Source of the DNA: Draconibacterium orientale
GTDB lineage: Bacteria; Bacteroidota; Bacteroidia; Bacteroidales; Prolixibacteraceae
DNA length: 64,000 bases
Reading direction: 5' to 3'
Assembly (NCBI RefSeq): GCF_000626635.1
Contig: NZ_CP007451.1
Span: 2,923,501 to 2,987,500, forward strand
Below are positions 1 to 64,000 of this stretch, one piece after another; position 1 is the first letter of the stretch, and each line of letters opens with the position of its first letter. Position numbers and translations under genes: made by a program. The notes under the pieces are model-generated. The model was not told where the DNA came from and ran no database searches. It was given only the letters and a program-made list of their open reading frames with translations.

Positions 1-876
1 CAACCCGGCAATGTAGTGTTGCATGTTTGCACTCATTCCGTCTGCCGAATTCGCATTGAAAAACAAATTCTGCTTTTTGTCCAAATCCCATAAACTCTGG
101 TGAATGTGGCCTCCACAGCCCGGCAGATTTTTATTCCATTTGGCCATAAACGTAGCCATGAAATTGTGTTTGTAGGCAATTTCTTTTACCGCCGATTTAA
201 ACAGCAGGGCCTTGTCGGCAGCAGCCAGAATGTCGTCGTAGATAACCGTAGCCTCCATAACTCCCGGGCCGGTTTCGGTGTGCATGCCTTCAATTGGTAT
301 GTCAAACTGCTGAAGCATTTCAAACAAGTCGTTAAAATACGGCTGGTTCAGCGAGGTCCTTAAAATAGAATAACCAAACATTCCAGGCGTAATGGGGCGC
401 AAATCTTTATAACCGGCTTCGGCAATTTCGCTGGGTGTTCCCAAAAAATTAAACCACTCAAATTCTTGCGAAAATATGGGTTTAAAGCCCATTTCTTCGC
501 TTTGGGCCGCAATGCGTTTCAACAAACTGCGCGAGCAAACTGCCTCGGCATATTTGGGGTCGTTGCTAAAATCGCCTAATAAAAATGGCGTGTTGTCGTC
601 CCACGGAATTTGGCGGTAAGTTTCGGGGGCAATACTGGCTTTGGCATCGGGGTAACCAGAGTGCCAGCCCGTGAGCTCACTGTTTTCGTAGCACTTGTCG
701 GCACAGTCCCAGCCAAAAATTACATCGCAAAATCCCAGCCCGTTTTCCAGTGCATTCAAAAACTTGTTTTTATGAATGTATTTGCCCCGTAAAATTCCGT
801 CGATATCGGCTACGGCAAACTTTATTTTTGTAAAATTTCGTTCTTTTATTTTGGTTAGTATTTCTTGCTTATCCAT
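1..876 (-). CDS. Glutamine synthetase-family ligase, C-terminal part beyond window
   Basis: Reads from ATG at 876 to the window edge, giving 292 residues without a stop; a typical family member has about 450, so roughly a third is missing. The N-terminus has the family pattern ADIDGILRGK and a TGWHSGYPDA segment. The ATP/glutamate site is visible as HTETGPG and GCGGHIHQSLWD. The family makes gamma-glutamyl amides from glutamate, ATP and ammonia or an amine. The TGWHSGYPD segment resembles GlnA3/GlnA4/PuuA-like proteins more than classical GlnA, so an amine ligase is possible; this is inference. It is divergent from the type III glutamine synthetase at 1322, with 445 bases between them. Confidence 0.85.
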   Translation of the reverse strand, partial: MDKQEILTKIKERNFTKIKFAVADIDGILRGKYIHKNKFLNALENGLGFCDVIFGWDCADKCYENSELTGWHSGYPDAKASIAPETYRQIPWDDNTPFLLGDFSNDPKYAEAVCSRSLLKRIAAQSEEMGFKPIFSQEFEWFNFLGTPSEIAEAGYKDLRPITPGMFGYSILRTSLNQPYFNDLFEMLQQFDIPIEGMHTETGPGVMEATVIYDDILAAADKALLFKSAVKEIAYKHNFMATFMAKWNKNLPGCGGHIHQSLWDLDKKQNLFFNANSADGMSANMQHYIAGL

Positions 877-1321
877 TACTAGCGTAATATTTGATTTAAC
901 CTGTACTGATTACTAAAAATAAGTTAATTATCCACGAGTTGGCGAAATAATTCAATTTCGGTTGTTTGTCAGGCTTAACCTTAACATTTAAAATTATACA
1001 ATTATTTTAATCCAATGCGGATCATTCTGATTGTCAGTCGTCAATACTTCGTGTGAAAATTTTCATAAATATTTCAGGTCAAAATAAACGATGTTTGAGG
1101 AAATAACAAATATAGAGAATGTAACTTTCGTTTGTGAGGGTGGGAAAATGGTGTGTTATTTTGTTGAAAAGTAGAAAAAAATTGAAATGACCCCTCTGTT
1201 TGTCGGGTTGAAATAAAAATAATCTTAAAAAACGAAGTTTAGGTGTGATAAATGTCAGTGCTGAAGATGAAAAATATTATTTTTGAATATAGACAAAAAA
1301 CAGACTTAAATAAGATTAATC
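877..1321. other. Intergenic region between divergent glutamine synthetase-type genes
   Basis: 445 AT-rich bases hold the promoters of both flanking genes. A TAnnTTTG box for the rightward gene lies at 1278-1285. I see no open frame, strong hairpin or known RNA motif in the rest. Confidence 0.6.
1278..1285 (+). promoter_or_regulatory. Candidate Bacteroidota -7 box for glnN
   Basis: TATTTTTG fits the TAnnTTTG -7 element of the Bacteroidota primary sigma factor and lies 36 bases before the glnN ATG. No convincing -33 TTG partner is visible, so this is tentative. Confidence 0.35.
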
Positions 1322-3511
1322 ATGGCACAATTTAGATTTAAGGCACTCGACGAAGTGCTTAACCGGAAACCGGTGGAAATCGAACGCGAAGAGAACCTGG
1401 TTTCGGATTACTATGGCATGATGGTTTTCGATCAGGCAAAAATGAAAAAGTATTTGTCGCGCGAAGCCTATAAAGCAGTAACCGATGCCGTTGAACGAGG
1501 AACTACGGTTGACCGGAAAATGGCCGACCAGGTAGCTCAGGGAATGAAAGCCTGGGCCATTGAAAACGGTGCAACCCACTACACGCACTGGTTTCATCCC
1601 TTAACAGATGGTACAGCCGAAAAACACGATGCCTTTATTGTGCATGGTGCCGACGGAGGCGTGATCGAATCATTCTCCGGCCAATTACTGGCGCAGCAGG
1701 AACCCGATGCTTCGTCGTTTCCGAGTGGTGGAATTCGCCAGACTTTTGAAGCGCGTGGCTACACGGCCTGGGATCCATCGTCGCCGGCGTTTATCAGTGA
1801 AACTACGCTTACCATTCCTACCATTTTTATTTCGTTTACCGGTGAGGCGCTCGATTATAAAACACCTTTGCTGCGTGCGCTAAATACAATCGACAAAGCG
1901 GCTACCAGCGTGTGCCAGTATTTCGATAAAAATGTTACCCGGGTTCAGGCGAACCTGGGCTGGGAACAGGAATACTTCCTGATTGATGAAGCTTTGTATA
2001 TGGCTCGTCCCGACCTGGTTTTAACCGGACGAACACTGATGGGCCACGCATCGTCGAAAGATCAGCAACTCGACGACCACTATTTTTCCTCTATTCCAAC
2101 GCGTGTAAACCGATTTATGCAGGATGTTGAAAATGAGGCTTACAAATTGGGAATTCCGGTAAAAACGCGCCATAACGAGGTAGCGCCAAACCAGTTTGAG
2201 CTGGCACCGATTTACGAAGAGGCTAACCTGGCCAACGACCATAACCAGTTGTGTATGGACATTATGCAGAAAATTGCCCGTCGTCATAAATTCCGCATTC
2301 TTTTTCATGAAAAACCATTTGCAGGAATTAACGGATCGGGAAAACACAACAACTGGTCGTTATCAACCGACACGGGTGTGAATTTGTATTCGCCGGGAAA
2401 AAATCCGAAATCGAACCTGCAGTTTTTAACGTTTGTAATCAATACATTAAAAGCGGTTTACGATAATCAGGATTTGCTGCGAGCCAGTATTTTAACGGCA
2501 TCGAACCAGCACCGCCTGGGAGCCAATGAAGCACCTCCTTCAATTATTTCGGTTTTCCTCGGATCGGAAGTTTCGGCGATGCTCGATTTAATGGAAGAGG
2601 CCGTGGTTGACCGCAAAATGACACCCGATGAAAAAACAGCACTAAAACTGAATATTGGCCGTATTCCGGAAATTATTCTCGACAATACCGACAGAAACCG
2701 CACATCGCCATTTGCCTTTACCGGAAACCGTTTTGAGTTCCGCGCTGTAGGATCGATGGCTAACAATGCTTCTGCCTTAATTGTGCTGAACACAGCAGTT
2801 GCCGATCAGCTGAAAAAGTTTAAAATTGAAGTAGATACCCTGATTGAAAAAGGGGTGAAGAAAGATGAGGCGATTTTCCAGGTATTGAAAACGTTAATTA
2901 TTGCTACAAAACCCATTTGTTTTAACGGCGATGGTTACAGCGAAGATTGGGTAAAAGAAGCCGACAAAAGAGGTTTGACAAATATTGGAAATGTGCCGGA
3001 ATCGCTGGCAGCCTACCTGCGCGAGGATTGTATCGACCTGTTCACCCGAAACGGCATTTTCAATAAATCCGAAATTGAAGGCAGGGTAGAGGTTGAATAC
3101 GAGAAGTTCATTATGAAGGGGCAGATTGAATCGCGTGTTCTGGCCGATATTGCGATTAACCACATTGTGCCAACAGCAGTGGAGTATCAGACTATGCTGC
3201 TGGAAAATGTGAAAAACCTGAAAGAAGTATTCCCCGAGGAAGAATTTCTGTCGCTGGCAGGTGGCAGGTTAGAACTGATAAGGGAAGTGGGAGGCCATAT
3301 CTCTGCGATTAAAGCAAAACGCAAAGATATGATTGCTGCGCGTGCCAAAGCAAATAAGGTGGAAGATGTGGTTGAAAGATCAAAAGAGTACGATAAAGAA
3401 GTTCGTCCTTTCCTGGATGAAATTCGCGACCATATCGACCGGCTTGAGCTGATTGTTGACAACGAAAAATGGCCGTTGCCAAAATACCGCGAGCTGCTTT
3501 TTGTTCGATAA
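1322..3511 (+). CDS. glnN: Type III glutamine synthetase
   Basis: Makes glutamine from glutamate, ammonia and ATP; the central ammonium assimilation step in many Bacteroidota. The 729 residues match the long GSIII class (about 700-730) rather than the 450-residue GSI class. Characteristic GSIII segments are HNEVAPNQFELAP (about residue 281) and FHEKPFAGINGSGKHNNW (about residue 328), which hold metal, glutamate and ATP ligands. The C-terminal 130 residues are a helical, charged GSIII-specific extension. It is transcribed alone: a TAnnTTTG box precedes it and a T-tailed hairpin follows 20 bases after the stop. Confidence 0.96.
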   Translation: MAQFRFKALDEVLNRKPVEIEREENLVSDYYGMMVFDQAKMKKYLSREAYKAVTDAVERGTTVDRKMADQVAQGMKAWAIENGATHYTHWFHPLTDGTAEKHDAFIVHGADGGVIESFSGQLLAQQEPDASSFPSGGIRQTFEARGYTAWDPSSPAFISETTLTIPTIFISFTGEALDYKTPLLRALNTIDKAATSVCQYFDKNVTRVQANLGWEQEYFLIDEALYMARPDLVLTGRTLMGHASSKDQQLDDHYFSSIPTRVNRFMQDVENEAYKLGIPVKTRHNEVAPNQFELAPIYEEANLANDHNQLCMDIMQKIARRHKFRILFHEKPFAGINGSGKHNNWSLSTDTGVNLYSPGKNPKSNLQFLTFVINTLKAVYDNQDLLRASILTASNQHRLGANEAPPSIISVFLGSEVSAMLDLMEEAVVDRKMTPDEKTALKLNIGRIPEIILDNTDRNRTSPFAFTGNRFEFRAVGSMANNASALIVLNTAVADQLKKFKIEVDTLIEKGVKKDEAIFQVLKTLIIATKPICFNGDGYSEDWVKEADKRGLTNIGNVPESLAAYLREDCIDLFTRNGIFNKSEIEGRVEVEYEKFIMKGQIESRVLADIAINHIVPTAVEYQTMLLENVKNLKEVFPEEEFLSLAGGRLELIREVGGHISAIKAKRKDMIAARAKANKVEDVVERSKEYDKEVRPFLDEIRDHIDRLELIVDNEKWPLPKYRELLFVR

Positions 3512-3531
3512 AAAGAAGTTTACAACGCTAC

Positions 3532-3567
3532 AAAAAGGACTTTCTGATTTTCGGAAAGTCTTTTTTT
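3532..3567 (+). terminator. Rho-independent terminator after glnN
   Basis: Stem GACTTTC (3538-3544) pairs with GAAAGTC (3554-3560) around a 9-base loop, followed by seven T residues. Confidence 0.85.
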
Positions 3568-3670
3568 GCTGCCATATACTTAAGCAACTAATAATTCGTT
3601 AGATAAAAGACTAAACGATATTATTGGAAATAGTCGGTAAAAAAATTTTACTTTTATTCCCCGAAATTGA

Positions 3671-5668
3671 ATGGGTATGAAGCAGGTTAAACTAGCTGTT
3701 TTTATTATTATAATCATATTTTTAAGTGGTTGCGGATCGGCCAGATACGGGCGCGATGCTACGCTGTCGCAGGATATTGGCGAATATTACAAAGCCATTG
3801 AAAAATACCGTAAGGCCAGAAAAAATGAAAAGAACCGCCAAAAGCGGATTGAATACGCATATCAGTTGGCAGAATGTTACCGCGCAATTGGATTGTATGA
3901 TTATGCTGCCCAGAATTATAAATTTGCTATTCGGTTGGGATATGATGATACTGAAGCACTGTTGCATTATGCCGACATGTTGCGAATTACCCAAAAATAC
4001 GAAGAGGCCTACGAAACCTACCGCACTTACCTTGATGCAGTTCCGGGCGACGAACGTGCTTTAGATGGTGTTGAAGCCATGCAAAAAACGCAGGAATGGG
4101 TGGCCAATCCTACGCGCCACATCATAAATCCGATAAAAGAAATCAACTCACGTGAGAGCGATTTTGCACCTGTTTTTGTTGGTGGCCGCGATAACGAAAT
4201 CTATTTTACTTCATCGCGGGAAGCCTCTACCGGTAAAAAAGAAAGTATGATTACCGGGCAAAAATACACCGATATTTATCGTGCAACTTTTGGTATTCAG
4301 CGTCAGAAATGGGAAAAACCCCGATTGCTCGATGAGAATATGATTATTAATACCGGCGATGAAGAAGGGGCTGTTAGCTTAAGCTCAAGTGGCGAGGAAA
4401 TGATATTTACACGTTGTCGTTACGATAAATCGCAGCCTATGGGAGCCGAATTATACTCCACTTCGCAGTCGCGCGGATCGTGGTCAAATCCGATAAAACT
4501 GCAAATTGTTGGCGACAGTATTATTGCAGCACATCCCGCTCTTAATCCCGATGGAACGGAGATCTATTTTGTTTCAGACATGCCCGGAGGTCAGGGCGGA
4601 AAAGATATCTGGAAAGCAACGGTTGACGGTGGGTCGTTTGGAAGACCGGTAAATCTTGGCCCAGCAGTAAATACTTCGGCCGACGAGATGTTCCCTTTTG
4701 TACGCGATAACGGAGATCTTTATTTTGCTTCGAACGGTCACATCGGGCAGGGAGGTTTCGATCTTTATCACGCCTTCAAAAACGACGATGGAATTTTGGT
4801 GGTTGAAAATATGGGATCGCCAATGAATTCGCCTTCCGACGATTTTGGAATTGCATTTGTAAGCGGTGAAAACAAAGGAATGTTCACCTCGAACCGTAAA
4901 GGATCGCGTGGCGACGATATCTACTCTTTTGTGGTCCCTCCGAAAGTTTACCAGATAGAAATTGATGTTTTCAATAAAGAAACGGCATCGCACCTGGATG
5001 GATCAACCATGCGTGTAATTGGCACCGACGGTACCAACCTGAAAATTCGTGCCCGTGGTGGTAAGTTTAAAATGAAACTAAAGCCTGAAACCGAATATGT
5101 TTTTGCGGCGTTCAAAGACGGTTTTCTGCGCGATAAAGCAGCAGTAAATACCATTGGCCTGGACGATAGTAAGGATTTTCGCTTTACCATGAACCTCACT
5201 CCAACCGATGCGCCTATAAAAGTTGATAATATTAACTACGAATTTGGCAGCTGGGAACTGTTGGAAAGCTCGAAATCGGCGCTCGATACCCTGGTTCAGA
5301 TTTTGGTTTTTAACCCAACCATAACCATTGAGTTAATGGCGCATACCGACTATGTTGGCAGCGACCAGTTTAACTTCGACCTGTCGCAAAAACGTGCACA
5401 AAGTGTAGTGGATTACCTGATAGAAAAAGGAATAAACCCGGAACGTTTGGTGGCAAAAGGTTATGGCGAAACCTGGCCAAAAACAGTGAATCGGAAATTG
5501 GCCAATCAATACGATTTCCTGAAACGCGGCGATGAGCTAACGGAAGAGTTTATTCTGAAATTGCCCGAAGCGCAGCAGGAAATTGCCCGCGGAATTAACC
5601 GTAGAACGGAGTTTAGGGTGCTGTCAACCGACTTTATCCAGCGTTTTGATGCAGAGCCGGAAGGTTAA
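3671..5668 (+). CDS. porE: PorE-like lipoprotein: TPR, PD40 propeller, CRD and OmpA domain
   Basis: The 665-residue product begins with a lipoprotein signal (hydrophobic run, then LSGC with C21 as the lipidated residue). Next come TPR-like helices (about 25-140), PD40/WD40-like propeller blades (about 165-420, with repeats such as EIYFTSS, EIYFVSD and DLYFASN), a carboxypeptidase-regulatory-like fold (about 425-510) and a C-terminal OmpA peptidoglycan-binding domain (about 530-660; LSQKRAQSVVDYLIEKGI). This order and length are those of PorE, a periplasmic component of the type IX secretion system thought to anchor it to peptidoglycan. Paralogs with the same architecture exist, so the exact T9SS role is inferred. 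The stop overlaps the stop of the convergent gene at 5665. Confidence 0.8.
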   Translation: MGMKQVKLAVFIIIIIFLSGCGSARYGRDATLSQDIGEYYKAIEKYRKARKNEKNRQKRIEYAYQLAECYRAIGLYDYAAQNYKFAIRLGYDDTEALLHYADMLRITQKYEEAYETYRTYLDAVPGDERALDGVEAMQKTQEWVANPTRHIINPIKEINSRESDFAPVFVGGRDNEIYFTSSREASTGKKESMITGQKYTDIYRATFGIQRQKWEKPRLLDENMIINTGDEEGAVSLSSSGEEMIFTRCRYDKSQPMGAELYSTSQSRGSWSNPIKLQIVGDSIIAAHPALNPDGTEIYFVSDMPGGQGGKDIWKATVDGGSFGRPVNLGPAVNTSADEMFPFVRDNGDLYFASNGHIGQGGFDLYHAFKNDDGILVVENMGSPMNSPSDDFGIAFVSGENKGMFTSNRKGSRGDDIYSFVVPPKVYQIEIDVFNKETASHLDGSTMRVIGTDGTNLKIRARGGKFKMKLKPETEYVFAAFKDGFLRDKAAVNTIGLDDSKDFRFTMNLTPTDAPIKVDNINYEFGSWELLESSKSALDTLVQILVFNPTITIELMAHTDYVGSDQFNFDLSQKRAQSVVDYLIEKGINPERLVAKGYGETWPKTVNRKLANQYDFLKRGDELTEEFILKLPEAQQEIARGINRRTEFRVLSTDFIQRFDAEPEG

Positions 5669-6300
5669 TTGTCTTCGTCCGGTTCTTTATTCTTTATTGG
5701 TGGTTTTACTACTTTTCGGGTGGAATAATAATCTGTTTGGTACATTCTACGCCTTTTTCGTTTTTGAACGGCCTTGTCGATGGCTATCAGGGGAACACCC
5801 AAAATCGGCAAAAAACTTATGGAACCCGCCTCGGTTCGCATCAACCGGTTATGTTCAGTCATTATCGTTGTGGTTGGATCGCTTTCCGGTTTCATTTTGT
5901 TGTACTTGAGCGGTTTGTAATCATCTAAAAAATCAAGATTTTCTTGTGCGCGTTTTAAGTCGGTTTTTTGTTCCGGACTAACCACTACCTCGGGAATCTG
6001 CACATCTTCCGCTTCCATTGTAATGATCTGATTCTGCAGCAAATTCTGCACCTTAACCGCTATCCGAAAATAGGAGATGTGCGAGAAAATCAGCGAATCC
6101 TGCGCGCTTACCGAAAGCTTAAAAACTCCGTTGGCTCTTGTAATATCTTTTTCTAACGTTCGTGGATTAATAACATACACATCGGCAATTGGAAGTCCCT
6201 GGTTGTTTACCGTTCTTCCTTCAATGATAAAGGTGGGAGAATCCTGGGCATAAACATTTATGCAACAGGTAATGGTTAACAGAATGGTTAATGTTTTCAT
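5665..6300 (-). CDS. Secreted carboxypeptidase-regulatory-like domain protein
   Basis: 211 residues. A signal peptide ends near residue 18 (INVYAQ). Residues 24-95 form a CarboxypepD_reg-like beta-sandwich (EGRTVNNQGLPIADVYV, then NGVFKLSV), the module found at the N-terminus of SusC-type receptors but here free-standing. The second half is charged and ends in a basic patch (KRKRRRM) and an acidic tail. No catalytic residues are seen, so a periplasmic or outer-membrane binding role is likely but unproven. It converges on the PorE-like gene, with the two TAA stops overlapping. Confidence 0.75.
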   Translation of the reverse strand: MKTLTILLTITCCINVYAQDSPTFIIEGRTVNNQGLPIADVYVINPRTLEKDITRANGVFKLSVSAQDSLIFSHISYFRIAVKVQNLLQNQIITMEAEDVQIPEVVVSPEQKTDLKRAQENLDFLDDYKPLKYNKMKPESDPTTTIMTEHNRLMRTEAGSISFLPILGVPLIAIDKAVQKRKRRRMYQTDYYSTRKVVKPPIKNKEPDEDN

Positions 6301-6399
6301 ACTCGTTTAGTTTTCAGCACTAAGTTCGTGAATACTTGTTTTAAGGATGCTGAAAAAAAACTAAACTATGTTAATGTGTTTTGTGAGAAGGCAATCAGT

Positions 6400-7356
6400 T
6401 TACCGTGAAGCCGGCGTATAGGGAATGCGAAAATAGAACGTTGATCCTTCGCCTGTGGTCGATGTAAAGCCAATATCTCCTTTTAGCAGATCGATGTTGC
6501 CTTTGCAAATTGAAAGTCCGAGGCCCACACCATCGTAGAATTCTTTATGTTCGTTATGTGCCTTTTGAAAACGTTGAAAAATATACTGCTGTTGGTCGAA
6601 AGCAATGCCAATACCTGAGTCTTCGATTGTAAATCTCAGCATATTATTCTCAAGCGTATAGCCTAATTTTATGGTGCCTGCCGCCGTGTATTTATTGGCG
6701 TTGTTGAGCAAATTCATAATTATCTGCCGAAGTTTTCCGGCATCGGTAACAATGTAGCTTTCGTTATCGCTAAGCCCTTTTTCTGCCACAAATTTTATCG
6801 AATCCTTAACAAGGGGGCTAAAAGCTGCATTTATTTCATCAATCATTTTGTTCAGAGTAAAGGTGTTCCTGAATACTTTTACATTACCCGATTCAATCAT
6901 GGAAATATCGAGCAGTTGATTGACGATATACAGCAATTGATTTGAGCTGTTTCGAATGATGGCCAGGTACTGGTTTAGTTCTTCTTCATTGAATTTCTGG
7001 GTGTTCAGAATGTCAGAAAAACCAACAATGCTATTCATCGGAGTTCTTATCTCGTGCGAAATATTTTGTAGAAATGCTGTTTTTAAGTCGTTGCTTTTTT
7101 TTGCTTCCGCTTCTGCCTTCCGTAATTTTTTAAGGTGCGACTTTAATAGCAAAAACAAGAGTACTGATGTTGCTACTACATAAAACCACCCTTTATAGGT
7201 TTGAAATTGCGTTAATAATTCCTGGTCCTGGGTGAGCGTTAATAAAAACCGATCAGAAAAAATGATCCAAAGCCCACCGATAAGCAGATAGAGAAAGGTG
7301 ATTCGGTACTCAAATTTTATTTTTCTTTTAAAAGCTACGGGCATATTGATTGGCAC
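6400..7356 (-). CDS. Membrane sensor histidine kinase
   Basis: 318 residues with two transmembrane segments (about 18-36 and 57-76) separated by only about 20 residues, so there is almost no periplasmic sensor. A coiled linker leads to the HisKA dimerisation helix with phospho-acceptor H101 (NISHEIRTPMN). The HATPase domain shows an N-box (NLLNNANKYT), G1 (DSGIGI) and G2 (GVGLGLSICK). No receiver domain is attached and no response regulator gene is adjacent, so the partner is unknown. The short inter-membrane loop suggests it senses membrane or cytoplasmic state; that is inference. Confidence 0.88.
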   Translation of the reverse strand: MPINMPVAFKRKIKFEYRITFLYLLIGGLWIIFSDRFLLTLTQDQELLTQFQTYKGWFYVVATSVLLFLLLKSHLKKLRKAEAEAKKSNDLKTAFLQNISHEIRTPMNSIVGFSDILNTQKFNEEELNQYLAIIRNSSNQLLYIVNQLLDISMIESGNVKVFRNTFTLNKMIDEINAAFSPLVKDSIKFVAEKGLSDNESYIVTDAGKLRQIIMNLLNNANKYTAAGTIKLGYTLENNMLRFTIEDSGIGIAFDQQQYIFQRFQKAHNEHKEFYDGVGLGLSICKGNIDLLKGDIGFTSTTGEGSTFYFRIPYTPASR

Positions 7357-7513
7357 GCTGTTTAAAATGGTAAAACAAACAAATGTAGTAAAAGTTGGCT
7401 TTGCTGTTATGGTCAGCTTTTTCCGGCAGCCAGTTTGTCATTTATTACTGTGCAATTAAGGAATTTTTTTTAGGAAGAAAGTAGTTTTTGTTTGAATGAA
7501 ACAATCTTTCTGT

Positions 7514-8563
7514 TTATCCCTCGCTTGCCATTACTTCTTTCAGGCGTTTTATTTGGGTCGGATTTCCCAAAACAAAAAGCTGATCGTTGCGCGAAAGTAT
7601 CATTTGCGGATCGGGGTTAAAAACGTAACGGGCGCCACTTATTTTTATTCCGATAATGTTGGCACCGGTTGTTTCGCGTACTTTCAGTTCGGCAATTGAT
7701 TTGCCAACAAAGCGTTGCGCCAGATTTTTACACGAAACCTCTTCCAGGGTAACATCCTGCGATTTTTGCAGCAAAATATACTCGATAAACTCAACCACAT
7801 CGGGTTGGTGAACCAGTTTTGCCATACGCTGCCCGCCAATACGTTCGGGCATAATTACGTTGGTAGCGCCGGCGCGTTTTAGTTTCATCTGGCTTTCCAG
7901 CTCTGATGCGCGGCTGATAACCGTAAGCCCCGGGTTCATACTTCGGGCGGTAAGCACTACAAAAACATTATCGGCATCGGTTGGGGTGGTGGCAATTAAT
8001 GCTTTTGCCCGATGAATACCGGCTTGTTCCAGCGTTTCTTCGTGCGTTGCATCGCCTTTAATGTATAATAAGTTCGGGTTCTGTCGTATTCTCGAAATAA
8101 CGTTATCGCGTTTGTCGAGAATAACAAACTCCACATTGTTTTCTTCCAGTTCCATGGCTGCCTGCTCGCCATTTCTGCCGTAGCCCACAATAATAACGTG
8201 GTCCTTTAGTTTTGCAATTTTCTTATCCACCCTGTACGTTTTTATATAGTTTGCTAACTCTCCGTCGAAAATAAACCGCGCCATATTCGAACCCACATAT
8301 GCCAAACTTCCTAAACTAAAAATAATCAGAATAATGGTAAACAGCATTCCGGTTTCGGTGGGCTCGTGGCCTACATGCTTAAAGCCAACGGTTGATACGG
8401 TGATCACCGTCATGTACAAACTTTCCAGCAGCGTTAGGTCTTCAATGTAGTAATACCCGGCTGTTCCAAACGAAAGAATGGAAAGCAGCAGGGCAATACC
8501 CACCTTAAGTGTGCGGCTCGATACGGCTTGAAATTTATTATACTGTTGGCTACTTGTAGGCAT
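7514..8563 (-). CDS. Potassium channel protein with RCK (TrkA-N/TrkA-C) domains
   Basis: 349 residues. Two membrane helices (about 20-40 and 72-92) flank a pore loop with selectivity filter TVGF (58-61). A Rossmann RCK domain starts near residue 117 (VIIVGYGRNGEQ, a GxGxxG nucleotide site), and a TrkA-C ligand-binding domain fills about 265-349. The architecture is that of a Kch/MthK-like ligand-gated K+ channel. The ATG lies 16 bases from the stop of the upstream DUF2851 gene, so the two may be co-transcribed. Confidence 0.88.
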   Translation of the reverse strand: MPTSSQQYNKFQAVSSRTLKVGIALLLSILSFGTAGYYYIEDLTLLESLYMTVITVSTVGFKHVGHEPTETGMLFTIILIIFSLGSLAYVGSNMARFIFDGELANYIKTYRVDKKIAKLKDHVIIVGYGRNGEQAAMELEENNVEFVILDKRDNVISRIRQNPNLLYIKGDATHEETLEQAGIHRAKALIATTPTDADNVFVVLTARSMNPGLTVISRASELESQMKLKRAGATNVIMPERIGGQRMAKLVHQPDVVEFIEYILLQKSQDVTLEEVSCKNLAQRFVGKSIAELKVRETTGANIIGIKISGARYVFNPDPQMILSRNDQLFVLGNPTQIKRLKEVMASEG

Positions 8564-8579
8564 GTTAGTCGTCCTGATT

Positions 8580-9872
8580 TTATATGGATGAAACTAATTT
8601 CACCCCTAATTGGCAATTTAAACATTTTTTTGATTCGCAGTAATAGTTTTTTAGTTGAAGTAAGGCTTGCGAATCGAAAGCAGAGCGCGCCTGAACGCCC
8701 AGTTTTGCCCATTTTGAAATGACGGAATTACTTTCGGCCGGAAGATTTTCGAGAAATCCGAGTGCGCGGTTTTTTAAGTGGGGTTTATTTTGTTTTTCGC
8801 CATACACAAATAAAAACGGAACAATAACATTGATAATCAGAATATGGGCTGCTGTATCGCCCAGTTCTTTCGCCTGGGTATTTTTCGATGCTTTATTAAA
8901 ATTGTAGTGTGTATCCCAGTATTCGGATGCTTTTACCTTGAACAATTGCTTTAGTTTTTCGGTGGATTCAATGTCCATGATTTTTGAAAACAAACCTTCC
9001 GATTGGTAAATAAGTGCCGCCAGCTGCGAAATGCGGATCGTGGGAAAATTAGGCGGACGCAAACGCATAAATTTCCATAAATGGCCTTCAATTCCTTTTA
9101 AATTGTATTTTTTGTACAGAAAAGAATACTCATCGCGAAGCCGGAGATAATACTCGTCGCCTAACAATTGCTGGTTCAGTAATCCTGAATTACCGAACAA
9201 CAAGGCTTCCAGCTGAAAAAGGCTGTTTTTGTGTTTTAGCAGCGTTTTTATGGAGAGCGATTTGGCCAGCAATTCAAAGGGAACGGCATTAACTTTAAAC
9301 CCAAACATGCGTGCCAACAGTTGAAAAAAAGTCTCTTCCCAATTGTTGTTATTTTGCTCCAGCAGCTCAACAATGGCCTGTGTTTTGGTTTCCAGCCGAT
9401 CAATCATCAGTCGGTTAAAACCCAGTTGCAGCAGTATCGGATCAATTTTATGAAACTGGTTTTCGCAGGCGATCCAGGTTTGGGCATTAATCAGATTCTG
9501 GTAATTGTGCTTTAGCTGTTCCGGGTAGCTCAGAATCAGTGTCGGAACTATTTCTCCGTTACTTCGGGCAATGGAAGTATCGGCCGTTTCAACCACGTGT
9601 AAAATAACATTGTCATAGGCTTTGTTGTTGGTGTGGTCGTGTTTGTGCCAATCGGATGCTGCTTTATGGATTTCGATATTTCCGGCCCAGGTTGTTTCGT
9701 TTAATTTGATCTTTGCATTAAAAAAATCGGGTCCGGAGTTGGTATTTTTACGTCCCTGGTCGATAATCTCCAGCCGGTCGCCTTCAACCGTTTGTAACTG
9801 ATTTGTTGTGAAAAGCCGGTTTTGCCAAATGTATTGCAGAAACTCTTCGGGCATATTTTGTGAGATAGCCAT
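8580..9872 (-). CDS. DUF2851 family protein
   Basis: 430 residues with the features of DUF2851, a family common in Bacteroidota and of unknown function: an N-terminal MPEEFLQYIWQNRLF segment, then GPDFFNAKI and W.GNIEIH. The C-terminus carries a cysteine pair (KCLNC) within its last 20 residues that could bind metal. No signal peptide or membrane helix is evident, so it is probably cytoplasmic. It lies directly upstream of the K+ channel gene. Confidence 0.8.
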   Translation of the reverse strand: MAISQNMPEEFLQYIWQNRLFTTNQLQTVEGDRLEIIDQGRKNTNSGPDFFNAKIKLNETTWAGNIEIHKAASDWHKHDHTNNKAYDNVILHVVETADTSIARSNGEIVPTLILSYPEQLKHNYQNLINAQTWIACENQFHKIDPILLQLGFNRLMIDRLETKTQAIVELLEQNNNNWEETFFQLLARMFGFKVNAVPFELLAKSLSIKTLLKHKNSLFQLEALLFGNSGLLNQQLLGDEYYLRLRDEYSFLYKKYNLKGIEGHLWKFMRLRPPNFPTIRISQLAALIYQSEGLFSKIMDIESTEKLKQLFKVKASEYWDTHYNFNKASKNTQAKELGDTAAHILIINVIVPFLFVYGEKQNKPHLKNRALGFLENLPAESNSVISKWAKLGVQARSAFDSQALLQLKNYYCESKKCLNCQLGVKLVSSI

Positions 9873-9924
9873 TTGGGAATATTTAAGATTCCCTTAAAAA
9901 TAAGGAAAATGTTTGAAAATCCAC

Positions 9925-9959
9925 AAGTGATGGTCTGACTCGAAGTCAGGCTATCACTT
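9925..9959. repeat. 16-bp stem palindrome in intergenic space
   Basis: AAGTGATGGTCTGACT (9925-9940) pairs with AGTCAGGCTATCACTT (9944-9959) over all 16 positions around a CGA loop; two of the pairs are G-U. No T tract follows. It resembles a REP-like element rather than a terminator. Confidence 0.7.
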
Positions 9960-9986
9960 CTTTCAGCGTAACATTTAAAAAAAATT

Positions 9987-10052
9987 ACCACAAAGAATGA
10001 TCAACTGCGAAGTTTGCAGCTCTTCTCTTTTTATATTTCGTGCCTTAGTGGC
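9987..10052. repeat. Degenerate ACCACAAAG / CTTAGTGG intergenic element
   Basis: ACCACAAAG at 9987 and TTCGTGCCTTAGTGGC at 10037-10052 look like the two ends of a type of degenerate intergenic inverted repeat seen in environmental Bacteroidota. Central pairing is poor here. Confidence 0.35.
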
Positions 10053-10059
10053 TTTATTT

Positions 10060-10590
10060 TTAATTTGAAATTTTCTGAAAAATATCCCACAGAACAATTC
10101 CTGCACTTACCGAAATGTTGAATGAATGTTTGGTGCCGTATTGCGGAATTTCAATGCTGCCATCACAAAGATTCACCACGCTTTGTTTTACACCTTTCAC
10201 TTCGTTGCCAAAAACCAGCGCCACTTTTTCATCGTTGGCCGGTTGGTAATCGGGCAGCATAATACTGTTTTCCACCTGTTCAATGGCATAAACTTTAAAT
10301 CCTTCTTCCTGAAGCTTTTTAACCACTTCTTCGGTGTGTTCAAAATATTGCCAGTCAACCGATTTTTCGGCATCAAGCGCTGTTTTCCTGATTTCGTTAT
10401 TGGGAGGTGTGGCAGTAATTCCGCACAGGTAAATTTTATTAATCAGCAATGCGTCCGAAGTGCGAAACACCGAGCCAATGTTGTTGCAGCTTCTTATATT
10501 ATCGAGCACCACAACAATAGGTGTTTTTGTCGATTGTTTGTATTCTTCAACGCTTAAGCGGCCAAGTTCTATATTTCTGAGTTTGCGCAT
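10060..10590 (-). CDS. TrmH/SpoU-family RNA 2'-O-methyltransferase
   Basis: 176 residues forming a single SPOUT domain. Motif 1 is DNIRSCNNIGSVFRT, motif 2 is LVFGNEVKGV, and motif 3 is IPQYGTKHSFNISVSAG, which forms the trefoil knot that binds S-adenosylmethionine. Members methylate ribose 2'-OH in tRNA or rRNA; the target cannot be read from sequence. It lacks the N-terminal substrate-binding domain of RlmB, so a TrmL/TrmH-like tRNA role is plausible. The arginine deiminase gene lies 24 bases upstream in the same direction. Confidence 0.88.
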   Translation of the reverse strand: MRKLRNIELGRLSVEEYKQSTKTPIVVVLDNIRSCNNIGSVFRTSDALLINKIYLCGITATPPNNEIRKTALDAEKSVDWQYFEHTEEVVKKLQEEGFKVYAIEQVENSIMLPDYQPANDEKVALVFGNEVKGVKQSVVNLCDGSIEIPQYGTKHSFNISVSAGIVLWDIFQKISN

Positions 10591-10614
10591 AAATCTTTTC
10601 TTGTTAATAGCATT

Positions 10615-11874
10615 CTACCAGTTCACAGCTGCTCGTCGGAATGGTTGCGACATGCATCGGGCACCGCCTCCACCGCGCGCCAGCTCCGATCCGGCGATTG
10701 TTACTACACATTTTTTGTAATCATCAACCGAAGTTTTTCCCGAAATGATATCGGTAGCAGCAATTACCTCGTAGCCGTTTTTGTGCAGCTCTTCAATGGT
10801 GTGTACGTTGCGCTGATAGCCAATTATTTTTCCCGGTGCAAATGCCAGAAAGTTAGCCCCGCTGTGCCATTGTTCGCGTTCCTGAATCCACTCATCGCTG
10901 TTGCCACCGCACGAAATCGGTTTTAAATCCATGCCCAGCTTTTTCAGGGCTTTTGGCAGATTGGGCATTTCTTCAATGCGGCTAACTTCGCCATTTTTTA
11001 TTTCAATGTGAATGGTTTTAAAACGGCTCATCCCGAAAATTACGGGCGGATAAACCATACATTCATCGGTGTTAAGAAAAGTAAAAACCATGTCGAGGTG
11101 AATAAACGACTCGGGTGTTTCGGGCAGTTCCTGAACGATAATATGTTGTTTCCCTTTTTTGTGCTTTTTGATATTTTCAATGATAAAGTCAATTCCCTGG
11201 GTGCTGGTTCGTACGCCGGTTCCGATAACAAAAATATCGTCGCGGGCAATTTGCACATCGCCGCCTTCTACCATCGATTTTCGGTTCACCATAATGTTCG
11301 CTTCCGGTTTGGCTGGGTTCAAAACATGGCTTTCAATACCAGGATGATATTTGTAAATGGCCTCCATAATCAGCGATTCCCGCTCGCGCACGGGATTGGC
11401 CATTTTCCCGATAAGCATATTGTCTTTCATTGCCATTGCCGAGTCGCGTGTGAAAAACAGGTTGTGCAATGGCCGCAGCAAAAAACGTTCGTTGCTCAGG
11501 TAATTGGTAAGGTTAGTTTTCTCCAGTACCACTCCTTCAATCAGCATTGTTGCCAGTGTCTTCGCATCGGTATCCTGCATTTGCTGGCACGAATCGATGT
11601 ATTCGGTCATGCAGATCTCGTTCAGTAACTTTGTTTTTACTGCGTCAATCGCCAGTATATCGGCCAACAGGTCTTTCACCTGGAAAACCTTCGATACTTT
11701 TTTTAGCACGCCTTCAAACTGGGCATATTCGGTCGAGGCAATCGACAAATTTAAAATGTCGCTGTACAGTGCGCGCTCGGCATTTGCCGGAGTCATGTTT
11801 TCAACTTCCGAACCTGGGGTGTGGATAATAACACCTTCCAATTGGCCAATTTCTGAATGAACCGATGTTTGCAT
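10615..11874 (-). CDS. arcA: Arginine deiminase
   Basis: Hydrolyses arginine to citrulline and ammonia (guanidino-group modifying fold). The 419 residues match the family length of about 410. Visible active-site motifs are FTRD (about 150), GGDVQIA (about 213), HLDMVFT (about 268) and the C-terminal nucleophile cysteine in GGGGARCMSQP. No ornithine carbamoyltransferase, carbamate kinase or antiporter gene is adjacent, so this is not a classical arc operon. A role in arginine catabolism or nitrogen supply is inferred. Confidence 0.88.
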   Translation of the reverse strand: MQTSVHSEIGQLEGVIIHTPGSEVENMTPANAERALYSDILNLSIASTEYAQFEGVLKKVSKVFQVKDLLADILAIDAVKTKLLNEICMTEYIDSCQQMQDTDAKTLATMLIEGVVLEKTNLTNYLSNERFLLRPLHNLFFTRDSAMAMKDNMLIGKMANPVRERESLIMEAIYKYHPGIESHVLNPAKPEANIMVNRKSMVEGGDVQIARDDIFVIGTGVRTSTQGIDFIIENIKKHKKGKQHIIVQELPETPESFIHLDMVFTFLNTDECMVYPPVIFGMSRFKTIHIEIKNGEVSRIEEMPNLPKALKKLGMDLKPISCGGNSDEWIQEREQWHSGANFLAFAPGKIIGYQRNVHTIEELHKNGYEVIAATDIISGKTSVDDYKKCVVTIAGSELARGGGGARCMSQPFRRAAVNW

Positions 11875-11981
11875 AATCGCGTATAATCTTTTGTTTTCGG
11901 CACCAAAGATATAAACTTTGTATGGTCCGTAATTGATTAACGATTATTTCGTTCTACATTTATGTTGTTAAAAATATTTTA

Positions 11982-12565
11982 ATGAAGAGACTGTTGTTAA
12001 TAATGGCTTTTTTGATGGGAACCTGGCTTGCCGGAGCTCAGGAGCAGGATACTTCCGGTGCAGTTATGGGCTATATCCAGGATGGCGATACCATTATTTT
12101 CAAGAACATAAAAGAGATACCGGTTTTCCCTGATCGTGAGTTTAAAAACAACAGGCAATATCGGCGCTACACCCGCTACATACAAAAAGTAAAAAGGTAT
12201 ATCCGCTGGCTGTTGAAGCGCGGGAGCTGCTGAAAAAGTACGAGCCCGAATATTACGTTTTGGAAACACGAAAAGAACAGCGTAAACTGATGAAGCAGCT
12301 TGAAAAAGAGTTGCTGGACAAACACAAGGATGAATTGAAAAAGTGGTCGATTTCGGATGGGCGGATTTTGCTGAAACTGATCAATCGCGAAACGGAGCGA
12401 ACGCCGTACAGTTTGATAAAAGATTTCAGGGGAGGATTTAGCGCCACCTTTTGGCAGGGAATTGCCAAACTTTTCCGAAACGATTTAAAAGCCGGTTACG
12501 ATCCGGATGAGGAAGACCAGGTGCTGGAAGAAATTGTAACATTAATTGAATTAGGATATTTGTAG
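11982..12565 (+). pseudogene. DUF4294 family secreted protein, reading frame broken by -1 shift at 12191-12196
   Basis: The first frame (11982-12233) encodes a signal peptide (MKRLLLIMAFLMGTWLAGAQ) and the start of a DUF4294 domain, then runs off-family and stops. The rest of the domain continues in the -1 frame to 12565 (family-like VYPLAVEAREL, then DGRILLKLINRET, FSATFWQGIA and YDPDEEDQVLEEIV). The switch falls at a run of five A residues; one more A, or a -1 slip on A AAA AGG, restores VKKVYPLA as expected. Either a real mutation, a base-calling error, or programmed frameshifting would explain it. Joined length would be about 194 residues. Function of the family is unknown. The next gene starts 2 bases after the stop. 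Confidence 0.8.
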
Positions 12566-12566
12566 C

Positions 12567-13133
12567 ATGCGCGATCATATCAGAACTTTTATTGCCATAA
12601 AAATTACTCCGAACGCGGAAGTGCAAAAGCTGCTGCAACATTTTAAAAACCGGTTCTCCAACGACCGGATAAATTGGGTTGATCCCAATAATTTTCATTT
12701 AACCCTGCGTTTTATCGGCAACACAACACGCGAGCAACTTTATGAACTGGTAGGTCGTTTAGAGGATTTATTTTCTGAGCAATCGAAATTTGAAATCACC
12801 TTAAAAGGTACCGGTTATTTTAAAAGTAAAAACCAGCCGCGTGTTTTGTTTATTAAGCTAAACAAATCGGAGGACTTGTTGCAATTAGTGCCGAAAATCG
12901 AGGAGCAGGTGGTAGCCTGTGGTTTTGATGGCGAGCAAAAAACATTCAGGGCACATTTAACCTTGGGCCGCATTAAATCGGTAGAAAACAGAAACCGGTT
13001 TTTCTCCGTCCTGGATGAAATGCCAACGAAAAAATACCAGAAAATCGATGTTAAAGAGCTAGTTCTGTTTCAGAGTATATTAAAACAAACCGGCCCGGAA
13101 TACCGGTCAATAAGAACATTTCCGCTAGCCTGA
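12567..13133 (+). CDS. thpR: RNA 2',3'-cyclic phosphodiesterase
   Basis: 188 residues of the LigT/2H phosphoesterase family, with the two expected HxT motifs: HLTLRFIG (H44) and HLTLGRIK (H130). The family opens 2',3'-cyclic phosphates on RNA to 2'-phosphates. The ATG follows the stop of the DUF4294 frame with one base between, so the two are likely translated from one message. A heptamer repeat array lies downstream rather than a clear terminator. Confidence 0.88.
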   Translation: MRDHIRTFIAIKITPNAEVQKLLQHFKNRFSNDRINWVDPNNFHLTLRFIGNTTREQLYELVGRLEDLFSEQSKFEITLKGTGYFKSKNQPRVLFIKLNKSEDLLQLVPKIEEQVVACGFDGEQKTFRAHLTLGRIKSVENRNRFFSVLDEMPTKKYQKIDVKELVLFQSILKQTGPEYRSIRTFPLA

Positions 13134-13164
13134 TTGCCAAAACGCCCAAACCACCTTGTTGTTT

Positions 13165-13242
13165 GATTCCGGATGCTGGATTCTGAATACTTGATACTCG
13201 ATTCTGGATACTGTGACTGAAAACTGCGACTGAATACTGATG
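13165..13242. repeat. Degenerate tandem heptamers (GATnCTG), about 11 units
   Basis: Seven units in perfect 7-base register (GATTCCG, GATGCTG, GATTCTG, AATACTT, GATACTC, GATTCTG, GATACTG) are followed by looser ACTG repeats spaced 6-7 bases. On the minus strand the unit reads CAGTATC, a rotation of ATCCAGT. The array ends 3 bases before the stop codon of the minus-strand sugar transferase gene. Confidence 0.8.
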
Positions 13243-13245
13243 GTA

Positions 13246-14664
13246 TTATTTCCCGTTGCCTTTCACGCTAACCAGAATGGTGTAGATCAGGATTTTAAAA
13301 TCGATGTATAGCGAAATGTTTTTCAGGTACATCATGTCGTAGGTAAGGCGTTCCAGCATTTCATCAATATTCGATGCATAGCCACATTTTACCTGCCCCC
13401 ACGAAGTAATTCCGGGTCGCAGCTTATGCAGGTGGGTGTAATGCGGTGCCCGTTTAATAATTTGTTTAATGTAGTATTCGCGCTCGGGACGCGGCCCCAC
13501 CAATGACATACTTCCCGTTATTACATTAAAAAACTGGGGAATTTCATCGAGGTGGGTTTTTCGCAGAAACCGGCCAATAGGTGTAATTCGTGAATCGTTT
13601 TCCGACGACAGGGCAGGCGAGCCATTTTCCGCTCCGTCAACCATGCTGCGCAACTTGTAAATGTAAAATGGTTTGCCGTATCGGCCTATGCGTTCTTGCT
13701 TGTAAATGATTGGCCCTTTCGATGTTGTTTTAATGATAATGGCCAGCACAATAAATAGCGGTAAAAACATAATAATGGCAATTACAGAGAGCAATACATC
13801 CAGTAAACGTTTAGTGTTTTGCTGCCAACCGGGCATTAGTCCGTTGCTGATTTTTATCAGCGGACTCCCGAATATGGTATTGGTTTTTGTAATGCCCGAT
13901 AGCAAATCATACAAATCGGGGATTCCCCAAATGGTAATCTGCCGGTTTTCAATAATCGTAAGTATTTCACTCAGTTTATTGTGCTCGCTTGTTTCAAGCG
14001 CCAGAATTACCTCTTCAATTTGCTCCTTATCCAGAACGTTAAGAATGTCTTTTAAGTGGCCCAGCATAGGCAGCTGCTCGCCTAAAACGGAGTCGCTGTT
14101 TTCTTCGAGTTCGATAAAACCAACAAACTTATTTCCGGCAGGCCATACCTGACTTGTCATTTCGTTGTAAAGTTTAACTGCCTTTTCGTTACTTCCGATA
14201 ATAAGTGTGTTAAAACCAATTTTCCGATGGTGTATTTTATGAATGGTTTGTGTGGTAAGTATCAGGCGGGAAATATAGGTGAGCGAAAAATGCATGCTAA
14301 ACAGCGTGAACACCAGGTTGTAGTAGTTTTTATACGATCCAATCCAGTCGTCCAATAAAAATACAAAGAAAATGACCACAACTCCAACCACCGAGGTAAA
14401 GAAGGTTTGCCCCAGTTCCAGCAGCCGCGACCGCCGATAAATATTGTTGTAAAACCCAACAATGTAGTAAAAGGTAATCCAAAAAGCAGGGATAATCAGT
14501 AAGCCTAAATAGAATTGCGGAGTAAGTTCAAACGGAACATCCCATCCGTTAAAATGCTGGGGTTCAATAATCTCTTTTCGGTACACAAAAAAAGCAGCCC
14601 AGGCAAGCGCTGCAGCAATAAAATCGAAAAATAAATAGTTGGCTGTTTGCCGCGATTTATTCAT
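13246..14664 (-). CDS. Undecaprenyl-phosphate sugar phosphotransferase, exopolysaccharide priming
   Basis: 472 residues of the WbaP/WcaJ polyprenyl glycosylphosphotransferase class. There are four to five N-terminal membrane segments within residues 8-135, then a soluble Rossmann-like domain (about 150-260), one more membrane segment and the C-terminal bacterial sugar transferase domain (about 283-472). That domain carries RLLDVLLS, the KLRSM basic motif, LDEIPQFFNV and MSLVGPRPER. It transfers a sugar-1-phosphate to undecaprenyl phosphate to start a polysaccharide repeat unit. Only a Gfo/Idh-like gene lies nearby; the rest of an exopolysaccharide cluster is not in the window. Confidence 0.9.
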   Translation of the reverse strand: MNKSRQTANYLFFDFIAAALAWAAFFVYRKEIIEPQHFNGWDVPFELTPQFYLGLLIIPAFWITFYYIVGFYNNIYRRSRLLELGQTFFTSVVGVVVIFFVFLLDDWIGSYKNYYNLVFTLFSMHFSLTYISRLILTTQTIHKIHHRKIGFNTLIIGSNEKAVKLYNEMTSQVWPAGNKFVGFIELEENSDSVLGEQLPMLGHLKDILNVLDKEQIEEVILALETSEHNKLSEILTIIENRQITIWGIPDLYDLLSGITKTNTIFGSPLIKISNGLMPGWQQNTKRLLDVLLSVIAIIMFLPLFIVLAIIIKTTSKGPIIYKQERIGRYGKPFYIYKLRSMVDGAENGSPALSSENDSRITPIGRFLRKTHLDEIPQFFNVITGSMSLVGPRPEREYYIKQIIKRAPHYTHLHKLRPGITSWGQVKCGYASNIDEMLERLTYDMMYLKNISLYIDFKILIYTILVSVKGNGK

Positions 14665-14755
14665 TAACAGGCAATTAAGTCAGGTCGTTTTACAATCAAT
14701 ATTAAAAACGCCTTGTAATACATATTGTTGCCGTAAAAGTAGTTTTTTGTTGGTA

Positions 14756-15619
14756 TTAATGAATAGAAAACTGCGCTATCTTTTTGTTGATTTTTTGGGT
14801 TACGTGCATGGCAATTAAATAATCATCAAGCGTAGATGTCTTTTTAATCTTTCCTTCAATTGCCTGAATAAAAGTATCCAGTTCATTCACCAGGCAGTCA
14901 TCTGCAAAATCAATGGTTTTATTATCCGACAAATACTTTTCTTTGCTGAAATTAAATGTAGCAAACTGGTTGTCGGAATAAATTCTGACTTTAAAATTCT
15001 TCAGCGATTCCAGTTTTCCAAAATTCAGGTTAACTACCGAAGCATCGCCAAACTCAAGGCGTACGTTGGTAAATTTCGAGTTGTTATAACCCGGGAAAGT
15101 TACCGCACCAATTTTCTTCGGAGAAATGCCCGTAAGCTTCAACAGCATTAACAGCATGTAATACATCGATTTCTTTTCGGTTACATCGTTTTCGAAATTG
15201 GAATAATCGATAAACGCCGGGGTTTTAATGTTTTTATTTGCCCACTGAATGGCCGGCGAGAAAAAATACGGATTGGTAACCTGCACCACCGAGCGCGATT
15301 CGTTGATCAATTTATTAAGCTCGGTGCACTCATCGATGGTGAGATCGGGATATTCAGCACAAAATATGTGTTTCGATTTTTTTACAATATCGCGCATAAA
15401 CTTAAACGGCATGGGCGTTGAGTTGTCCATGATAATCAAATCGGCGCGTTCAATTAATTCAACCCGGTTAAATTCCGGAATGGAATAATGAAAACCGGTC
15501 AGCTCTTCGCTCGATCCAACAGATGCTTTCCCAATAATATTGATTTGGGCGTTTTTCTTGATTTCCATTACAAATGGTTCAAGAATTTTAGTGTTCCCGA
15601 TTAATCCAACATTTAACAT
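14756..15619 (-). CDS. Gfo/Idh/MocA-like NAD(P)-binding protein
   Basis: 287 residues. The start MLNVGLIGNTKI matches a Rossmann beta-alpha turn. The body has the two-domain pattern of Gfo/Idh/MocA oxidoreductases, including HIFCAEYPD where the family usually has an EKP motif; the catalytic lysine appears to be absent. The protein is shorter than usual (330-380), and the C-terminal half is sheet-rich. It is transcribed in the same direction as the sugar transferase downstream, which suggests a sugar-nucleotide or polysaccharide role, but a degenerate or non-catalytic member is possible. Confidence 0.65.
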   Translation of the reverse strand: MLNVGLIGNTKILEPFVMEIKKNAQINIIGKASVGSSEELTGFHYSIPEFNRVELIERADLIIMDNSTPMPFKFMRDIVKKSKHIFCAEYPDLTIDECTELNKLINESRSVVQVTNPYFFSPAIQWANKNIKTPAFIDYSNFENDVTEKKSMYYMLLMLLKLTGISPKKIGAVTFPGYNNSKFTNVRLEFGDASVVNLNFGKLESLKNFKVRIYSDNQFATFNFSKEKYLSDNKTIDFADDCLVNELDTFIQAIEGKIKKTSTLDDYLIAMHVTQKINKKIAQFSIH

Positions 15620-15784
15620 AGTGCGCTATTTAAAAAGAATTTAAATGCAAATATAGAATACAGCCCAACATCTTTAAAACGAACAGGTGTTAATTTATCA
15701 ACGTTAAATGTTAATATTCATTAGGCGTAGCAACTGTTGTTGGTAAGTATATTCGATTAATTTTGTGGTTATAGCTACGTAAAA

Positions 15785-16435
15785 ATGATAAACGAAACAT
15801 CGCGACATAAAGGCCTGCGCAAGCGTTTGGTTGAAGGCCTGAAAGTGAAGGGGATTCGAAATCCTTCGGTTTTGGAGGCTATTGGCAATGTGCCGCGCCA
15901 TTTGTTTATGGATAGTGGTTTTATAAATTTTGCCTACAAAGATCAGGCATTTCCAATTGGTGCCGGACAAACCATTTCGCAACCCTATACGGTAGGTTTT
16001 CAAACCCAGCTGCTTGATGTGCAAAAGGGCGAAAAAATATTGGAAGTTGGAACCGGATCGGGCTACCAGGCTGCTGTTTTGGTTGAAATGGGAGCAAAGG
16101 TCTTTACCATTGAACGACAAAAAGAGTTGTACACCAAAACACATAAGTTTTTGCCATCGATAGGGTATAAGCCGGCCTGCTTTTTTGGCGACGGTTATAA
16201 AGGATTGCCCGATTTTGCGCCTTTCGATAAAATATTGGTAACGGCAGGTGCGCCTTCTGTGCCTCCAGATTTAAAATCGCAGCTGAAAATAGGCGGAAAA
16301 CTTGTTGTGCCGGTGGGTAATGATAAACACCAGGATATGTGCGAAATTATCCGCACCGGCGAAAATGATTACACCATGAAAAAACATGGAGGCTTTGTTT
16401 TTGTTCCTCTCTTAAAAGGAACCGTAAATTTCTGA
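15785..16435 (+). CDS. pcm: Protein-L-isoaspartate O-methyltransferase
   Basis: Repairs age-damaged proteins by methylating isoaspartyl residues with S-adenosylmethionine. The 216 residues match the family. Motifs seen are the substrate loop GAGQTISQPYTV (about 58-69), SAM motif I ILEVGTGSGYQAA (about 80-92), and the post-motifs FGDGYKG and ILVTAGAPSVP. The stop TGA is followed after 3 bases by the next ATG, so it is likely co-transcribed with the metallo-hydrolase. Confidence 0.93.
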   Translation: MINETSRHKGLRKRLVEGLKVKGIRNPSVLEAIGNVPRHLFMDSGFINFAYKDQAFPIGAGQTISQPYTVGFQTQLLDVQKGEKILEVGTGSGYQAAVLVEMGAKVFTIERQKELYTKTHKFLPSIGYKPACFFGDGYKGLPDFAPFDKILVTAGAPSVPPDLKSQLKIGGKLVVPVGNDKHQDMCEIIRTGENDYTMKKHGGFVFVPLLKGTVNF

Positions 16436-16438
16436 TAA

Positions 16439-17080
16439 ATGATAAAAGTTGAAAAGTTTGTAGTAAACCCATTGAGCCAGAATAGCCTGGTTCTAACCGA
16501 CGAAGAAACAAAAGAATGTGTGTTGATCGATCCCGGGTTTTACTACGGAGAAGAGCAGGATGAAGTAAAATATTACATTGAAAGAAACGAGTTGAAACCG
16601 GTAAAAATAATCAATACCCATTGCCATTTCGACCATATTATGGGGGTTGATTTTATTCGCGATGAATACAAAATTCCGTTTTTGGCACATGCCGACGATG
16701 CCTTTTGGGTAGAGCGGGCTATCGATCAGGGGAAAATGTATGGTTTCAACATGCATTCGGTAAAGCCTATCGACGAATTTATTGAAGAGGGACAAACGAT
16801 TAAGTTTGGGGAAGCAAGTCTCGAAGTTATTCATGTTCCGGGACACGCTCCCGGCCATGTAGTTTTTTACAGCCCAACCGATAACCTTTTAATTGCCGGC
16901 GATGTACTATTTTATGGCAGTATTGGCAGAACCGATTTGCCCGGCGGCGATTTTGATACCTTGATAACCAACATTAAAGAAAAACTTTTCCCGCTGCCAA
17001 ACGATACAAAAGTATATTGTGGGCACGGCCCGGAAACCACACTTGGCTTTGAAAAAGAGAATAATCCGTTTTTAACCTGA
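16439..17080 (+). CDS. Metallo-beta-lactamase fold hydrolase (glyoxalase II-like)
   Basis: 213 residues. Metal ligands are visible as THCHFDH (HxHxDH), HVPGHAPGH, GDVLFYGSIGRTD and the C-terminal CGHGPETT. The length and the GSIGRTDLPGGD segment are typical of the short YcbL-like, type II glyoxalase-related hydrolases of bacteria. The substrate is not identifiable from sequence: a thioester or other small ester. It starts 3 bases after pcm. Confidence 0.87.
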   Translation: MIKVEKFVVNPLSQNSLVLTDEETKECVLIDPGFYYGEEQDEVKYYIERNELKPVKIINTHCHFDHIMGVDFIRDEYKIPFLAHADDAFWVERAIDQGKMYGFNMHSVKPIDEFIEEGQTIKFGEASLEVIHVPGHAPGHVVFYSPTDNLLIAGDVLFYGSIGRTDLPGGDFDTLITNIKEKLFPLPNDTKVYCGHGPETTLGFEKENNPFLT

Positions 17081-17172
17081 AAATAAACACTTTAAAATTG
17101 TTTAAAGTCATGTTTTAAAATCCGTTCAGTTTATATACTTGCAGAAAATTCACTACAAAATAAATATTGCAA

Positions 17173-20049
17173 ATGTCTCAGGATAGATTCGTTACACGCC
17201 ATATTGGGCCACGAGGAGTAGAAATTGCCGAAATGCTTGAATATGTTGGCGTTTCGTCGATGGAAGAATTACTGGAACAAACAGTACCTTCAAACATCAG
17301 GTTGCAACAGCCGTTAAAAATGAAGGAAGGATTGTCGGAAAGAAAGTACTTCCGCCGCATTCTTGAACTGGCATCAATGAATAAAGTATTTAATACCTAT
17401 ATTGGAATGGGTTATTACGATACCATTACTCCGGCAGTGGTTTTGCGTAATGTGCTCGAAAATCCGGTGTGGTACACTTCTTACACACCATACCAGGCCG
17501 AGATTTCGCAGGGACGACTGGAGGCACTGTTGAACTTCCAAACCATGGTTTGTGGTTTAACAGGTATGGACATTGCCAATGCATCGTTGCTCGACGAGGC
17601 TACCGCAGCAGCCGAGGCGATGGTAATGATGGCCAACCTGCGTTCACGTAAAATGGTGAAGGCCGGAATGAATACCATTTTGGTGGATGAAAAGATGTGG
17701 CCACAAACGCACGATGTATTAAAAACACGTGCACTGCCGCTGGGATTCGAATTAAAAATTCAGCCAAAAGACGAATTTAATTTCGATGAGAATGTGTTTG
17801 GCGTAATCGTTCAGTATCCGAACTCGGATGGCGAAATAACTGATTATGCTGAGCTGGTTGAAAAAGCACACGAAAAAGAGATAAAAGTGGCTGTTGCTGC
17901 CGATTTGATGTCACTCGCCATTCTAATGCCTCCGGGAGAATGGGGAGCTGATATCGTATTCGGTAACTCGCAACGTTTTGGTGTGCCAATGGGATACGGA
18001 GGACCTCACGCAGCATTTTTCGCAGCCCGCGAAGAATTTAAACGAAACATGCCGGGACGTATTATTGGAGTAACCAAAGACATACACGGAAACCGGGCGC
18101 TTCGTATGGCATTGCAAACCCGCGAGCAGCACATTAAACGCGAAAAAGCAACATCAAATATTTGTACTGCACAGGCGCTGCTGGCTATTATGGCCGGTTT
18201 CTTTGGTGTTTATCACGGCCCTGAAGGTGTTATCGGAATTGCTGAGCGCATTCACAATATCGCTGCATTTCTTGCCATTGAAATTGAAAAACTGGGATAT
18301 ACCCAAATCAATAAAAACTTTTTCGATACCATCCGTTTTGCATTGCCAAAACATGTAATGCGCGAAGACATTGAATGGTTGTCGCTCGAGCTGGAAATGA
18401 ACTTCCGCTACTTCGAAAATGGCGATGTAGGTATCAGTATCGACGAAACCACCAACCCGCAGGATATTGGCTGGATTATAGAAGTATTTGCAAAAGCTGC
18501 CAACAAAAAATGGCAGGTGGCCGAAGAATATCCTGAAGGATTTGAAATTGATGCTGCGTTTAAAAGAACATCGAAATTTATGACCGAGGAAGTGTTTAAT
18601 AAGTACCGCTCGGAAACAGAGATGGTTCGTTACATTAAACGCCTGGCCAAAAAAGATATTTCATTAACACAATCGATGATCTCGTTGGGGTCGTGCACGA
18701 TGAAGCTGAATGCAGCTACTGAAATGTTGCCGTTAAGCTGGATTGAATTTAACGGTTTACATCCGTTTGTGCCGAAAAACCAGGCTCGCGGTTACCACGA
18801 AATGATGGAAGAACTGCGCCGCGATTTGTCGGAAATTACCGGAATGGCCGATGTCAGCTTACAACCCAACTCAGGTGCTGCAGGTGAATATGCAGGATTG
18901 ATGGTGATTCAGGAATACCACAAAAGCAGAGGCGAGGGCCAGCGCGATGTGGTGATTATTCCTTCTTCGGCGCACGGAACTAACCCGGCAAGTGCGGTAA
19001 TGGCAGGCACAAAAGTAGTTGTGGTAAAATGCGATGAAAAAGGTAACGTTGATATGGACGACCTTCGTGCCAAAGCTGAATTGCATAAAGACCGGCTTTC
19101 GGCGTTTATGGTAACTTATCCGTCAACGCACGGGGTTTTCGAAGCTTCGATTATTGAAATGTGCGAGGTGATTCACGAAAATGGCGGTCAGGTTTATATG
19201 GACGGTGCGAATATGAACGCCCAGGTTGGATTAACCAATCCCCGACTGATTGGTGCCGATGTGTGTCACCTGAACCTGCATAAAACATTTGCTATTCCAC
19301 ACGGTGGAGGAGGACCTGGTGTGGGCCCGATTGGCGTTGCCAGTCACTTGGTGGAGTTTTTACCATCGCACCCGATAATGAATAACGGCCACGTGGGAAT
19401 TACAGCTGTTTCTGCAGCTCCGTGGGGAAGTGCGTCGGTATTGCCGATTACGTACGGTTACATTAAAATGATGGGAGCTGAAGGCCTGACAGAAGCTACA
19501 AAACTGGCGATTCTGAATGCCAATTATATTGCAACCGCCTTGAAAGATAATTACGGAATATTATATACCGGCGAAAACGGTCGTGTGGCACATGAACTGA
19601 TTTTAGAATGTCGCCACTTGAAAGCTTCAGCCGGAATTACAGAAGAAGACATTGCAAAACGTTTGATGGATTATGGTTTCCATGCACCAACGCTGTCGTT
19701 TCCTGTTCACGGTACTTTAATGATCGAGCCAACAGAAAGTGAATCGAAAGATGAACTGGATCGTTTTATAAGCGCGTTAAACTCGATTTTCGAAGAGGTG
19801 AAAGAAGTGGAGAACGGAGTTGCCGACAAGGCTGATAACGTACTGAAAAATGCACCGCACACAGCCCAGAGCGTTTGTGCCGATGAATGGACACACGCTT
19901 ATGGCCGCGAAAAAGCTGCCTATCCGTTGGATTGGGTGCGCGAGAACAAATACTGGGTGCCGGTTGGCCGTGTTGATAATGCATGGGGTGATCGTAACCT
20001 GATTTGCACCTGCGGTTCGCCGGAGGAATACGAAGCTTTTGCTGACTAA
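17173..20049 (+). CDS. gcvP: Glycine dehydrogenase (decarboxylating), P protein of glycine cleavage
   Basis: PLP enzyme that decarboxylates glycine and passes the aminomethyl group to the lipoylated H protein. The ATG at 17173 gives 958 residues; an in-frame TTG six bases earlier is less likely because the family begins near MSQDRFVTRHIGP. It is the fused one-chain form: the N-terminal half has EISQGRLEALLNFQT and the C-terminal half has the PLP lysine K704 in NLHKTFAIPHGGGGPG. A strong terminator follows. No gcvT or gcvH is adjacent; the L protein candidate is at 61530 in this window. Confidence 0.97.
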   Translation: MSQDRFVTRHIGPRGVEIAEMLEYVGVSSMEELLEQTVPSNIRLQQPLKMKEGLSERKYFRRILELASMNKVFNTYIGMGYYDTITPAVVLRNVLENPVWYTSYTPYQAEISQGRLEALLNFQTMVCGLTGMDIANASLLDEATAAAEAMVMMANLRSRKMVKAGMNTILVDEKMWPQTHDVLKTRALPLGFELKIQPKDEFNFDENVFGVIVQYPNSDGEITDYAELVEKAHEKEIKVAVAADLMSLAILMPPGEWGADIVFGNSQRFGVPMGYGGPHAAFFAAREEFKRNMPGRIIGVTKDIHGNRALRMALQTREQHIKREKATSNICTAQALLAIMAGFFGVYHGPEGVIGIAERIHNIAAFLAIEIEKLGYTQINKNFFDTIRFALPKHVMREDIEWLSLELEMNFRYFENGDVGISIDETTNPQDIGWIIEVFAKAANKKWQVAEEYPEGFEIDAAFKRTSKFMTEEVFNKYRSETEMVRYIKRLAKKDISLTQSMISLGSCTMKLNAATEMLPLSWIEFNGLHPFVPKNQARGYHEMMEELRRDLSEITGMADVSLQPNSGAAGEYAGLMVIQEYHKSRGEGQRDVVIIPSSAHGTNPASAVMAGTKVVVVKCDEKGNVDMDDLRAKAELHKDRLSAFMVTYPSTHGVFEASIIEMCEVIHENGGQVYMDGANMNAQVGLTNPRLIGADVCHLNLHKTFAIPHGGGGPGVGPIGVASHLVEFLPSHPIMNNGHVGITAVSAAPWGSASVLPITYGYIKMMGAEGLTEATKLAILNANYIATALKDNYGILYTGENGRVAHELILECRHLKASAGITEEDIAKRLMDYGFHAPTLSFPVHGTLMIEPTESESKDELDRFISALNSIFEEVKEVENGVADKADNVLKNAPHTAQSVCADEWTHAYGREKAAYPLDWVRENKYWVPVGRVDNAWGDRNLICTCGSPEEYEAFAD

Positions 20050-20076
20050 AAAATAAATCTTTAGATAAATATTGAA

Positions 20077-20105
20077 AGCCGTCTGATTTTTCAGGCGGCT
20101 TTTTT
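20077..20105 (+). terminator. Rho-independent terminator after gcvP
   Basis: AGCCGTCTGA (20077-20086) pairs with TCAGGCGGCT (20091-20100), a 10-bp stem with one G-U pair and a TTTT loop, followed by five T residues. Confidence 0.9.
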
Positions 20106-20129
20106 ACTGTATCAGGCGTTTTGTATGTT

Positions 20130-20391
20130 CTCCGAAAAACCGGAGGTGAAAATCAGCCGTCAGGTTTTAGCTCCAGAAAACCAGAGGTCTGAAAAAACAA
20201 TCAGATTTCATCTCCGGGAAACCGGAGCAAAAAAATTGCGGTCATTTTTGACTTCCGAAAAACCGAAGACGAAAATCAGCAGTCGGATTTTAACTCCAGA
20301 AAACCGGAGGCCTAATAAAATGATCAGATTTCATCTCCGAAAAACCGGAGCAGAAAAACAGCGGTTGGTTTTGAGCTCCGAAAAACCGGAG
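20130..20391. repeat. 41-bp-period hairpin array, six full units plus one hairpin
   Basis: Units start at 20130, 20171, 20212, 20253, 20294, 20335 and 20376, exactly 41 bases apart. Each opens with a 16-base near-palindrome of the form CTCCGAAAAACCGGAG, followed by a 25-base segment that is also related between units. Units 1, 2 and 3 match units 4, 5 and 6 respectively better than their neighbours (for example units 2 and 5 both end ATCAGATTTCAT), giving a 123-bp higher-order repeat. The second segment can form its own stem in several units, for example AAAATC with GATTTT in unit 4. It lies after the gcvP terminator and about 65 bases before ispE. Confidence 0.93.
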
Positions 20392-20456
20392 ATGGTTTTT
20401 CATCTTTCCATCTTGGTGGCGATTGTCCGAACGAATGAAAATTATATTTTTGCTGC

Positions 20457-21260
20457 ATGATCACATTTCCCAATGCGAAAATAAATATCGGGCTGAATGT
20501 TGTGGAGAAAAGACCGGATGGTTATCACAACCTGGAAACCATTTTCTACCCGGTAAAATTGTCGGATGCCCTGGAAGTGGTCGAAGCCGGAGAAACTGCT
20601 TTTTCTTCATCGGGAATTGAGATTGATGCCACCGCGGAAAATAACCTCGTTTATAAAGCTTATTCTTTGCTTGCGGGGGATTTTGATCTATCTCCGGTAA
20701 AAATGCATTTACACAAGGTAATTCCGTTTGGTGCGGGGCTTGGTGGTGGTTCGGCCGATGCAGCTTTTGCCTTAAAAATGCTGAACGATTATTTTGTGTT
20801 GGGATTAACAACCACGCAGTTGGAAGATTACGCTGCCCGGATTGGTGCCGATTGTCCGTTCTTCATCGAAAACAAACCCACTTTTGCGCACGGCATTGGC
20901 GATCAGTTTAAACCGGTAAACCTCGATTTGTCGGCTTTCGAGATTGTTATCGTAAAACCATCTTTTTCGGTGAGTACTCCACAGGCCTACCGAAATATCG
21001 TTCCAACAAAACCCGGTTTTAACCTGCTGGAAATTGACCAGCTTCCCATTGAAGATTGGAAAACGGTGGTGAAAAACGATTTCGAAAAAAGCGTATTTCC
21101 GCAATTCCCCGAAATTGAAAACCTGAAAAATAGGCTTTACGAAGCAGGTGCCGTTTACGCTTCCATGTCGGGAAGCGGCTCGGCAGTATTTGGTATTTTT
21201 CGCCATTCACCGACAAATTTAGATAAATACCTACCTAAAGGTATTTTTATTTACCGATAG
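20457..21260 (+). CDS. ispE: 4-diphosphocytidyl-2-C-methyl-D-erythritol kinase
   Basis: GHMP kinase of the MEP isoprenoid pathway; phosphorylates CDP-methylerythritol. The 267 residues are in the family range. Motif 1 is FPNAKINIGLNV at the N-terminus, the ATP-binding glycine loop is PFGAGLGGGSADAAF (about 88-102), and motif 3 is ASMSGSGSAVFG near the C-terminus. It stands alone between the 41-bp repeat array and the small secreted repeat protein gene. Confidence 0.94.
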   Translation: MITFPNAKINIGLNVVEKRPDGYHNLETIFYPVKLSDALEVVEAGETAFSSSGIEIDATAENNLVYKAYSLLAGDFDLSPVKMHLHKVIPFGAGLGGGSADAAFALKMLNDYFVLGLTTTQLEDYAARIGADCPFFIENKPTFAHGIGDQFKPVNLDLSAFEIVIVKPSFSVSTPQAYRNIVPTKPGFNLLEIDQLPIEDWKTVVKNDFEKSVFPQFPEIENLKNRLYEAGAVYASMSGSGSAVFGIFRHSPTNLDKYLPKGIFIYR

Positions 21261-21441
21261 CCCCGGACGTTTACCGACCTTAAGAACTCATTAACATTTT
21301 TTTTATTCTTTTTAACAAAACGAGATGTAACCTTTGTACTCGTTAATAGTCATATTAACTGAAAACAAGAAAACAAAAAAGTCCTTTACGAAGGCATTTG
21401 AAAACAAACAATTAGTTAGAAAACAATTAGAAACAGAAAAC

Positions 21442-21858
21442 ATGAAAACTAGATTTAATTTAAAAACAGTTGCACTTATAATAGCCGTCATTTTTACAGT
21501 AGGAACAGCTAATGCAACAGAGAAAGTAACAAAAGCCTCGGGCCATGAGAATAGTTTTGAAGCATCGTTAAACCTCGAAAGTTGGATGATAAACGATGCA
21601 ATTTGGAGCACTTCGGATGTAACAAATTTTGTTGAAGTGCAGGAAGAATCGCTGAATTTTGAAAACTGGATGACAAACAGCGATGTGTGGTCAACCGCAA
21701 TCGATTGGGCAGCGAATACCGCCGAAGCCAGCCTTGAGTTGGAAAACTGGATGACTAACAAAATTGCCTGGGAAGTTGCACCAACTGCAATTGCAGAAAC
21801 AGAAGGACATTTAGGCCTTGAGGAATGGATGATTAACGAAAGAGTTTGGAATTTGTAG
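21442..21858 (+). CDS. Small secreted protein with four WM-N-W repeats
   Basis: The ATG at 21442 gives 138 residues with a signal peptide (about 1-25, ending GTANA). An upstream in-frame ATG at 21334 would place 36 charged residues before the signal and is unlikely. The mature protein is almost entirely four repeats with consensus L-x-(L/F)-E-x-W-M-(I/T)-N-x-x-x-W. WM falls at residues 48, 76, 103 and 129, and the closing W at 55, 83, 110 and 136; the last repeat ends at the C-terminus. I do not recognise a named family and infer no function beyond export. A GNRA-loop terminator follows. Confidence 0.8.
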   Translation: MKTRFNLKTVALIIAVIFTVGTANATEKVTKASGHENSFEASLNLESWMINDAIWSTSDVTNFVEVQEESLNFENWMTNSDVWSTAIDWAANTAEASLELENWMTNKIAWEVAPTAIAETEGHLGLEEWMINERVWNL

Positions 21859-21897
21859 ATAAATAGAAAACGCGATTAGTTTTATTTGGATTTTTGA

Positions 21898-21924
21898 GGG
21901 TTGCCGAAAGGCAGCCCTTTTTTT
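21898..21924 (+). terminator. Terminator after the WM-repeat gene
   Basis: GGGTTGCC (21898-21905) pairs with GGCAGCCC (21910-21917) around a GAAA tetraloop, then seven T residues. Confidence 0.9.
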
Positions 21925-21944
21925 GTTTAAAAAGTGAAACAAAA

Positions 21945-21971
21945 AAACCGCACAAATTAATTGCGCGGTTT
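21945..21971 (-). terminator. Terminator of the carboxyltransferase operon
   Basis: On the minus strand AAACCGC (21965-21971 side) pairs with GCGGTTT (21945-21951 side), then a run of U from 21947 leftward. It ends the minus-strand operon 24 bases after the biotin carrier stop. Confidence 0.8.
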
Positions 21972-21995
21972 CATTATCACTGAACTCGTTTCGAG

Positions 21996-22322
21996 TTATT
22001 TTGTCGGTTTAATTTCAATCATCAAATGGCGGTTAGGAATAACCTCGCCTTTTTTAACGTGAATTTTTACTATCTCTCCATCAAAAGGCATTCGTACCTG
22101 GTTTTCCATCTTCATTGCCTCTAGCAATAAAAGTGTTTCACCTTCTTTCACCTTTTGTTTTGTTTTTACAAACAGATCGATTATCGTTCCCGGAATGAAT
22201 GAATAGAGTTCATTTGGATCGGGGGTTATGTATTTAACCCTGTTCTCAAATCTTTGGGTATAAGTTGTTTTGTATACAGCTCCTTGAATTACAAGGTTTT
22301 TAAGCTCTTTTTCTTCTGCCAT
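21996..22322 (-). CDS. Biotin carboxyl carrier subunit
   Basis: 108 residues whose second half is a biotinyl/lipoyl-attachment domain with the biotin lysine K71 in EAMKMENQV. A short N-terminal segment probably docks to partner subunits. It carries CO2 between subunits of a biotin-dependent acyl-CoA carboxylase or decarboxylase. It lies 20 bases downstream of the carboxyltransferase gene in the same operon and is followed by a terminator, so no further subunit is encoded here. Confidence 0.88.
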   Translation of the reverse strand: MAEEKELKNLVIQGAVYKTTYTQRFENRVKYITPDPNELYSFIPGTIIDLFVKTKQKVKEGETLLLLEAMKMENQVRMPFDGEIVKIHVKKGEVIPNRHLMIEIKPTK

Positions 22323-22342
22323 AATGCAATTCTTTTAGTGGT

Positions 22343-23887
22343 TTAAAACGGAGGAATTCCATGTTTTTTAGCTGGCATTGAAGCACTTTTGTTTTCAGAA
22401 ACCTGCAGGGCATGTAATATGCGCGCACGTGTTTCGCTAGGCTCGATTACCTCATCGATATAGCCTTGTGCAGCTGCAACATAAGGATTGGCAAACTTTT
22501 CTTTGTACTCCTCAATTTTTTGCTGGCGCATTTCTTCCGGATTTTCGGCTTCCGCAATTTCTTTACGGAAAACGATGTTAGCAGCACCTTCTGGTCCCAT
22601 AACCGCAATTTCGGCTGTTGGCCATGCAAAAACAAAGTCGGCACGTAGGTGACGCGAATTCATGGCAATGTAACCACCACCATAGGCTTTACGCACAATT
22701 ACAGTAATTTTGGGTACGGTAGCTTCGCTGTATGCATAAAGAATTTTTGCGCCGTGACGAATAACTCCGGCATGCTCCTGGTCAACTCCCGGCAAGTATC
22801 CCGGAAGATCTTCCATGGTAACAATAGGAATGTTAAAAGCATCGCAATAACGGATAAAACGGGCTGCTTTGTCCGAACTGTCAATGTCGAGTACGCCGGC
22901 AAGTACCATTGGCTGGTTGGCAACAAAACCAACAGTTTCGCCATTCATGCGACCAAAACCAACGATGATGTTTGGGGCAAAACGCTCCATAACCTCGAAA
23001 AATTCAGAACCGTCGGTGATGCTTTTTAATACATCGCGCATGTCGTATGGTATTCTTGGATCGGCAGGGACAATGTCTTCAACCTTAACTCCTTTTAGAG
23101 GATTTTTAGGTTTATGTGGCAATGCTTTTTTCAGGTTGCTACGTGGAATAAAGCTGATCAGTGTTTTTATCTGATCGAAACATTCCATTTCGGTTTCGGC
23201 ATAGAAATGTGCATTTCCAGTAACTTCGGCATGTACTTTTGCACCGCCGAGTTCTTCCATCGAAACTTCTTCACCCAAAACTGATTTAACTACCGATGGT
23301 CCGGTGATAAACATTTTCGAAATGTTTTCTACCACAAAAACAAAGTCGGTAAGTGCAGGCGAATATACCGCTCCACCAGCGCAAGGGCCAAGAATTACAG
23401 AGATTTGTGGAATTACTCCTGATGCCAGTGTGTTGCGGAAGAAAATCTCTCCGTAGCCGGCCAGGGAGTTAACACCTTCCTGGATACGCGCACCCCCCGA
23501 GTCGTTGATACCAATTAATGGAACACGCATTTTCAGCGCATGATCCATAATTTTTGTGATTTTACGCGCATGCATTAAGCCCAGCGAACCACCGGCAACG
23601 GTAAAGTCCTGGGCAAAAATGCAAACCGGTTTGTCGTAGATGGTACCGGTACCGATAATAACACCGTCGCCATGTAAGGTTTTGCCTTCCATGCCAAAAT
23701 CTTTGGCGGCGTGTTCTACAAATAAATCGTATTCGTGAAATGAGTTTTTATCTAACAAGGCCAGGATACGTTCACGGGCTGTGAGCTTACCCATTTTTAC
23801 TTGTTTCTCAATGGCTTTATCTCCACCACCTTTTTGTACTTCTTTCTTTCTTTTACGAAGATCGAGTACGTTACTTCTTAGTGACAT
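22343..23887 (-). CDS. Acyl-CoA carboxyltransferase subunit (PccB/MmdA type)
   Basis: 514 residues of the crotonase-fold carboxyltransferase family. Acyl-CoA site motifs include GINDSGGARIQEGV and GPCAGGAVYSPAL; the carboxybiotin site includes PGYLPGVDQEHAGVIRHGAK and KAYGGGYIAMNSR. Length and sequence fit propionyl-CoA carboxylase beta or methylmalonyl-CoA decarboxylase alpha, which cannot be separated by eye. It is the first gene of a two-gene operon with the biotin carrier. Neither a biotin carboxylase nor a membrane decarboxylase beta subunit is adjacent. MeaB at 60207 fits methylmalonyl-CoA metabolism in this organism. Confidence 0.9.
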   Translation of the reverse strand: MSLRSNVLDLRKRKKEVQKGGGDKAIEKQVKMGKLTARERILALLDKNSFHEYDLFVEHAAKDFGMEGKTLHGDGVIIGTGTIYDKPVCIFAQDFTVAGGSLGLMHARKITKIMDHALKMRVPLIGINDSGGARIQEGVNSLAGYGEIFFRNTLASGVIPQISVILGPCAGGAVYSPALTDFVFVVENISKMFITGPSVVKSVLGEEVSMEELGGAKVHAEVTGNAHFYAETEMECFDQIKTLISFIPRSNLKKALPHKPKNPLKGVKVEDIVPADPRIPYDMRDVLKSITDGSEFFEVMERFAPNIIVGFGRMNGETVGFVANQPMVLAGVLDIDSSDKAARFIRYCDAFNIPIVTMEDLPGYLPGVDQEHAGVIRHGAKILYAYSEATVPKITVIVRKAYGGGYIAMNSRHLRADFVFAWPTAEIAVMGPEGAANIVFRKEIAEAENPEEMRQQKIEEYKEKFANPYVAAAQGYIDEVIEPSETRARILHALQVSENKSASMPAKKHGIPPF

Positions 23888-24098
23888 AAAGTATTTTTTA
23901 GTTATAAATTTCCCGGTAGCTGACCGGTGTTATTTTTCTTTAGCGTGGGCAAAATTATAATTTTTTTAATTGCCGTGGGCTTATGTATTCCTGTACTACG
24001 GAAATTAACCAACATAGGTTCAATGTCTTCGAATTATTGTATTGTATGTTTGAAAAATTACAGGATATGTGAGTTGGGATACCTGGTTAGGTTACGAT

Positions 24099-24147
24099 AT
24101 TCTGCATCCAGCATCCAGTATCCAGCATTCAGCATCCAGTATTTATT
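24099..24147. repeat. Degenerate tandem heptamers (ATCCAGC), seven units
   Basis: Units ATTCTGC, ATCCAGC, ATCCAGT, ATCCAGC, ATTCAGC, ATCCAGT and ATTTATT follow each other in exact 7-base register. The array ends one base before the stop codon of lptG on the minus strand. Confidence 0.85.
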
Positions 24148-24148
24148 C

Positions 24149-25228
24149 CTACCGGGCCGCCCAGCGATAAACGAATAATGCGAGTATGGCATATATCAGA
24201 TTCGGAAGCCAGATGGCAAAAATGATTGGAACAGTTCCGCTAACGGCAAATACGGTTGAAATTTGCATAAACAGGATGTAAGAGAAAGCCAGCAAAAGTC
24301 CCAGCCCAATGTGCAGCCCCAAGCCTCCTTTTACTTTTCGCGATGCCAATCCGGCGCCAATAAGTGTTAAAATGAAAGCTGCAAACGGATTTGCAATACG
24401 TTTATGTTTTTCAATTTCCCATTCAATGGTGTTTACACCACGCATCTTCATTAATTTAATTTCTTTTAAAAGTGCCGGTGTGGTAAAGGTTTCCATTTCG
24501 TTGCTCAGGCGTTGAAAATCGCCCGGAACCATATTAAGAGTGGTGTCCATGCGGTATCCTTTTTCGAAGGTTTCATGATCCTCAAAAATGTTTCTTTTCC
24601 AGTACGAATTTATTACCCACTTACCGGTTTCCTTGTCCCAGCGAATGTTTTGTGCCGTAAGTTTTTCCTTTAGTTCTGAGTCTTCAAAACGCTCTAAGGT
24701 AAAACGCATGCCTACATTGTTTGAATTGAAACTTTGCATGTAAATGTAAGTGCCGGGCTCAATTTGCCGGTGAATATTTCGTTCGGTACCAACCGATTTG
24801 CTTCTGATATAATTGTGCCTGAAATCGTTCATGGTTTTATTGGCGGGCGGAATAACATAGTTGCCCAGCATAAACGAAAACAGTGCAATTACAAGTGCCG
24901 AAACCAGGTAAGGCCGCATTAATCGGCTATAGGAAACACCGTTACTTAAAATGGCAATAATCTCGGTGTTGTAGGTCATTTTCGAGGTAAAGTAAATTAC
25001 CGCGATAAAGGTAAACAGCGGGCTGAACAGGTTGGCAAAATAGGGGATAAAGTTCATGTAATAGTCAAAAACAATATCCTTAACCGGAATGTCCTTGGAA
25101 AGAAATTCGTCGAGGTTTTCCGAAATATCGAAAACAATAGCGATACTTAAAATCAGACCAATGGCATAAAAGAAAGTTCCCAGGAACTTTTTCGAAATGT
25201 AAAAATCTATTGTTTTATACCACTTCAT
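24149..25228 (-). CDS. LptF/LptG family lipopolysaccharide export permease
   Basis: 359 residues of the YjgP/YjgQ family. Three membrane segments in the first 120 residues and three in the last 90 flank a periplasmic beta-jellyroll-like domain (about 125-265). The family forms the membrane part of the LptBFG transporter that extracts lipopolysaccharide. Six bases separate it from the upstream tgt gene, so the two form an operon, an arrangement common in Bacteroidota. Whether it is LptF or LptG is not decidable here. Confidence 0.9.
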   Translation of the reverse strand: MKWYKTIDFYISKKFLGTFFYAIGLILSIAIVFDISENLDEFLSKDIPVKDIVFDYYMNFIPYFANLFSPLFTFIAVIYFTSKMTYNTEIIAILSNGVSYSRLMRPYLVSALVIALFSFMLGNYVIPPANKTMNDFRHNYIRSKSVGTERNIHRQIEPGTYIYMQSFNSNNVGMRFTLERFEDSELKEKLTAQNIRWDKETGKWVINSYWKRNIFEDHETFEKGYRMDTTLNMVPGDFQRLSNEMETFTTPALLKEIKLMKMRGVNTIEWEIEKHKRIANPFAAFILTLIGAGLASRKVKGGLGLHIGLGLLLAFSYILFMQISTVFAVSGTVPIIFAIWLPNLIYAILALFVYRWAAR

Positions 25229-25234
25229 ATTTTT

Positions 25235-26362
25235 CTACAGTCTTTCTTTTAGTTTTAGTACCATTTCGTTTTTCCAGCTTACAAAATCGCCGCTCTGAAT
25301 TTTTTGGCGGGCTGTTTTTACCAGCCACAGATAAAATGCCAGGTTGTGCTGGCTTGCAATTTGCGCGCCAAGCATTTCGTTCGAAATTATAAGATGGCGA
25401 AGATAAGCTTTTGAATAATGGTCAACAAACGATGTTCCGTTTTCATCGATGGGAGAGTGGTCGTTTTCCCATTTTTTATTGCGGATATTGATGATTCCTT
25501 CGCTGGTAAACAACATTCCGTTGCGCCCGTTTCGGGTAGGCATCACACAATCGAACATGTCAATTCCGCGGTGAATGCCTTCGAGTATATTTACAGGAGT
25601 TCCAACACCCATTAAATAGCGTGGTTTATTTTCAGGAAGATCGGCAGTGCATACTTCCGTCATTTCGTACATTTCCTGTTCTGTTTCACCAACCGATAAT
25701 CCACCGATAGCATAACCATCGGCATCAAAAGTTTTTACGTGAGCCACGGCAGCTTTCCGCAAATCGGTAAATGTATTTCCCTGAACAATAGGGAACAGCG
25801 TTTGCGCATAACCATATTTTGGTTCGGTGCTGTTAAACTGTTTAAAACAGCGCTCCAGCCAGCGTTGCGTCAATTGCAGCGATCGTTTGGCATAGTTGTA
25901 ATCGGCATCGCCCGGTGTGCACTCATCAAAGGCCATAATAATATCGGCGCCAATGGTACGCTGAATGTCCATTACATTTTCGGGCGTAAACATATGGTAC
26001 GATCCATCGATATGCGACTGAAAACGCGCTCCCTCTTCACTTAGTTTACGAATATCGCCCAGCGAAAAAACCTGGAAACCACCGCTGTCGGTTAAAATAG
26101 GGCGGTTCCAGCGATTGAATTTGTGTAGGCCACCAGCTTTTTCAATCACATCAATTCCGGGGCGTAAATACAAATGGTAGGTATTCCCCAAAATAATTTG
26201 TGCATTAATATCCTCTTTTATATCGCGGGTGTGAATCCCTTTCACCGAGCCGGCTGTTCCAACCGGCATAAATATTGGCGTTTCAATTGTTCCGTGGTCG
26301 GTGGTAATTACACCGGCCCGGGCACGCGAGTTATCTGTTGTTTTCTGTAGTTCGAATTGCAT
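25235..26362 (-). CDS. tgt: tRNA-guanine transglycosylase
   Basis: Exchanges guanine for the queuine precursor at the tRNA wobble position. I chose the ATG at 26362 (MQFELQ), since the family starts MxFEL; a more upstream ATG at 26383 adds seven residues. The length is 375 residues. Catalytic and substrate motifs are DSGGFQVFSLG, GGLSVGE and MGVGTPVNILEGI, with the nucleophile Asp in MFDCVMPTRNGRNG. The zinc cluster usually read as C-x-C-x-x-C just before YSRAYL is absent; the segment is DENGTSFVDHYSKAYL. The same loss is my recollection for Bacteroides homologues. Confidence 0.93.
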   Translation of the reverse strand: MQFELQKTTDNSRARAGVITTDHGTIETPIFMPVGTAGSVKGIHTRDIKEDINAQIILGNTYHLYLRPGIDVIEKAGGLHKFNRWNRPILTDSGGFQVFSLGDIRKLSEEGARFQSHIDGSYHMFTPENVMDIQRTIGADIIMAFDECTPGDADYNYAKRSLQLTQRWLERCFKQFNSTEPKYGYAQTLFPIVQGNTFTDLRKAAVAHVKTFDADGYAIGGLSVGETEQEMYEMTEVCTADLPENKPRYLMGVGTPVNILEGIHRGIDMFDCVMPTRNGRNGMLFTSEGIINIRNKKWENDHSPIDENGTSFVDHYSKAYLRHLIISNEMLGAQIASQHNLAFYLWLVKTARQKIQSGDFVSWKNEMVLKLKERL

Positions 26363-26490
26363 TTGTGTAAAATTGCGTGGCAAATATAGCTATTTCGCCC
26401 GAATTCAACTTGGTTAAAACACGCCAGAGGCTGTTAATAAAAACTAATTACTGTAAACAATTTCGAACTGATAAAAGAAATTGGTATGGG

Positions 26491-26498
26491 TAATTTTG
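26491..26498 (+). promoter_or_regulatory. Candidate -7 box for glycosyltransferase/sigma/rsmG operon
   Basis: TAATTTTG fits TAnnTTTG and lies 42 bases before the ATG at 26540. No clear -33 element. Confidence 0.35.
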
Positions 26499-26539
26499 CT
26501 ACTATTGCCTAGTTTTTAATACCGAATTTTCTTCTTTCT

Positions 26540-27697
26540 ATGATCCGTGAGTTGTTGGATACTTTTAACACCTTAACAACAATACAGTTGTTGGTGCTTG
26601 TGGTGGCTGCTTTATTGTGGCTGTTACAGTTTTTGTATTTGCTTTTTTTTCCGCTGCGGGTACTTGTTAAAACAAAAGCAAAACCGGTTACTACCGAAAT
26701 GGCCCCGTTATCGGTGTTAATGGTGGTACGGAACGAAGAAGAAAATTGCCGCGAAACTTTGCCCCGACTGCTGAATTTAGAAAATCAGGATATGGAAGTT
26801 GTGGTTGTGGATGATTATTCGCAGGACAATACATTGTCGGTACTCGGATTGTTAAAGCAACGCTACCAACGAATAAAACTCTCTTCGCTGAGCCAGGAAA
26901 CACGGTATTCAGAAAAATTAGCACAAAATATTGCCTTAAAATCGGCCGAAAAGGATTGGGTATTGTTGTATCCGGTAAGCGCACAAAATCCAACGCAAGA
27001 CTGGTTGAACGAAATGGATAAAGCAACCGCTGACCCGGTGTTGGTAAAACTGGCTTATACAACTGTTGCTGCAAACAATAACCGGTTTAATAAATTTTAC
27101 CGCATCGAAAATTTCTTTCAGCAGGTAAGAAGCGCGTCGTACTCGCTTAACGGGTTAGCCTTTGTTTATAACGAGGAAAATGTTGCGTTTAAAAGAGCTG
27201 AATACTTTAAGCTGGGCGGTTTTGGCACCCAAGTACTGGAGCCATATGCAAACCTCGAACTGGTGATAAACCGTTTTATCCGAAAGGAAAATGTTGAGCT
27301 GTGTTTCAACGAAAAAAACATTCTTACCAAACAGGTTGTGGTTGATGGTTCGGCGTTTAAAGATATAGTTCGAAAAAGCATTCGGATTGAGAAGCATCTG
27401 AGCAAACCAAAACAGTTTGTATTGCTTCTCGACAGGTTAATACAGTTGCTGTATCCACTTTTTGTTGCACTTGTTTTACTGCTTGCGTTCAAGTTTTGGC
27501 CTGTTGTTGCAATTCTGGTGGCAGTTAAGTTGCTGGTTTTCATGGTTATCATAAAAATATTGCAGAATCGTTTGAATGAACGTAAATTATTCATAACTTC
27601 GTTAGTGTTCAGTTTTATAATGCCTTTTTATAAACTTTTTTTCAGGTGGAACTTTAATCGGCAAAGTAAAAATCACAAATGGAAAAACAAGGGGTAA
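26540..27697 (+). CDS. Membrane-anchored family 2 glycosyltransferase
   Basis: 385 residues. An N-terminal membrane helix (about 15-40) is followed by a GT-A domain starting SVLMVVRNEEENC with the nucleotide-binding VVVVDDYSQDNT. The C-terminal region has two to three membrane helices (about 298-355) and a basic tail (RWNFNRQSKNHKWK). The architecture is that of processive or lipid-linked GT2 enzymes, but the usual QxxRW motif is not seen, so the donor and acceptor are unknown. The last 19 bases overlap the start of the sigma factor gene. Confidence 0.83.
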   Translation: MIRELLDTFNTLTTIQLLVLVVAALLWLLQFLYLLFFPLRVLVKTKAKPVTTEMAPLSVLMVVRNEEENCRETLPRLLNLENQDMEVVVVDDYSQDNTLSVLGLLKQRYQRIKLSSLSQETRYSEKLAQNIALKSAEKDWVLLYPVSAQNPTQDWLNEMDKATADPVLVKLAYTTVAANNNRFNKFYRIENFFQQVRSASYSLNGLAFVYNEENVAFKRAEYFKLGGFGTQVLEPYANLELVINRFIRKENVELCFNEKNILTKQVVVDGSAFKDIVRKSIRIEKHLSKPKQFVLLLDRLIQLLYPLFVALVLLLAFKFWPVVAILVAVKLLVFMVIIKILQNRLNERKLFITSLVFSFIMPFYKLFFRWNFNRQSKNHKWKNKG

Positions 27698-28287
27698 TAC
27701 TATCGGAAAAAGCACGACAGGACTACGAGCTTGTAAAAGCTGCGTTAGCCGGCAACGATAAAGCTTTTGCCCGATTGTTAAACCGCTACAAAGATGCCAT
27801 TTATTTTATGCTGCTAAAGATGGTGAATAACCGCAGCGATGCCGAAGACCTGACATTGGAAGCATTCGGTAAGGCATTTAAAAGTCTTCATCAATACTCG
27901 CCAACGTACGCATTCAGTACCTGGTTGTTTAAAATTGCATCGAACAATTGCATCGATTTTTTACGAAAGAAAAAGGGCGTGCACGTACCCATTGAAAACA
28001 ACGGGCAGGATGACAACAGCGAAACGATAAAACTACGCTCGAAAGACCCTGACCCGGAAGAAAAGTTGATCCGTCAGCAAAAAGCTATTTTATTGCGGCT
28101 TGTTGTGCGAAAGTTAAAGCCGCGTTATCAAATCCTGGTCGAACTCCGTTATTTCAGGGAATTTTCGTACGAAGAAATTGCAAAAGAGTTAGATTTGCCC
28201 CTCGGAACAGTTAAAGCACAGCTTTTCAGAGCTCGCGAAATGCTGTTTAAAATGATTGAAAGCACCGAGATAGGCAGAAAAGATTAA
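27679..28287 (+). CDS. RNA polymerase sigma-70 family (ECF-like) factor
   Basis: 202 residues. Region 2 holds DAIYFMLLKMVNNRSDAEDLTLEAFGKAF and the -10 recognition stretch around TYAFSTWLFKIASNN followed by CIDFLRKKKG. Region 4 holds the helix-turn-helix FSYEEIAKELDLPLGTVKAQL. No anti-sigma factor gene is adjacent, unusual for ECF factors, and it sits between a glycosyltransferase and rsmG. It may be constitutively active or controlled from elsewhere. It overlaps the upstream gene by 19 bases and ends 7 bases before rsmG. Confidence 0.9.
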   Translation: MEKQGVILSEKARQDYELVKAALAGNDKAFARLLNRYKDAIYFMLLKMVNNRSDAEDLTLEAFGKAFKSLHQYSPTYAFSTWLFKIASNNCIDFLRKKKGVHVPIENNGQDDNSETIKLRSKDPDPEEKLIRQQKAILLRLVVRKLKPRYQILVELRYFREFSYEEIAKELDLPLGTVKAQLFRAREMLFKMIESTEIGRKD

Positions 28288-28294
28288 CTTTTGT

Positions 28295-28915
28295 ATGGAT
28301 TTAATTCTAAAGTATTTTCCCCACTTAACCGACACCCAGATTGAACAGTTTAAACAATTGGAACCGTTGTACGCCGATTGGAATGCCCAAATAAATGTAA
28401 TCTCCAGAAAAGATTTTTCTGAATTTTACGAGCGCCATGTATTGCACTCATTGGGTATTGCAAAGTTTATCCGTTTCAACGATAAAACGAAAGTGCTGGA
28501 TGTGGGAACCGGTGGTGGTTTTCCCGGAATACCGCTGGCTATAATGTTTCCCGGGGTACAGTTTCATTTGGTTGATTCGATTGGGAAGAAAATTAAAGTG
28601 GTAAACGGCGTTGCCCAATCGCTGGGATTAAAAAATGTACGTGCCGATCAGGTTCGTGCCGAGGAGTTAAAAGAAAAGTACGATTTTGTTGTGAGCCGCG
28701 CGGTTACACGTTTGCCCGATTTTGTGAAGTGGATTAGAACAAACATTTCGAAGAAACAACAAAATGCACTGCCCAACGGAGTTATTTATTTAAAGGGAGG
28801 CGATCTTACCGCAGAAGTAAAGCCTTTCGGAAAACGAATATTTCTGCAGGACCTGTCGCAATTTTTCGAAGAACCATTTTTCGAAACCAAAAAGGTATTG
28901 CATTTGCCACTGTAG
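28295..28915 (+). CDS. rsmG: 16S rRNA (guanine527-N7)-methyltransferase
   Basis: 206 residues of the GidB/RsmG family. The SAM motif is VLDVGTGGGFPGIPLAI (about 69-85). The N-terminal helical region includes NAQINVISRKD, typical of the family, and the VSRAV motif follows. It methylates N7 of G527 in 16S rRNA. It is the last gene of the three-gene operon and is followed by a bidirectional terminator. Confidence 0.94.
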   Translation: MDLILKYFPHLTDTQIEQFKQLEPLYADWNAQINVISRKDFSEFYERHVLHSLGIAKFIRFNDKTKVLDVGTGGGFPGIPLAIMFPGVQFHLVDSIGKKIKVVNGVAQSLGLKNVRADQVRAEELKEKYDFVVSRAVTRLPDFVKWIRTNISKKQQNALPNGVIYLKGGDLTAEVKPFGKRIFLQDLSQFFEEPFFETKKVLHLPL

Positions 28916-28930
28916 AAACATTATTTTAAA

Positions 28931-28964
28931 AGAAAGCCGGCTTGACTCAACAAACCGGCTTTCT
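28931..28964. terminator. Bidirectional terminator between rsmG and pfkA
   Basis: AGAAAGCCGG (28931-28940) pairs perfectly with CCGGCTTTCT (28955-28964) around a 14-base loop. It lies between two convergent genes; A and T runs on the flanks are short. Confidence 0.75.
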
Positions 28965-28970
28965 TCCTAT

Positions 28971-28998
28971 TAATCCTTAATCGATAATCCTTTATCCT
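28971..28998. repeat. Four tandem heptamers (TAATCCT)
   Basis: TAATCCT, TAATCGA, TAATCCT and TTATCCT lie in exact 7-base register and end two bases before the pfkA stop codon on the minus strand. This is the shortest of the five heptamer arrays in the window. Confidence 0.6.
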
Positions 28999-29000
28999 TT

Positions 29001-30047
29001 CTATTGGTATTCGTCGCCAAACGAAACACCCATTTTTCGTGCTTTATCAATCAGCCCCAAATCGGGTTCTACCAGGCGTAGTTTACCACCAACCTCTTCC
29101 AAAGGCACAGTGGTAAGTTGGTTGTCTTTAATAGCCACCATAGTTCCAAAGTTTTCGTTGGCAATACATTGGGCTGCAAAAGCTCCGTAACGTGTTGCCA
29201 GAATCCGATCCATTGGCGTTGGCGATCCACCACGCTGAATGTAACCCAAAACTGTTTCGCGGGTTTCAATATTGGTGTAGGTTTGAATAGCCTGTGCAAT
29301 ATGTGTTGCTGCCGATACCTCTTTCGGGTGGTCGATACCTTCGGCAACTACAACAATTGAGTAGGGTTTATTGCTTTCGTAACGGCTTTCAATTTTCTTG
29401 CAAACCGAGCGGATATTATAGTTCAGTTCAGGTAACAAAATAATATCGCCGCCACCGGCAAGCCCCGAATACAGTGCCAGCCAACCGGCGTGGTGCCCCA
29501 TAATTTCAATAATCATTACGCGCTGGTGCGAGTTGGCAGTGGTGTGCAGCCGGTCGATGGCATCGGTAGCAATTTGCACGGCCGAATCAAAACCGAAAGT
29601 TACATCGGTGCCCCACACATCGTTGTCAATGGTTTTCGGAATTCCAACCACATTCATCCCTTCCTGAGCCAGAAGGCTTGCGGTTTTCATGGTTCCGTTA
29701 CCACCAATGCAAACTACGGCATCAAGCCCCAGTTTCTTATAATTCTTTAATATTTTGTGCGGTTTGTCCTCTACATCTTTGCCGTTTTTCTTCCCTTTGT
29801 AAGGCTTTTCGCGCGAGGTGCCCAGAATGGTTCCACCAAGCGTAAGTATGCCCGAGAGTGCCGATTCTTTCAGTTCGATGTAGTCGCCGTTAATTAAGCC
29901 CGAATAGCCGGCGTTAAACCCCAGCACTTCCATGCCGTATTCAACTATCGCTGTTTTTCCAACGCCCCTGATTGCTGCATTCAGTCCCGGACAATCGCCC
30001 CCTGCAGTCAAAATACCAATTCTTTTTGGCTTTGCTGAAGTACTCAT
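29001..30047 (-). CDS. pfkA: 6-phosphofructokinase
   Basis: Glycolytic phosphorylation of fructose 6-phosphate. 348 residues. Motifs are GGDCPGLNAAIRG near the N-terminus, GGTILGTSR, GGNGTM (about 117), PKTIDNDVWGTDVTFGFDSA and RVMIIEIMGHHAGW. The glycine after the variable residue in GGNGT is the feature that usually indicates ATP rather than pyrophosphate use. However, the preceding position is Asn where E. coli PfkA has the Mg-binding Asp103, so phosphoryl donor preference should be regarded as open. Confidence 0.92.
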   Translation of the reverse strand: MSTSAKPKRIGILTAGGDCPGLNAAIRGVGKTAIVEYGMEVLGFNAGYSGLINGDYIELKESALSGILTLGGTILGTSREKPYKGKKNGKDVEDKPHKILKNYKKLGLDAVVCIGGNGTMKTASLLAQEGMNVVGIPKTIDNDVWGTDVTFGFDSAVQIATDAIDRLHTTANSHQRVMIIEIMGHHAGWLALYSGLAGGGDIILLPELNYNIRSVCKKIESRYESNKPYSIVVVAEGIDHPKEVSAATHIAQAIQTYTNIETRETVLGYIQRGGSPTPMDRILATRYGAFAAQCIANENFGTMVAIKDNQLTTVPLEEVGGKLRLVEPDLGLIDKARKMGVSFGDEYQ

Positions 30048-30181
30048 AGTATCTGTTTTAAATTCCTCTATTTTCTAATTATCTACCGAATTTACAAAAG
30101 AACTTTCTAAAACCGATGCTCAGGCCTGCTAAATACTGTAATTTCTGATTTCTTTTTTTAGCCAGATAAAAACCCTCTAAC

Positions 30182-30189
30182 TATTTTTG
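30182..30189 (+). promoter_or_regulatory. Candidate -7 box for the DUF1080 gene
   Basis: TATTTTTG fits TAnnTTTG, 63 bases before the ATG at 30252. Confidence 0.4.
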
Positions 30190-30251
30190 TACATTCGCAC
30201 GTCGTTTGAAAAAATGGCATTTTAATCTTTAACCAATTAAATGTAATAGAA

Positions 30252-31013
30252 ATGAGAAAGTTTTTTTCACTTTTAATGGCTACTGCCTTGGTGTTTTCTA
30301 TCTCGTGTAAGAGTACAAAAACAGGAGGTTCGGCCGGTTTAAATCAATTAACAAAAAAAGAAAAAGAAGAGGGCTGGGTATTGCTTTTCGATGGCAAAAC
30401 CAGCGAAGGATGGCGTGGTAACAACAAAGATCATTTTCCAACAGGATGGCAAGTTGTTGACGGAACGTTACACTGCAAAAAATCAGGTCAGGGTGAAGCC
30501 GGAGCACGCGATGGTGGCGATATTATTACTACCAAAGAATACTCGAATTTTCACCTGAAACTGGAATGGAAAATTGCAGAAGGCGGTAACTCCGGTATTT
30601 TCTACTTAGGAAAAGAGCACGAAGGATGGCCAATTTACAAAACGGCTCCTGAAATGCAGGTGTTGGATAACGAGCGTCACCCTGATGCATTGTTAGGAAA
30701 AGACGGTAACCGCAAAGCCGGTTCGTTATACGACCTGATTCCTGCAAAACCACAAAATGCAAAACCTGCAGGCGGATGGAATACCGTTGAAATTATTTGC
30801 TACAACGGAACAGTTGTGCACAAACAAAATGGCGAAACAGTTGTAGAATACCACTTGTGGACCGACGACTGGAAAGAGCTGGTTGCCGGCTCGAAATTCC
30901 CGGGATTAAACCCTGACTGGGCAAACGTGGCCAAAGAAGGTGTTATTGCCTTGCAAGACCATGGCGACGATGTGTGGTTTCGCAACATCAAAATTAAAGA
31001 AATGAATTATTAA
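30252..31013 (+). CDS. DUF1080 (3-keto-disaccharide hydrolase-type) lipoprotein
   Basis: 253 residues. The lipoprotein signal ends at ISC with C19 lipidated. The rest is a single concanavalin-like DUF1080 domain: WVLLFDGKTSEGWRG, GWQVVDGTLHC, DFHLKLEWKIAEGGNSGI-type strand (here NFHLKLEW), then GAR-containing loop and a C-terminal VWFRNIKIKEM. The family includes enzymes that hydrolyse 3-keto-glycosides made by Gfo/Idh-type dehydrogenases. It is monocistronic: own promoter box and strong terminator. Confidence 0.88.
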   Translation: MRKFFSLLMATALVFSISCKSTKTGGSAGLNQLTKKEKEEGWVLLFDGKTSEGWRGNNKDHFPTGWQVVDGTLHCKKSGQGEAGARDGGDIITTKEYSNFHLKLEWKIAEGGNSGIFYLGKEHEGWPIYKTAPEMQVLDNERHPDALLGKDGNRKAGSLYDLIPAKPQNAKPAGGWNTVEIICYNGTVVHKQNGETVVEYHLWTDDWKELVAGSKFPGLNPDWANVAKEGVIALQDHGDDVWFRNIKIKEMNY

Positions 31014-31035
31014 GCTTTTTAGCTAATAAACACAG

Positions 31036-31065
31036 GCCCGGTAGTTTTTCTGCCGGGCTTTTTTT
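31036..31065 (+). terminator. Terminator after the DUF1080 gene
   Basis: GCCCGGTAG (31036-31044) pairs with CTGCCGGGC (31050-31058), with one G-U pair, then seven T residues. Confidence 0.9.
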
Positions 31066-31070
31066 GTTTC

Positions 31071-31103
31071 AGACCTTCAAGGTTTTCAAAACCTTGAAGG
31101 TCT
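31071..31103. repeat. Perfect 16-bp palindrome
   Basis: AGACCTTCAAGGTTTT (31071-31086) is the exact reverse complement of AAAACCTTGAAGGTCT (31088-31103), with one base between them. It directly follows a complete terminator, so it is not needed for termination; it looks like a dispersed REP-like element. Confidence 0.85.
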
Positions 31104-31193
31104 CTCATTTTGATGCAATTCAGGGATGTCATCTTTATGTGCGCTAAAATTAAAATGACATCCTTCCTGCAAAGCATCCTTTGTCAATGCTCA

Positions 31194-31277
31194 AATATCC
31201 AATAATCAATTTTGAATAACCAATATCCAATATCCAATATCTAGTGACCAATGACCAGTGTCCAGTGACCAACGCCT
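31194..31277. repeat. Degenerate tandem heptamers (AATATCC grading to AGTGACC), 12 units
   Basis: Twelve units in unbroken 7-base register. The left half is AATATCC, AATAATC, AATTTTG, AATAACC, AATATCC, AATATCC, AATATCT. The right half is AGTGACC, AATGACC, AGTGTCC, AGTGACC, AACGCCT. It sits between convergent genes. Confidence 0.88.
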
Positions 31278-31284
31278 AACAGAA

Positions 31285-31310
31285 CCATCCTTCGACTTCG
31301 CTCAGGATGA
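31285..31310. repeat. CATCCT hairpin of a widespread intergenic type
   Basis: CATCCT and AGGATG flank a loop containing TTCGACTTCGCTC. Similar short hairpins are common between genes in environmental bacteria; the function is unknown. Confidence 0.5.
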
Positions 31311-31350
31311 CTGAGATCTGCGAATCTAGTGGCTGGCAGCTCGTAGCTAA

Positions 31351-32367
31351 TCACTCCGGATTATACCCCGAATCGTTAAGTATTTGCTGAAAATCATAAT
31401 TCGCCATCAGTTCGGGCAAAGTAATTTCCGGGTGTTTTTTCATGTATTGGCGTACAATCTGCCAGCCGATCCATACACCGGTTCGTCCGGGCGAATCGAG
31501 CGGAAAACCACTGGTTGACGGTGCCGGGTTAATGTAGCGGATAATGTTCATCCGCTTGCTGTTGTACAACAACTCGTGCTCAATAAGGTAAGTCCACATT
31601 TGCGGTTCATTCATCTGGCACCACTCCAGTTGCTGTGTGGTGTAGCCAATTTTTAACGAGTCTTCCATACCGGGAAGCATCGCATCAACCAGGTACATCA
31701 GTTTGCCTTTTTCAACCATATTGCCCAGCAGGTTGGTGGCGCGGTCTTCGTGCTCAAATTCGGTAATCGCCCACGCAAATGCCACGTCCGACAAAATCTT
31801 GTTTTTGTGCATGTTTTGTACTTTATACTGAGGCGTAGTTTGTAATTGCTCGTAGTACTTACAATCGCGCCCCAGGTATTTGTCTAGGCTGATACCGATA
31901 CTGTTTTCGGCCGTAACCACCGATTGGTTAAATCCCGAAATATAAGTGTAAATGGTTGGCAGTTCTTTTTCGGGGAAATGATAGCTGTAATACTTAAATG
32001 CTTTGGTCAGGCCTTTTTCCAGTTTTTTTAGGTTGGGGAATACCGAGTCGGTTTTTAGTTTTACGTCTTTAATCAGCGAGTCGTTTAAAAACAGGCTAAT
32101 CATTGCTGGAAAATCATCGTCGCCAATTCCGCCTACCTGAATTACGCGATAAGTGTACAGATTAAAAAAATCGGGGTAGGCGTTGCTCAGTTCCGTAAGT
32201 GTTTCCAGCGTGTCTTTTCCTTCCAGATTAAAAAGCTGCTCGCCAAAGCGCACTACTTCAACTTCTTTCTCAATATCCGAGATATTTACTTTTAACGGAT
32301 TTCGTTTACATGAAAAGAAAATCAGGGCAATTGCGCCCATAAAAACCACTGCTTTTGTCCACTTCAT
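31351..32367 (-). CDS. gldB: Gliding motility-type lipoprotein GldB
   Basis: 338 residues. The lipoprotein signal ends at FFSC with C20 lipidated. The body matches GldB: VVRFGEQLFNLEG near the N-terminus, a helical middle with PTIYTYISGFN, and GRTGVWIGWQIVRQYM near the C-terminus. GldB is needed for gliding in Flavobacterium johnsoniae, but homologues are widespread in non-gliding Bacteroidota. It is divergent from nadE, a neighbourhood also seen in flavobacteria. Direct motility function here is not implied. Confidence 0.85.
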   Translation of the reverse strand: MKWTKAVVFMGAIALIFFSCKRNPLKVNISDIEKEVEVVRFGEQLFNLEGKDTLETLTELSNAYPDFFNLYTYRVIQVGGIGDDDFPAMISLFLNDSLIKDVKLKTDSVFPNLKKLEKGLTKAFKYYSYHFPEKELPTIYTYISGFNQSVVTAENSIGISLDKYLGRDCKYYEQLQTTPQYKVQNMHKNKILSDVAFAWAITEFEHEDRATNLLGNMVEKGKLMYLVDAMLPGMEDSLKIGYTTQQLEWCQMNEPQMWTYLIEHELLYNSKRMNIIRYINPAPSTSGFPLDSPGRTGVWIGWQIVRQYMKKHPEITLPELMANYDFQQILNDSGYNPE

Positions 32368-32475
32368 TTTACAAGAAATTTAAATCATTACGCTTACACT
32401 TCTTATTTATTGCAAAACTGAACTAAAAATTGGAGATTTGCAATCGTCATTCTTATAAAACAAACTTCGGTCTTC

Positions 32476-32493
32476 TCCCGATTGTATTCGGGA
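32476..32493. repeat. TCCCGA...TCGGGA hairpin between gldB and nadE
   Basis: TCCCGA (32476-32481) pairs with TCGGGA (32488-32493) over a 6-base loop, 24 bases before the nadE ATG. It could act in the nadE leader or simply be a dispersed element. Confidence 0.5.
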
Positions 32494-32516
32494 CGACTTC
32501 CGTCTAATTTTGAAAA

Positions 32517-34160
32517 ATGAAAGTTGCACTGGCACAGTTAAATTATACCATCGGCGATTTTGAAGGAAATGCGTCGAAGATTATTGCAGAGATCAATCGC
32601 CTAAAACAAGAGGACGTTGATTTGGTTGTTTTTTCCGAATTGTCGGTATGCGGTTATTACCCGCACGATTTGCTGGAGAAAAAGGAGTTTATTGCAAAAG
32701 CCGATGATGCTGTTGCCGAAATAGCAAAGCATTGCCACGGAATTGCGGCTTTGGTTGGCGCGCCTCGAATAAACCAGCATGAACGAGGTAAAACACTTTT
32801 TAACGCGGCACTGTTTCTGGCCGATGGCGAAATAAAAAGCAGCCATAACAAAACGCTGCTGCCTACCTACGATATTTTTGATGAATACCGTCATTTTGAG
32901 CCGAACCGCGAGTTTAGTTTGGTAGAATACAAAGGCGAAAAAATTGCCGTTACCATTTGCGAAGACCTGTGGGATGAACAGCCAACGGCCAACGAATTTG
33001 GAAAGGATAAGCTCTACTCCATATCGCCAATGGAAGAACTGGCAAAGCTGAATCCCGATTTTGTGGTGAATCTTTCGGCGTCGCCATTTTCGTACAATCA
33101 GGAAGGCTGGCGCAAAAATGTACTGATTACAAAAGCAAAAAAATACGGCCTGCCCATTTTGTATTGCAACCAGGTGGGAGCACAAACCGAGCTGGTTTTT
33201 GATGGCGGATCGGTGTATATCGATGCTACCGGCGAAATTGTAAAGGAGTTGAAATATTTCGAAGAGGATTGTCTGGTGCTTGATACCACGGCTTTGGGCG
33301 AAAAAGAACTGCAACCAAAAGTTGATTACATCGAGAAAATACATGATGCGCTGGTACTGGGCATCCGCGATTATTTTAAAAAGATGGGTTTTAAGCAGGC
33401 TACACTTGGATTGTCGGGCGGAATTGATTCGGCAGTTACCGTTGTTCTGGCGGTTCGCGCATTGGGTGCCGAAAATGTGCGCGTGTTGTTAATGCCATCG
33501 AAATATTCTTCGGACCACAGCGTGAATGATGCCCGCGAGCTGGCCGAAAACCTGGGCATTCGTTACGATGTGGTGAATATTCAGTCGGCAGTCGATCAGT
33601 TTGAAACGGCGCTGGCTCCACTATTCGAAGGCTGCTCGCCTGATGTTACCGAAGAAAATATTCAGGCACGTGCCCGTGGAATTTACATGATGGCGATTTC
33701 GAATAAATTCGGCCACATTCTGCTAAATACCACCAATAAAAGTGAGTGTGCGGTGGGTTACGGTACGCTGTACGGCGACATGAACGGTGGTTTGGCCGTG
33801 CTGGGCGATGTTTACAAGCTGGATGTGTTTAAACTGTCGCGGTTTATGAATAAAGACGGCGAAGTTATTCCGGAGAATACCATTGTAAAACCACCGTCGG
33901 CCGAGTTGCGCCCCGACCAGAAAGATACCGACTCGTTGCCTGAGTACGAAGATCTGGATACCATGCTTTTTAACTACATTGAATTAAATAAATCGCCAAA
34001 AGAAATTGCTGCTTTAGGTTATGATGAAGCAGTAGTCCGACGAGTTATTAGAATGGTAAATACCAATGAATACAAGCGTTTTCAGGCCGCTCCTATTTTA
34101 AGAGTAAGTTCAAAAGCTTTTGGCTTCGGACGAAAAATGCCGCTGGTTGCCCGTTATTAG
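32517..34160 (+). CDS. nadE: Glutamine-dependent NAD+ synthetase
   Basis: Last step of NAD synthesis: amidates deamido-NAD with ammonia taken from glutamine. 547 residues with two domains. The N-terminal nitrilase-like glutaminase shows the Glu-Lys-Cys triad: E41 in FSELSVCGYYP, Lys in NKTLLPTYD (about 113) and Cys in VTICEDLWD (about 149). The C-terminal synthetase has the pyrophosphate loop LGLSGGIDSAV (about 297-307) and TTNKSECAVGYGT. A short hairpin precedes the start. Confidence 0.95.
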   Translation: MKVALAQLNYTIGDFEGNASKIIAEINRLKQEDVDLVVFSELSVCGYYPHDLLEKKEFIAKADDAVAEIAKHCHGIAALVGAPRINQHERGKTLFNAALFLADGEIKSSHNKTLLPTYDIFDEYRHFEPNREFSLVEYKGEKIAVTICEDLWDEQPTANEFGKDKLYSISPMEELAKLNPDFVVNLSASPFSYNQEGWRKNVLITKAKKYGLPILYCNQVGAQTELVFDGGSVYIDATGEIVKELKYFEEDCLVLDTTALGEKELQPKVDYIEKIHDALVLGIRDYFKKMGFKQATLGLSGGIDSAVTVVLAVRALGAENVRVLLMPSKYSSDHSVNDARELAENLGIRYDVVNIQSAVDQFETALAPLFEGCSPDVTEENIQARARGIYMMAISNKFGHILLNTTNKSECAVGYGTLYGDMNGGLAVLGDVYKLDVFKLSRFMNKDGEVIPENTIVKPPSAELRPDQKDTDSLPEYEDLDTMLFNYIELNKSPKEIAALGYDEAVVRRVIRMVNTNEYKRFQAAPILRVSSKAFGFGRKMPLVARY

Positions 34161-34266
34161 CCAGGTAAATTTTTTATCCACCATTTTTAAGGGTTGTTGT
34201 TAATGGTATTATTGCGGTTTGAGGTAAAATAACTGTTAAAAAAGAGTCAATTTTAACATTTTTTTT

Positions 34267-34274
34267 TAGCTTTG
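34267..34274 (+). promoter_or_regulatory. Candidate -7 box for the Crp/Fnr gene
   Basis: TAGCTTTG is an exact TAnnTTTG match 27 bases before the ATG at 34301, giving a short leader. Confidence 0.45.
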
Positions 34275-34300
34275 ATGCTGTAAAACATACAGACGGGTAT

Positions 34301-35002
34301 ATGTTAAATTCAGATATTGGGCTTCGAGACCTGGTTGACAATCAGAAATCAATTTTTTATTTGTTGGGGCAGGAAGATAAAGACGAACTGCAACACCATA
34401 TTTCTCTTTCGCAGTACAAGAAGAATGAATTTATTTACAAAGAAGGAGATAAGCCAAATGGATTTTTGGTTTTGATTGACGGAAAGGTTAAGATTTTTAA
34501 AGAAGGAGTAGGGGGCAGAGAGCAGATTATTCGGATGACAAAACCACTTGGGCTGATCGGTTACCGCGCATTGCTTGCCGAGGAAACCCACAACGGTTCG
34601 GCGGTAACTCTTGAAGAGTCGCTTGTTTGTACTATCGATCCTGAGTTTATTTTTGAACGCGCCTTAAAAAATTCTGATTTCTCGTTTAAAATAATCAGTA
34701 AACTTTCGAAAGAATTGGGTTTCTCCAATGCCCGTACCGTTACATTAACACAAAAACATATTCGTGGTCGTTTGGCCGAATCGCTTATTCTGTTGAAAGA
34801 TAAATATGGTTATGAAAACGATGGTACAACGTTAAAAGCCTTCTTATCGCGCGAGGATATTGCTAACCTGTCGAATATGACCACTTCGAATGCCATTCGT
34901 ACCTTGTCGACTTTTGCCAGCGAAAAAGTAATTGCTATCGATGGTAGAAAGATTCGGATTCTGGATGCGGTTCGTTTAGAGCGAATCAGTAAATTAGGAT
35001 AA
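34301..35002 (+). CDS. Crp/Fnr family transcription regulator
   Basis: 233 residues. The N-terminal cyclic-nucleotide-binding beta-roll (about 20-135) includes YKEGDKPNGFLVLIDGKVKI. The C-terminal winged helix (about 150-225) includes FLSREDIANLSNMTTSNAIRTL as the helix-turn-helix. No Fnr-type cysteine cluster is present, so oxygen sensing by Fe-S is unlikely; the ligand is unknown. It is monocistronic with its own promoter box and terminator. Confidence 0.9.
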   Translation: MLNSDIGLRDLVDNQKSIFYLLGQEDKDELQHHISLSQYKKNEFIYKEGDKPNGFLVLIDGKVKIFKEGVGGREQIIRMTKPLGLIGYRALLAEETHNGSAVTLEESLVCTIDPEFIFERALKNSDFSFKIISKLSKELGFSNARTVTLTQKHIRGRLAESLILLKDKYGYENDGTTLKAFLSREDIANLSNMTTSNAIRTLSTFASEKVIAIDGRKIRILDAVRLERISKLG

Positions 35003-35027
35003 TTGTTTCAAATAAAAATATAGAGAG

Positions 35028-35058
35028 TGCCACTTGAGAAATCAGGTGGCATTTTTTT
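35028..35058 (+). terminator. Terminator after the Crp/Fnr gene
   Basis: TGCCACTTGA (35028-35037) pairs with TCAGGTGGCA (35042-35051) around a GAAA loop, with one G-U pair, followed by seven T residues. Confidence 0.9.
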
Positions 35059-35305
35059 ATTTCGCAGAATTCAATGTAAAGTTCCTTGAACTATTTTTTG
35101 CGCCGTTCTTCAGAGCGGTGTTCTGTGGTAGAAAAAAGGATCACATGAAATTTCTGATGGAGCATAAATTTTTGTCATTTTCACTTTTTAACGATAAATG
35201 AACTTATAAGGAAGTCAATATATGGAATTAATAGGGCTTCATAACTCTTTCTACCCTTTTGTTCCCGACGTAAAGTACGGGATTTCGCAAGCTCAACTGT
35301 AGACA

Positions 35306-35326
35306 TTTTCCCTTATAAAGGGAAAA
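35306..35326. repeat. 9-bp inverted repeat
   Basis: TTTTCCCTT (35306-35314) and AAGGGAAAA (35318-35326) are exact reverse complements with three bases between. Confidence 0.6.
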
Positions 35327-35575
35327 CAGTTTTTTAGTAACTGGAAGAGGATTTGGTGCTGCTATTACATTTTCCTAACAACAGGCTCTCCTCGTGAGGG
35401 GAGCTCCCGCCAGGGTGAGGGGTAATGCATATATTATACTGTTGCCCGAATTACAATGGTTAATGCCGATACTACAACACCGGAGCGTTCTGAATGAAAT
35501 GAAAAAATGCGACACTTTGTTGTTAAATCGGTATAACACCTCAATTTGTAATCGATTTTATGTCTCAAACATACA

Positions 35576-38044
35576 TTATTCCTGCAAATACACCCGTTTC
35601 ACCCGCTGCGATATTCCTGTTAAAATCTCGTAAGGTATCGTCTCAAGTAGTTGAGCCACTTTTGAAATGGAAATATTTGGCCCAAAGATTTCAACGCTGT
35701 CGCCGGGGTTTACCTCCAGGTTTGTAACATCAAGCATTAGCATGTCCATACAAATGTTTCCGATTATTCTGGCCTCTTGTCCGTTAACCAAAGCGCTGCC
35801 TAAACCGTTACCGAGTCGGCGGTTAATTCCATCGGCATAACCCATTGGCACAACGGCTACCCGGCTTTGGTACTTTATTTTCCCCTTGCGGTTGTACCCA
35901 ACGGTTTCGTTTGTATTGACCGTTTTTACTTGCGAAACAGTGGTTTTTAATGTGCTGATTTGTTGCAATGATAATCCGGTTTGCGAAATGCCGTAAAGGC
36001 CAATTCCCAGTCGTACCATATCCATCTGGTGTTGCGGGAACCGTTCAATACCGGCCGAGTTCAGAATGTGCTTGTTAATTTTGTAAGGAAAAGCATTTTC
36101 AATTAAAGCCGATAAATCTGCATATCGCAGGAATTGTTCCTGGGTAAAATCATCCAGCTCCGCTTCGTCGCTTCCGGCAAGGTGCGAAAAAACCGATTGT
36201 ATTTTTAAATGCTTATTGTTTTTCGTAAATGCGATTACTTCCTCAATCTCTTTTTTTGTTTTCAGGCCCAGGCGGTTCATCCCCGTATCAATTTTTATGT
36301 GGATGGGGAAGTTGTTTATGCCAAATTCAATAACCACTTTTGAAAACTGTTGCAAGAGTTGGAGGCTGTAAATGTTGGGTTCCAGGTTAAAATCGATGAT
36401 GTTCTGAAAACTGTCGTGTTCCGGATTCATCACTAAAATTGGAATGTTGATGCCTGCATTTCGCAGTTGAACCCCTTCGTCGGCCACAGCCACAGCCAGG
36501 TAATCCACATTTTGGTGTTGTAAAAGCATTGCAATTTCCACATCACCGCTACCATACGAAAAAGCTTTTACCATCACCATTATTTTAGTCTCAGGTTTTA
36601 GCAGTTTGCGGAAAGTATTAAGGTTATGAATCAGTGCATTCAGGTTGATCTCAAGCACCGTTTGATGTGCTTTTTGTTGCAATAATGCCGATATTTTCTC
36701 CAGCTCAAATTGCCGGGCACCTTTTATTAAAATTGCCGACGATGAATAGTTGCTTCGAACAAATTGTTTCTCAAACTCGCTGCGATTGGCATAAAACTCG
36801 CATTCCATTTCAAAAATATGCTGGTGTTGGTAAAGATCTTTGCCAATTCCGGTGAGTTTGTTAATTCCCCATTCCTGCAAAAGCTGGTTTACTTTCGAAT
36901 ACAGTTCCTCAGTTTCGATACCTGTTTGCTGGATGTCAGATAAAATTACGTGTTTAAACAAATGGCTTATAGCCGCTTGCTGTTTGAGTACCGAGAGCGC
37001 GATACTTAGCGAATTTAAATCCGAATTGTAATAGTCGTTTATCAGCAGGCAGTTGTTTATGCCTTGTTTAATCTCGAGGCGCATAGCCACCGGTTGCAGT
37101 TTGCTGAATTGCGCCGGAAAATCTTTTGGATTTTTCTTCAAAGCAATTAGCGTAGCAAAACAATGACAGGCATTTTCAATCGCCGAATCATCGGTGAATG
37201 GTATTGAAAATGAATAATTCACATCGTTAATCCTTGCCTCAATTTCGGTAGTAGTCGTTTTTATTTTGCATTTAAACCGGATAGCTGCATCATTGTTTTT
37301 TAACGACCAGTTTATTGGTTCAATATCATTTTGCAAGCAAAATTCTGCGATGTTTTCGGAGTAGAAGCGATCGGAACGAAATACCAACTTTTTTGCACCT
37401 GTAAACAGTTTTAATTTTTCGCTCAGTTTTTCCTCCATCGAGCGGAAATTTTCCTGATGAGCATCGCCAATGTTGGTTAAAATTCCAATGTTGGGCCGAA
37501 CGATTGGTGCAAGCTTTTCCATTTCATTGGGTTCCGAAATTCCTGCCTCTAACAGGGCCAGGTCGTATTGGTTGTCGATTAACAAAGCCGATAAAGGAAC
37601 ACCTACCTGCGAGTTGTAGCTTTTGGGGCTTCGTACAATTTTAAACTCCGTGGAAAGTAAATCGTACAACCACTCTTTTACAATGGTTTTGCCATTGCTT
37701 CCGGTAATTCCGATAACAGGCTGCGAAAACCGGTTTCGGTTATAAGCGGCTAGTTGCTGAAGTGCGACAATGGTGTCTTTTACCAGAATGTAGCCGGCTT
37801 TGTTGTCAATAAAATTCTTGTTGGAAACGATAAATAGCTGAACACCTTTTTTGCGCAGTTGAGCGATGTAATTGTGCCCGTTAAAAACGGGGCCGCTTAA
37901 GGCAAAAAAAGCAGCGTTCGTTCCGCCGAAGAAAGTACGGCTGTCGGTAATAATTTCTGAAACAGTAAAATCCTGTAAGGATGAGGACGCGAAAAGCTCG
38001 CCATTTATTGCGGCGCTTATTTGTTTTGCCGTCAGTTTGATCAT
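35576..38044 (-). CDS. Fused MurF (UDP-MurNAc-tripeptide:D-Ala-D-Ala ligase) and alanine racemase
   Basis: 822 residues with two enzymes of peptidoglycan synthesis in one chain. The N-terminal Mur ligase (about 1-450) has the P-loop GITGSNGKT (112-120) and adds D-Ala-D-Ala to the UDP-MurNAc-tripeptide. The C-terminal fold III racemase (about 455-822) has the PLP lysine in [11 protein letters not shown] and RLGIGLYGI, and makes D-alanine from L-alanine. This fusion is typical of Bacteroidota. The ATG overlaps the stop of the upstream thymidine kinase gene (ATGA). Ddl, the enzyme between these two steps, is at 53431 in this window. Confidence 0.94.
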
Positions 38045-38622
38045 TGTTCCTTATGTGCTTTGTTGTAACAGCGTCGGCAAAGTGGTTCATAAATGTCTTT
38101 TTCGCCCAGCAAAACCACTTGCTCTTTTTCCGAAATACGATGAGAGAATTGAGCAATGCTTCCGCACCGAACGCAAATCGCGTGTACTTTGGTAATGTAA
38201 TCGGCAACCGCCATCAGCCCCGGAATCGGGCCAAAAGGTTCGCCTTTAAAATCCATATCCAACCCGGCAACAATAACGCGAATACCCATGTTAGCCAGTT
38301 GGTTTACCACATTTATCAGGCCTTTGTCGAAAAACTGGGCTTCGTCAATTCCAATTACATCAACATCTCCGGCCAGTAACAGAATATTGGCCGAGTTTTC
38401 AACCGGAGTGGAGTGGATTGCATTTTCGTCGTGCGAAACCACTTCCGTTTCCGAGTAACGAACATCAACCATTGGCTTGTAAATTTCCACCTTTTGTTTG
38501 GCAATTTTGGCACGTTTCAGCCGCCGTATCAATTCTTCCGTCTTCCCGGAAAACATCGATCCGGCAACAACTTCAATGGTGCCAACTTTTTTATGGCTGT
38601 TTACATCTCTTTCAATAAACAT
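38041..38622 (-). CDS. tdk: Thymidine kinase
   Basis: 193 residues of the type II thymidine kinase family: P-loop [10 protein letters not shown] (21-30), the DEAQFF motif, and a zinc site made of CVRCG and CRRCY near the C-terminus. It phosphorylates thymidine in the salvage pathway. It is the first gene of a pair with MurF-Alr, joined by a 4-base ATGA overlap. Confidence 0.95.
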
Positions 38623-38760
38623 CTGTCGTTACTCTTTTTAGTAATACTTTTCTTACAGGGTATTTTTATTTACTACTTTTACAAAAATAAAATTTACGGG
38701 CTTGTTTGGGCACTGTAAAGCACGATTAATTTACCAACATCGCGTTAAAAGCTTGGATGA

Positions 38761-39657
38761 ATGGATAATAAAAAGTTATTTAAATTTCTGCTTAAAGATA
38801 TTTCGGAGATAGAGGAATTGTTTGCCGAAAAAGGCACTGATGGATTTGATGAATTGGAGATGGAATTTATCCGCACTCGTTTCAATGGGGCCAAACACAT
38901 TATTCAGCTCTTGAGCCAAAAAGATGTGCCGGCACAAAGAGTAATGGTATCGGCACCCGATAAATCGGCAGTGGCTACTGAACCTGAGCCAGCGGAGACT
39001 AAAAATTCAGTTAATCCACAAGCTACTTTTTCGGATGAAGAAAAGGAGAGCTTAGCCGCTTTGTCGGATTTTGAAGAGGAGTTAAAGCAGGAAGAAAGTA
39101 AGCCGGAACCGGTTGTGCAGGAAGAGGAAGTTGCAGCGACTGAACAGGAACATAAAATAGAAAAAGAAATTGCATCAGAAGGAGAGAGCGAAGTTATAGC
39201 TGAACAAGAGGAGGAGAGTGCTCCCGAAGTGGAAGAAGAAATTACGGAGGAAGAACCAAAAACTGAAGAAGTAAAAGAAGAACCTGTTAGAGAAATAGAG
39301 CCGGAAGAAGAGCCGGAAGCCGTTGCAATAAGTAACCGGATTGGCGATCGTATTATTACCGAAAAGTCGGTTAACGATTTGCTTAGTGGCAACGGTGATA
39401 AAAAGCTGGAGTATAAAATATCGAACAGCCCGGTACAAAGCATTCAGGCTGCTATTGGAATAAACGACCGTTACCAGTACATTCGGGAACTGTTTAGCGG
39501 CAACGCCGAAACCTTTGCAAAAACAGTTGTCGATCTCGATAATTTAGGTAATATTCAGGAGGCTGTTGCTTATTTGCACGAGAACTTTAAATGGAAAAAG
39601 AATGAAACCAGCCTGAAATTTGTAAACCTTGTAAAGCGCCGGTTCCCAAATGGATAA
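38761..39657 (+). CDS. Uncharacterised protein with long acidic linker
   Basis: 298 residues. Residues 1-60 form a helical head (MDNKKLFKFLLKDISEIEELF). Residues about 85-190 are a low-complexity, glutamate-rich linker with runs such as EEEVAAT and EEEPE. Residues about 195-298 are a folded tail (NRIGDRIITEKSVNDLL, SIQAAIGINDRYQYIRELF) resembling tails common in Bacteroidota proteins of unknown function. No signal peptide. The last 8 bases overlap rsmI, so the pair is translationally coupled. A scaffold or regulatory role is only a guess. Confidence 0.75.
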   Translation: MDNKKLFKFLLKDISEIEELFAEKGTDGFDELEMEFIRTRFNGAKHIIQLLSQKDVPAQRVMVSAPDKSAVATEPEPAETKNSVNPQATFSDEEKESLAALSDFEEELKQEESKPEPVVQEEEVAATEQEHKIEKEIASEGESEVIAEQEEESAPEVEEEITEEEPKTEEVKEEPVREIEPEEEPEAVAISNRIGDRIITEKSVNDLLSGNGDKKLEYKISNSPVQSIQAAIGINDRYQYIRELFSGNAETFAKTVVDLDNLGNIQEAVAYLHENFKWKKNETSLKFVNLVKRRFPNG

Positions 39658-40333
39658 CGAAGCAAAATTAATACTCGTTCCAACGCCCATTGGTAATCTG
39701 CAGGATATAACTTTGCGGGCAGTTGAAGTTTTAAAAACGGCCGATATTATTCTGGCAGAAGATACCCGGGTATCGTCAAAACTTTTAAAACATCTTGAGA
39801 TAGATAAGAAACTGCTTGCGCACCATAAGTTTAACGAGCATAAAACTACGGGTTCAATTGTTTCTAAAATTGAGCAGGGAAATACCGTAGCTTTAATTTC
39901 TGATGCCGGCACACCTGCCATTTCCGATCCCGGTTTTCTGTTGGTACGGGCTTGCGTGGAGAAAAACGTGAAAGTAGAATGTTTACCGGGAGCTACCGCA
40001 TTAATTCCTGCGTTGGCGGTATCGGGGCTGCCAACCGATAAATTTGTTTTCGAAGGATTTTTACCTCAGAAAAAAGGCCGTCAGACGCGATTGAAAATTT
40101 TGGCAGAAGAGCCACGGACAATAGTGCTTTATGAATCACCCTATCGATTGGTAAAGGCGTTGGGGCAGTTTTCAGAATTTTTTGGCCCCGAACGAAAAGC
40201 CTGTGTTTGCCGCGAGCTAAGTAAAATGTTCGAGGAGGTAAAACGGGGAACAGTAACCGAACTACAAGAATATTACACAGAACATCCTCCCAAAGGCGAA
40301 ATAGTGATTGTTGTTGAGGGAAAAAATGATTAA
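39650..40333 (+). CDS. rsmI: 16S rRNA (cytidine1402-2'-O)-methyltransferase
   Basis: 227 residues of the tetrapyrrole methylase fold. Family motifs are LILVPTPIGNLQDITLRA, LAEDTRVSSKLL, ISDAGTPAISDPG and LPGATALIPALAVSGLP. It 2'-O-methylates C1402 of 16S rRNA. The length is shorter than the E. coli protein (286) because the C-terminal extension is missing, as is usual in this phylum. It overlaps the acidic-linker protein gene by 8 bases. Confidence 0.93.
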   Translation: MDNEAKLILVPTPIGNLQDITLRAVEVLKTADIILAEDTRVSSKLLKHLEIDKKLLAHHKFNEHKTTGSIVSKIEQGNTVALISDAGTPAISDPGFLLVRACVEKNVKVECLPGATALIPALAVSGLPTDKFVFEGFLPQKKGRQTRLKILAEEPRTIVLYESPYRLVKALGQFSEFFGPERKACVCRELSKMFEEVKRGTVTELQEYYTEHPPKGEIVIVVEGKND

Positions 40334-40367
40334 CCGTTTTGCCTCAGCATAAACTTGCCCAAAAGAA

Positions 40368-41069
40368 ATGAGAAAAAAATACACGCATCTTTTTTTTGAT
40401 CTGGATAACACTTTGTGGGATTTTAAAACCAACTCGAGGTATGCCATGCAGGAAACCTTTAAAATGCTGGCGCTGGAAAAGAGAGGGGCAAAATTCGATG
40501 CCTTCTTTGATGTTTATTGCGGGCATAACGATAGTTTGTGGCAGGCTTATCGTAAAAAAGAAGTCACAAAGAAAGAGCTTACCCGTCAGCGTTTTCAATT
40601 AACTTTCAATACGTTTTCCATAACAGATGTTGATGCACTTGAGATGAATGATTTGTATCTGAAGGTAATGCCAAAACAGTCGCATTTAATCGAAGGTGCT
40701 ATAGAAATACTGGATTATGTCAAGTCAAAAGGCTATCGTTTGTTTATTATTACCAACGGATTTAAAGAGGTTCAACACGAAAAGCTAAAACAATCGGGGC
40801 TGCAAAGCTATTTCGAAAAGGTATTTATCTCTGAGGAAATAAAAATGCCAAAACCGGGTCGCGAAATATTTGAATACGCCATTAAATCATCCAATGCCCA
40901 AAAGAAAAACAGTTTAATGATTGGCGATGATTGGGAGGTTGATATCTACGGAGCAGCTAACTTTGGTATTGATGCTGTTTATTATAATCGTTTAAAACAG
41001 CCGGTTGAAAAGTTGATGGGTGACACCAATGTCATTGAGTCATTATCGGAGTTGCGCTTGTTTTTGTAA
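40368..41069 (+). CDS. YjjG-family HAD phosphatase (pyrimidine 5'-nucleotidase type)
   Basis: 233 residues of the haloacid dehalogenase superfamily with a helical cap. Motif I is FFDLDNTLWDF (nucleophile Asp near residue 9), motif II is IITNGF, motif III is the lysine in MPKPGREIF, and motif IV is MIGDDWEVDIYGA. The fold and NTLWDF match the YjjG subfamily, which removes phosphate from nucleoside monophosphates including damaged pyrimidines. It lies 34 bases after rsmI. Confidence 0.87.
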   Translation: MRKKYTHLFFDLDNTLWDFKTNSRYAMQETFKMLALEKRGAKFDAFFDVYCGHNDSLWQAYRKKEVTKKELTRQRFQLTFNTFSITDVDALEMNDLYLKVMPKQSHLIEGAIEILDYVKSKGYRLFIITNGFKEVQHEKLKQSGLQSYFEKVFISEEIKMPKPGREIFEYAIKSSNAQKKNSLMIGDDWEVDIYGAANFGIDAVYYNRLKQPVEKLMGDTNVIESLSELRLFL

Positions 41070-42397
41070 TTAGCAAAAGGGTGTTGTTAATCCTCGTATT
41101 GTATTGTTGGGTCAAAAACTTCACCGGTGTTAACCAGGAGCTATAGGTGTATTTTTAGAAAATTGGGCGAAGTTTGTGGTAAAAAGAGCAAAGCCTGAAA
41201 GGAAAGTTCTTCTCACTCCATCTTTACATTTTAAATCACTTGATTTAACGCTTTATTTCTACAGAATTTTAACCACATATCTGATGCGATTGTCAATTTC
41301 GGCGAACCATTATAAAACCGAGTTCATGTTAATATAGAAATCTGATACCAAAATGAGAAGGATGGCACAGAAGCATTGGGGAAAGTACCTGCCTGTATTA
41401 TACATAAAGCACGTAAGACCGGAACATGGAGAATGTGAAAGCTGCCTTTGTTCGTTAAGGTGATGAGGTTGTGGAAACCCGCATTTGATGGGGTAAATAG
41501 CATTTGAAACCCTTATGGATCCTGTTAAAGAGTTATAGGTTAATAATTAATGCTCACTTGGTAGGTTTTCATACCGGCTTTTCTTTTGTATGTTAATTAT
41601 GTGATAATTATCATGTATTGATAAAATAGAACATATGTGACGATGCCTATTTTGTAATAGGCAGAAAAACAGGGGTGTGGGCGTGTTTGTGTGGTGGTTT
41701 TATCTATTGGAGTGCAATTCGATTATTATCTATTTGACAGTTAATTTTAAAAAAAACTTACACTTTCTTTAAAAAATCAAATCTTATTTTAATATTTGTA
41801 ATTGTCAAAAAGAATTAAAAGTTCTGTTTTGTGAGGGGTAATGATGAGTATAAGGATTTGGGGGAATCCTTTCAGAAATTACAAAATTAAATGCTGTTTA
41901 ATTATTACTTAAAAATGTTTCTATGAAGGGGGGTATCATTCACTTGATCTTAAATCAAAATTTTAGGTTCCATATAAATCGGTTTAAAATTTAGTTGCCG
42001 ATTGATGTTCTGCATTGACATTGCTCGCTAGGGGGGATGAATAATGTTGATGGATAGGTCTGTAAAATTGGCTAACTGTTAAAAAAATTAACAATTAGTA
42101 AGGTTTTTCAGTTAGCAAACAGAGCTAAATAAACTAGAAAAGAGATTTTACTTTCTAATTCATAAAAATATTTATGAATGGAATGGAATAGGAAAAATTA
42201 CTTTTTAAAGACAGGAGTTCTCAAAAGTGAAACAATAGAAAAAATGTTGAAAAAATATGACCGGGAGGTGCTCACTCTACATTTACTCACAATTACCCTT
42301 CGTAGAATCTTGAATCCTCCCGGTTTTTCTCAAATATGAATAAAAATGCTAAAAACAATTTTTATAGCGCTTTAATTAATAACTTAAAATTATTTCT
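41070..42397. other. 1.3-kb non-coding region upstream of susC
   Basis: No gene of more than 40 codons is convincing. The segment 41340-41540 is richer in G and C than its flanks and may be a decayed gene or element. Perfect hairpins occur at 41645-41662 (GCCTATT/AATAGGC) and 41852-41871 (AAGGATT/AATCCTT). An 8-bp inverted repeat GCTAACTG/CAGTTAGC spans 42071-42116. A stretch at about 41890-41925 resembles the susC start region at 42368-42402. A leader ORF and terminator-like hairpin lie at 42244-42339. Such long leaders are typical of regulated susC genes. Confidence 0.6.
42260..42328 (+). promoter_or_regulatory. Terminator-like long-loop hairpin in susC leader
   Basis: ACCGGGAGG (42260-42268) pairs perfectly with CCTCCCGGT (42316-42324) over a 47-base loop, followed by TTTTT. 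It ends 70 bases before the susC ATG. Candidate roles are an attenuator or the 3' end of a separate small RNA. Confidence 0.55.
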
Positions 42398-45300
42398 ATG
42401 AAAAAAATTGCGATTTTTCTATCGATTCTCCTTTTCATGGGTAATTTGGTAGCTTTCGCTCAAACGCAAACAATAACCGGTACGGTTATTTCTGCTGAGG
42501 ACGATATGCCAATACCTGGGGTTTCGGTTTCGGTTAAAGGTACTACATTAGGAACAGTCACCAACATTGATGGTGAATATACTATAAAAGTACCTCAAGA
42601 CGCACAGTCACTGATGTTCAGTTTTGTTGGTATGAAAACTGAAGAAGTGGCCATTGCCGGTTCTACGGTTGATGTTACTTTACAACCTCAGACCATTGGT
42701 GTTGACGAGGTAGTTGTAACAGCTCTTGGTATTTCAAGAGAGAAAAAGTCACTGGGTTATGGTGCGCAAAGTGTACAAAGCGACGCTTTAACAAAAGCAG
42801 CATCACCTAACGTTATGAACTCTCTTTCGGGTAAAGTTGCCGGTGTACAGATTAACCAAACCGGTGGTCAGGTTGGAGCTTCTTCACGTATTGTTATTCG
42901 TGGTAACAGCTCGTTTGGCGATAACCAACCACTTATTGTTGTGGATGGTATTCCAATTTCAAACTCAAACCATACTGCCGGCGACGTTGACTTTGGTAGT
43001 GGTTTGAATGATATTAACCCACAGGATATCGAAAATATCTCGGTACTAAAAGGTGGTGCTGCGGCTGCACTTTATGGTATGCGTGCAGGACACGGTGTTA
43101 TCCTTATTACAACAAAATCGGGTAAAGGCGCCGCAAAAGGTGTTTCTGTTACCTACGATGGTAATTATAATTTCGACCAGGTATCACGTATCCAGGAATT
43201 CCAGAACAAATACGGACAAGGTTACTTAGGTAGTGAATTTTGGCATCAGTACTATGCTCCTGAAATGTCGTACCAGGAATTTGCAACAGGAGGTTTCGAT
43301 CCGGGTATGGGTTTCTCGTATTACGATGGTATTGGTAATGGTGTAAACGATGGTGTTGACGAAAGTTGGGGACCACGTTTGGATATTGGTTTAAATATTC
43401 CGCAATACAACAGCCCTGTTGACGGTAGTGGAAACAGAACTGCAACTCCATGGATCTCTCGTCCTGATAATATTAGAGACTTATACGTTGTTGGACATAC
43501 AACCAGTCATAATATCGGAATTACTTCGGTAGGCGATAATTCAAGTACTCGTTTTTCATTAGGTTATATGGATCAGGCCGGTACATTGCCTAATACTGGT
43601 TTAACACGTTACAATGCCGGTGTTAATTCAAAAGTAACTTTGAATAAATACGTAGAGTTTAACACCACAATTAACTATGCACGTACCGAAAGTGATAACC
43701 TGGTACAAACAGAGTACAACGCAAGTAACCCGTTGCAATCAATTGGTCAGTGGTTCGGTCGTCAGGCCGATATGGTTGACCTGAAAGAAAACTGGCAAAC
43801 CAAAATGGACAATGGTTTCCCATACAACTGGAACAGTAATTACCACAACAACCCTTACTGGAGTTTGAATAACAACACCAACGAATTGCAAAAAGACAGG
43901 GTATTTGGTAAAGCATCTATTTTTGTAAAACCGGTTACCGGTTTAACTATCGAAGGTCGTTTAGGTATGGATTACTACAGCCAGCGAATGATGCGTGTCA
44001 CTTATTCTGGTTCAAACGAAACCATTTTGAGCGCATCAAATGCTGAATTCCACGGTGGTAGTTTTAATCAAGACAAAATCAGCCGTTCTGAAATAAATGC
44101 AGACATTATCGCTTCTTATCAGATAAATTTTGGTGATTTTGACCTGAGTGCACTTGCAGGTGCTAACTACCGCGATATGCAGTACGAAAGTTCTGCTCTT
44201 GGAGCATCTCAGTTAACTGTACCAAACTTGTTTACTGTTTCGAATGTTAGTGGTAGCCCTTCTACTGGGATGGATCACTCATGGGTTCGCACAAACAGTG
44301 TGTATGGTAATGCTTCATTAGGTTATGATAATTTTATTTATGTAGATGTAAGTGTACGTAACGACTGGAGTTCAACTATTGAGGATCCTTTCTTTTACCC
44401 TGCAGTAAGTATGAGTTTCTTGCCACTTGAAGCATTTGATATTGAATCAAACACTATCTCGTACCTGAAACTTCGCGGCGGTTGGTCTAAGGTTGGTGCA
44501 GCAACAGGTGCATACAGAACTGATCCTTATTTCACTGCAAGTTCAAGCACTATTTATGGTGTAACTCAGTATTCTCAGGCAACTACATATCCTCCACTTA
44601 GTTTGAAGCCGGAAAATATTCAAACTACAGAGGTTGGTCTTGAAGCGAACTTCTTTAATAACCGTTTGGGTGTTGATTTAGCGTACTACGATAAAACAAC
44701 TACCGACCAGATTATGAGTGTTTCAATCTCAAAAGCTACCGGTTATAACGCAACATTGGTTAATGCCGGTGAGATAAACAACAAAGGTATTGAAGTACAG
44801 TTAACAGGAAGCATCCTGAAGAAACGTAATGGTTTGAACTGGGATGTAACGCTGAACTGGGCAAGAGATAAATCAGAAATTATTGAGCTTTATACCGACC
44901 CTAATACAGGTCAGGAACTTGAGTCGTACCAGATTGGTAGCCAGTGGGGAACTACTGTTGAAGCACGCCCGGGTGATGAGTGGGGTGTAATTTACGGAAA
45001 CGGTATGGTTCGCGTTGAAGAAGGAGCAAATAAAGGTGCTATTATCGTTGGTAGCAACGGAAGACCAAAAATAGAAGGTCCTAAAAAATTAGGTGCTGTT
45101 AACCCTGACTGGATGGGCGGTATCAGCAACGAATTCTCATACAAAAACTGGAGCGCCGGTTTCTTAATCGAAGTGCGTAAAGGTGGTGATATATTTAGTG
45201 TATCGAATATGTTTGGTGCTTATGGTGGTCAGCTTGGTTTTACTGCTACAGGCGATGTTCGTGAAAACGGTATCGTTCTTGGCCAAAACTTCTTTACCGA

Positions 45301-45661
45301 TAAAACTTTCGTAAAAGAAGATGGTTCGCCTAACGATATTACTACTTCAGCTCAAAGTTTCTTCGAGTCGTACTATAGTAACCGCGAGTTATCTGTTTAC
45401 GATGGTTCGTATGGTAAATTGCGCGAAGCACATATTACCTACAATTTCCCTAAAGGGCTTTTTGGTAGTGGAAACTTCATTAAAGGAGGTTCGGTATCGT
45501 TGGTTGGAAACAACCTGGCAATTCTGTGGTTGCACGATTCAAACATGGCAAAAATCGATCCTGAAAACATAACAGGTTCAGGTAACGGTGGTGTTGGTCT
45601 TGAGTCAACTTCTCTTCCTTCATCAAGAAGTTTTGGTGTTAAATTGAATTTGAAATTCTAA
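42398..45661 (+). CDS. SusC/RagA-type TonB-dependent outer membrane transporter
   Basis: 1087 residues. A signal peptide ends near FAQ (residue 22). Next is the carboxypeptidase-regulatory-like domain (about 25-100; TITGTVISAEDDMPIPGVSV), then the SusC-type plug beginning DEVVVTALGISREKKSLGYG, and a beta-barrel ending in the aromatic C-terminus FGVKLNLKF. It imports large oligomers captured by its SusD partner, energised by TonB. The partner follows 107 bases later. No glycoside hydrolase, sigma/anti-sigma pair or hybrid sensor lies nearby, so the substrate is unknown. Confidence 0.95.
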   Translation: MKKIAIFLSILLFMGNLVAFAQTQTITGTVISAEDDMPIPGVSVSVKGTTLGTVTNIDGEYTIKVPQDAQSLMFSFVGMKTEEVAIAGSTVDVTLQPQTIGVDEVVVTALGISREKKSLGYGAQSVQSDALTKAASPNVMNSLSGKVAGVQINQTGGQVGASSRIVIRGNSSFGDNQPLIVVDGIPISNSNHTAGDVDFGSGLNDINPQDIENISVLKGGAAAALYGMRAGHGVILITTKSGKGAAKGVSVTYDGNYNFDQVSRIQEFQNKYGQGYLGSEFWHQYYAPEMSYQEFATGGFDPGMGFSYYDGIGNGVNDGVDESWGPRLDIGLNIPQYNSPVDGSGNRTATPWISRPDNIRDLYVVGHTTSHNIGITSVGDNSSTRFSLGYMDQAGTLPNTGLTRYNAGVNSKVTLNKYVEFNTTINYARTESDNLVQTEYNASNPLQSIGQWFGRQADMVDLKENWQTKMDNGFPYNWNSNYHNNPYWSLNNNTNELQKDRVFGKASIFVKPVTGLTIEGRLGMDYYSQRMMRVTYSGSNETILSASNAEFHGGSFNQDKISRSEINADIIASYQINFGDFDLSALAGANYRDMQYESSALGASQLTVPNLFTVSNVSGSPSTGMDHSWVRTNSVYGNASLGYDNFIYVDVSVRNDWSSTIEDPFFYPAVSMSFLPLEAFDIESNTISYLKLRGGWSKVGAATGAYRTDPYFTASSSTIYGVTQYSQATTYPPLSLKPENIQTTEVGLEANFFNNRLGVDLAYYDKTTTDQIMSVSISKATGYNATLVNAGEINNKGIEVQLTGSILKKRNGLNWDVTLNWARDKSEIIELYTDPNTGQELESYQIGSQWGTTVEARPGDEWGVIYGNGMVRVEEGANKGAIIVGSNGRPKIEGPKKLGAVNPDWMGGISNEFSYKNWSAGFLIEVRKGGDIFSVSNMFGAYGGQLGFTATGDVRENGIVLGQNFFTDKTFVKEDGSPNDITTSAQSFFESYYSNRELSVYDGSYGKLREAHITYNFPKGLFGSGNFIKGGSVSLVGNNLAILWLHDSNMAKIDPENITGSGNGGVGLESTSLPSSRSFGVKLNLKF

Positions 45662-45768
45662 AACCATAACAAGAGATGAGAACACATGTTATAATACGTA
45701 ACCTTTTAGGAAAAGGGAAGTATTCGGGCGATGTTCTAAATTCAATTGATAAAATAAAAATGATAGAT

Positions 45769-47223
45769 ATGAAAAATATAATAGGAAAATTACTTGCAGT
45801 TAGTTTTCTCATGGCCTTCCTAGTAGTGGGATGTACCGATGATTTCGAGGAGATTAACACCGACCCGGACCGCGCCAAAGACGCACCGGCAACAAACGTA
45901 CTGGCCTGGGTGCTGCGTTACCATACCGATACTTTTTACGATTCGTGGAACAATATGAACGAGCCTTCTACTTACGGAGGCCACATCGCAAAAATTCAGT
46001 ACATCGACGAAGCTCGTTACGTTTTCCGTCCGGGTACTGTAGAAAACAAATGGTACTATGGTTATATTCAATTAAATAACCTGTACGAAATCCGTAAAAA
46101 AGCAGAAGCTGACGGTGCCGACAATATGTTGGCGGTAGCTAAAATTTTGGAAGCAATGATCTTCCAGATTATGACTGATACATGGAGAGATATACCCTAT
46201 TTTGAGTCAATTAAGTTGGGGGATGGCGTATTACTTCCATCGTATGACACTCAGGAAGAGATTTATCCTGCCATGTTAGCTTCGCTTGAAGAAGCCAATA
46301 CTTTGCTTAACTCAGGGTCGAATGATAACCTGGGCGACGGTGATGTTCTTTTTGATGGTGATACTGAAAAATGGCAAAAATTCTGTAACTCTTTACGTTT
46401 GCGTATGGCAATGCGTATTTCAGAGGTTGATCCACTAGGAAAATCGACCATCGAAACCATTATGGGAAATCTTTCGGCTAACCCAATTATGGATAGCAAC
46501 GATGATAACGCTTTCTTCTGGTACCCTGGAAGTACTCCATACCAGGAGACTTGGTACGAAGATGGAACAGGTCGTGATGACCATGGTGTTGCTGATGTTC
46601 TAATTGATGCTTTAAAGGATCTAAATGACCCAAGATTATCGATTATTGCAAAACCTGCAACTGAGGATGGCGAATTCCGCGGATTTACTATTGGTGCTAC
46701 TGCACAACCTGCTTTACCAACTATTTCGCGTATTGGTGCTATTTACAGAGACGACGCTGCCGGATTCTCTCCATTCATGCGTTATGCCGAAGTAATGTTC
46801 CATGTTGCTGAAGCTGCCCAAAAAGGATACAATGTTGGTATGAGTGCTGAAGAGGCATACGAAGCTGCTGTTACCGCATCTTGTGAAGAGAATGGTGTAG
46901 AAGCTGCCGATATCACTGCTTATTTAGCTGCTGATGCTGCTTACGACGGAACATTGGAGCAAATTTACTGGCAAGAGTGGATTGCCCTGTTCAAACAAGG
47001 TATGGAAGCCTGGTCGTTGTACCGCAGAACCGGTGTGCCAACAACACACTATGTGGCTCCTGGTTCTCCTTATACAGGTCATAACACACCTCCTTTCCGT
47101 TACCCTTATCCGAACAATGAGCTTACATTGAACGGTGGTAACTCAAGTTCTTTTGCTGCTGAAGTAACAGACGACTTCTGGGGAAAACAAATGTGGTGGG
47201 ATACCCGTACCGGTGTTCAATAG
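45769..47223 (+). CDS. SusD/RagB-like nutrient-binding outer membrane lipoprotein
   Basis: The ATG at 45769 gives 484 residues with a lipoprotein signal (MKNIIGKLLAVSF, then VVGC as lipobox); the in-frame ATG at 45676 would put 31 extra residues before the signal. After CTDDFEEINTDPDRA comes the TPR-rich SusD fold of the SusD-like_2 group, including WVLRYHTDTFYDSWNN, MTDTWRDIPYFES and the conserved tail RYPYPNNELTLN. It forms the lid over the SusC barrel and binds the ligand. A strong terminator follows, so the operon is susC-susD only. Confidence 0.93.
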   Translation: MKNIIGKLLAVSFLMAFLVVGCTDDFEEINTDPDRAKDAPATNVLAWVLRYHTDTFYDSWNNMNEPSTYGGHIAKIQYIDEARYVFRPGTVENKWYYGYIQLNNLYEIRKKAEADGADNMLAVAKILEAMIFQIMTDTWRDIPYFESIKLGDGVLLPSYDTQEEIYPAMLASLEEANTLLNSGSNDNLGDGDVLFDGDTEKWQKFCNSLRLRMAMRISEVDPLGKSTIETIMGNLSANPIMDSNDDNAFFWYPGSTPYQETWYEDGTGRDDHGVADVLIDALKDLNDPRLSIIAKPATEDGEFRGFTIGATAQPALPTISRIGAIYRDDAAGFSPFMRYAEVMFHVAEAAQKGYNVGMSAEEAYEAAVTASCEENGVEAADITAYLAADAAYDGTLEQIYWQEWIALFKQGMEAWSLYRRTGVPTTHYVAPGSPYTGHNTPPFRYPYPNNELTLNGGNSSSFAAEVTDDFWGKQMWWDTRTGVQ

Positions 47224-47259
47224 ATCACGTTTAATCGAACGTCAGATTATAAAATACAG

Positions 47260-47292
47260 AGAGCTGCGGCAATATGCCGTGGCTCTTTTTTT
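47260..47292 (+). terminator. Terminator after susD
   Basis: AGAGCTGCGGCA (47260-47271) pairs with TGCCGTGGCTCT (47275-47286) through 12 bp with two G-U pairs and an ATA loop, then a run of T. Confidence 0.88.
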
Positions 47293-47321
47293 TAAAAGTC
47301 ACTTTGGTAAAAACAAAAAAG

Positions 47322-47414
47322 TTCACGCAGAGTAGATCACTAAGTTTTCGCAAAGCACGCAAAACAGATTCTATATCTTTGCGAATTTTGCGCTTCTTCT
47401 TTTCTTTGCGTGAA
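47322..47414. repeat. Imperfect CGCAAAG-type inverted repeat
   Basis: Outer arms TTCACGCAGAG and CTTTGCGTGAA match with one mismatch; inner arms TTCGCAAAG and CTTTGCGAA match perfectly. This type of degenerate CGCAAAG element occurs between genes in many environmental Bacteroidota genomes as far as I recall. Confidence 0.6.
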
Positions 47415-47693
47415 ACAATATTGATGTCCTTTCATCATATTGTTGGTGATTTCCGGGAATCATGAATGTTTGATGTTGTAATTAGTTACACCGATTGACT
47501 GATTAATTCGTAGTTCTCGCTGACTACGCTATTACGTATCGAACTTTCAGTCCGGTGAAATCAATAGGGGCAAAGCCCCGATACTTTACAGCATCGGTCG
47601 TTAAGCGCGATGAAATTAATTGGGGCGACAATTTTTTTGCGTACAAGCTATTCAACAGGTTACTTTACGTCAACTGCTGAATAGGTTATAGGC

Positions 47694-48395
47694 TTACAAC
47701 GAGTTATAATACTCAACAAGTTGTGTCAGGTCTTCGGCATTTTTAAATTTTATCTTGTTTTTCTTGATATAAACATCAATCTCTTTTTGGTGCTGATCGA
47801 TCAGTTCATCCATATCTTTACTTTTTCTGATCTTAATGGCCGGCGCTCCTGGCTTTTGCATGTAGTATTCGTCGGGTTTCGGAATAAACTTCGGCGGCTG
47901 TGCTTCTTTGTAGGCGGCTTCTTCTTTGGCTTCCTGGTAAAAAATATCAGGTTTGGCCAATAGGGTAAGATCGCCTTCTGCCAATAGTTTAAAAAATCCC
48001 TTCCTGGTACTGTTTGTAGTGGTAAGGTAATTGGTAAAAATCATTTCGGTTTCGCCCAGTTTTGCCCGCTCAACTGTTTCGGGGTGGGCCAGCTCCAGAA
48101 TAGTGCCATCGCTTGTTTTAAACTCAAGGTTGTCGTTGTAAATGTTGTAGCGAAGCGGAACGTCAGGCACCTGGGTTTTGGCAGTGGTGTAAATAGTGCC
48201 GTTAACAAAAGCATCGTCGAGGTAGGGCGAGCCTTCAATTTTATACTGGGCAATTGTAGGGCTTGGTTTATTGGTGGTCATCTGGTTGGTTCTCAGATAA
48301 TCCATTTTTTCTATAATCTCGTAATTCAGGTATTGGGCCTGCGCGAACGCAATACAAACGATTACAAGTAAAAGTGTTACTGATAATTTCTTCAT
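47694..48395 (-). CDS. Secreted protein of unknown function
   Basis: 233 residues with a signal peptide cut near residue 20 (AFAQAQ). The middle is beta-rich (PYLDDAFVNGTIYTT, PLRYNIYNDNLEFKT) and resembles the secreted unknowns often found in Bacteroidota. The C-terminal third is lysine/glutamate rich and helical (DELIDQHQKEIDVYIKKNKIKFK). No catalytic motif is seen. It stands alone between inverted repeats and the 66-residue gene. Confidence 0.75.
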   Translation of the reverse strand: MKKLSVTLLLVIVCIAFAQAQYLNYEIIEKMDYLRTNQMTTNKPSPTIAQYKIEGSPYLDDAFVNGTIYTTAKTQVPDVPLRYNIYNDNLEFKTSDGTILELAHPETVERAKLGETEMIFTNYLTTTNSTRKGFFKLLAEGDLTLLAKPDIFYQEAKEEAAYKEAQPPKFIPKPDEYYMQKPGAPAIKIRKSKDMDELIDQHQKEIDVYIKKNKIKFKNAEDLTQLVEYYNSL

Positions 48396-48456
48396 TTCTT
48401 GTTGTTTATTGTTCTCTTTAAAGATATAAAATTACGCTGAAGCAGAAAATAGCCGC

Positions 48457-48493
48457 AAAAAAGGGAGACGCGCACCAGGCAACGTCCCCTTTT
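48457..48493 (-). terminator. Terminator for the 66-residue gene
   Basis: AAAAGGG-A-GACG (ending 48470) pairs with CGTCCCCTTTT (48483-48493) with one bulged A. A run of A at 48457 gives the U tract on the minus strand, 42 bases after the stop of the gene at 48535. Confidence 0.65.
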
Positions 48494-48534
48494 AATTTTT
48501 GTTTACCCCAGAAGTTTACTTTATTCTGTTACTA

Positions 48535-48735
48535 CTACATTTTTTCTGCGTCGCTTTTTAACCGCTTCATTGTTTTTTCGGCTATAACGAAGGCTAAGGT
48601 GCCGGCATAAGTGCCCTGGGTTTCTACATCAACAATTTCCATGGCACGCAGGTAGGCCACAATTTTATCGTTGATTGGATAAGTAACTTCATTTGGGATT
48701 GAGATACCTCGTTCGCATGCAACGGGGCAGCTCAT
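48535..48735 (-). CDS. Small protein of unknown function, 66 residues
   Basis: Begins MSCPVACERG with two cysteines four apart and is otherwise a soluble, mixed alpha-beta sequence (NDKIVAYLRAMEIVDVET, TLAFVIAEKTMKRL). It has no recognised family. A minus-strand terminator right after it and coding-like composition support it as a real gene. Confidence 0.5.
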   Translation of the reverse strand: MSCPVACERGISIPNEVTYPINDKIVAYLRAMEIVDVETQGTYAGTLAFVIAEKTMKRLKSDAEKM

Positions 48736-49005
48736 TAATAGTTGGTAACATTTAGTAACAAGGGGTTTATACTATTAATTAGTATTTATTACTTTTAAGC
48801 AACCAGAAAACCAAAATTACCAAATACATTGATCCCGAATCTCTAAAATAACAAACTGCAAATCCATCAAAGGATGGCGAGCAAAATGAATTATTTTAGC
48901 CATGTACAGATTTGTGGTATATTAGAATGTAAGTTTCATAGTTACGAACATAAATGTTCTACATAATTAGGATTTTAAATAGAATATAAAAACCCATAAT
49001 AAATC

Positions 49006-49968
49006 ATGTCAGCAGAAAAAAGACAAGAAGAAAAAACAAGGTTACATCCTCGAAACAAAAACAGGAAAAGATATGATTTAAATGCATTAATAACATCCAA
49101 TCCTGAATTAGTAAATTATGTAAGGTCTAATAAATATGGCGATGATTCAATCGATTATTCAAATCCTGTTGCAGTAAAAGCTCTAAACAAAGCAATACTA
49201 AATTATTATTACGGTATTAAAAACTGGGATTTCCCGGATGAGAATTTATGTCCTCCGGTTCCAGGCAGAGCAGATTACATTCACCACATTGCGGATTTAT
49301 TAGCTGAAAATAATTTTGGCACAATACCATTTGGTGATAAAATTACTTGCTTTGATGTTGGAGTAGGAGCTAGTTGTATTTACCCTTTAATTGGAGTTAC
49401 AGAATATAATTGGAAATTTATTGGGTCTGACATTGATCCTAAATCAATAAAATCAGCTATTAATATTGTAAATTCTAATCCCTCGCTTAATGGTAAGATT
49501 GAGTGTAGATTACAAAAAAGCAGGAAAAATGTTTTTATTGGAATAGTAGGTAGTGAAGATAAAATCGATTGCTCGATATGTAATCCTCCTTTTCATTCTT
49601 CTTTCGAAGATGCACAGAAAGGAACACGAAGAAAAATCAAGAACCTCTCAGGGAAAAAGGAAAAAGCCCCAACACTTAATTTTGCGGGAATTAGCAATGA
49701 ACTTATATGTGATGGTGGAGAATCTAAGTTTATTCATAAAATGGTTATGGAAAGTAAAAAGTTCTCTAAAAACTGTTTTTGGTTTTCAACTTTAGTATCT
49801 AAACAGTCTAATCTAAAAGGAATTTATAATTCATTAAATGCAATTGAGGCTAGTCAGATTAAAACGATTCCCATGGGAACCGGGAATAAAACCAGTCGGA
49901 TTGTAGCTTGGACATTCTTCACAAAGGAAGAACAAAAAGCATGGAGAAAAACCAGATGGAAAACATAA
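49006..49968 (+). CDS. rlmF: 23S rRNA (adenine1618-N6)-methyltransferase
   Basis: 320 residues of the RlmF family. Signatures are LHPRNKNRKRYDLNAL at the N-terminus, CPPVPGRADYIHHIADLL, the SAM site CFDVGVGASCIYPLIG, and the catalytic NPPF motif in CNPPFHSS. It methylates N6 of A1618 in 23S rRNA. Its base composition is markedly more AT-rich than flanking genes and its codons favour A/T third bases, which hints at acquisition by transfer or a different codon regime. No operon partners. Confidence 0.93.
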   Translation: MSAEKRQEEKTRLHPRNKNRKRYDLNALITSNPELVNYVRSNKYGDDSIDYSNPVAVKALNKAILNYYYGIKNWDFPDENLCPPVPGRADYIHHIADLLAENNFGTIPFGDKITCFDVGVGASCIYPLIGVTEYNWKFIGSDIDPKSIKSAINIVNSNPSLNGKIECRLQKSRKNVFIGIVGSEDKIDCSICNPPFHSSFEDAQKGTRRKIKNLSGKKEKAPTLNFAGISNELICDGGESKFIHKMVMESKKFSKNCFWFSTLVSKQSNLKGIYNSLNAIEASQIKTIPMGTGNKTSRIVAWTFFTKEEQKAWRKTRWKT

Positions 49969-50064
49969 GTTACGCACTAATGTAAAAAAGGGTAATAGCT
50001 ACAGCATTGCATATAGCTTATGTTCTGTAAAAGACTAAATTCAAGGTTTAAAACATCCAACGGC

Positions 50065-51330
50065 TTAGGTTTTCCTTTTCTTCTTTTTAGCCGCAGGAAA
50101 CAGCACGTTATTCAGAATAAGCCGGTAACCCGGTGAGTTGGGATGAAGGCTCAGGTCGGTTGGCGGGTCGCCAATCAGGTGGCGGTAATCTTCCGGATCG
50201 TGGCCGCCATAGAAGGTCCAGAATCCTTTGCCTTTTTCTCCGTGGATGTAGCGTGCCTCGTTGGCCGGTTTGTTTTCGCCCAGCACCAGCACGTTCGATT
50301 TCAGCACCTCTTTGCGGTAAGCTGTTGTTTGCCCCATAAAACCTTTAATCAGGTTGCGGTGGTTTTGGCAAAGCATGGTGGGGATAGGGTCCCACTTGGC
50401 CGAAAAATCAAACAGGGTAAAGTAATCGTTTTCGCGGGCAACATGGCGGTGGTCGGTAGCATCGATATTCGAAAACTCGTACACATACGGGCTTTTCTCC
50501 AGCGTAAAATTCTCGAAGGCAAAGGTGTTGTGGAAATCAAGTTTCTCATCAACGTTGGCTTCCATCGGGTCGCCGTCGAACATATTTTCGCAAATATCAA
50601 CACCCACCGCAGCCAGCGAAATATCGTACGTATCGGTAGCTGCGCACATGGCAAACAGAAAACCTCCGTTTTGAACGTATTGCTGTATCTCGCGGGTAAC
50701 AAACGATTTCATTTCCGACACCTTCAGAAAACCCAGTTTTTGTGCCAGCTGTTTGTTAATGTTCACTTCCTCCTGGTACCACGGCATGTGCTGGTACGAA
50801 CGCCAGAATTTGCCAAACTGCCCGGTAAAATCTTCGTGATGCAGGTGCAGCCAGTCGTAATCTTTTAGGTTGCCGTTCAGTATTTCTTCGTCGTAAATAA
50901 TATCGTAATTAATTTCGGCGTAGGTTAGCACCAGGGTTACGGCATCGTCCCAGGGCTGTTTGTTGGGCGGCGAATACACTGCAATTTTCGGTGCTTTGTT
51001 CATGGCCACGGCATCCTGGTTTGCATCGGGCTGGGCAATTTCGTTTAAAATTCCCGTCGCCTGTGCATCACTTATCAGCTCGAAACTTACACCCCGAATC
51101 ACACACTCATTTTCAATTTCGGGGTAGTGCTCCATTAAAAAACTTCCTCCGCGGTAGTTAAGCAGCCATTTAACCTCAATGTCCTGCTCCAGCACCCAAT
51201 AGGCAATGCCGTACGATTTCAGGTGATCCTTTTGCACGTCATCCATGGGAATGAGCAGCGAAACGGCTCCGGCTTGCAATGCCATAAAAAGCATTACCGG
51301 CAACAGGAATATTTTTATGAGTATGCGCAT
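50065..51330 (-). CDS. Secreted protein often named asparagine synthetase B, function unclear
   Basis: 421 residues with a signal peptide (MRILIKIFLLPVMLFMALQAGA). The body resembles Bacteroidota proteins commonly labelled asparagine synthetase B, but it has neither the Ntn-glutaminase cysteine start nor an ATP-pyrophosphatase SGGxDS motif. Features include YDWLHLHHEDFTG, GGFLFAMCAATD (nucleophile-elbow-like, as in ThuA/class I amidotransferase folds) and GKGFWTFYGGHDPEDY. It ends in a lysine-rich tail. The signal peptide makes a cytoplasmic biosynthetic enzyme unlikely. Confidence 0.75.
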   Translation of the reverse strand: MRILIKIFLLPVMLFMALQAGAVSLLIPMDDVQKDHLKSYGIAYWVLEQDIEVKWLLNYRGGSFLMEHYPEIENECVIRGVSFELISDAQATGILNEIAQPDANQDAVAMNKAPKIAVYSPPNKQPWDDAVTLVLTYAEINYDIIYDEEILNGNLKDYDWLHLHHEDFTGQFGKFWRSYQHMPWYQEEVNINKQLAQKLGFLKVSEMKSFVTREIQQYVQNGGFLFAMCAATDTYDISLAAVGVDICENMFDGDPMEANVDEKLDFHNTFAFENFTLEKSPYVYEFSNIDATDHRHVARENDYFTLFDFSAKWDPIPTMLCQNHRNLIKGFMGQTTAYRKEVLKSNVLVLGENKPANEARYIHGEKGKGFWTFYGGHDPEDYRHLIGDPPTDLSLHPNSPGYRLILNNVLFPAAKKKKRKT

Positions 51331-51367
51331 GTTGTTTTTGTATTAGTACAGCAAAACAGGCAATTGG

Positions 51368-51761
51368 TTCAAGTTGATTTGCGAATGCTGATTAACGATT
51401 TTCGATTTCAGAAGTAATTTCATCGGGTACGCGTATTCTAAATCTCAAATCTCAAATCTGCAATCTTCAATCATCATTCAATATTCATCCTTCAACTTGA
51501 TTTTCGAATGCTGATTAACAATTTTTGATTTCAGAAGAGGTTTCATCGGTTACGAGTATTGTAAATCTCAAATCTTCAATCGTTAATCTTCAATCATCAT
51601 TCAATATATATCCTTCATCCTTCAACTTGATTTTCGAATGCTGATTAACGAACTATGATTTTCAGAAGTGATTTCATCGGGTACGCGTATTCTAAATCTC
51701 AAATCTACAATCGTTAATCTTCAATCATCATTCAATATTTATCCTTCATCCTTCATCTTTC
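51368..51761. repeat. Three tandem copies of a ~130-bp repeat built from heptamers
   Basis: Copies span 51368-51490, 51491-51620 and 51621-51751, each starting TTCAA(C/G)TTGATTT. Within each, runs such as AAATCTC, AAATCTG, CAATCTT and CAATCAT keep a 7-base register, and the first copy is shorter by exactly one heptamer (CCTTCAT). The array ends about 10 bases before the dnaB stop codon. Confidence 0.9.
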
Positions 51762-53294
51762 CTAAAACGGTGCATCGCTGGTTGATGAATGATGGCTGTC
51801 GAATCCGCTGTTTGACGACATTCCGGCCGCCAGGTTGTCGTCGTCTTCATTCATCGATGAGCCAAAAGTTTGAACCTCCTGCCTGAAATCTCCCGAGTCG
51901 AATTGCGGATCGAGATCGGAGAAGCGTGCCATTTCTTTCTGGAAGCGCAGTGGAACATCGGCCGTGGCACCGTTACGGTGTTTGGCAATGATGAGTTCAG
52001 CAATTCCCAGCAGCGAGTTCCCCGATTCGTCTTCGGTAATACCAAAATACTCCGGACGGTGGATAAAACACACGATATCGGCATCCTGCTCAATCGCTCC
52101 CGATTCACGAAGGTCGGACAGCTGCGGACGTTTGCCTTCGCGCGATTCAACGGCACGGCTCAACTGCGACAGTGCAATAATTGGCACATCCAGCTCCTTG
52201 GCAATGGCTTTCAGCGATCGCGAGATCATACTTACTTCCTGTTCACGACTTCCGCGGGTATCGGTTCCGGCGGTCATCAGCTGCAGGTAATCGACAATGA
52301 TAATATCGATGTTGTGCTGCATCTTCAAACGGCGGCATTTGGCCCTGAACTCAAAAATTGAAAGGGCAGGCGTATCGTCGATAAAAATAGGCGCTTCATC
52401 AAGCGTTTTAATTCGCTGGTTCAGCTGTGCCCATTCGTAATCTTCCAGTTTCCCGGTTTTAATTTTTTCACCACCCAATTCCGATTCAGCGGAAATCAAA
52501 CGGTTAACCAACTGCAACGACGACATTTCGAGTGAGAAAACAGCCACTGCCTGACGGTGATCAACAGCCATGTTTCGGGCCATCGACAGTACGAATGCTG
52601 TTTTACCCATTGCCGGACGTGCAGCAAGAATAACCAGTGCCGAGCGTTCCCAACCCGAAGTAATCCGGTCAACCGCAGTAAATCCCGATGGCACACCACT
52701 TAAGCCGTCAGGCTTGCTACGTGCAGCTTCAATTTGCAGCACCGCCTGGTTCAGGATGGGTTTAATAGGTACAGTCTCTTTCTTAATATTTCCTTCGGAT
52801 ACCTGGAATAATGCCGATTCTGAAAAGTCGATCAGGTCGTCAACGTCGATGGTATCGTCGTAAGCTTTTGTTTGAATTTCGGAAGAAACACGAATTAACT
52901 CGCGCTGCATAAATTTTTGGGCAATAATACGCGCATGAAATTCGATGTGCGCCGCCGACGCCACACGGCGGGTAAGCTGGGTAATGTAACCCGGTCCGCC
53001 AACCTCGTCGAGCTGGTTGCGGTCTTTCAATTCCTGGGTTACCATCAGCAAATCGACTGGCTTTTCCTTTCCCGAAAGGGTCTTTATCGCGTCGAATATT
53101 TTGCGGTGTTCCTCTTTGTAAAAACTGTTTGAATCAATCGTGTCGGCAACCGTAACATACGCGTCGCGCTCAAGCATTAGCGCCCCAAGCACAGCTTCCT
53201 CAACGTCAACTGCCTGAGGCGGCAATTGTCCGTATTGAGCGTTAATTTGTTCTACTGTGCTTTGTTGTTGATTGGTTCTTTTTCGTTGTGCCAT
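51762..53294 (-). CDS. dnaB: Replicative DNA helicase
   Basis: 510 residues. The N-terminal DnaB domain (about 20-125; PPQAVDVEEAVLGALMLE) joins a RecA-like C-terminal domain with Walker A ARPAMGKTAF (about 230), Walker B IIIVDYLQLM, and the arginine-finger region. It unwinds DNA at replication forks as a hexamer. The C-terminal 40 residues are acidic and serine rich. No intein is present. Alone in its direction between ddl upstream and the repeat array downstream. Confidence 0.96.
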   Translation of the reverse strand: MAQRKRTNQQQSTVEQINAQYGQLPPQAVDVEEAVLGALMLERDAYVTVADTIDSNSFYKEEHRKIFDAIKTLSGKEKPVDLLMVTQELKDRNQLDEVGGPGYITQLTRRVASAAHIEFHARIIAQKFMQRELIRVSSEIQTKAYDDTIDVDDLIDFSESALFQVSEGNIKKETVPIKPILNQAVLQIEAARSKPDGLSGVPSGFTAVDRITSGWERSALVILAARPAMGKTAFVLSMARNMAVDHRQAVAVFSLEMSSLQLVNRLISAESELGGEKIKTGKLEDYEWAQLNQRIKTLDEAPIFIDDTPALSIFEFRAKCRRLKMQHNIDIIIVDYLQLMTAGTDTRGSREQEVSMISRSLKAIAKELDVPIIALSQLSRAVESREGKRPQLSDLRESGAIEQDADIVCFIHRPEYFGITEDESGNSLLGIAELIIAKHRNGATADVPLRFQKEMARFSDLDPQFDSGDFRQEVQTFGSSMNEDDDNLAAGMSSNSGFDSHHSSTSDAPF

Positions 53295-53430
53295 GTTGTT
53301 TCTGTGTGCATAAAAATTTACCGCTACCTTCTTTGTTAGCGGCTATCAAAAATAGAAATTTACCTTGCCTGTTACAAGAAATTCTGCTCTCTCTTATCAA
53401 CTCGCGCTATTCACAATTGTTGATAGTTTT

Positions 53431-54420
53431 CTAGCCTAATTTTTCTTCAATTATTTGGGTAATAATGCTTTTTAGTGTGCTTCCCATTGCGCTAATTTGC
53501 TGCGGAATAAAGCTGGTGGCAGTCATTCCGGGCGTGGTGTTTACTTCCAGGAAATAGAACTCTTCTCCTTGCAAAATAAAGTCGATTCGAACGATTCCGG
53601 AACATTCGCATAAGTCGTAAATCTTTGAAGTCAGTTCCTGGCATTTTTTGAAAAGCGGTTCGGGCAACCTTGCCGGCGTAATTTCCTGTGCAGCTCCCGG
53701 CGTGTATTTTGCTTCGAAATCGAAAAATTCATTTTGCGGAATTACTTCGGTAACCGGGAAAACCACTTTTTCTTCTTTCAATCGAACGGCGCCGCAGGTA
53801 AACTCGTGCCCGTCGATAAATTGTTCTACCAATGCCTCGTCGCTTTCCTCCCAGGCCTTTTCAATGGCGGCTATAACAGCGCCGGTTTCTTTTACTTTGG
53901 TAATTCCAAAGCTTGAACCTCCGGCATTTGGTTTCACGAAAATGGGTAATCCCAGATCTTCAACAATCGCTTCGGCATCAACTGCTTCGCCTTTTTTGAA
54001 CTTTTTCGAGACGGCCATTTTAATGCCGTGCGAGCGCAGGTAGTTGTTGCAAAACCACTTGTTAAAAGTAAGCGACGACGAGTGAACGCTGCAGGTAGAG
54101 TAGGGAACTTTCAGCAATTCGAAATAAGCTTGTAAAATCCCGTCTTCGCCGGGTGTTCCGTGAATGGTGATGTAGGCAAAATCGAATTTTATCTTGTCGT
54201 TGTTTATGGTAAAACTAAAATCCGATTTGTCGATGTCGGCAATTTTCTGCTCGTTTTGAAAAACTTCCCAGTTTAGCCCCTGCATTTGCACCAGCCACGG
54301 GGTGAATTTTTCAGTATCCACAGCCTTTAAAACGTTTGCTCCGCTTTTTACCGACACCACAAATTCCGATGAATCGCCTCCGGCAATTACCGCTATATGG
54401 GGCTTGTTGTTCTTACTCAT
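53431..54420 (-). CDS. ddl: D-alanine--D-alanine ligase
   Basis: ATP-grasp enzyme that joins two D-alanines for peptidoglycan. 329 residues. N-terminal HIAVIAGGDSSEF; ATP-grasp core with LPIFVKPNAGGSSFGITKV, EQFIDGHEFTCG and the metal site FLEVNTTPGMT. The start overlaps the rluD end by 8 bases, making it the last gene of a PASTA-rluD-ddl operon. D-alanine would come from the MurF-Alr fusion at 35576. Confidence 0.96.
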   Translation of the reverse strand: MSKNNKPHIAVIAGGDSSEFVVSVKSGANVLKAVDTEKFTPWLVQMQGLNWEVFQNEQKIADIDKSDFSFTINNDKIKFDFAYITIHGTPGEDGILQAYFELLKVPYSTCSVHSSSLTFNKWFCNNYLRSHGIKMAVSKKFKKGEAVDAEAIVEDLGLPIFVKPNAGGSSFGITKVKETGAVIAAIEKAWEESDEALVEQFIDGHEFTCGAVRLKEEKVVFPVTEVIPQNEFFDFEAKYTPGAAQEITPARLPEPLFKKCQELTSKIYDLCECSGIVRIDFILQGEEFYFLEVNTTPGMTATSFIPQQISAMGSTLKSIITQIIEEKLG

Positions 54421-55453
54421 TTCTGTTTGCTATATAATTTTCCCATTTATCAATTGCCGTGGCCATGTCTTCAGGCAATTCCGAATTGAATAACATCTTT
54501 TCTCCTGTTGTTGGATGAATAAACCCGAGTGTTTTGGCATGCAGCGCCTGGCGGGGCAGCACTTTAAAACAGTTTTGTACAAACTGGCGGTATTTACTGA
54601 AAGTAGTACCGCGCAAAATCTGGTCGCCACCATAATTGCTGTCGTTAAACAGCGTGTGGTTTATGTGTTTCATGTGCACCCTAATCTGGTGTGTGCGCCC
54701 GGTTTCAAGGCGGCATTCAACCAGCGTAACATAGCCAATTCGGCGCAATACTTTGTAATGGGTAACGGCATGTTTTCCGTAATCGCCTTCAGGAAATACG
54801 GTAAAAACCTGCCTGTTTTTCAGGCTGCGGCCAATGTGCCCGGTTATTGTGCCTTCGTCTTCTTTTACGCTTCCCCAAACCAATGCATGGTAGCGACGCT
54901 CGGTGGTTTTCTCGAAGAACTGTAGCGCCAGTTTGTTTTTTGCCAGTTCGGTTTTGGCAACCACCAGCAATCCCGACGTGTCTTTATCGATCCGGTGAAC
55001 CAGCCCCGGACGCGGATCTTCGCTGTTAAACAACGGAAGGTCGCGAAAATACCAGGCCAATGCATTCACCAACGTTCCGGTGTAGTTGCCATGTCCGGGA
55101 TGTACCACAAGGCCCGGTGGTTTATTTATCACGATCAGCTGATCGTCTTCGTAAACAATATCCAGCGGAATATCTTCGGGGATAATCTTGAGCTCGCGCC
55201 TCGGAAAATCCATTACGATCAATATTTCCTCGTTGGGTTTTATTTTGTAGTTGGGTTTTACGGGTTTCCCGTTCACCAGAATATTTCCGGCGTCGGCAGC
55301 AGCCTGTATGCGGCTTCGCGAGGCATTGTCGATCCTGTTCGAAAGAAATTTATCGATGCGCAGGGGAGATTGCCCCGGATCGACAGATAAACGGTAATGT
55401 TCATATAAACCGTTCTCTTCCAGCTCTTCGTTTTCCTGATTGTAATCTTCCAT
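54413..55453 (-). CDS. rluD: RluA-family 23S rRNA pseudouridine synthase (RluD-like)
   Basis: 346 residues. An S4 RNA-binding domain (about 28-90; LRIDKFLSNRI) precedes the pseudouridine synthase domain with catalytic Asp in HRIDKDTSGLLVVAK, and PPGLVVHPGHG just before. The S4 plus catalytic layout fits RluD, which modifies helix 69 of 23S rRNA. It lies 3 bases after the PASTA gene and overlaps ddl. Confidence 0.92.
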   Translation of the reverse strand: MEDYNQENEELEENGLYEHYRLSVDPGQSPLRIDKFLSNRIDNASRSRIQAAADAGNILVNGKPVKPNYKIKPNEEILIVMDFPRRELKIIPEDIPLDIVYEDDQLIVINKPPGLVVHPGHGNYTGTLVNALAWYFRDLPLFNSEDPRPGLVHRIDKDTSGLLVVAKTELAKNKLALQFFEKTTERRYHALVWGSVKEDEGTITGHIGRSLKNRQVFTVFPEGDYGKHAVTHYKVLRRIGYVTLVECRLETGRTHQIRVHMKHINHTLFNDSNYGGDQILRGTTFSKYRQFVQNCFKVLPRQALHAKTLGFIHPTTGEKMLFNSELPEDMATAIDKWENYIANRNE

Positions 55454-55456
55454 GAA

Positions 55457-56263
55457 TTAAAAATTTCTTTCGTAAGCCTGATTAATAATTGTAGTGTCGG
55501 TGGTTAACCAGATATCAACTGATGATCCCAGGTTTACCTGTTTGGTAAATTGTGGATTTGGTTGTTGTTTCCATATTCTTGCACTGGCCGAGTCTTTGGC
55601 AGTTTCAGCAGTTTCGTCGTAAATAACAGCGCCCATATTCAACATGGCGTCGGTAATGGTCGATTTCGCTTCTTCCAACGAAAAACCGGTGAGGTTGGGT
55701 AAAGTTGTTTGCATATTTCCCTGGCTGCGACCCACAACCAGATCAACCTCTGAGCCTTTAATGATTTTGTTGCCTTCGAAAATCTCCACCGAATCCTGCA
55801 GCGATTTTAATACAAGGTCGTTGTATTCCGATGGCTGATAAGAAATATTTCCCACCTGTAATCCGGCACTTTCAATAAGTACCTGTGCCTGGCGGAACGA
55901 GATATCGGTTAAGCGCGGCAGAACAACTTTTTCGGGCTCGTTTGAGTTTATGGTAATGCGAATCACACGATTTTCTTTTACGCGCGAATTGGCCAGCGGC
56001 AATTGATCGACCACAGTGCCCGGCTCGAAATTTTTGTTGTAAACCGAATCGATTACTTCCACGCGCAGCATATTGGCTTCGGCGCTGGCAGTGGCTTCAT
56101 CCAAACTTAGTCCTGTTAATGCCGGAACCGGATAAGAAACGCCATGTTGGGTGTATCGTTGCAATCCTTTAAAGGTGATAAAAAAGAGAAGCGCCACAAG
56201 CCCAATGGCAATTAGCAGGTGCCTTACAAAAGCACGACTGGTGATAAATTTTCCTAAACTCAT
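55457..56263 (-). CDS. PASTA domain membrane protein
   Basis: 268 residues. One membrane helix (about 12-31) anchors three PASTA domains facing the periplasm: about 40-110 (YPVPALTGLSLDEATASAE), 112-180 (VLPRLTDISFRQAQVLIE) and 185-255 (TLPNLTGFSLEEAKSTI). PASTA domains bind peptidoglycan or muropeptides; no kinase or transpeptidase domain is attached here. As first gene in an operon with ddl, a cell wall role is likely. This operon is common in Bacteroidota. Confidence 0.88.
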   Translation of the reverse strand: MSLGKFITSRAFVRHLLIAIGLVALLFFITFKGLQRYTQHGVSYPVPALTGLSLDEATASAEANMLRVEVIDSVYNKNFEPGTVVDQLPLANSRVKENRVIRITINSNEPEKVVLPRLTDISFRQAQVLIESAGLQVGNISYQPSEYNDLVLKSLQDSVEIFEGNKIIKGSEVDLVVGRSQGNMQTTLPNLTGFSLEEAKSTITDAMLNMGAVIYDETAETAKDSASARIWKQQPNPQFTKQVNLGSSVDIWLTTDTTIINQAYERNF

Positions 56264-56472
56264 TTTTTTTGTACAGTACTTATTTAAGAGAACAAAAATA
56301 AGTCAAAAAAAGTATGATGAAAGGATTTCGACGATAAACAAATTTCAAATATTGAATAAAATGATTTTGGAGGATGGGTTCGGAGAAACCACTTTGCAAA
56401 CACGCATAAACACGAAAAGGTAAAGAACTGAATTCTTTACCTTCCCGCAAAAATGTAACAAGATAAAATGAA

Positions 56473-56631
56473 TTATCTTTTATGTCTTGGCTCGTCTGAG
56501 ACGCTAAGTTTTTTTCTACCTTTTGCTCTACGGGCTTTTAATACTTTACGGCCGTTTGCAGTCGACATTCTTTCTCTGAAGCCGTGCTTGTTCTTTCTTT
56601 TTCTATTCGATGGTTGAAATGTACGTTTCAT
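56473..56631 (-). CDS. rpmH: 50S ribosomal protein L34
   Basis: 52 residues starting [20 protein letters not shown] and ending in a basic tail ([13 protein letters not shown]). This matches L34 throughout. It is monocistronic here; rnpA and dnaA, its usual neighbours in many bacteria, are not adjacent, which is normal in Bacteroidota. Confidence 0.96.
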
Positions 56632-56880
56632 TTCTATAAAGTTTTACTTGTTTCTATTCAGAATTTTCGGACTGCAAAAATAGTGCTTTTTTTAATTCTT
56701 CCAAAAGGTTAAACACTTTTTTCTGCAAAAATACACCTTGTGTGTTTATTTCTATTAATCAGTGTTTTATCAGCGCAAAGAAAAGCATTTTTTTTAGCGC
56801 CCGGTATTCTTTTACAATAAATTTGTTCTGAAAGCTTTTAAATGCAGTTGTGGCGCTTTGTTCAGCCGTTTGCCATTTTC

Positions 56881-57588
56881 CTATTTTTCCTTTTTAACCG
56901 AGAAGCGGAATCCAATACCATGCAGGTTGATGATTTTTACCGAAGCATCGGCCTTAAAATATTTCCGCAGGCGCGAGATAAAAACATCGAGGCTGCGGCC
57001 CAAAAAATAGTCGTCGGAGCCCCAAACATTCTCCAGAATTTCGTTACGGCTAAGCACTTTGTTGGCATTTCGGGCAAAGTAGCGGATCAGTTCAGCTTCT
57101 TTCAGCGTGAGATTCCGGGCTTCTCCATTTAGAGTTAACGAGAGATCGTCGAAATGAAAATCGAACTGCCCGATTTTTAAAACGCCCGACGATTCACTGT
57201 CGACAGGTTGCGATTGGCTTCGTTTTAAAAATATCCTGATTTTTAGAAGCAGCTCTTCCATGCTAAACGGTTTGGGTATGTAATCGTCGCCGCCAATGGT
57301 AAGTCCGGTAATTTTATCTTCGGTCATGCTGCGGGCCGTTAAAAATATAATCGGTACCTGGTCGTTGGTTTTTCGTATGGTTTCGGCCACCTTAAAACCA
57401 TCAATTTTTGGGAGCATAACATCAAGAACAATCAGGTCGAAGCTGTTTTGCTCAAAAAGTTCAAGTGCAATTTCGCCGTCGGCAGCTACCTCAACATCGT
57501 AGCCATGTTCCGTTAAATTATCTTTTACAATAAAGCGAAGTGCTTCGTCGTCTTCAACCAATAATATTCGAAATAGATTGCTGCTCAT
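56881..57588 (-). CDS. OmpR-family response regulator (RprY-like)
   Basis: 235 residues. Receiver domain with acidic pocket E12-D13, phospho-acceptor D56 (LIVLDVMLPKIDG) and conserved Lys in IPKPFS. The C-terminal winged helix (about 130-232) has NEILENVWGSDDYFLGRSLDVFISRLRKYF, typical OmpR/PhoB. It starts 3 bases after the kinase stop, forming a two-gene operon. The pair resembles the Bacteroides RprX/RprY system. Confidence 0.93.
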   Translation of the reverse strand: MSSNLFRILLVEDDEALRFIVKDNLTEHGYDVEVAADGEIALELFEQNSFDLIVLDVMLPKIDGFKVAETIRKTNDQVPIIFLTARSMTEDKITGLTIGGDDYIPKPFSMEELLLKIRIFLKRSQSQPVDSESSGVLKIGQFDFHFDDLSLTLNGEARNLTLKEAELIRYFARNANKVLSRNEILENVWGSDDYFLGRSLDVFISRLRKYFKADASVKIINLHGIGFRFSVKKEK

Positions 57589-57591
57589 AGT

Positions 57592-58857
57592 TTATTTTGG
57601 AATGATTAGGCTAAAAATACTTCCCCCTTTTGGGTTTTCGTTCACTTTTATTTTCCAATTGTGTGCTTTAACAATTTTGTACACATAGTCGAGTCCAAGC
57701 CCGAAACCTTTTACGTTGTGCACGTTTCCGGTAGGAATTCGGTAGAATTTTTTAAAAATCCGCTTCCGGTATTCGCGCGGAATTCCTATACCGTTGTCGA
57801 TAAAATTAAGCTCGTAACTATTCTGTTTTTGCAGAAGTTCAATATCGATCACCGGCGTTTTATCGCAATATTTTGCTGCATTTTCAAGAATATTCGAAAC
57901 CAGGTTGGCAAAATGAAAACGATCGGCAAGTATGGTGCAATCTCCGGTTTTTGTTTTTATTTCAACTTTCGCGTTCTGACCGGCTTTCGATTCCCTGAAA
58001 CGATCGCTGGCTTCGTGTAAAAACTCACTGAGATTTACTTTCTCCAGGTTAAGTAATATCCGGCTTTTCTCGATCGACGCTAAGTTAAGCACTTTTTCAA
58101 CATTTTTCGAGAGCCGTGTAGTTTGTTCCTGTATAATATGTGTGTAATCAAACAATCGTTTGGGCGATTTCAAAATCTTTTCGTCGTTAATAACGTTTGC
58201 TGCCAGTGCTATCGACGAAATGGGTGTTTTTAATTCGTGGGTAAGGTTGTTGATAAAGTTTTTCTGAATTTCGGATAATTGCCTTTGCCGAATGATTACC
58301 CAAAGCGTGTAGCCAAAGAAAAAAATGACCAGCATTAACAGCGCGGTTAGGAAATACCAAATGGAGAGCTGGTTTAAAAAGTAAGGCGACCGGTCGGGAA
58401 AATGAATGCCAAAATAATTGGTATAGTCCTCGTTTAACGGAAAATCAAAATCCGATGGCTCTTCATTTTCGTCGATACGCACCAAGGTAGTTTCGTCCAT
58501 TTGTTCCTGAACGGGGCTGTATATCGAAAATTCGTAATCGTAATAAATATCGTGTCTTTTTAGCTGGGTAGTAAGGTTTTGTTTTAAAAGTTCTTTATCG
58601 ATTGCCACGCCAACATTCACCAAATACGTGTTGTTCGAAATTACTTTAACCGGTGTAATACTATCGAAAATTTCAGTGGTTCCGGTAGCCAGCATCACTT
58701 GCCAGGCAACTTCTTTTAAAGCCACACTTGCGCTTTCCTGAAATTGCGTTTCTGAAAGATTATAGGAACTGCGTATAAAAGCAAACTGCACTAAAAAAAT
58801 GCCAACTATCGATACAGTTGCCAGCATTATAATGTATTTTAGTGTTTTTCCTTTCAT
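57592..58857 (-). CDS. Sensor histidine kinase (RprX-like)
   Basis: 421 residues. Two membrane helices (about 8-28 and 165-187) enclose a periplasmic sensor region of about 135 residues. The HisKA domain has H207 in NLTHELKTPISS; the HATPase domain has NILENAAKYC, DNGIGIP and GFGLGLDYVYKIV. It phosphorylates the response regulator encoded immediately downstream. The signal is unknown; RprX of Bacteroides is linked to envelope and stress-related control. Confidence 0.92.
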   Translation of the reverse strand: MKGKTLKYIIMLATVSIVGIFLVQFAFIRSSYNLSETQFQESASVALKEVAWQVMLATGTTEIFDSITPVKVISNNTYLVNVGVAIDKELLKQNLTTQLKRHDIYYDYEFSIYSPVQEQMDETTLVRIDENEEPSDFDFPLNEDYTNYFGIHFPDRSPYFLNQLSIWYFLTALLMLVIFFFGYTLWVIIRQRQLSEIQKNFINNLTHELKTPISSIALAANVINDEKILKSPKRLFDYTHIIQEQTTRLSKNVEKVLNLASIEKSRILLNLEKVNLSEFLHEASDRFRESKAGQNAKVEIKTKTGDCTILADRFHFANLVSNILENAAKYCDKTPVIDIELLQKQNSYELNFIDNGIGIPREYRKRIFKKFYRIPTGNVHNVKGFGLGLDYVYKIVKAHNWKIKVNENPKGGSIFSLIIPK

Positions 58858-58966
58858 ATACTTTTGTTCGAAGCTAAACTATATATTTTTTTATTTGCCT
58901 GCCCGGGTTAACAACTCGTTAACAAAATATTGAATTCAATTAACAGCGAAACTAGTCAAGCATCAA

Positions 58967-58974
58967 TACATTTG
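58967..58974 (+). promoter_or_regulatory. Candidate -7 box for the DUF1573 gene
   Basis: TACATTTG is an exact TAnnTTTG match, 42 bases before the ATG at 59016. Confidence 0.4.
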
Positions 58975-59015
58975 TTTTATACATTTCGGAAAAACACAAA
59001 TTTAATGAATAAATT

Positions 59016-60113
59016 ATGAAACGCATTCTACAATTATTAGCTGTTTTTGCACTGGTGATTGCCGTTAACACAGCAATGGGCCAGGGGCAACCAAAAATTG
59101 TTTTTGACAGCGAAGTGCACGATTTTGGTTCGTTTAAAGAATCAGACGGTTTACAAACAACAACTTTTAAATTTACAAACAAAGGAGATGCACCATTGGT
59201 ACTGTCAAATGTTCGTGCATCGTGTGGCTGTACAACTCCAAAATGGACGCGTGAACCGGTAGCTCCGGGCGAAAGCGGAAGTATCGATGTAAGTTATAAT
59301 CCTAAAAACCGTCCGGGGTCATTCAATAAATCGGTAACTGTTAGCTCAAATGCCGAGAACCGTACGGCGATTTTAAGAATTAACGGGAAAGTTGAACCAC
59401 GCGAAAAAACACTGGCAGAGAAATATCCAAGAAAAATTGGAGATCTTCGGGTAAAATCGAACTATGTGTCGTTTGCAAAAATTAAGAAGGGCGAAAAAGC
59501 AACCAAAGAACTGGAACTGGTTAACGATACGGATAAACCGGTTGAAGTTGGTTTTCGTACCGTGCCAAAACACCTTACTGCAAAGGTGGAACCGGCAACA
59601 ATTCCGGCAAACGGAACCGGTAATTTAATTGTAACATACGATTCGGATGCTGCCGACACTTATGGATTTGCATCACACCGAATTTACTTGTCGTTAAACG
59701 GAAGTAACGACTACAAAAACTCAGTGGGTGTAAGTGCTACCATCGAAGAAGATTTCTCGCACCTTTCAGCAGAAGAACTGGCAAACGCTCCTGTGGCCGA
59801 TTTCAACGAAACATCATTCGATTTTGGCGACATGAAGCAGGGCGATAAAAAGGAACATACTTTTACTTTAACCAACAATGGTAAAACTGATTTGATCATC
59901 AGAAGAGTTCGTTCATCATGCGGATGTACTGCTGTTGCTCCATCGAAAAGTGTAATTGCCGCTGGCGAAACAGCTCCAATTAAAGTAACTTTCGATTCGC
60001 GCGGAAAACGTGGCCGTCAGAGTAAATCAATTACGGTTATTACCAACGATCCGAAAACACCAACATCAACGCTGCGCATATCAAGCCAGATTGTTGTTCC
60101 TAATGCAGGCTAA
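59016..60113 (+). CDS. Secreted DUF1573 repeat protein
   Basis: 365 residues with a signal peptide (to about 22, TAMGQ). Two clear DUF1573 immunoglobulin-like domains lie at about 30-130 and 255-360. Each has an F(T/K)xxNxGxxxLxLxxVRxSCGCT-type core, seen here as RASCGCTTPKW and RSSCGCTAVAP. A third, degenerate domain without the CGC motif fills 150-245. The family is widespread in Bacteroidota and of unknown function; an outer-membrane or periplasmic structural role is possible. It is monocistronic. Confidence 0.9.
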   Translation: MKRILQLLAVFALVIAVNTAMGQGQPKIVFDSEVHDFGSFKESDGLQTTTFKFTNKGDAPLVLSNVRASCGCTTPKWTREPVAPGESGSIDVSYNPKNRPGSFNKSVTVSSNAENRTAILRINGKVEPREKTLAEKYPRKIGDLRVKSNYVSFAKIKKGEKATKELELVNDTDKPVEVGFRTVPKHLTAKVEPATIPANGTGNLIVTYDSDAADTYGFASHRIYLSLNGSNDYKNSVGVSATIEEDFSHLSAEELANAPVADFNETSFDFGDMKQGDKKEHTFTLTNNGKTDLIIRRVRSSCGCTAVAPSKSVIAAGETAPIKVTFDSRGKRGRQSKSITVITNDPKTPTSTLRISSQIVVPNAG

Positions 60114-60135
60114 GTTTATTTAACGTCAATATTTC

Positions 60136-60175
60136 AGAAGGTGTTGCAGATGAAATTTGCAGCACCTTCTTTTTT
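60136..60175 (+). terminator. Terminator after the DUF1573 gene
   Basis: AGAAGGTGTTGCA (60136-60148) pairs with TGCAGCACCTTCT (60158-60170), one G-U pair, then five or more T residues. Confidence 0.9.
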
Positions 60176-60206
60176 GCTTTACTTTTGAGCGATAAAAATT
60201 ATTCAG

Positions 60207-61319
60207 ATGTCAGAAAAGGATAATCACCATATAGAAAATGATCCGCAGTACAAAGGATTAATTGTAAATGCAGGAGTTGAAAAGCCGGATATGGTAAACA
60301 ACGATTCTATTCAGCGTTTTTTGAAAAAGAAGAGAAAATTACTGTCGGTTGACGAGTACGTAAACGGAATTTTAAAGGGCGATATCACGTTGTTGAGTAA
60401 AGCCGTTACTTTGGTTGAAAGCTCAAAAGCGGAACATCAGCAGCTGGCCCAGCAAATTATACAAAAGTGTTTGCCACACAGTGGAAATTCGGTACGAATT
60501 GGAATAACCGGAGTGCCCGGTGTTGGCAAAAGTACCTTTATTGAAGCACTGGGGAAATACCTCACCAATAAAGGCGAAAAGCTTGCCGTACTGGCCATCG
60601 ATCCGAGCAGCGAGCGTACCAAAGGAAGTATTTTGGGCGACAAAACACGCATGGAAGAATTGGCCAACGATAGCCATGCGTACATTCGTCCCAGTCCGTC
60701 GGCGGGATCGTTGGGAGGTGTTGCCCGAAAAACCCGCGAAACCATTATTTTATGCGAAGCTGCCGGTTATAAAAATATTTTTATTGAAACCGTTGGGGTG
60801 GGGCAAAGCGAAACCGCTGTTCACTCCATGACCGATTTTTTCCTGTTGTTAATGTTGGCCGGAGCGGGCGATGAACTTCAGGGCATAAAACGCGGAATTA
60901 TGGAAATGGCCGACCTGATTACCATAAACAAAGCCGATGGCAACAACATGGAAAAAGCCGAAATGGCCAAAGTGCAATATCGAAATGCCATTCATCTTTT
61001 TCCGGCCAAAGATTCAGGATGGGCTGCCAATGTAGTTACTTGTTCGGCCTACAAGAAAACCGGGATTGATACCATTTGGGAGCAAATTGAAAAATACCGG
61101 AAACAAACGGTTGACAACGGGTATTTTTTCAGAAAGCGAAACGAACAAGCTACCTACTGGATGTACGAAACCATTGAAGAACAATTAAAACGAAACTTTT
61201 ACGATCATCCCGACATAAAAGTGAAACTGAAATTGCTCGAAAACTATGTGCTCACCGATCAGATGAGTTCGTTTGTGGCAGCTACCGAGTTATTGAATAC
61301 TTATGCAAAACTAAAATAA
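60207..61319 (+). CDS. meaB: Methylmalonyl-CoA mutase-associated GTPase
   Basis: 370 residues of the MeaB/ArgK G3E GTPase family. The P-loop is GVPGVGKSTF (about 101-110), followed by AIDPSSERTKGSILGDKTRM, the Walker B ETVGVGQSE and the NKAD base motif. It protects and loads cobalamin in methylmalonyl-CoA mutase. The N-terminus is unusually long and hydrophilic (about 30 residues). mutA/mutB genes are not in the window. Its presence with the carboxyltransferase operon at 21996 fits a succinate-propionate pathway. Confidence 0.93.
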   Translation: MSEKDNHHIENDPQYKGLIVNAGVEKPDMVNNDSIQRFLKKKRKLLSVDEYVNGILKGDITLLSKAVTLVESSKAEHQQLAQQIIQKCLPHSGNSVRIGITGVPGVGKSTFIEALGKYLTNKGEKLAVLAIDPSSERTKGSILGDKTRMEELANDSHAYIRPSPSAGSLGGVARKTRETIILCEAAGYKNIFIETVGVGQSETAVHSMTDFFLLLMLAGAGDELQGIKRGIMEMADLITINKADGNNMEKAEMAKVQYRNAIHLFPAKDSGWAANVVTCSAYKKTGIDTIWEQIEKYRKQTVDNGYFFRKRNEQATYWMYETIEEQLKRNFYDHPDIKVKLKLLENYVLTDQMSSFVAATELLNTYAKLK

Positions 61320-61360
61320 GCGGAGCTGTTTATTTGCGTTAATAAACAGTAACGGTAAAC

Positions 61361-61405
61361 AAGCAGGCAAAGACAGCGTTTCTCTATCCTTTTGCCTGCT
61401 TTGTT
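61361..61405 (+). terminator. Terminator after meaB
   Basis: AAGCAGGCAAA (61361-61371) pairs with TTTGCCTGCTT (61391-61401) over a 19-base loop, followed by a short T-rich tail. Confidence 0.75.
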
Positions 61406-61455
61406 TTATGCGATCTTTCATTCGGTTAGCACTTTTAAATCCATCATAAAAGAAG

Positions 61456-61463
61456 TAAATTTG
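61456..61463 (+). promoter_or_regulatory. Candidate -7 box for lpdA
   Basis: TAAATTTG is an exact TAnnTTTG match, 67 bases before the ATG at 61530. Confidence 0.4.
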
Positions 61464-61529
61464 TTAGAACCTTTCTGAGGGTAAGGTGTTACTTACATAA
61501 ATCAAATATCTATAAAATATCAAAATATA

Positions 61530-62921
61530 ATGAATTACGATGTAATAGTAATAGGTAGCGGACCAGGTGGATATGTTGCCGCAATTCGCGCGTCGCAGCT
61601 GGGGTTAAAAGTTGCCGTGGTTGAAAAAGAAAACCTGGGCGGAATTTGTTTAAACTGGGGATGTATTCCTACAAAGTCGTTGCTGAAAAGTGCACAGGCT
61701 TTTGAGTATGCTACCCACGCTGCCGATTATGGTGTAACCATTGAAGGAGAAGTGAAACCCGATTTTGGTGCAATGGTGAAGCGCAGCCGCGATGTTGCCA
61801 ACGGAATGAGTAAGGGAATTCAGTTCTTGTTTAAGAAAAATAAAGTGGAATCGATTTTTGGCTGGGGAAAATTAACCGCGAAAAATACCGTTGAAGTAAC
61901 CGACGACAAAGGCGAAAAATCGTCGTACACCGCTAAACACATTATTCTGGCAACAGGAGCACGCTCGCGGGAATTGCCAAATCTTCCACAGGACGGTGAA
62001 AAGATTATCGGTTACCGAAAAGCCCTTACCCTCGACAAACAGCCCGAAAGTATGGTAGTTGTTGGATCGGGTGCTATTGGTAGCGAGTTTGCCTATTTTT
62101 ACCATACCATCGGAACCAAAGTAACGCTGGTTGAATTTATGCCTACATTGGTGCCGAATGAAGATGAGGAAGTTGCCAAACAGCTGGAACGCAATTTCAA
62201 AAAATCGAAAATGAAGGTAATGACCGCTTCGTCGGTTGAAAGCGTGGATACTTCGGGCGATAAGTGCAAAGTAACCATTAAAACCAAAAAAGGCGAAGAA
62301 GTGGTTGAGGCCGACATTGTTCTTTCGGCAGTGGGTATTGCTCCGAATACCGAAAATATTGGTTTGGAAGAGCTGGGTGTTGAAACCGACAATGGTCGTG
62401 TTAAAGTTGATGAATACTACAAAACCAACGTTGACGGTATTTATGCTATTGGCGATATTGTTGCCGGACCCGCATTGGCTCACGTAGCATCGGCCGAAGG
62501 TATTACCTGTGTTGAAAAAATTGCCGGACTGAATCCGGAACCGATCGATTACGGAAATATTCCGGGATGTACGTACACCAGCCCTGAGGTTTCGTCGGTT
62601 GGATTAACCGAGGCCAAAGCCAAAGAAGCCGGTTACGAAATTAAAGTAGGAAAATTCCCCTACTCGGCCAGTGGAAAAGCAAGTGCTGCCGGACAAAAAG
62701 ATGGTTTTGTTAAATTGATTTTCGATGCGAAGTACGGCGAGTTGCTTGGCGCGCATATGATTGGAGGTAACGTTACCGAAATGATTGCCGAAATGGTAGT
62801 GGCCAAGAAACTGGAAATTACCGGACACGAATTGATTAAGACCATTCATCCGCACCCAACAATGAGTGAAGCTGTAATGGAAGCCGCAGCTGCTGCTTAC
62901 GACGAGGTGATACATATTTAA
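61530..62921 (+). CDS. lpdA: Dihydrolipoyl dehydrogenase
   Basis: Reoxidises the lipoyl arm of 2-oxoacid dehydrogenases and of the glycine cleavage H protein. 463 residues: FAD site VIGSGPGGYVAAI, redox pair C40/C45 in GGICLNWGCIPTKS, NAD site VVGSGAIGSEFA (about 175), FAD site YAIGDIV, and C-terminal base HPHPTMSE. The redox motif has W between the cysteines where V is common (CxNxGC); W is also seen in other families. It stands alone with its own promoter box and terminator. Confidence 0.95.
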   Translation: MNYDVIVIGSGPGGYVAAIRASQLGLKVAVVEKENLGGICLNWGCIPTKSLLKSAQAFEYATHAADYGVTIEGEVKPDFGAMVKRSRDVANGMSKGIQFLFKKNKVESIFGWGKLTAKNTVEVTDDKGEKSSYTAKHIILATGARSRELPNLPQDGEKIIGYRKALTLDKQPESMVVVGSGAIGSEFAYFYHTIGTKVTLVEFMPTLVPNEDEEVAKQLERNFKKSKMKVMTASSVESVDTSGDKCKVTIKTKKGEEVVEADIVLSAVGIAPNTENIGLEELGVETDNGRVKVDEYYKTNVDGIYAIGDIVAGPALAHVASAEGITCVEKIAGLNPEPIDYGNIPGCTYTSPEVSSVGLTEAKAKEAGYEIKVGKFPYSASGKASAAGQKDGFVKLIFDAKYGELLGAHMIGGNVTEMIAEMVVAKKLEITGHELIKTIHPHPTMSEAVMEAAAAAYDEVIHI

Positions 62922-63259
62922 AAAAGAGAATATCACATAAACAAAAGAGCCCGGGGTTTTAACTTCGGGTTTTTTTTTGTAATTAATTCGAACAAGTGAC
63001 GAAATTGTTCTGAAAAATCATAAAAAGCTGAAAATCAATCAGGAAGTTTTTGTATTTAAGAATAAGTTTTAAATTTGCCGCTCAGGCATCAACTACAGTA
63101 CCCGTAAATTTTTCGGAATACTATTGTTAAACAAAGGGAAAAATTCTCTAATAAAAACTGATATAAATGGAACGATCATGGCCAAATTAGCCATAAAAGC
63201 ATCTGATAAATCCATGGGAGTTACATCTTATACCATTGAAAATGAATAATTATAATAAG
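62922..63259. other. 338-base region between lpdA and the FadL-like gene
   Basis: Holds the lpdA terminator (62950-62979) and the leader of the porin gene. A small ATGGC/GCCAT hairpin (63178-63194) overlaps a 23-codon open frame (63178-63249) that ends just before the porin start. Nothing else recognisable. Confidence 0.5.
62950..62979 (+). terminator. Terminator after lpdA
   Basis: CCCGGGG (62950-62956) pairs with CTTCGGG (62963-62969) with two G-U pairs and a 6-base loop, then nine T residues. Confidence 0.85.
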
Positions 63260-64000
63260 ATGAAAAAACTGACATTGATGGTGGCATTTTCTATGCTGCT
63301 TCAACTTGCTTTTGCCGGAGGTTTATTAACTAACTACAACCAAAGTGCACAATACATTCGTATGTTGTCGAGAAATGCAGCGTTAGAAATTGATGCTGTT
63401 TTCTACAACCCCGCAGGACTGGTAAAAATGGAAGATGGCTGGCATTTTGCTTTCTACAGCCAAACTATTTTTCAAACGCGCGATATCGATACTCAGTTTC
63501 CAACATTAAATTCAGGACATTACGAAGGAGAGACCACAATTCCTGTTTTCCCTGATGTGTATGCCGTTTATAAAAAGAATAACTGGGCCTTTTCGTTAGG
63601 AATTGGTCCGGTAGGAGGTGGTGGAACTGCCGAGTTTCCGGCAGGTATTCCAACGCTTGAGGTTCCGTTTTCGCTTATTCCCGGTCAATTGGCTCCGTTG
63701 GGACAAATCGATCCGGCATTGGCAGTAAATAGTTACGATCTTGAAATGGCTTTGGAAGCTTCTTCAACATTTTGGGGAATTCAGTTGGGAGCATCCTATG
63801 CCGTTAACGATAAATTCTCATTCTATGGCGGAATGCGTTTAGTGCCGTCAACCAATACATACGAAGGTGTAATTCGTAATATTCAGCTAAATGGAGTGGA
63901 TGCCGCAACCTGGTTAAACGGAGCATCTTCACAAGTAGCCACTATGGCAGGAAACTTAAACGCTTTAGCCGGTGTACCTGATGTGTTGGCGCCAATTCTT
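63260..64000 (+). CDS. OmpP1/FadL-family outer membrane transporter, cut by window edge
   Basis: 247 residues are visible, open to the right edge; a full protein would have about 400-500. A signal peptide starts MKKLTLMVAFSMLLQLAFAGG; an in-frame ATG six codons upstream (63242) is also possible. The N-terminal hatch motif of the FadL family is visible as LSRNAALEIDAVFYNPAGL (NPAG/NPAGL is the key). Barrel strands follow (NWAFSLGIGPVGGGG, FSFYGGMRLVPS). The family imports hydrophobic compounds such as fatty acids or aromatics. Confidence 0.85.
   Translation, partial: MKKLTLMVAFSMLLQLAFAGGLLTNYNQSAQYIRMLSRNAALEIDAVFYNPAGLVKMEDGWHFAFYSQTIFQTRDIDTQFPTLNSGHYEGETTIPVFPDVYAVYKKNNWAFSLGIGPVGGGGTAEFPAGIPTLEVPFSLIPGQLAPLGQIDPALAVNSYDLEMALEASSTFWGIQLGASYAVNDKFSFYGGMRLVPSTNTYEGVIRNIQLNGVDAATWLNGASSQVATMAGNLNALAGVPDVLAPIL

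Follow-up and report, generated by a model that had tools for sequence, protein, structure and literature searches.

Iterons and partition arrays of the parS/parC type are phased tandem binding sites situated near the gene of the protein that binds them. In one account of a different class of repeats, RAYTs are HUH/Y1 transposases and REPs are palindromes of 20-40 bp, many of which are GTAG-tagged (PMC3733652). The array considered here is located in a window of 64,000 nucleotides of Draconibacterium orientale, the whole stretch of DNA that was analysed. It belongs to a genome-wide class of repeats tied to genes of the family DUF6261, and this is the main point that goes beyond the original prediction made for the locus. 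No description of such arrays was found in the retrieved parts of the open-access PMC literature, and the class is apparently undescribed.

The array consists of seven hairpins starting at positions 20130, 20171, 20212, 20253, 20294, 20335 and 20376, with a spacing of exactly 41 bp (Table 1). Tandem Repeats Finder reports a period of 41 with 6.4 copies (20130-20391) and a period of 123 with 2.1 copies (20130-20392, 82% matches, score 365), confirming the seven hairpins and the 123-bp trimer that had been predicted. The segments between the hairpins repeat with the trimer and, as was also proposed, are not unique spacers. Pairing is retained in unit 4, where the stem is shifted to CTTC/GAAG and the second segment reads AAAATC/GATTTT, compared with AAAATC/GGTTTT in unit 1. 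Counterparts of the weaker dyad of unit 1, in the form of A-runs and T-runs, were recognised by eye in units 2-6. The location between the gcvP terminator and ispE agrees with the prediction; no DUF6261 gene is adjacent to the array, gcvP and ispE being its neighbours, and a functional tie of ispE to the array is not thought likely. The stretch from the array to the box TATTTTTG, which reads as a -7-type promoter box of Bacteroidota, looks similar by eye among array-bearing relatives. Another 123-bp tandem repeat is present in the window at 51368-51759 (3.1 copies, 86% matches); it is rich in A and T, has AATCTTCAATC-type runs and showed no CTCCG palindromes, and in spite of the equal period it probably has no relation to the 41-bp arrays.

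Table 1. Features of the array locus in the window
Feature	Position	Strand	Basis
Array of seven palindromes, 41-bp spacing, 123-bp (three-unit) higher-order repeat	20130..20391	.	Tandem Repeats Finder and hairpin positions
First palindrome CTCCGAAAAACCGGAG, prototype of the unit, centre 20137.5	20130..20145	.	sequence
Weaker second dyad in unit 1 (AAAATC...GGTTTT), centred on 20158.5 at 21 bp from that of the first palindrome	20149..20168	.	sequence and pooled half-period dyad
gcvP intrinsic terminator, directly 5' of the array (position approximate)	20075..20105	+	in many close relatives ispE comes straight after the terminator
TATTTTTG, -7-type Bacteroidota promoter box, 4 bp 5' of the ispE start	20445..20452	+	by eye, from the consensus
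ispE, neighbour gene	20457..21260	+	open reading frame
111-aa open frame across the array	20125..20460	+	judged spurious

When compared with column-permuted copies in which the tandem structure was kept (40 permutations), the ispE array folds better, with z -5.6 on the + strand and -3.5 on the - strand; in a stricter dyad test on this single array the signal is weaker (z 1.9, with 8 of 200 permutations equally high). The same column permutation of 54 arrays gave a mean fold z of -3.2 (+) and -2.8 (-), with values below -2 in 36 of the 54 on the + strand, where 18 miss this level, and in 30 of the 54 on the - strand. The 111-aa frame, which the original prediction does not mention, is in another phase in the homologous arrays L048 and L046, contains one stop in the same phase in L047 and matches no Pfam family above the cut-off, and was rejected as protein-coding. 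The original argument for selection on nucleic-acid structure rather than on protein is upheld.

The symmetry of the units is most evident when arrays are pooled. Among 68 arrays, the pooled dyad score peaks at the best centre (z 18.4) and has shoulders there, and a single further sharp positive peak stands at half the period (21 bp of 42; z 10.5). Taken singly, 17 of the 68 arrays have their second-best dyad no more than 1 bp from the half period, versus 10% in the null. Since the sequence is periodic, a dyad at the half period is equivalent to symmetry of the whole unit about the first dyad. B-DNA has 10.5 bp per turn. The distances of 41-42 and 21 bp correspond to about four and two turns, so that along an array the two-fold axes are turned to one side of the helix. 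Mismatches in the stems were G-T in 72 cases and A-C in 85 (p 0.34; 53 of the 54 arrays had a scored stem), and because this shows no strand bias, neither strand is favoured as RNA; the mismatches favour double-stranded DNA over RNA.

A search of the D. orientale genome with the window array returned one further place, with 68% identity over 265 bases, where seven hairpins spaced by 41 bp end 155 bp before a gene encoding a 244-aa DUF6261 (PF19775) protein. Two arrays of seven hairpins are present in Draconibacterium mangrovi (G005), one of them 5' of the orthologous DUF6261 gene and the other preceding a putative cellulase gene, which we take to be GH9-like from reading its sequence. The own genome and a relative therefore contain further copies, whose absence would have counted against the original prediction, and elsewhere the palindromic layout of 41/42 bp is found again with unrelated sequences. 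A strict two-hairpin pattern matched two of the 37 genomes of the genus; a match in Pseudoduganella was a short local repeat with other segments and was set aside.

Some arrays are accompanied by a 28-base leader, TTAAARCTAAACATATTTTTTATGTTTC, itself an inverted repeat (AACATA/TATGTT), which is located at L048:7356-7383 and also occurs before the arrays of L087 and L090. With three mismatches allowed, the leader pattern has four copies in the own genome, each shortly upstream of an array: three precede DUF6261-linked arrays and one, with three mismatches, precedes a dispersed array at G000 1480615. The reversed pattern, used as a control, gave no match in the genome. The leader also accompanies an orphan array in D. 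mangrovi, and it is absent from the window array.

DUF6261 was found in 26 of the 37 genomes of the genus (116 matches), and, among sampled genomes, in 15 of 148 from the order and 12 of 392 from the phylum, the match in one of the latter being below the family cut-off. Linkage was assessed in the 700 bp upstream of the genes at lags of 25-70, with block shuffles as the null. An array with a period of 40-43 was present upstream of 39 of 45 loci in the genus and 22 of 27 other loci in the order, whereas the downstream control gave 0 of 46 and 3 of 25, respectively. The genus sample comprised 46 of the 116 loci, including the own-genome, G005 and G008 copies, and one of the 46 was dropped upstream as too short; the order sample comprised 27 of 73 non-own matches, with two too short downstream for the control. 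Every DUF6261 gene of the own genome, ten in number, is preceded by an array. In a wider set, with lags of 15-90 open, 13 of 18 loci exceeded z 4 with a best lag of 40-43 or its double, while the downstream side of two of these 18 loci gave a z of about 4 (lags 63 and 90).

A clear array was seen at 70 of the 96 DUF6261 loci with a readable start, and all 70 had periods of 40-43, 83 or 85 bp: 42 bp in 37 arrays, 41 in 27, 43 in three, and 40, 83 and 85 in one each (a best lag of 80-86 was counted as its half if the half scored as well). From one DUF6261 gene to another the unit sequences mostly show no relation, even where the proteins are 69-80% identical. Genes of the L048 type (13 found, in eight of the 37 genomes) illustrate this: all 12 readable ones (L313 was not readable and was left out) have arrays of exactly 41 bp, built on at least five motifs that look unrelated by eye. 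For pairs of proteins at least 35% identical whose arrays have no blastn similarity, the period was shared in 158 of 193, versus 86.4 expected and reached in 0 of 5000 permutations, which ignore relatedness. Mapped on a tree of the 68 proteins, the period shows 14 changes, versus 24.1 when shuffled (0 of 200 as low). The correspondence is not strict, as the close proteins L088/L093 and L095/L094 have 42 versus 41 (or 40) bp. A class of DUF6261-linked arrays, in which the sequence turns over at a near-constant period, is well supported, and the window array has its 41/42-bp period, its palindromic unit and a motif in common with a DUF6261-linked array.

Arrays of this kind are also dispersed in the genome. 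A scan of 1,664,000 bases (32% of the own genome, made up of the window and 80 pieces of 20 kb each) yielded 57 periodic stretches at lags of 15-90, among them 27 with a period of 41, 42, 82, 83 or 84, 13 with a period of 21, and 17 with other periods, including two 81-bp stretches inside frames that were left out of the 27. By naive ORF calling, 24 of these 27 stretches are not inside any frame of at least 150 aa. Six are DUF6261-linked and 21 dispersed; 12 of the latter match a DUF6261-upstream region of the own genome or a relative (104 such regions, some of them duplicates, in a run without control), and nine have no DUF6261-linked match. An earlier run, on a slightly different set and with fewer upstream regions, gave matches to upstream regions for 10 of 22 dispersed arrays, versus two of 22 (L226 and L261) with downstream control regions; L261 (39 bp) matched in both comparisons and is not among the 21. 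The frames neighbouring dispersed arrays show no obvious preferred orientation by eye.

Several individual repeats of the genome may be mentioned. At L222:12037-13967 (G000 C1 about 2,444,037-2,445,967) a very long 42-bp array covers about 1.9 kb; its units, of the TTGGGAGTACTCCCAAAG type, are near-perfect and share their motif family with the array preceding the DUF6261 gene L088. At L235:17279-17514, units of the GCGAG type in one direction are followed by CTCGC in the other with 21-bp spacing, by eye a large, two-fold symmetric arrangement. Intergenic CTTATCACC-type repeats with 21/42-bp spacing and no obvious palindrome (L203:7743-7928 and L223:6473-6597) possibly represent a further family.

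Two genomes with no DUF6261 match, G016 (308,682 bp read) and G012 (150,164 bp read), contained no dyad-symmetric array in these 458,846 bp. Two 42-bp repeats were found there, both without dyad symmetry, and one of them lies inside a frame that presumably encodes the glycine repeats of an RNA-binding protein. At the density of the own genome about 7.4 arrays would be expected in this small sample of draft contigs, and the Poisson chance of two or fewer is 0.02.

At the ispE site itself, a periodic array was found in three of 30 loci of the genus, own included: 41/82 bp in the window, 41 bp at L113 and 21 bp at L111. Upstream of ispE at L106 there are, by eye, two hairpins 41 bp apart, and the other 26 loci have neither an array nor a hairpin pair; three loci near contig ends (L123, L126 and L127) have no array, with best self-matches of 0.48 (lag 63), 0.48 (lag 63) and 0.55 (lag 33), respectively. 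The ispE-adjacent stretch looks similar across the four array-bearing loci and the arrays themselves differ, which suggests that the array sequence at this site has been turned over in place, with repeated losses or gains. The array of L111 (G035) has a TTTGAGTTGAAG-like unit at the same ispE site as the window array, and the own genome has 21-bp arrays of similar appearance at L184 and L260.

Pfam assigns no function to DUF6261, and in the retrieved parts of the open-access PMC literature the mention of DUF6261 concerns Streptococcus. The family shows no known DNA-binding domain: all 25 members searched match DUF6261 in Pfam, and any other family was matched by two members at most (best E 0.0011); no Rep or ParB family was matched by these members, and no transposase was present among the best 25 of the 38 Pfam families matched. 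The NCBIfam, PADLOC and PDB-sequence matches are weak (best PDB E 0.036), with one weak Cas2b match (E 0.019) among four proteins searched in PADLOC. Two unnamed PHROGs families matched one member each, one at 1.2e-5, and the viral contigs searched gave no relative. The protein looks all-helical; a single-sequence AlphaFold model had a mean pLDDT of 41 and was discarded.

The reading that we prefer, with about an even chance of being correct, is that the arrays are phased DNA lattices bound by DUF6261 oligomers and that the window array is a dispersed satellite in a class with its presumed founder copies upstream of DUF6261 genes. A chain of symmetric dimers on DNA would be expected to leave two-fold axes in a lattice along one face of the helix, hence the proposal of a DUF6261 oligomer. 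Symmetric oligomers touching along the helix would bind double-stranded array DNA, and recognition would rest less on a fixed sequence than on spacing and dyad symmetry. The unrelated motifs of proteins that are 69-80% identical are awkward for sequence-specific binding. From the presumed founder array DUF6261 might regulate its own gene, and it might also bind the dispersed arrays, including the one before ispE. The anatomy of the arrays, their linkage to DUF6261, the turnover of sequence at a near-constant period, the pooled half-period dyads and the dispersed relatives are observed; binding, oligomerisation, autoregulation and any role in chromosome organisation are what we infer. A protein-binding array or nucleoid site was among the functions first suggested, and this suggestion agrees with the binding proposed here. 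A bolder version, tentative and somewhat doubtful, is that of an undescribed chromosomal system of Bacteroidota, in which helical DUF6261 would read geometry, namely two-fold axes every two turns, and not sequence, with dozens of arrays acting as anchor points of a nucleoprotein lattice. If geometry is read instead of sequence, the spacing of the arrays would be kept while the letters turn over.

The chief rivals of the DUF6261-lattice reading are a selfish element similar to REP/RAYT and a function as RNA. As a selfish element, which seems unlikely, DUF6261 would copy leader and array, alone or with host enzymes, and the window array would be a non-autonomous copy. An array beside the gene with dispersed copies of the same motif, the leader at two orphan arrays (in D. 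mangrovi and at G000 1480615) and the many gcvP-ispE sites of relatives that have no array are all consistent with copying. However, DUF6261 matches no named transposase family and its alignment has no near-invariant histidine, the family of the window array occupies only two places in the own genome, and at ispE there is no clear target-site duplication by eye and no leader; the helical period would also be left unexplained. It appears quite improbable that the arrays are transcribed and that their hairpins act as a sponge, as DUF6261-bound RNA or as a regulator of the adjacent gene. The better folding of arrays than of permuted controls and the pairs kept in the window units despite changes point towards RNA, but G-U is not in excess over A-C on either strand, one would not expect RNA to keep a constant spacing of 41/42 bp while its sequences are unrelated, and the promoter-like sequence of DUF6261 genes lies, by eye, downstream of the array. 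Rfam gave no match at its curated threshold in 19900-20600, the best one (E 0.011, 24.5 bits versus a gathering score of 60) being at 20030-20105, outside the array. The small structured RNA that was originally considered is accordingly disfavoured.

A regulatory leader of ispE, another of the early suggestions, might be supposed from the end of the array 65 bp before the gene and upstream of the promoter-like box, but it is very improbable, given the 26 of 30 genus loci with neither array nor hairpin pair, the quite different arrays at two of the remaining four, and the absence of an obvious preferred orientation of dispersed arrays to neighbouring frames. Hardly credible is a neutral local tandem duplication or a coding repeat, even though tandem arrays expand readily and a frame is open through this one: homologous arrays of seven units are present at three other loci, all 70 clear DUF6261-linked arrays have periods of 40-43 or doubles, and the frame has no conserved phase and no Pfam family. 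Neutral duplication is further contradicted by the upstream linkage as set against the downstream control. Taken together, the original interpretation is partly supported.

The linkage provides the DUF6261 family with a concrete and testable hypothesis, that of DNA arrays as its ligand, and it reveals an abundant class of bacterial repeats in which the period is conserved and not the sequence. Should DUF6261 read spacing and symmetry, as the lattice reading proposes, it would recognise DNA in an unusual way and perhaps add a new layer to chromosome organisation; should it spread the arrays, they would be a new kind of selfish element.

By the features tested, the arrays are not CRISPR, not an Rfam family at threshold and not REP/RAYT, the last because the linked DUF6261 matches no named transposase family. 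With CRISPR they share palindromic repeats at regular spacing, but CRISPR was rejected since the segments between the hairpins repeat and are not unique spacers, and DUF6261 is not a Cas family beyond the one weak PADLOC match. Like MITEs, they are short, non-autonomous and dispersed, although no terminal inverted repeats or target duplication were seen by eye at ispE and the interior is a tandem lattice. The likeness to iterons and partition arrays is in the phased tandem sites near the gene of a putative binding protein; the differences are that DUF6261 has no Rep or ParB match, and that there are many arrays per chromosome with differing sequences and no conserved palindrome sequence. With the REP/RAYT systems (REPtrons, REPINs, BIMEs) they share dispersed extragenic palindromes, of which one set is placed next to a dedicated gene, motif families that differ between paralogues, and dispersed copies of the gene-side motif, found in 12 of 21 dispersed arrays. 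No GTAG or CGTC tag was noticed in reading the window units, DUF6261 matches no HUH/Y1 family, and, unlike REPs, the palindromes here are organised in tandem lattices of 41/42 bp with a rapid turnover of sequence.
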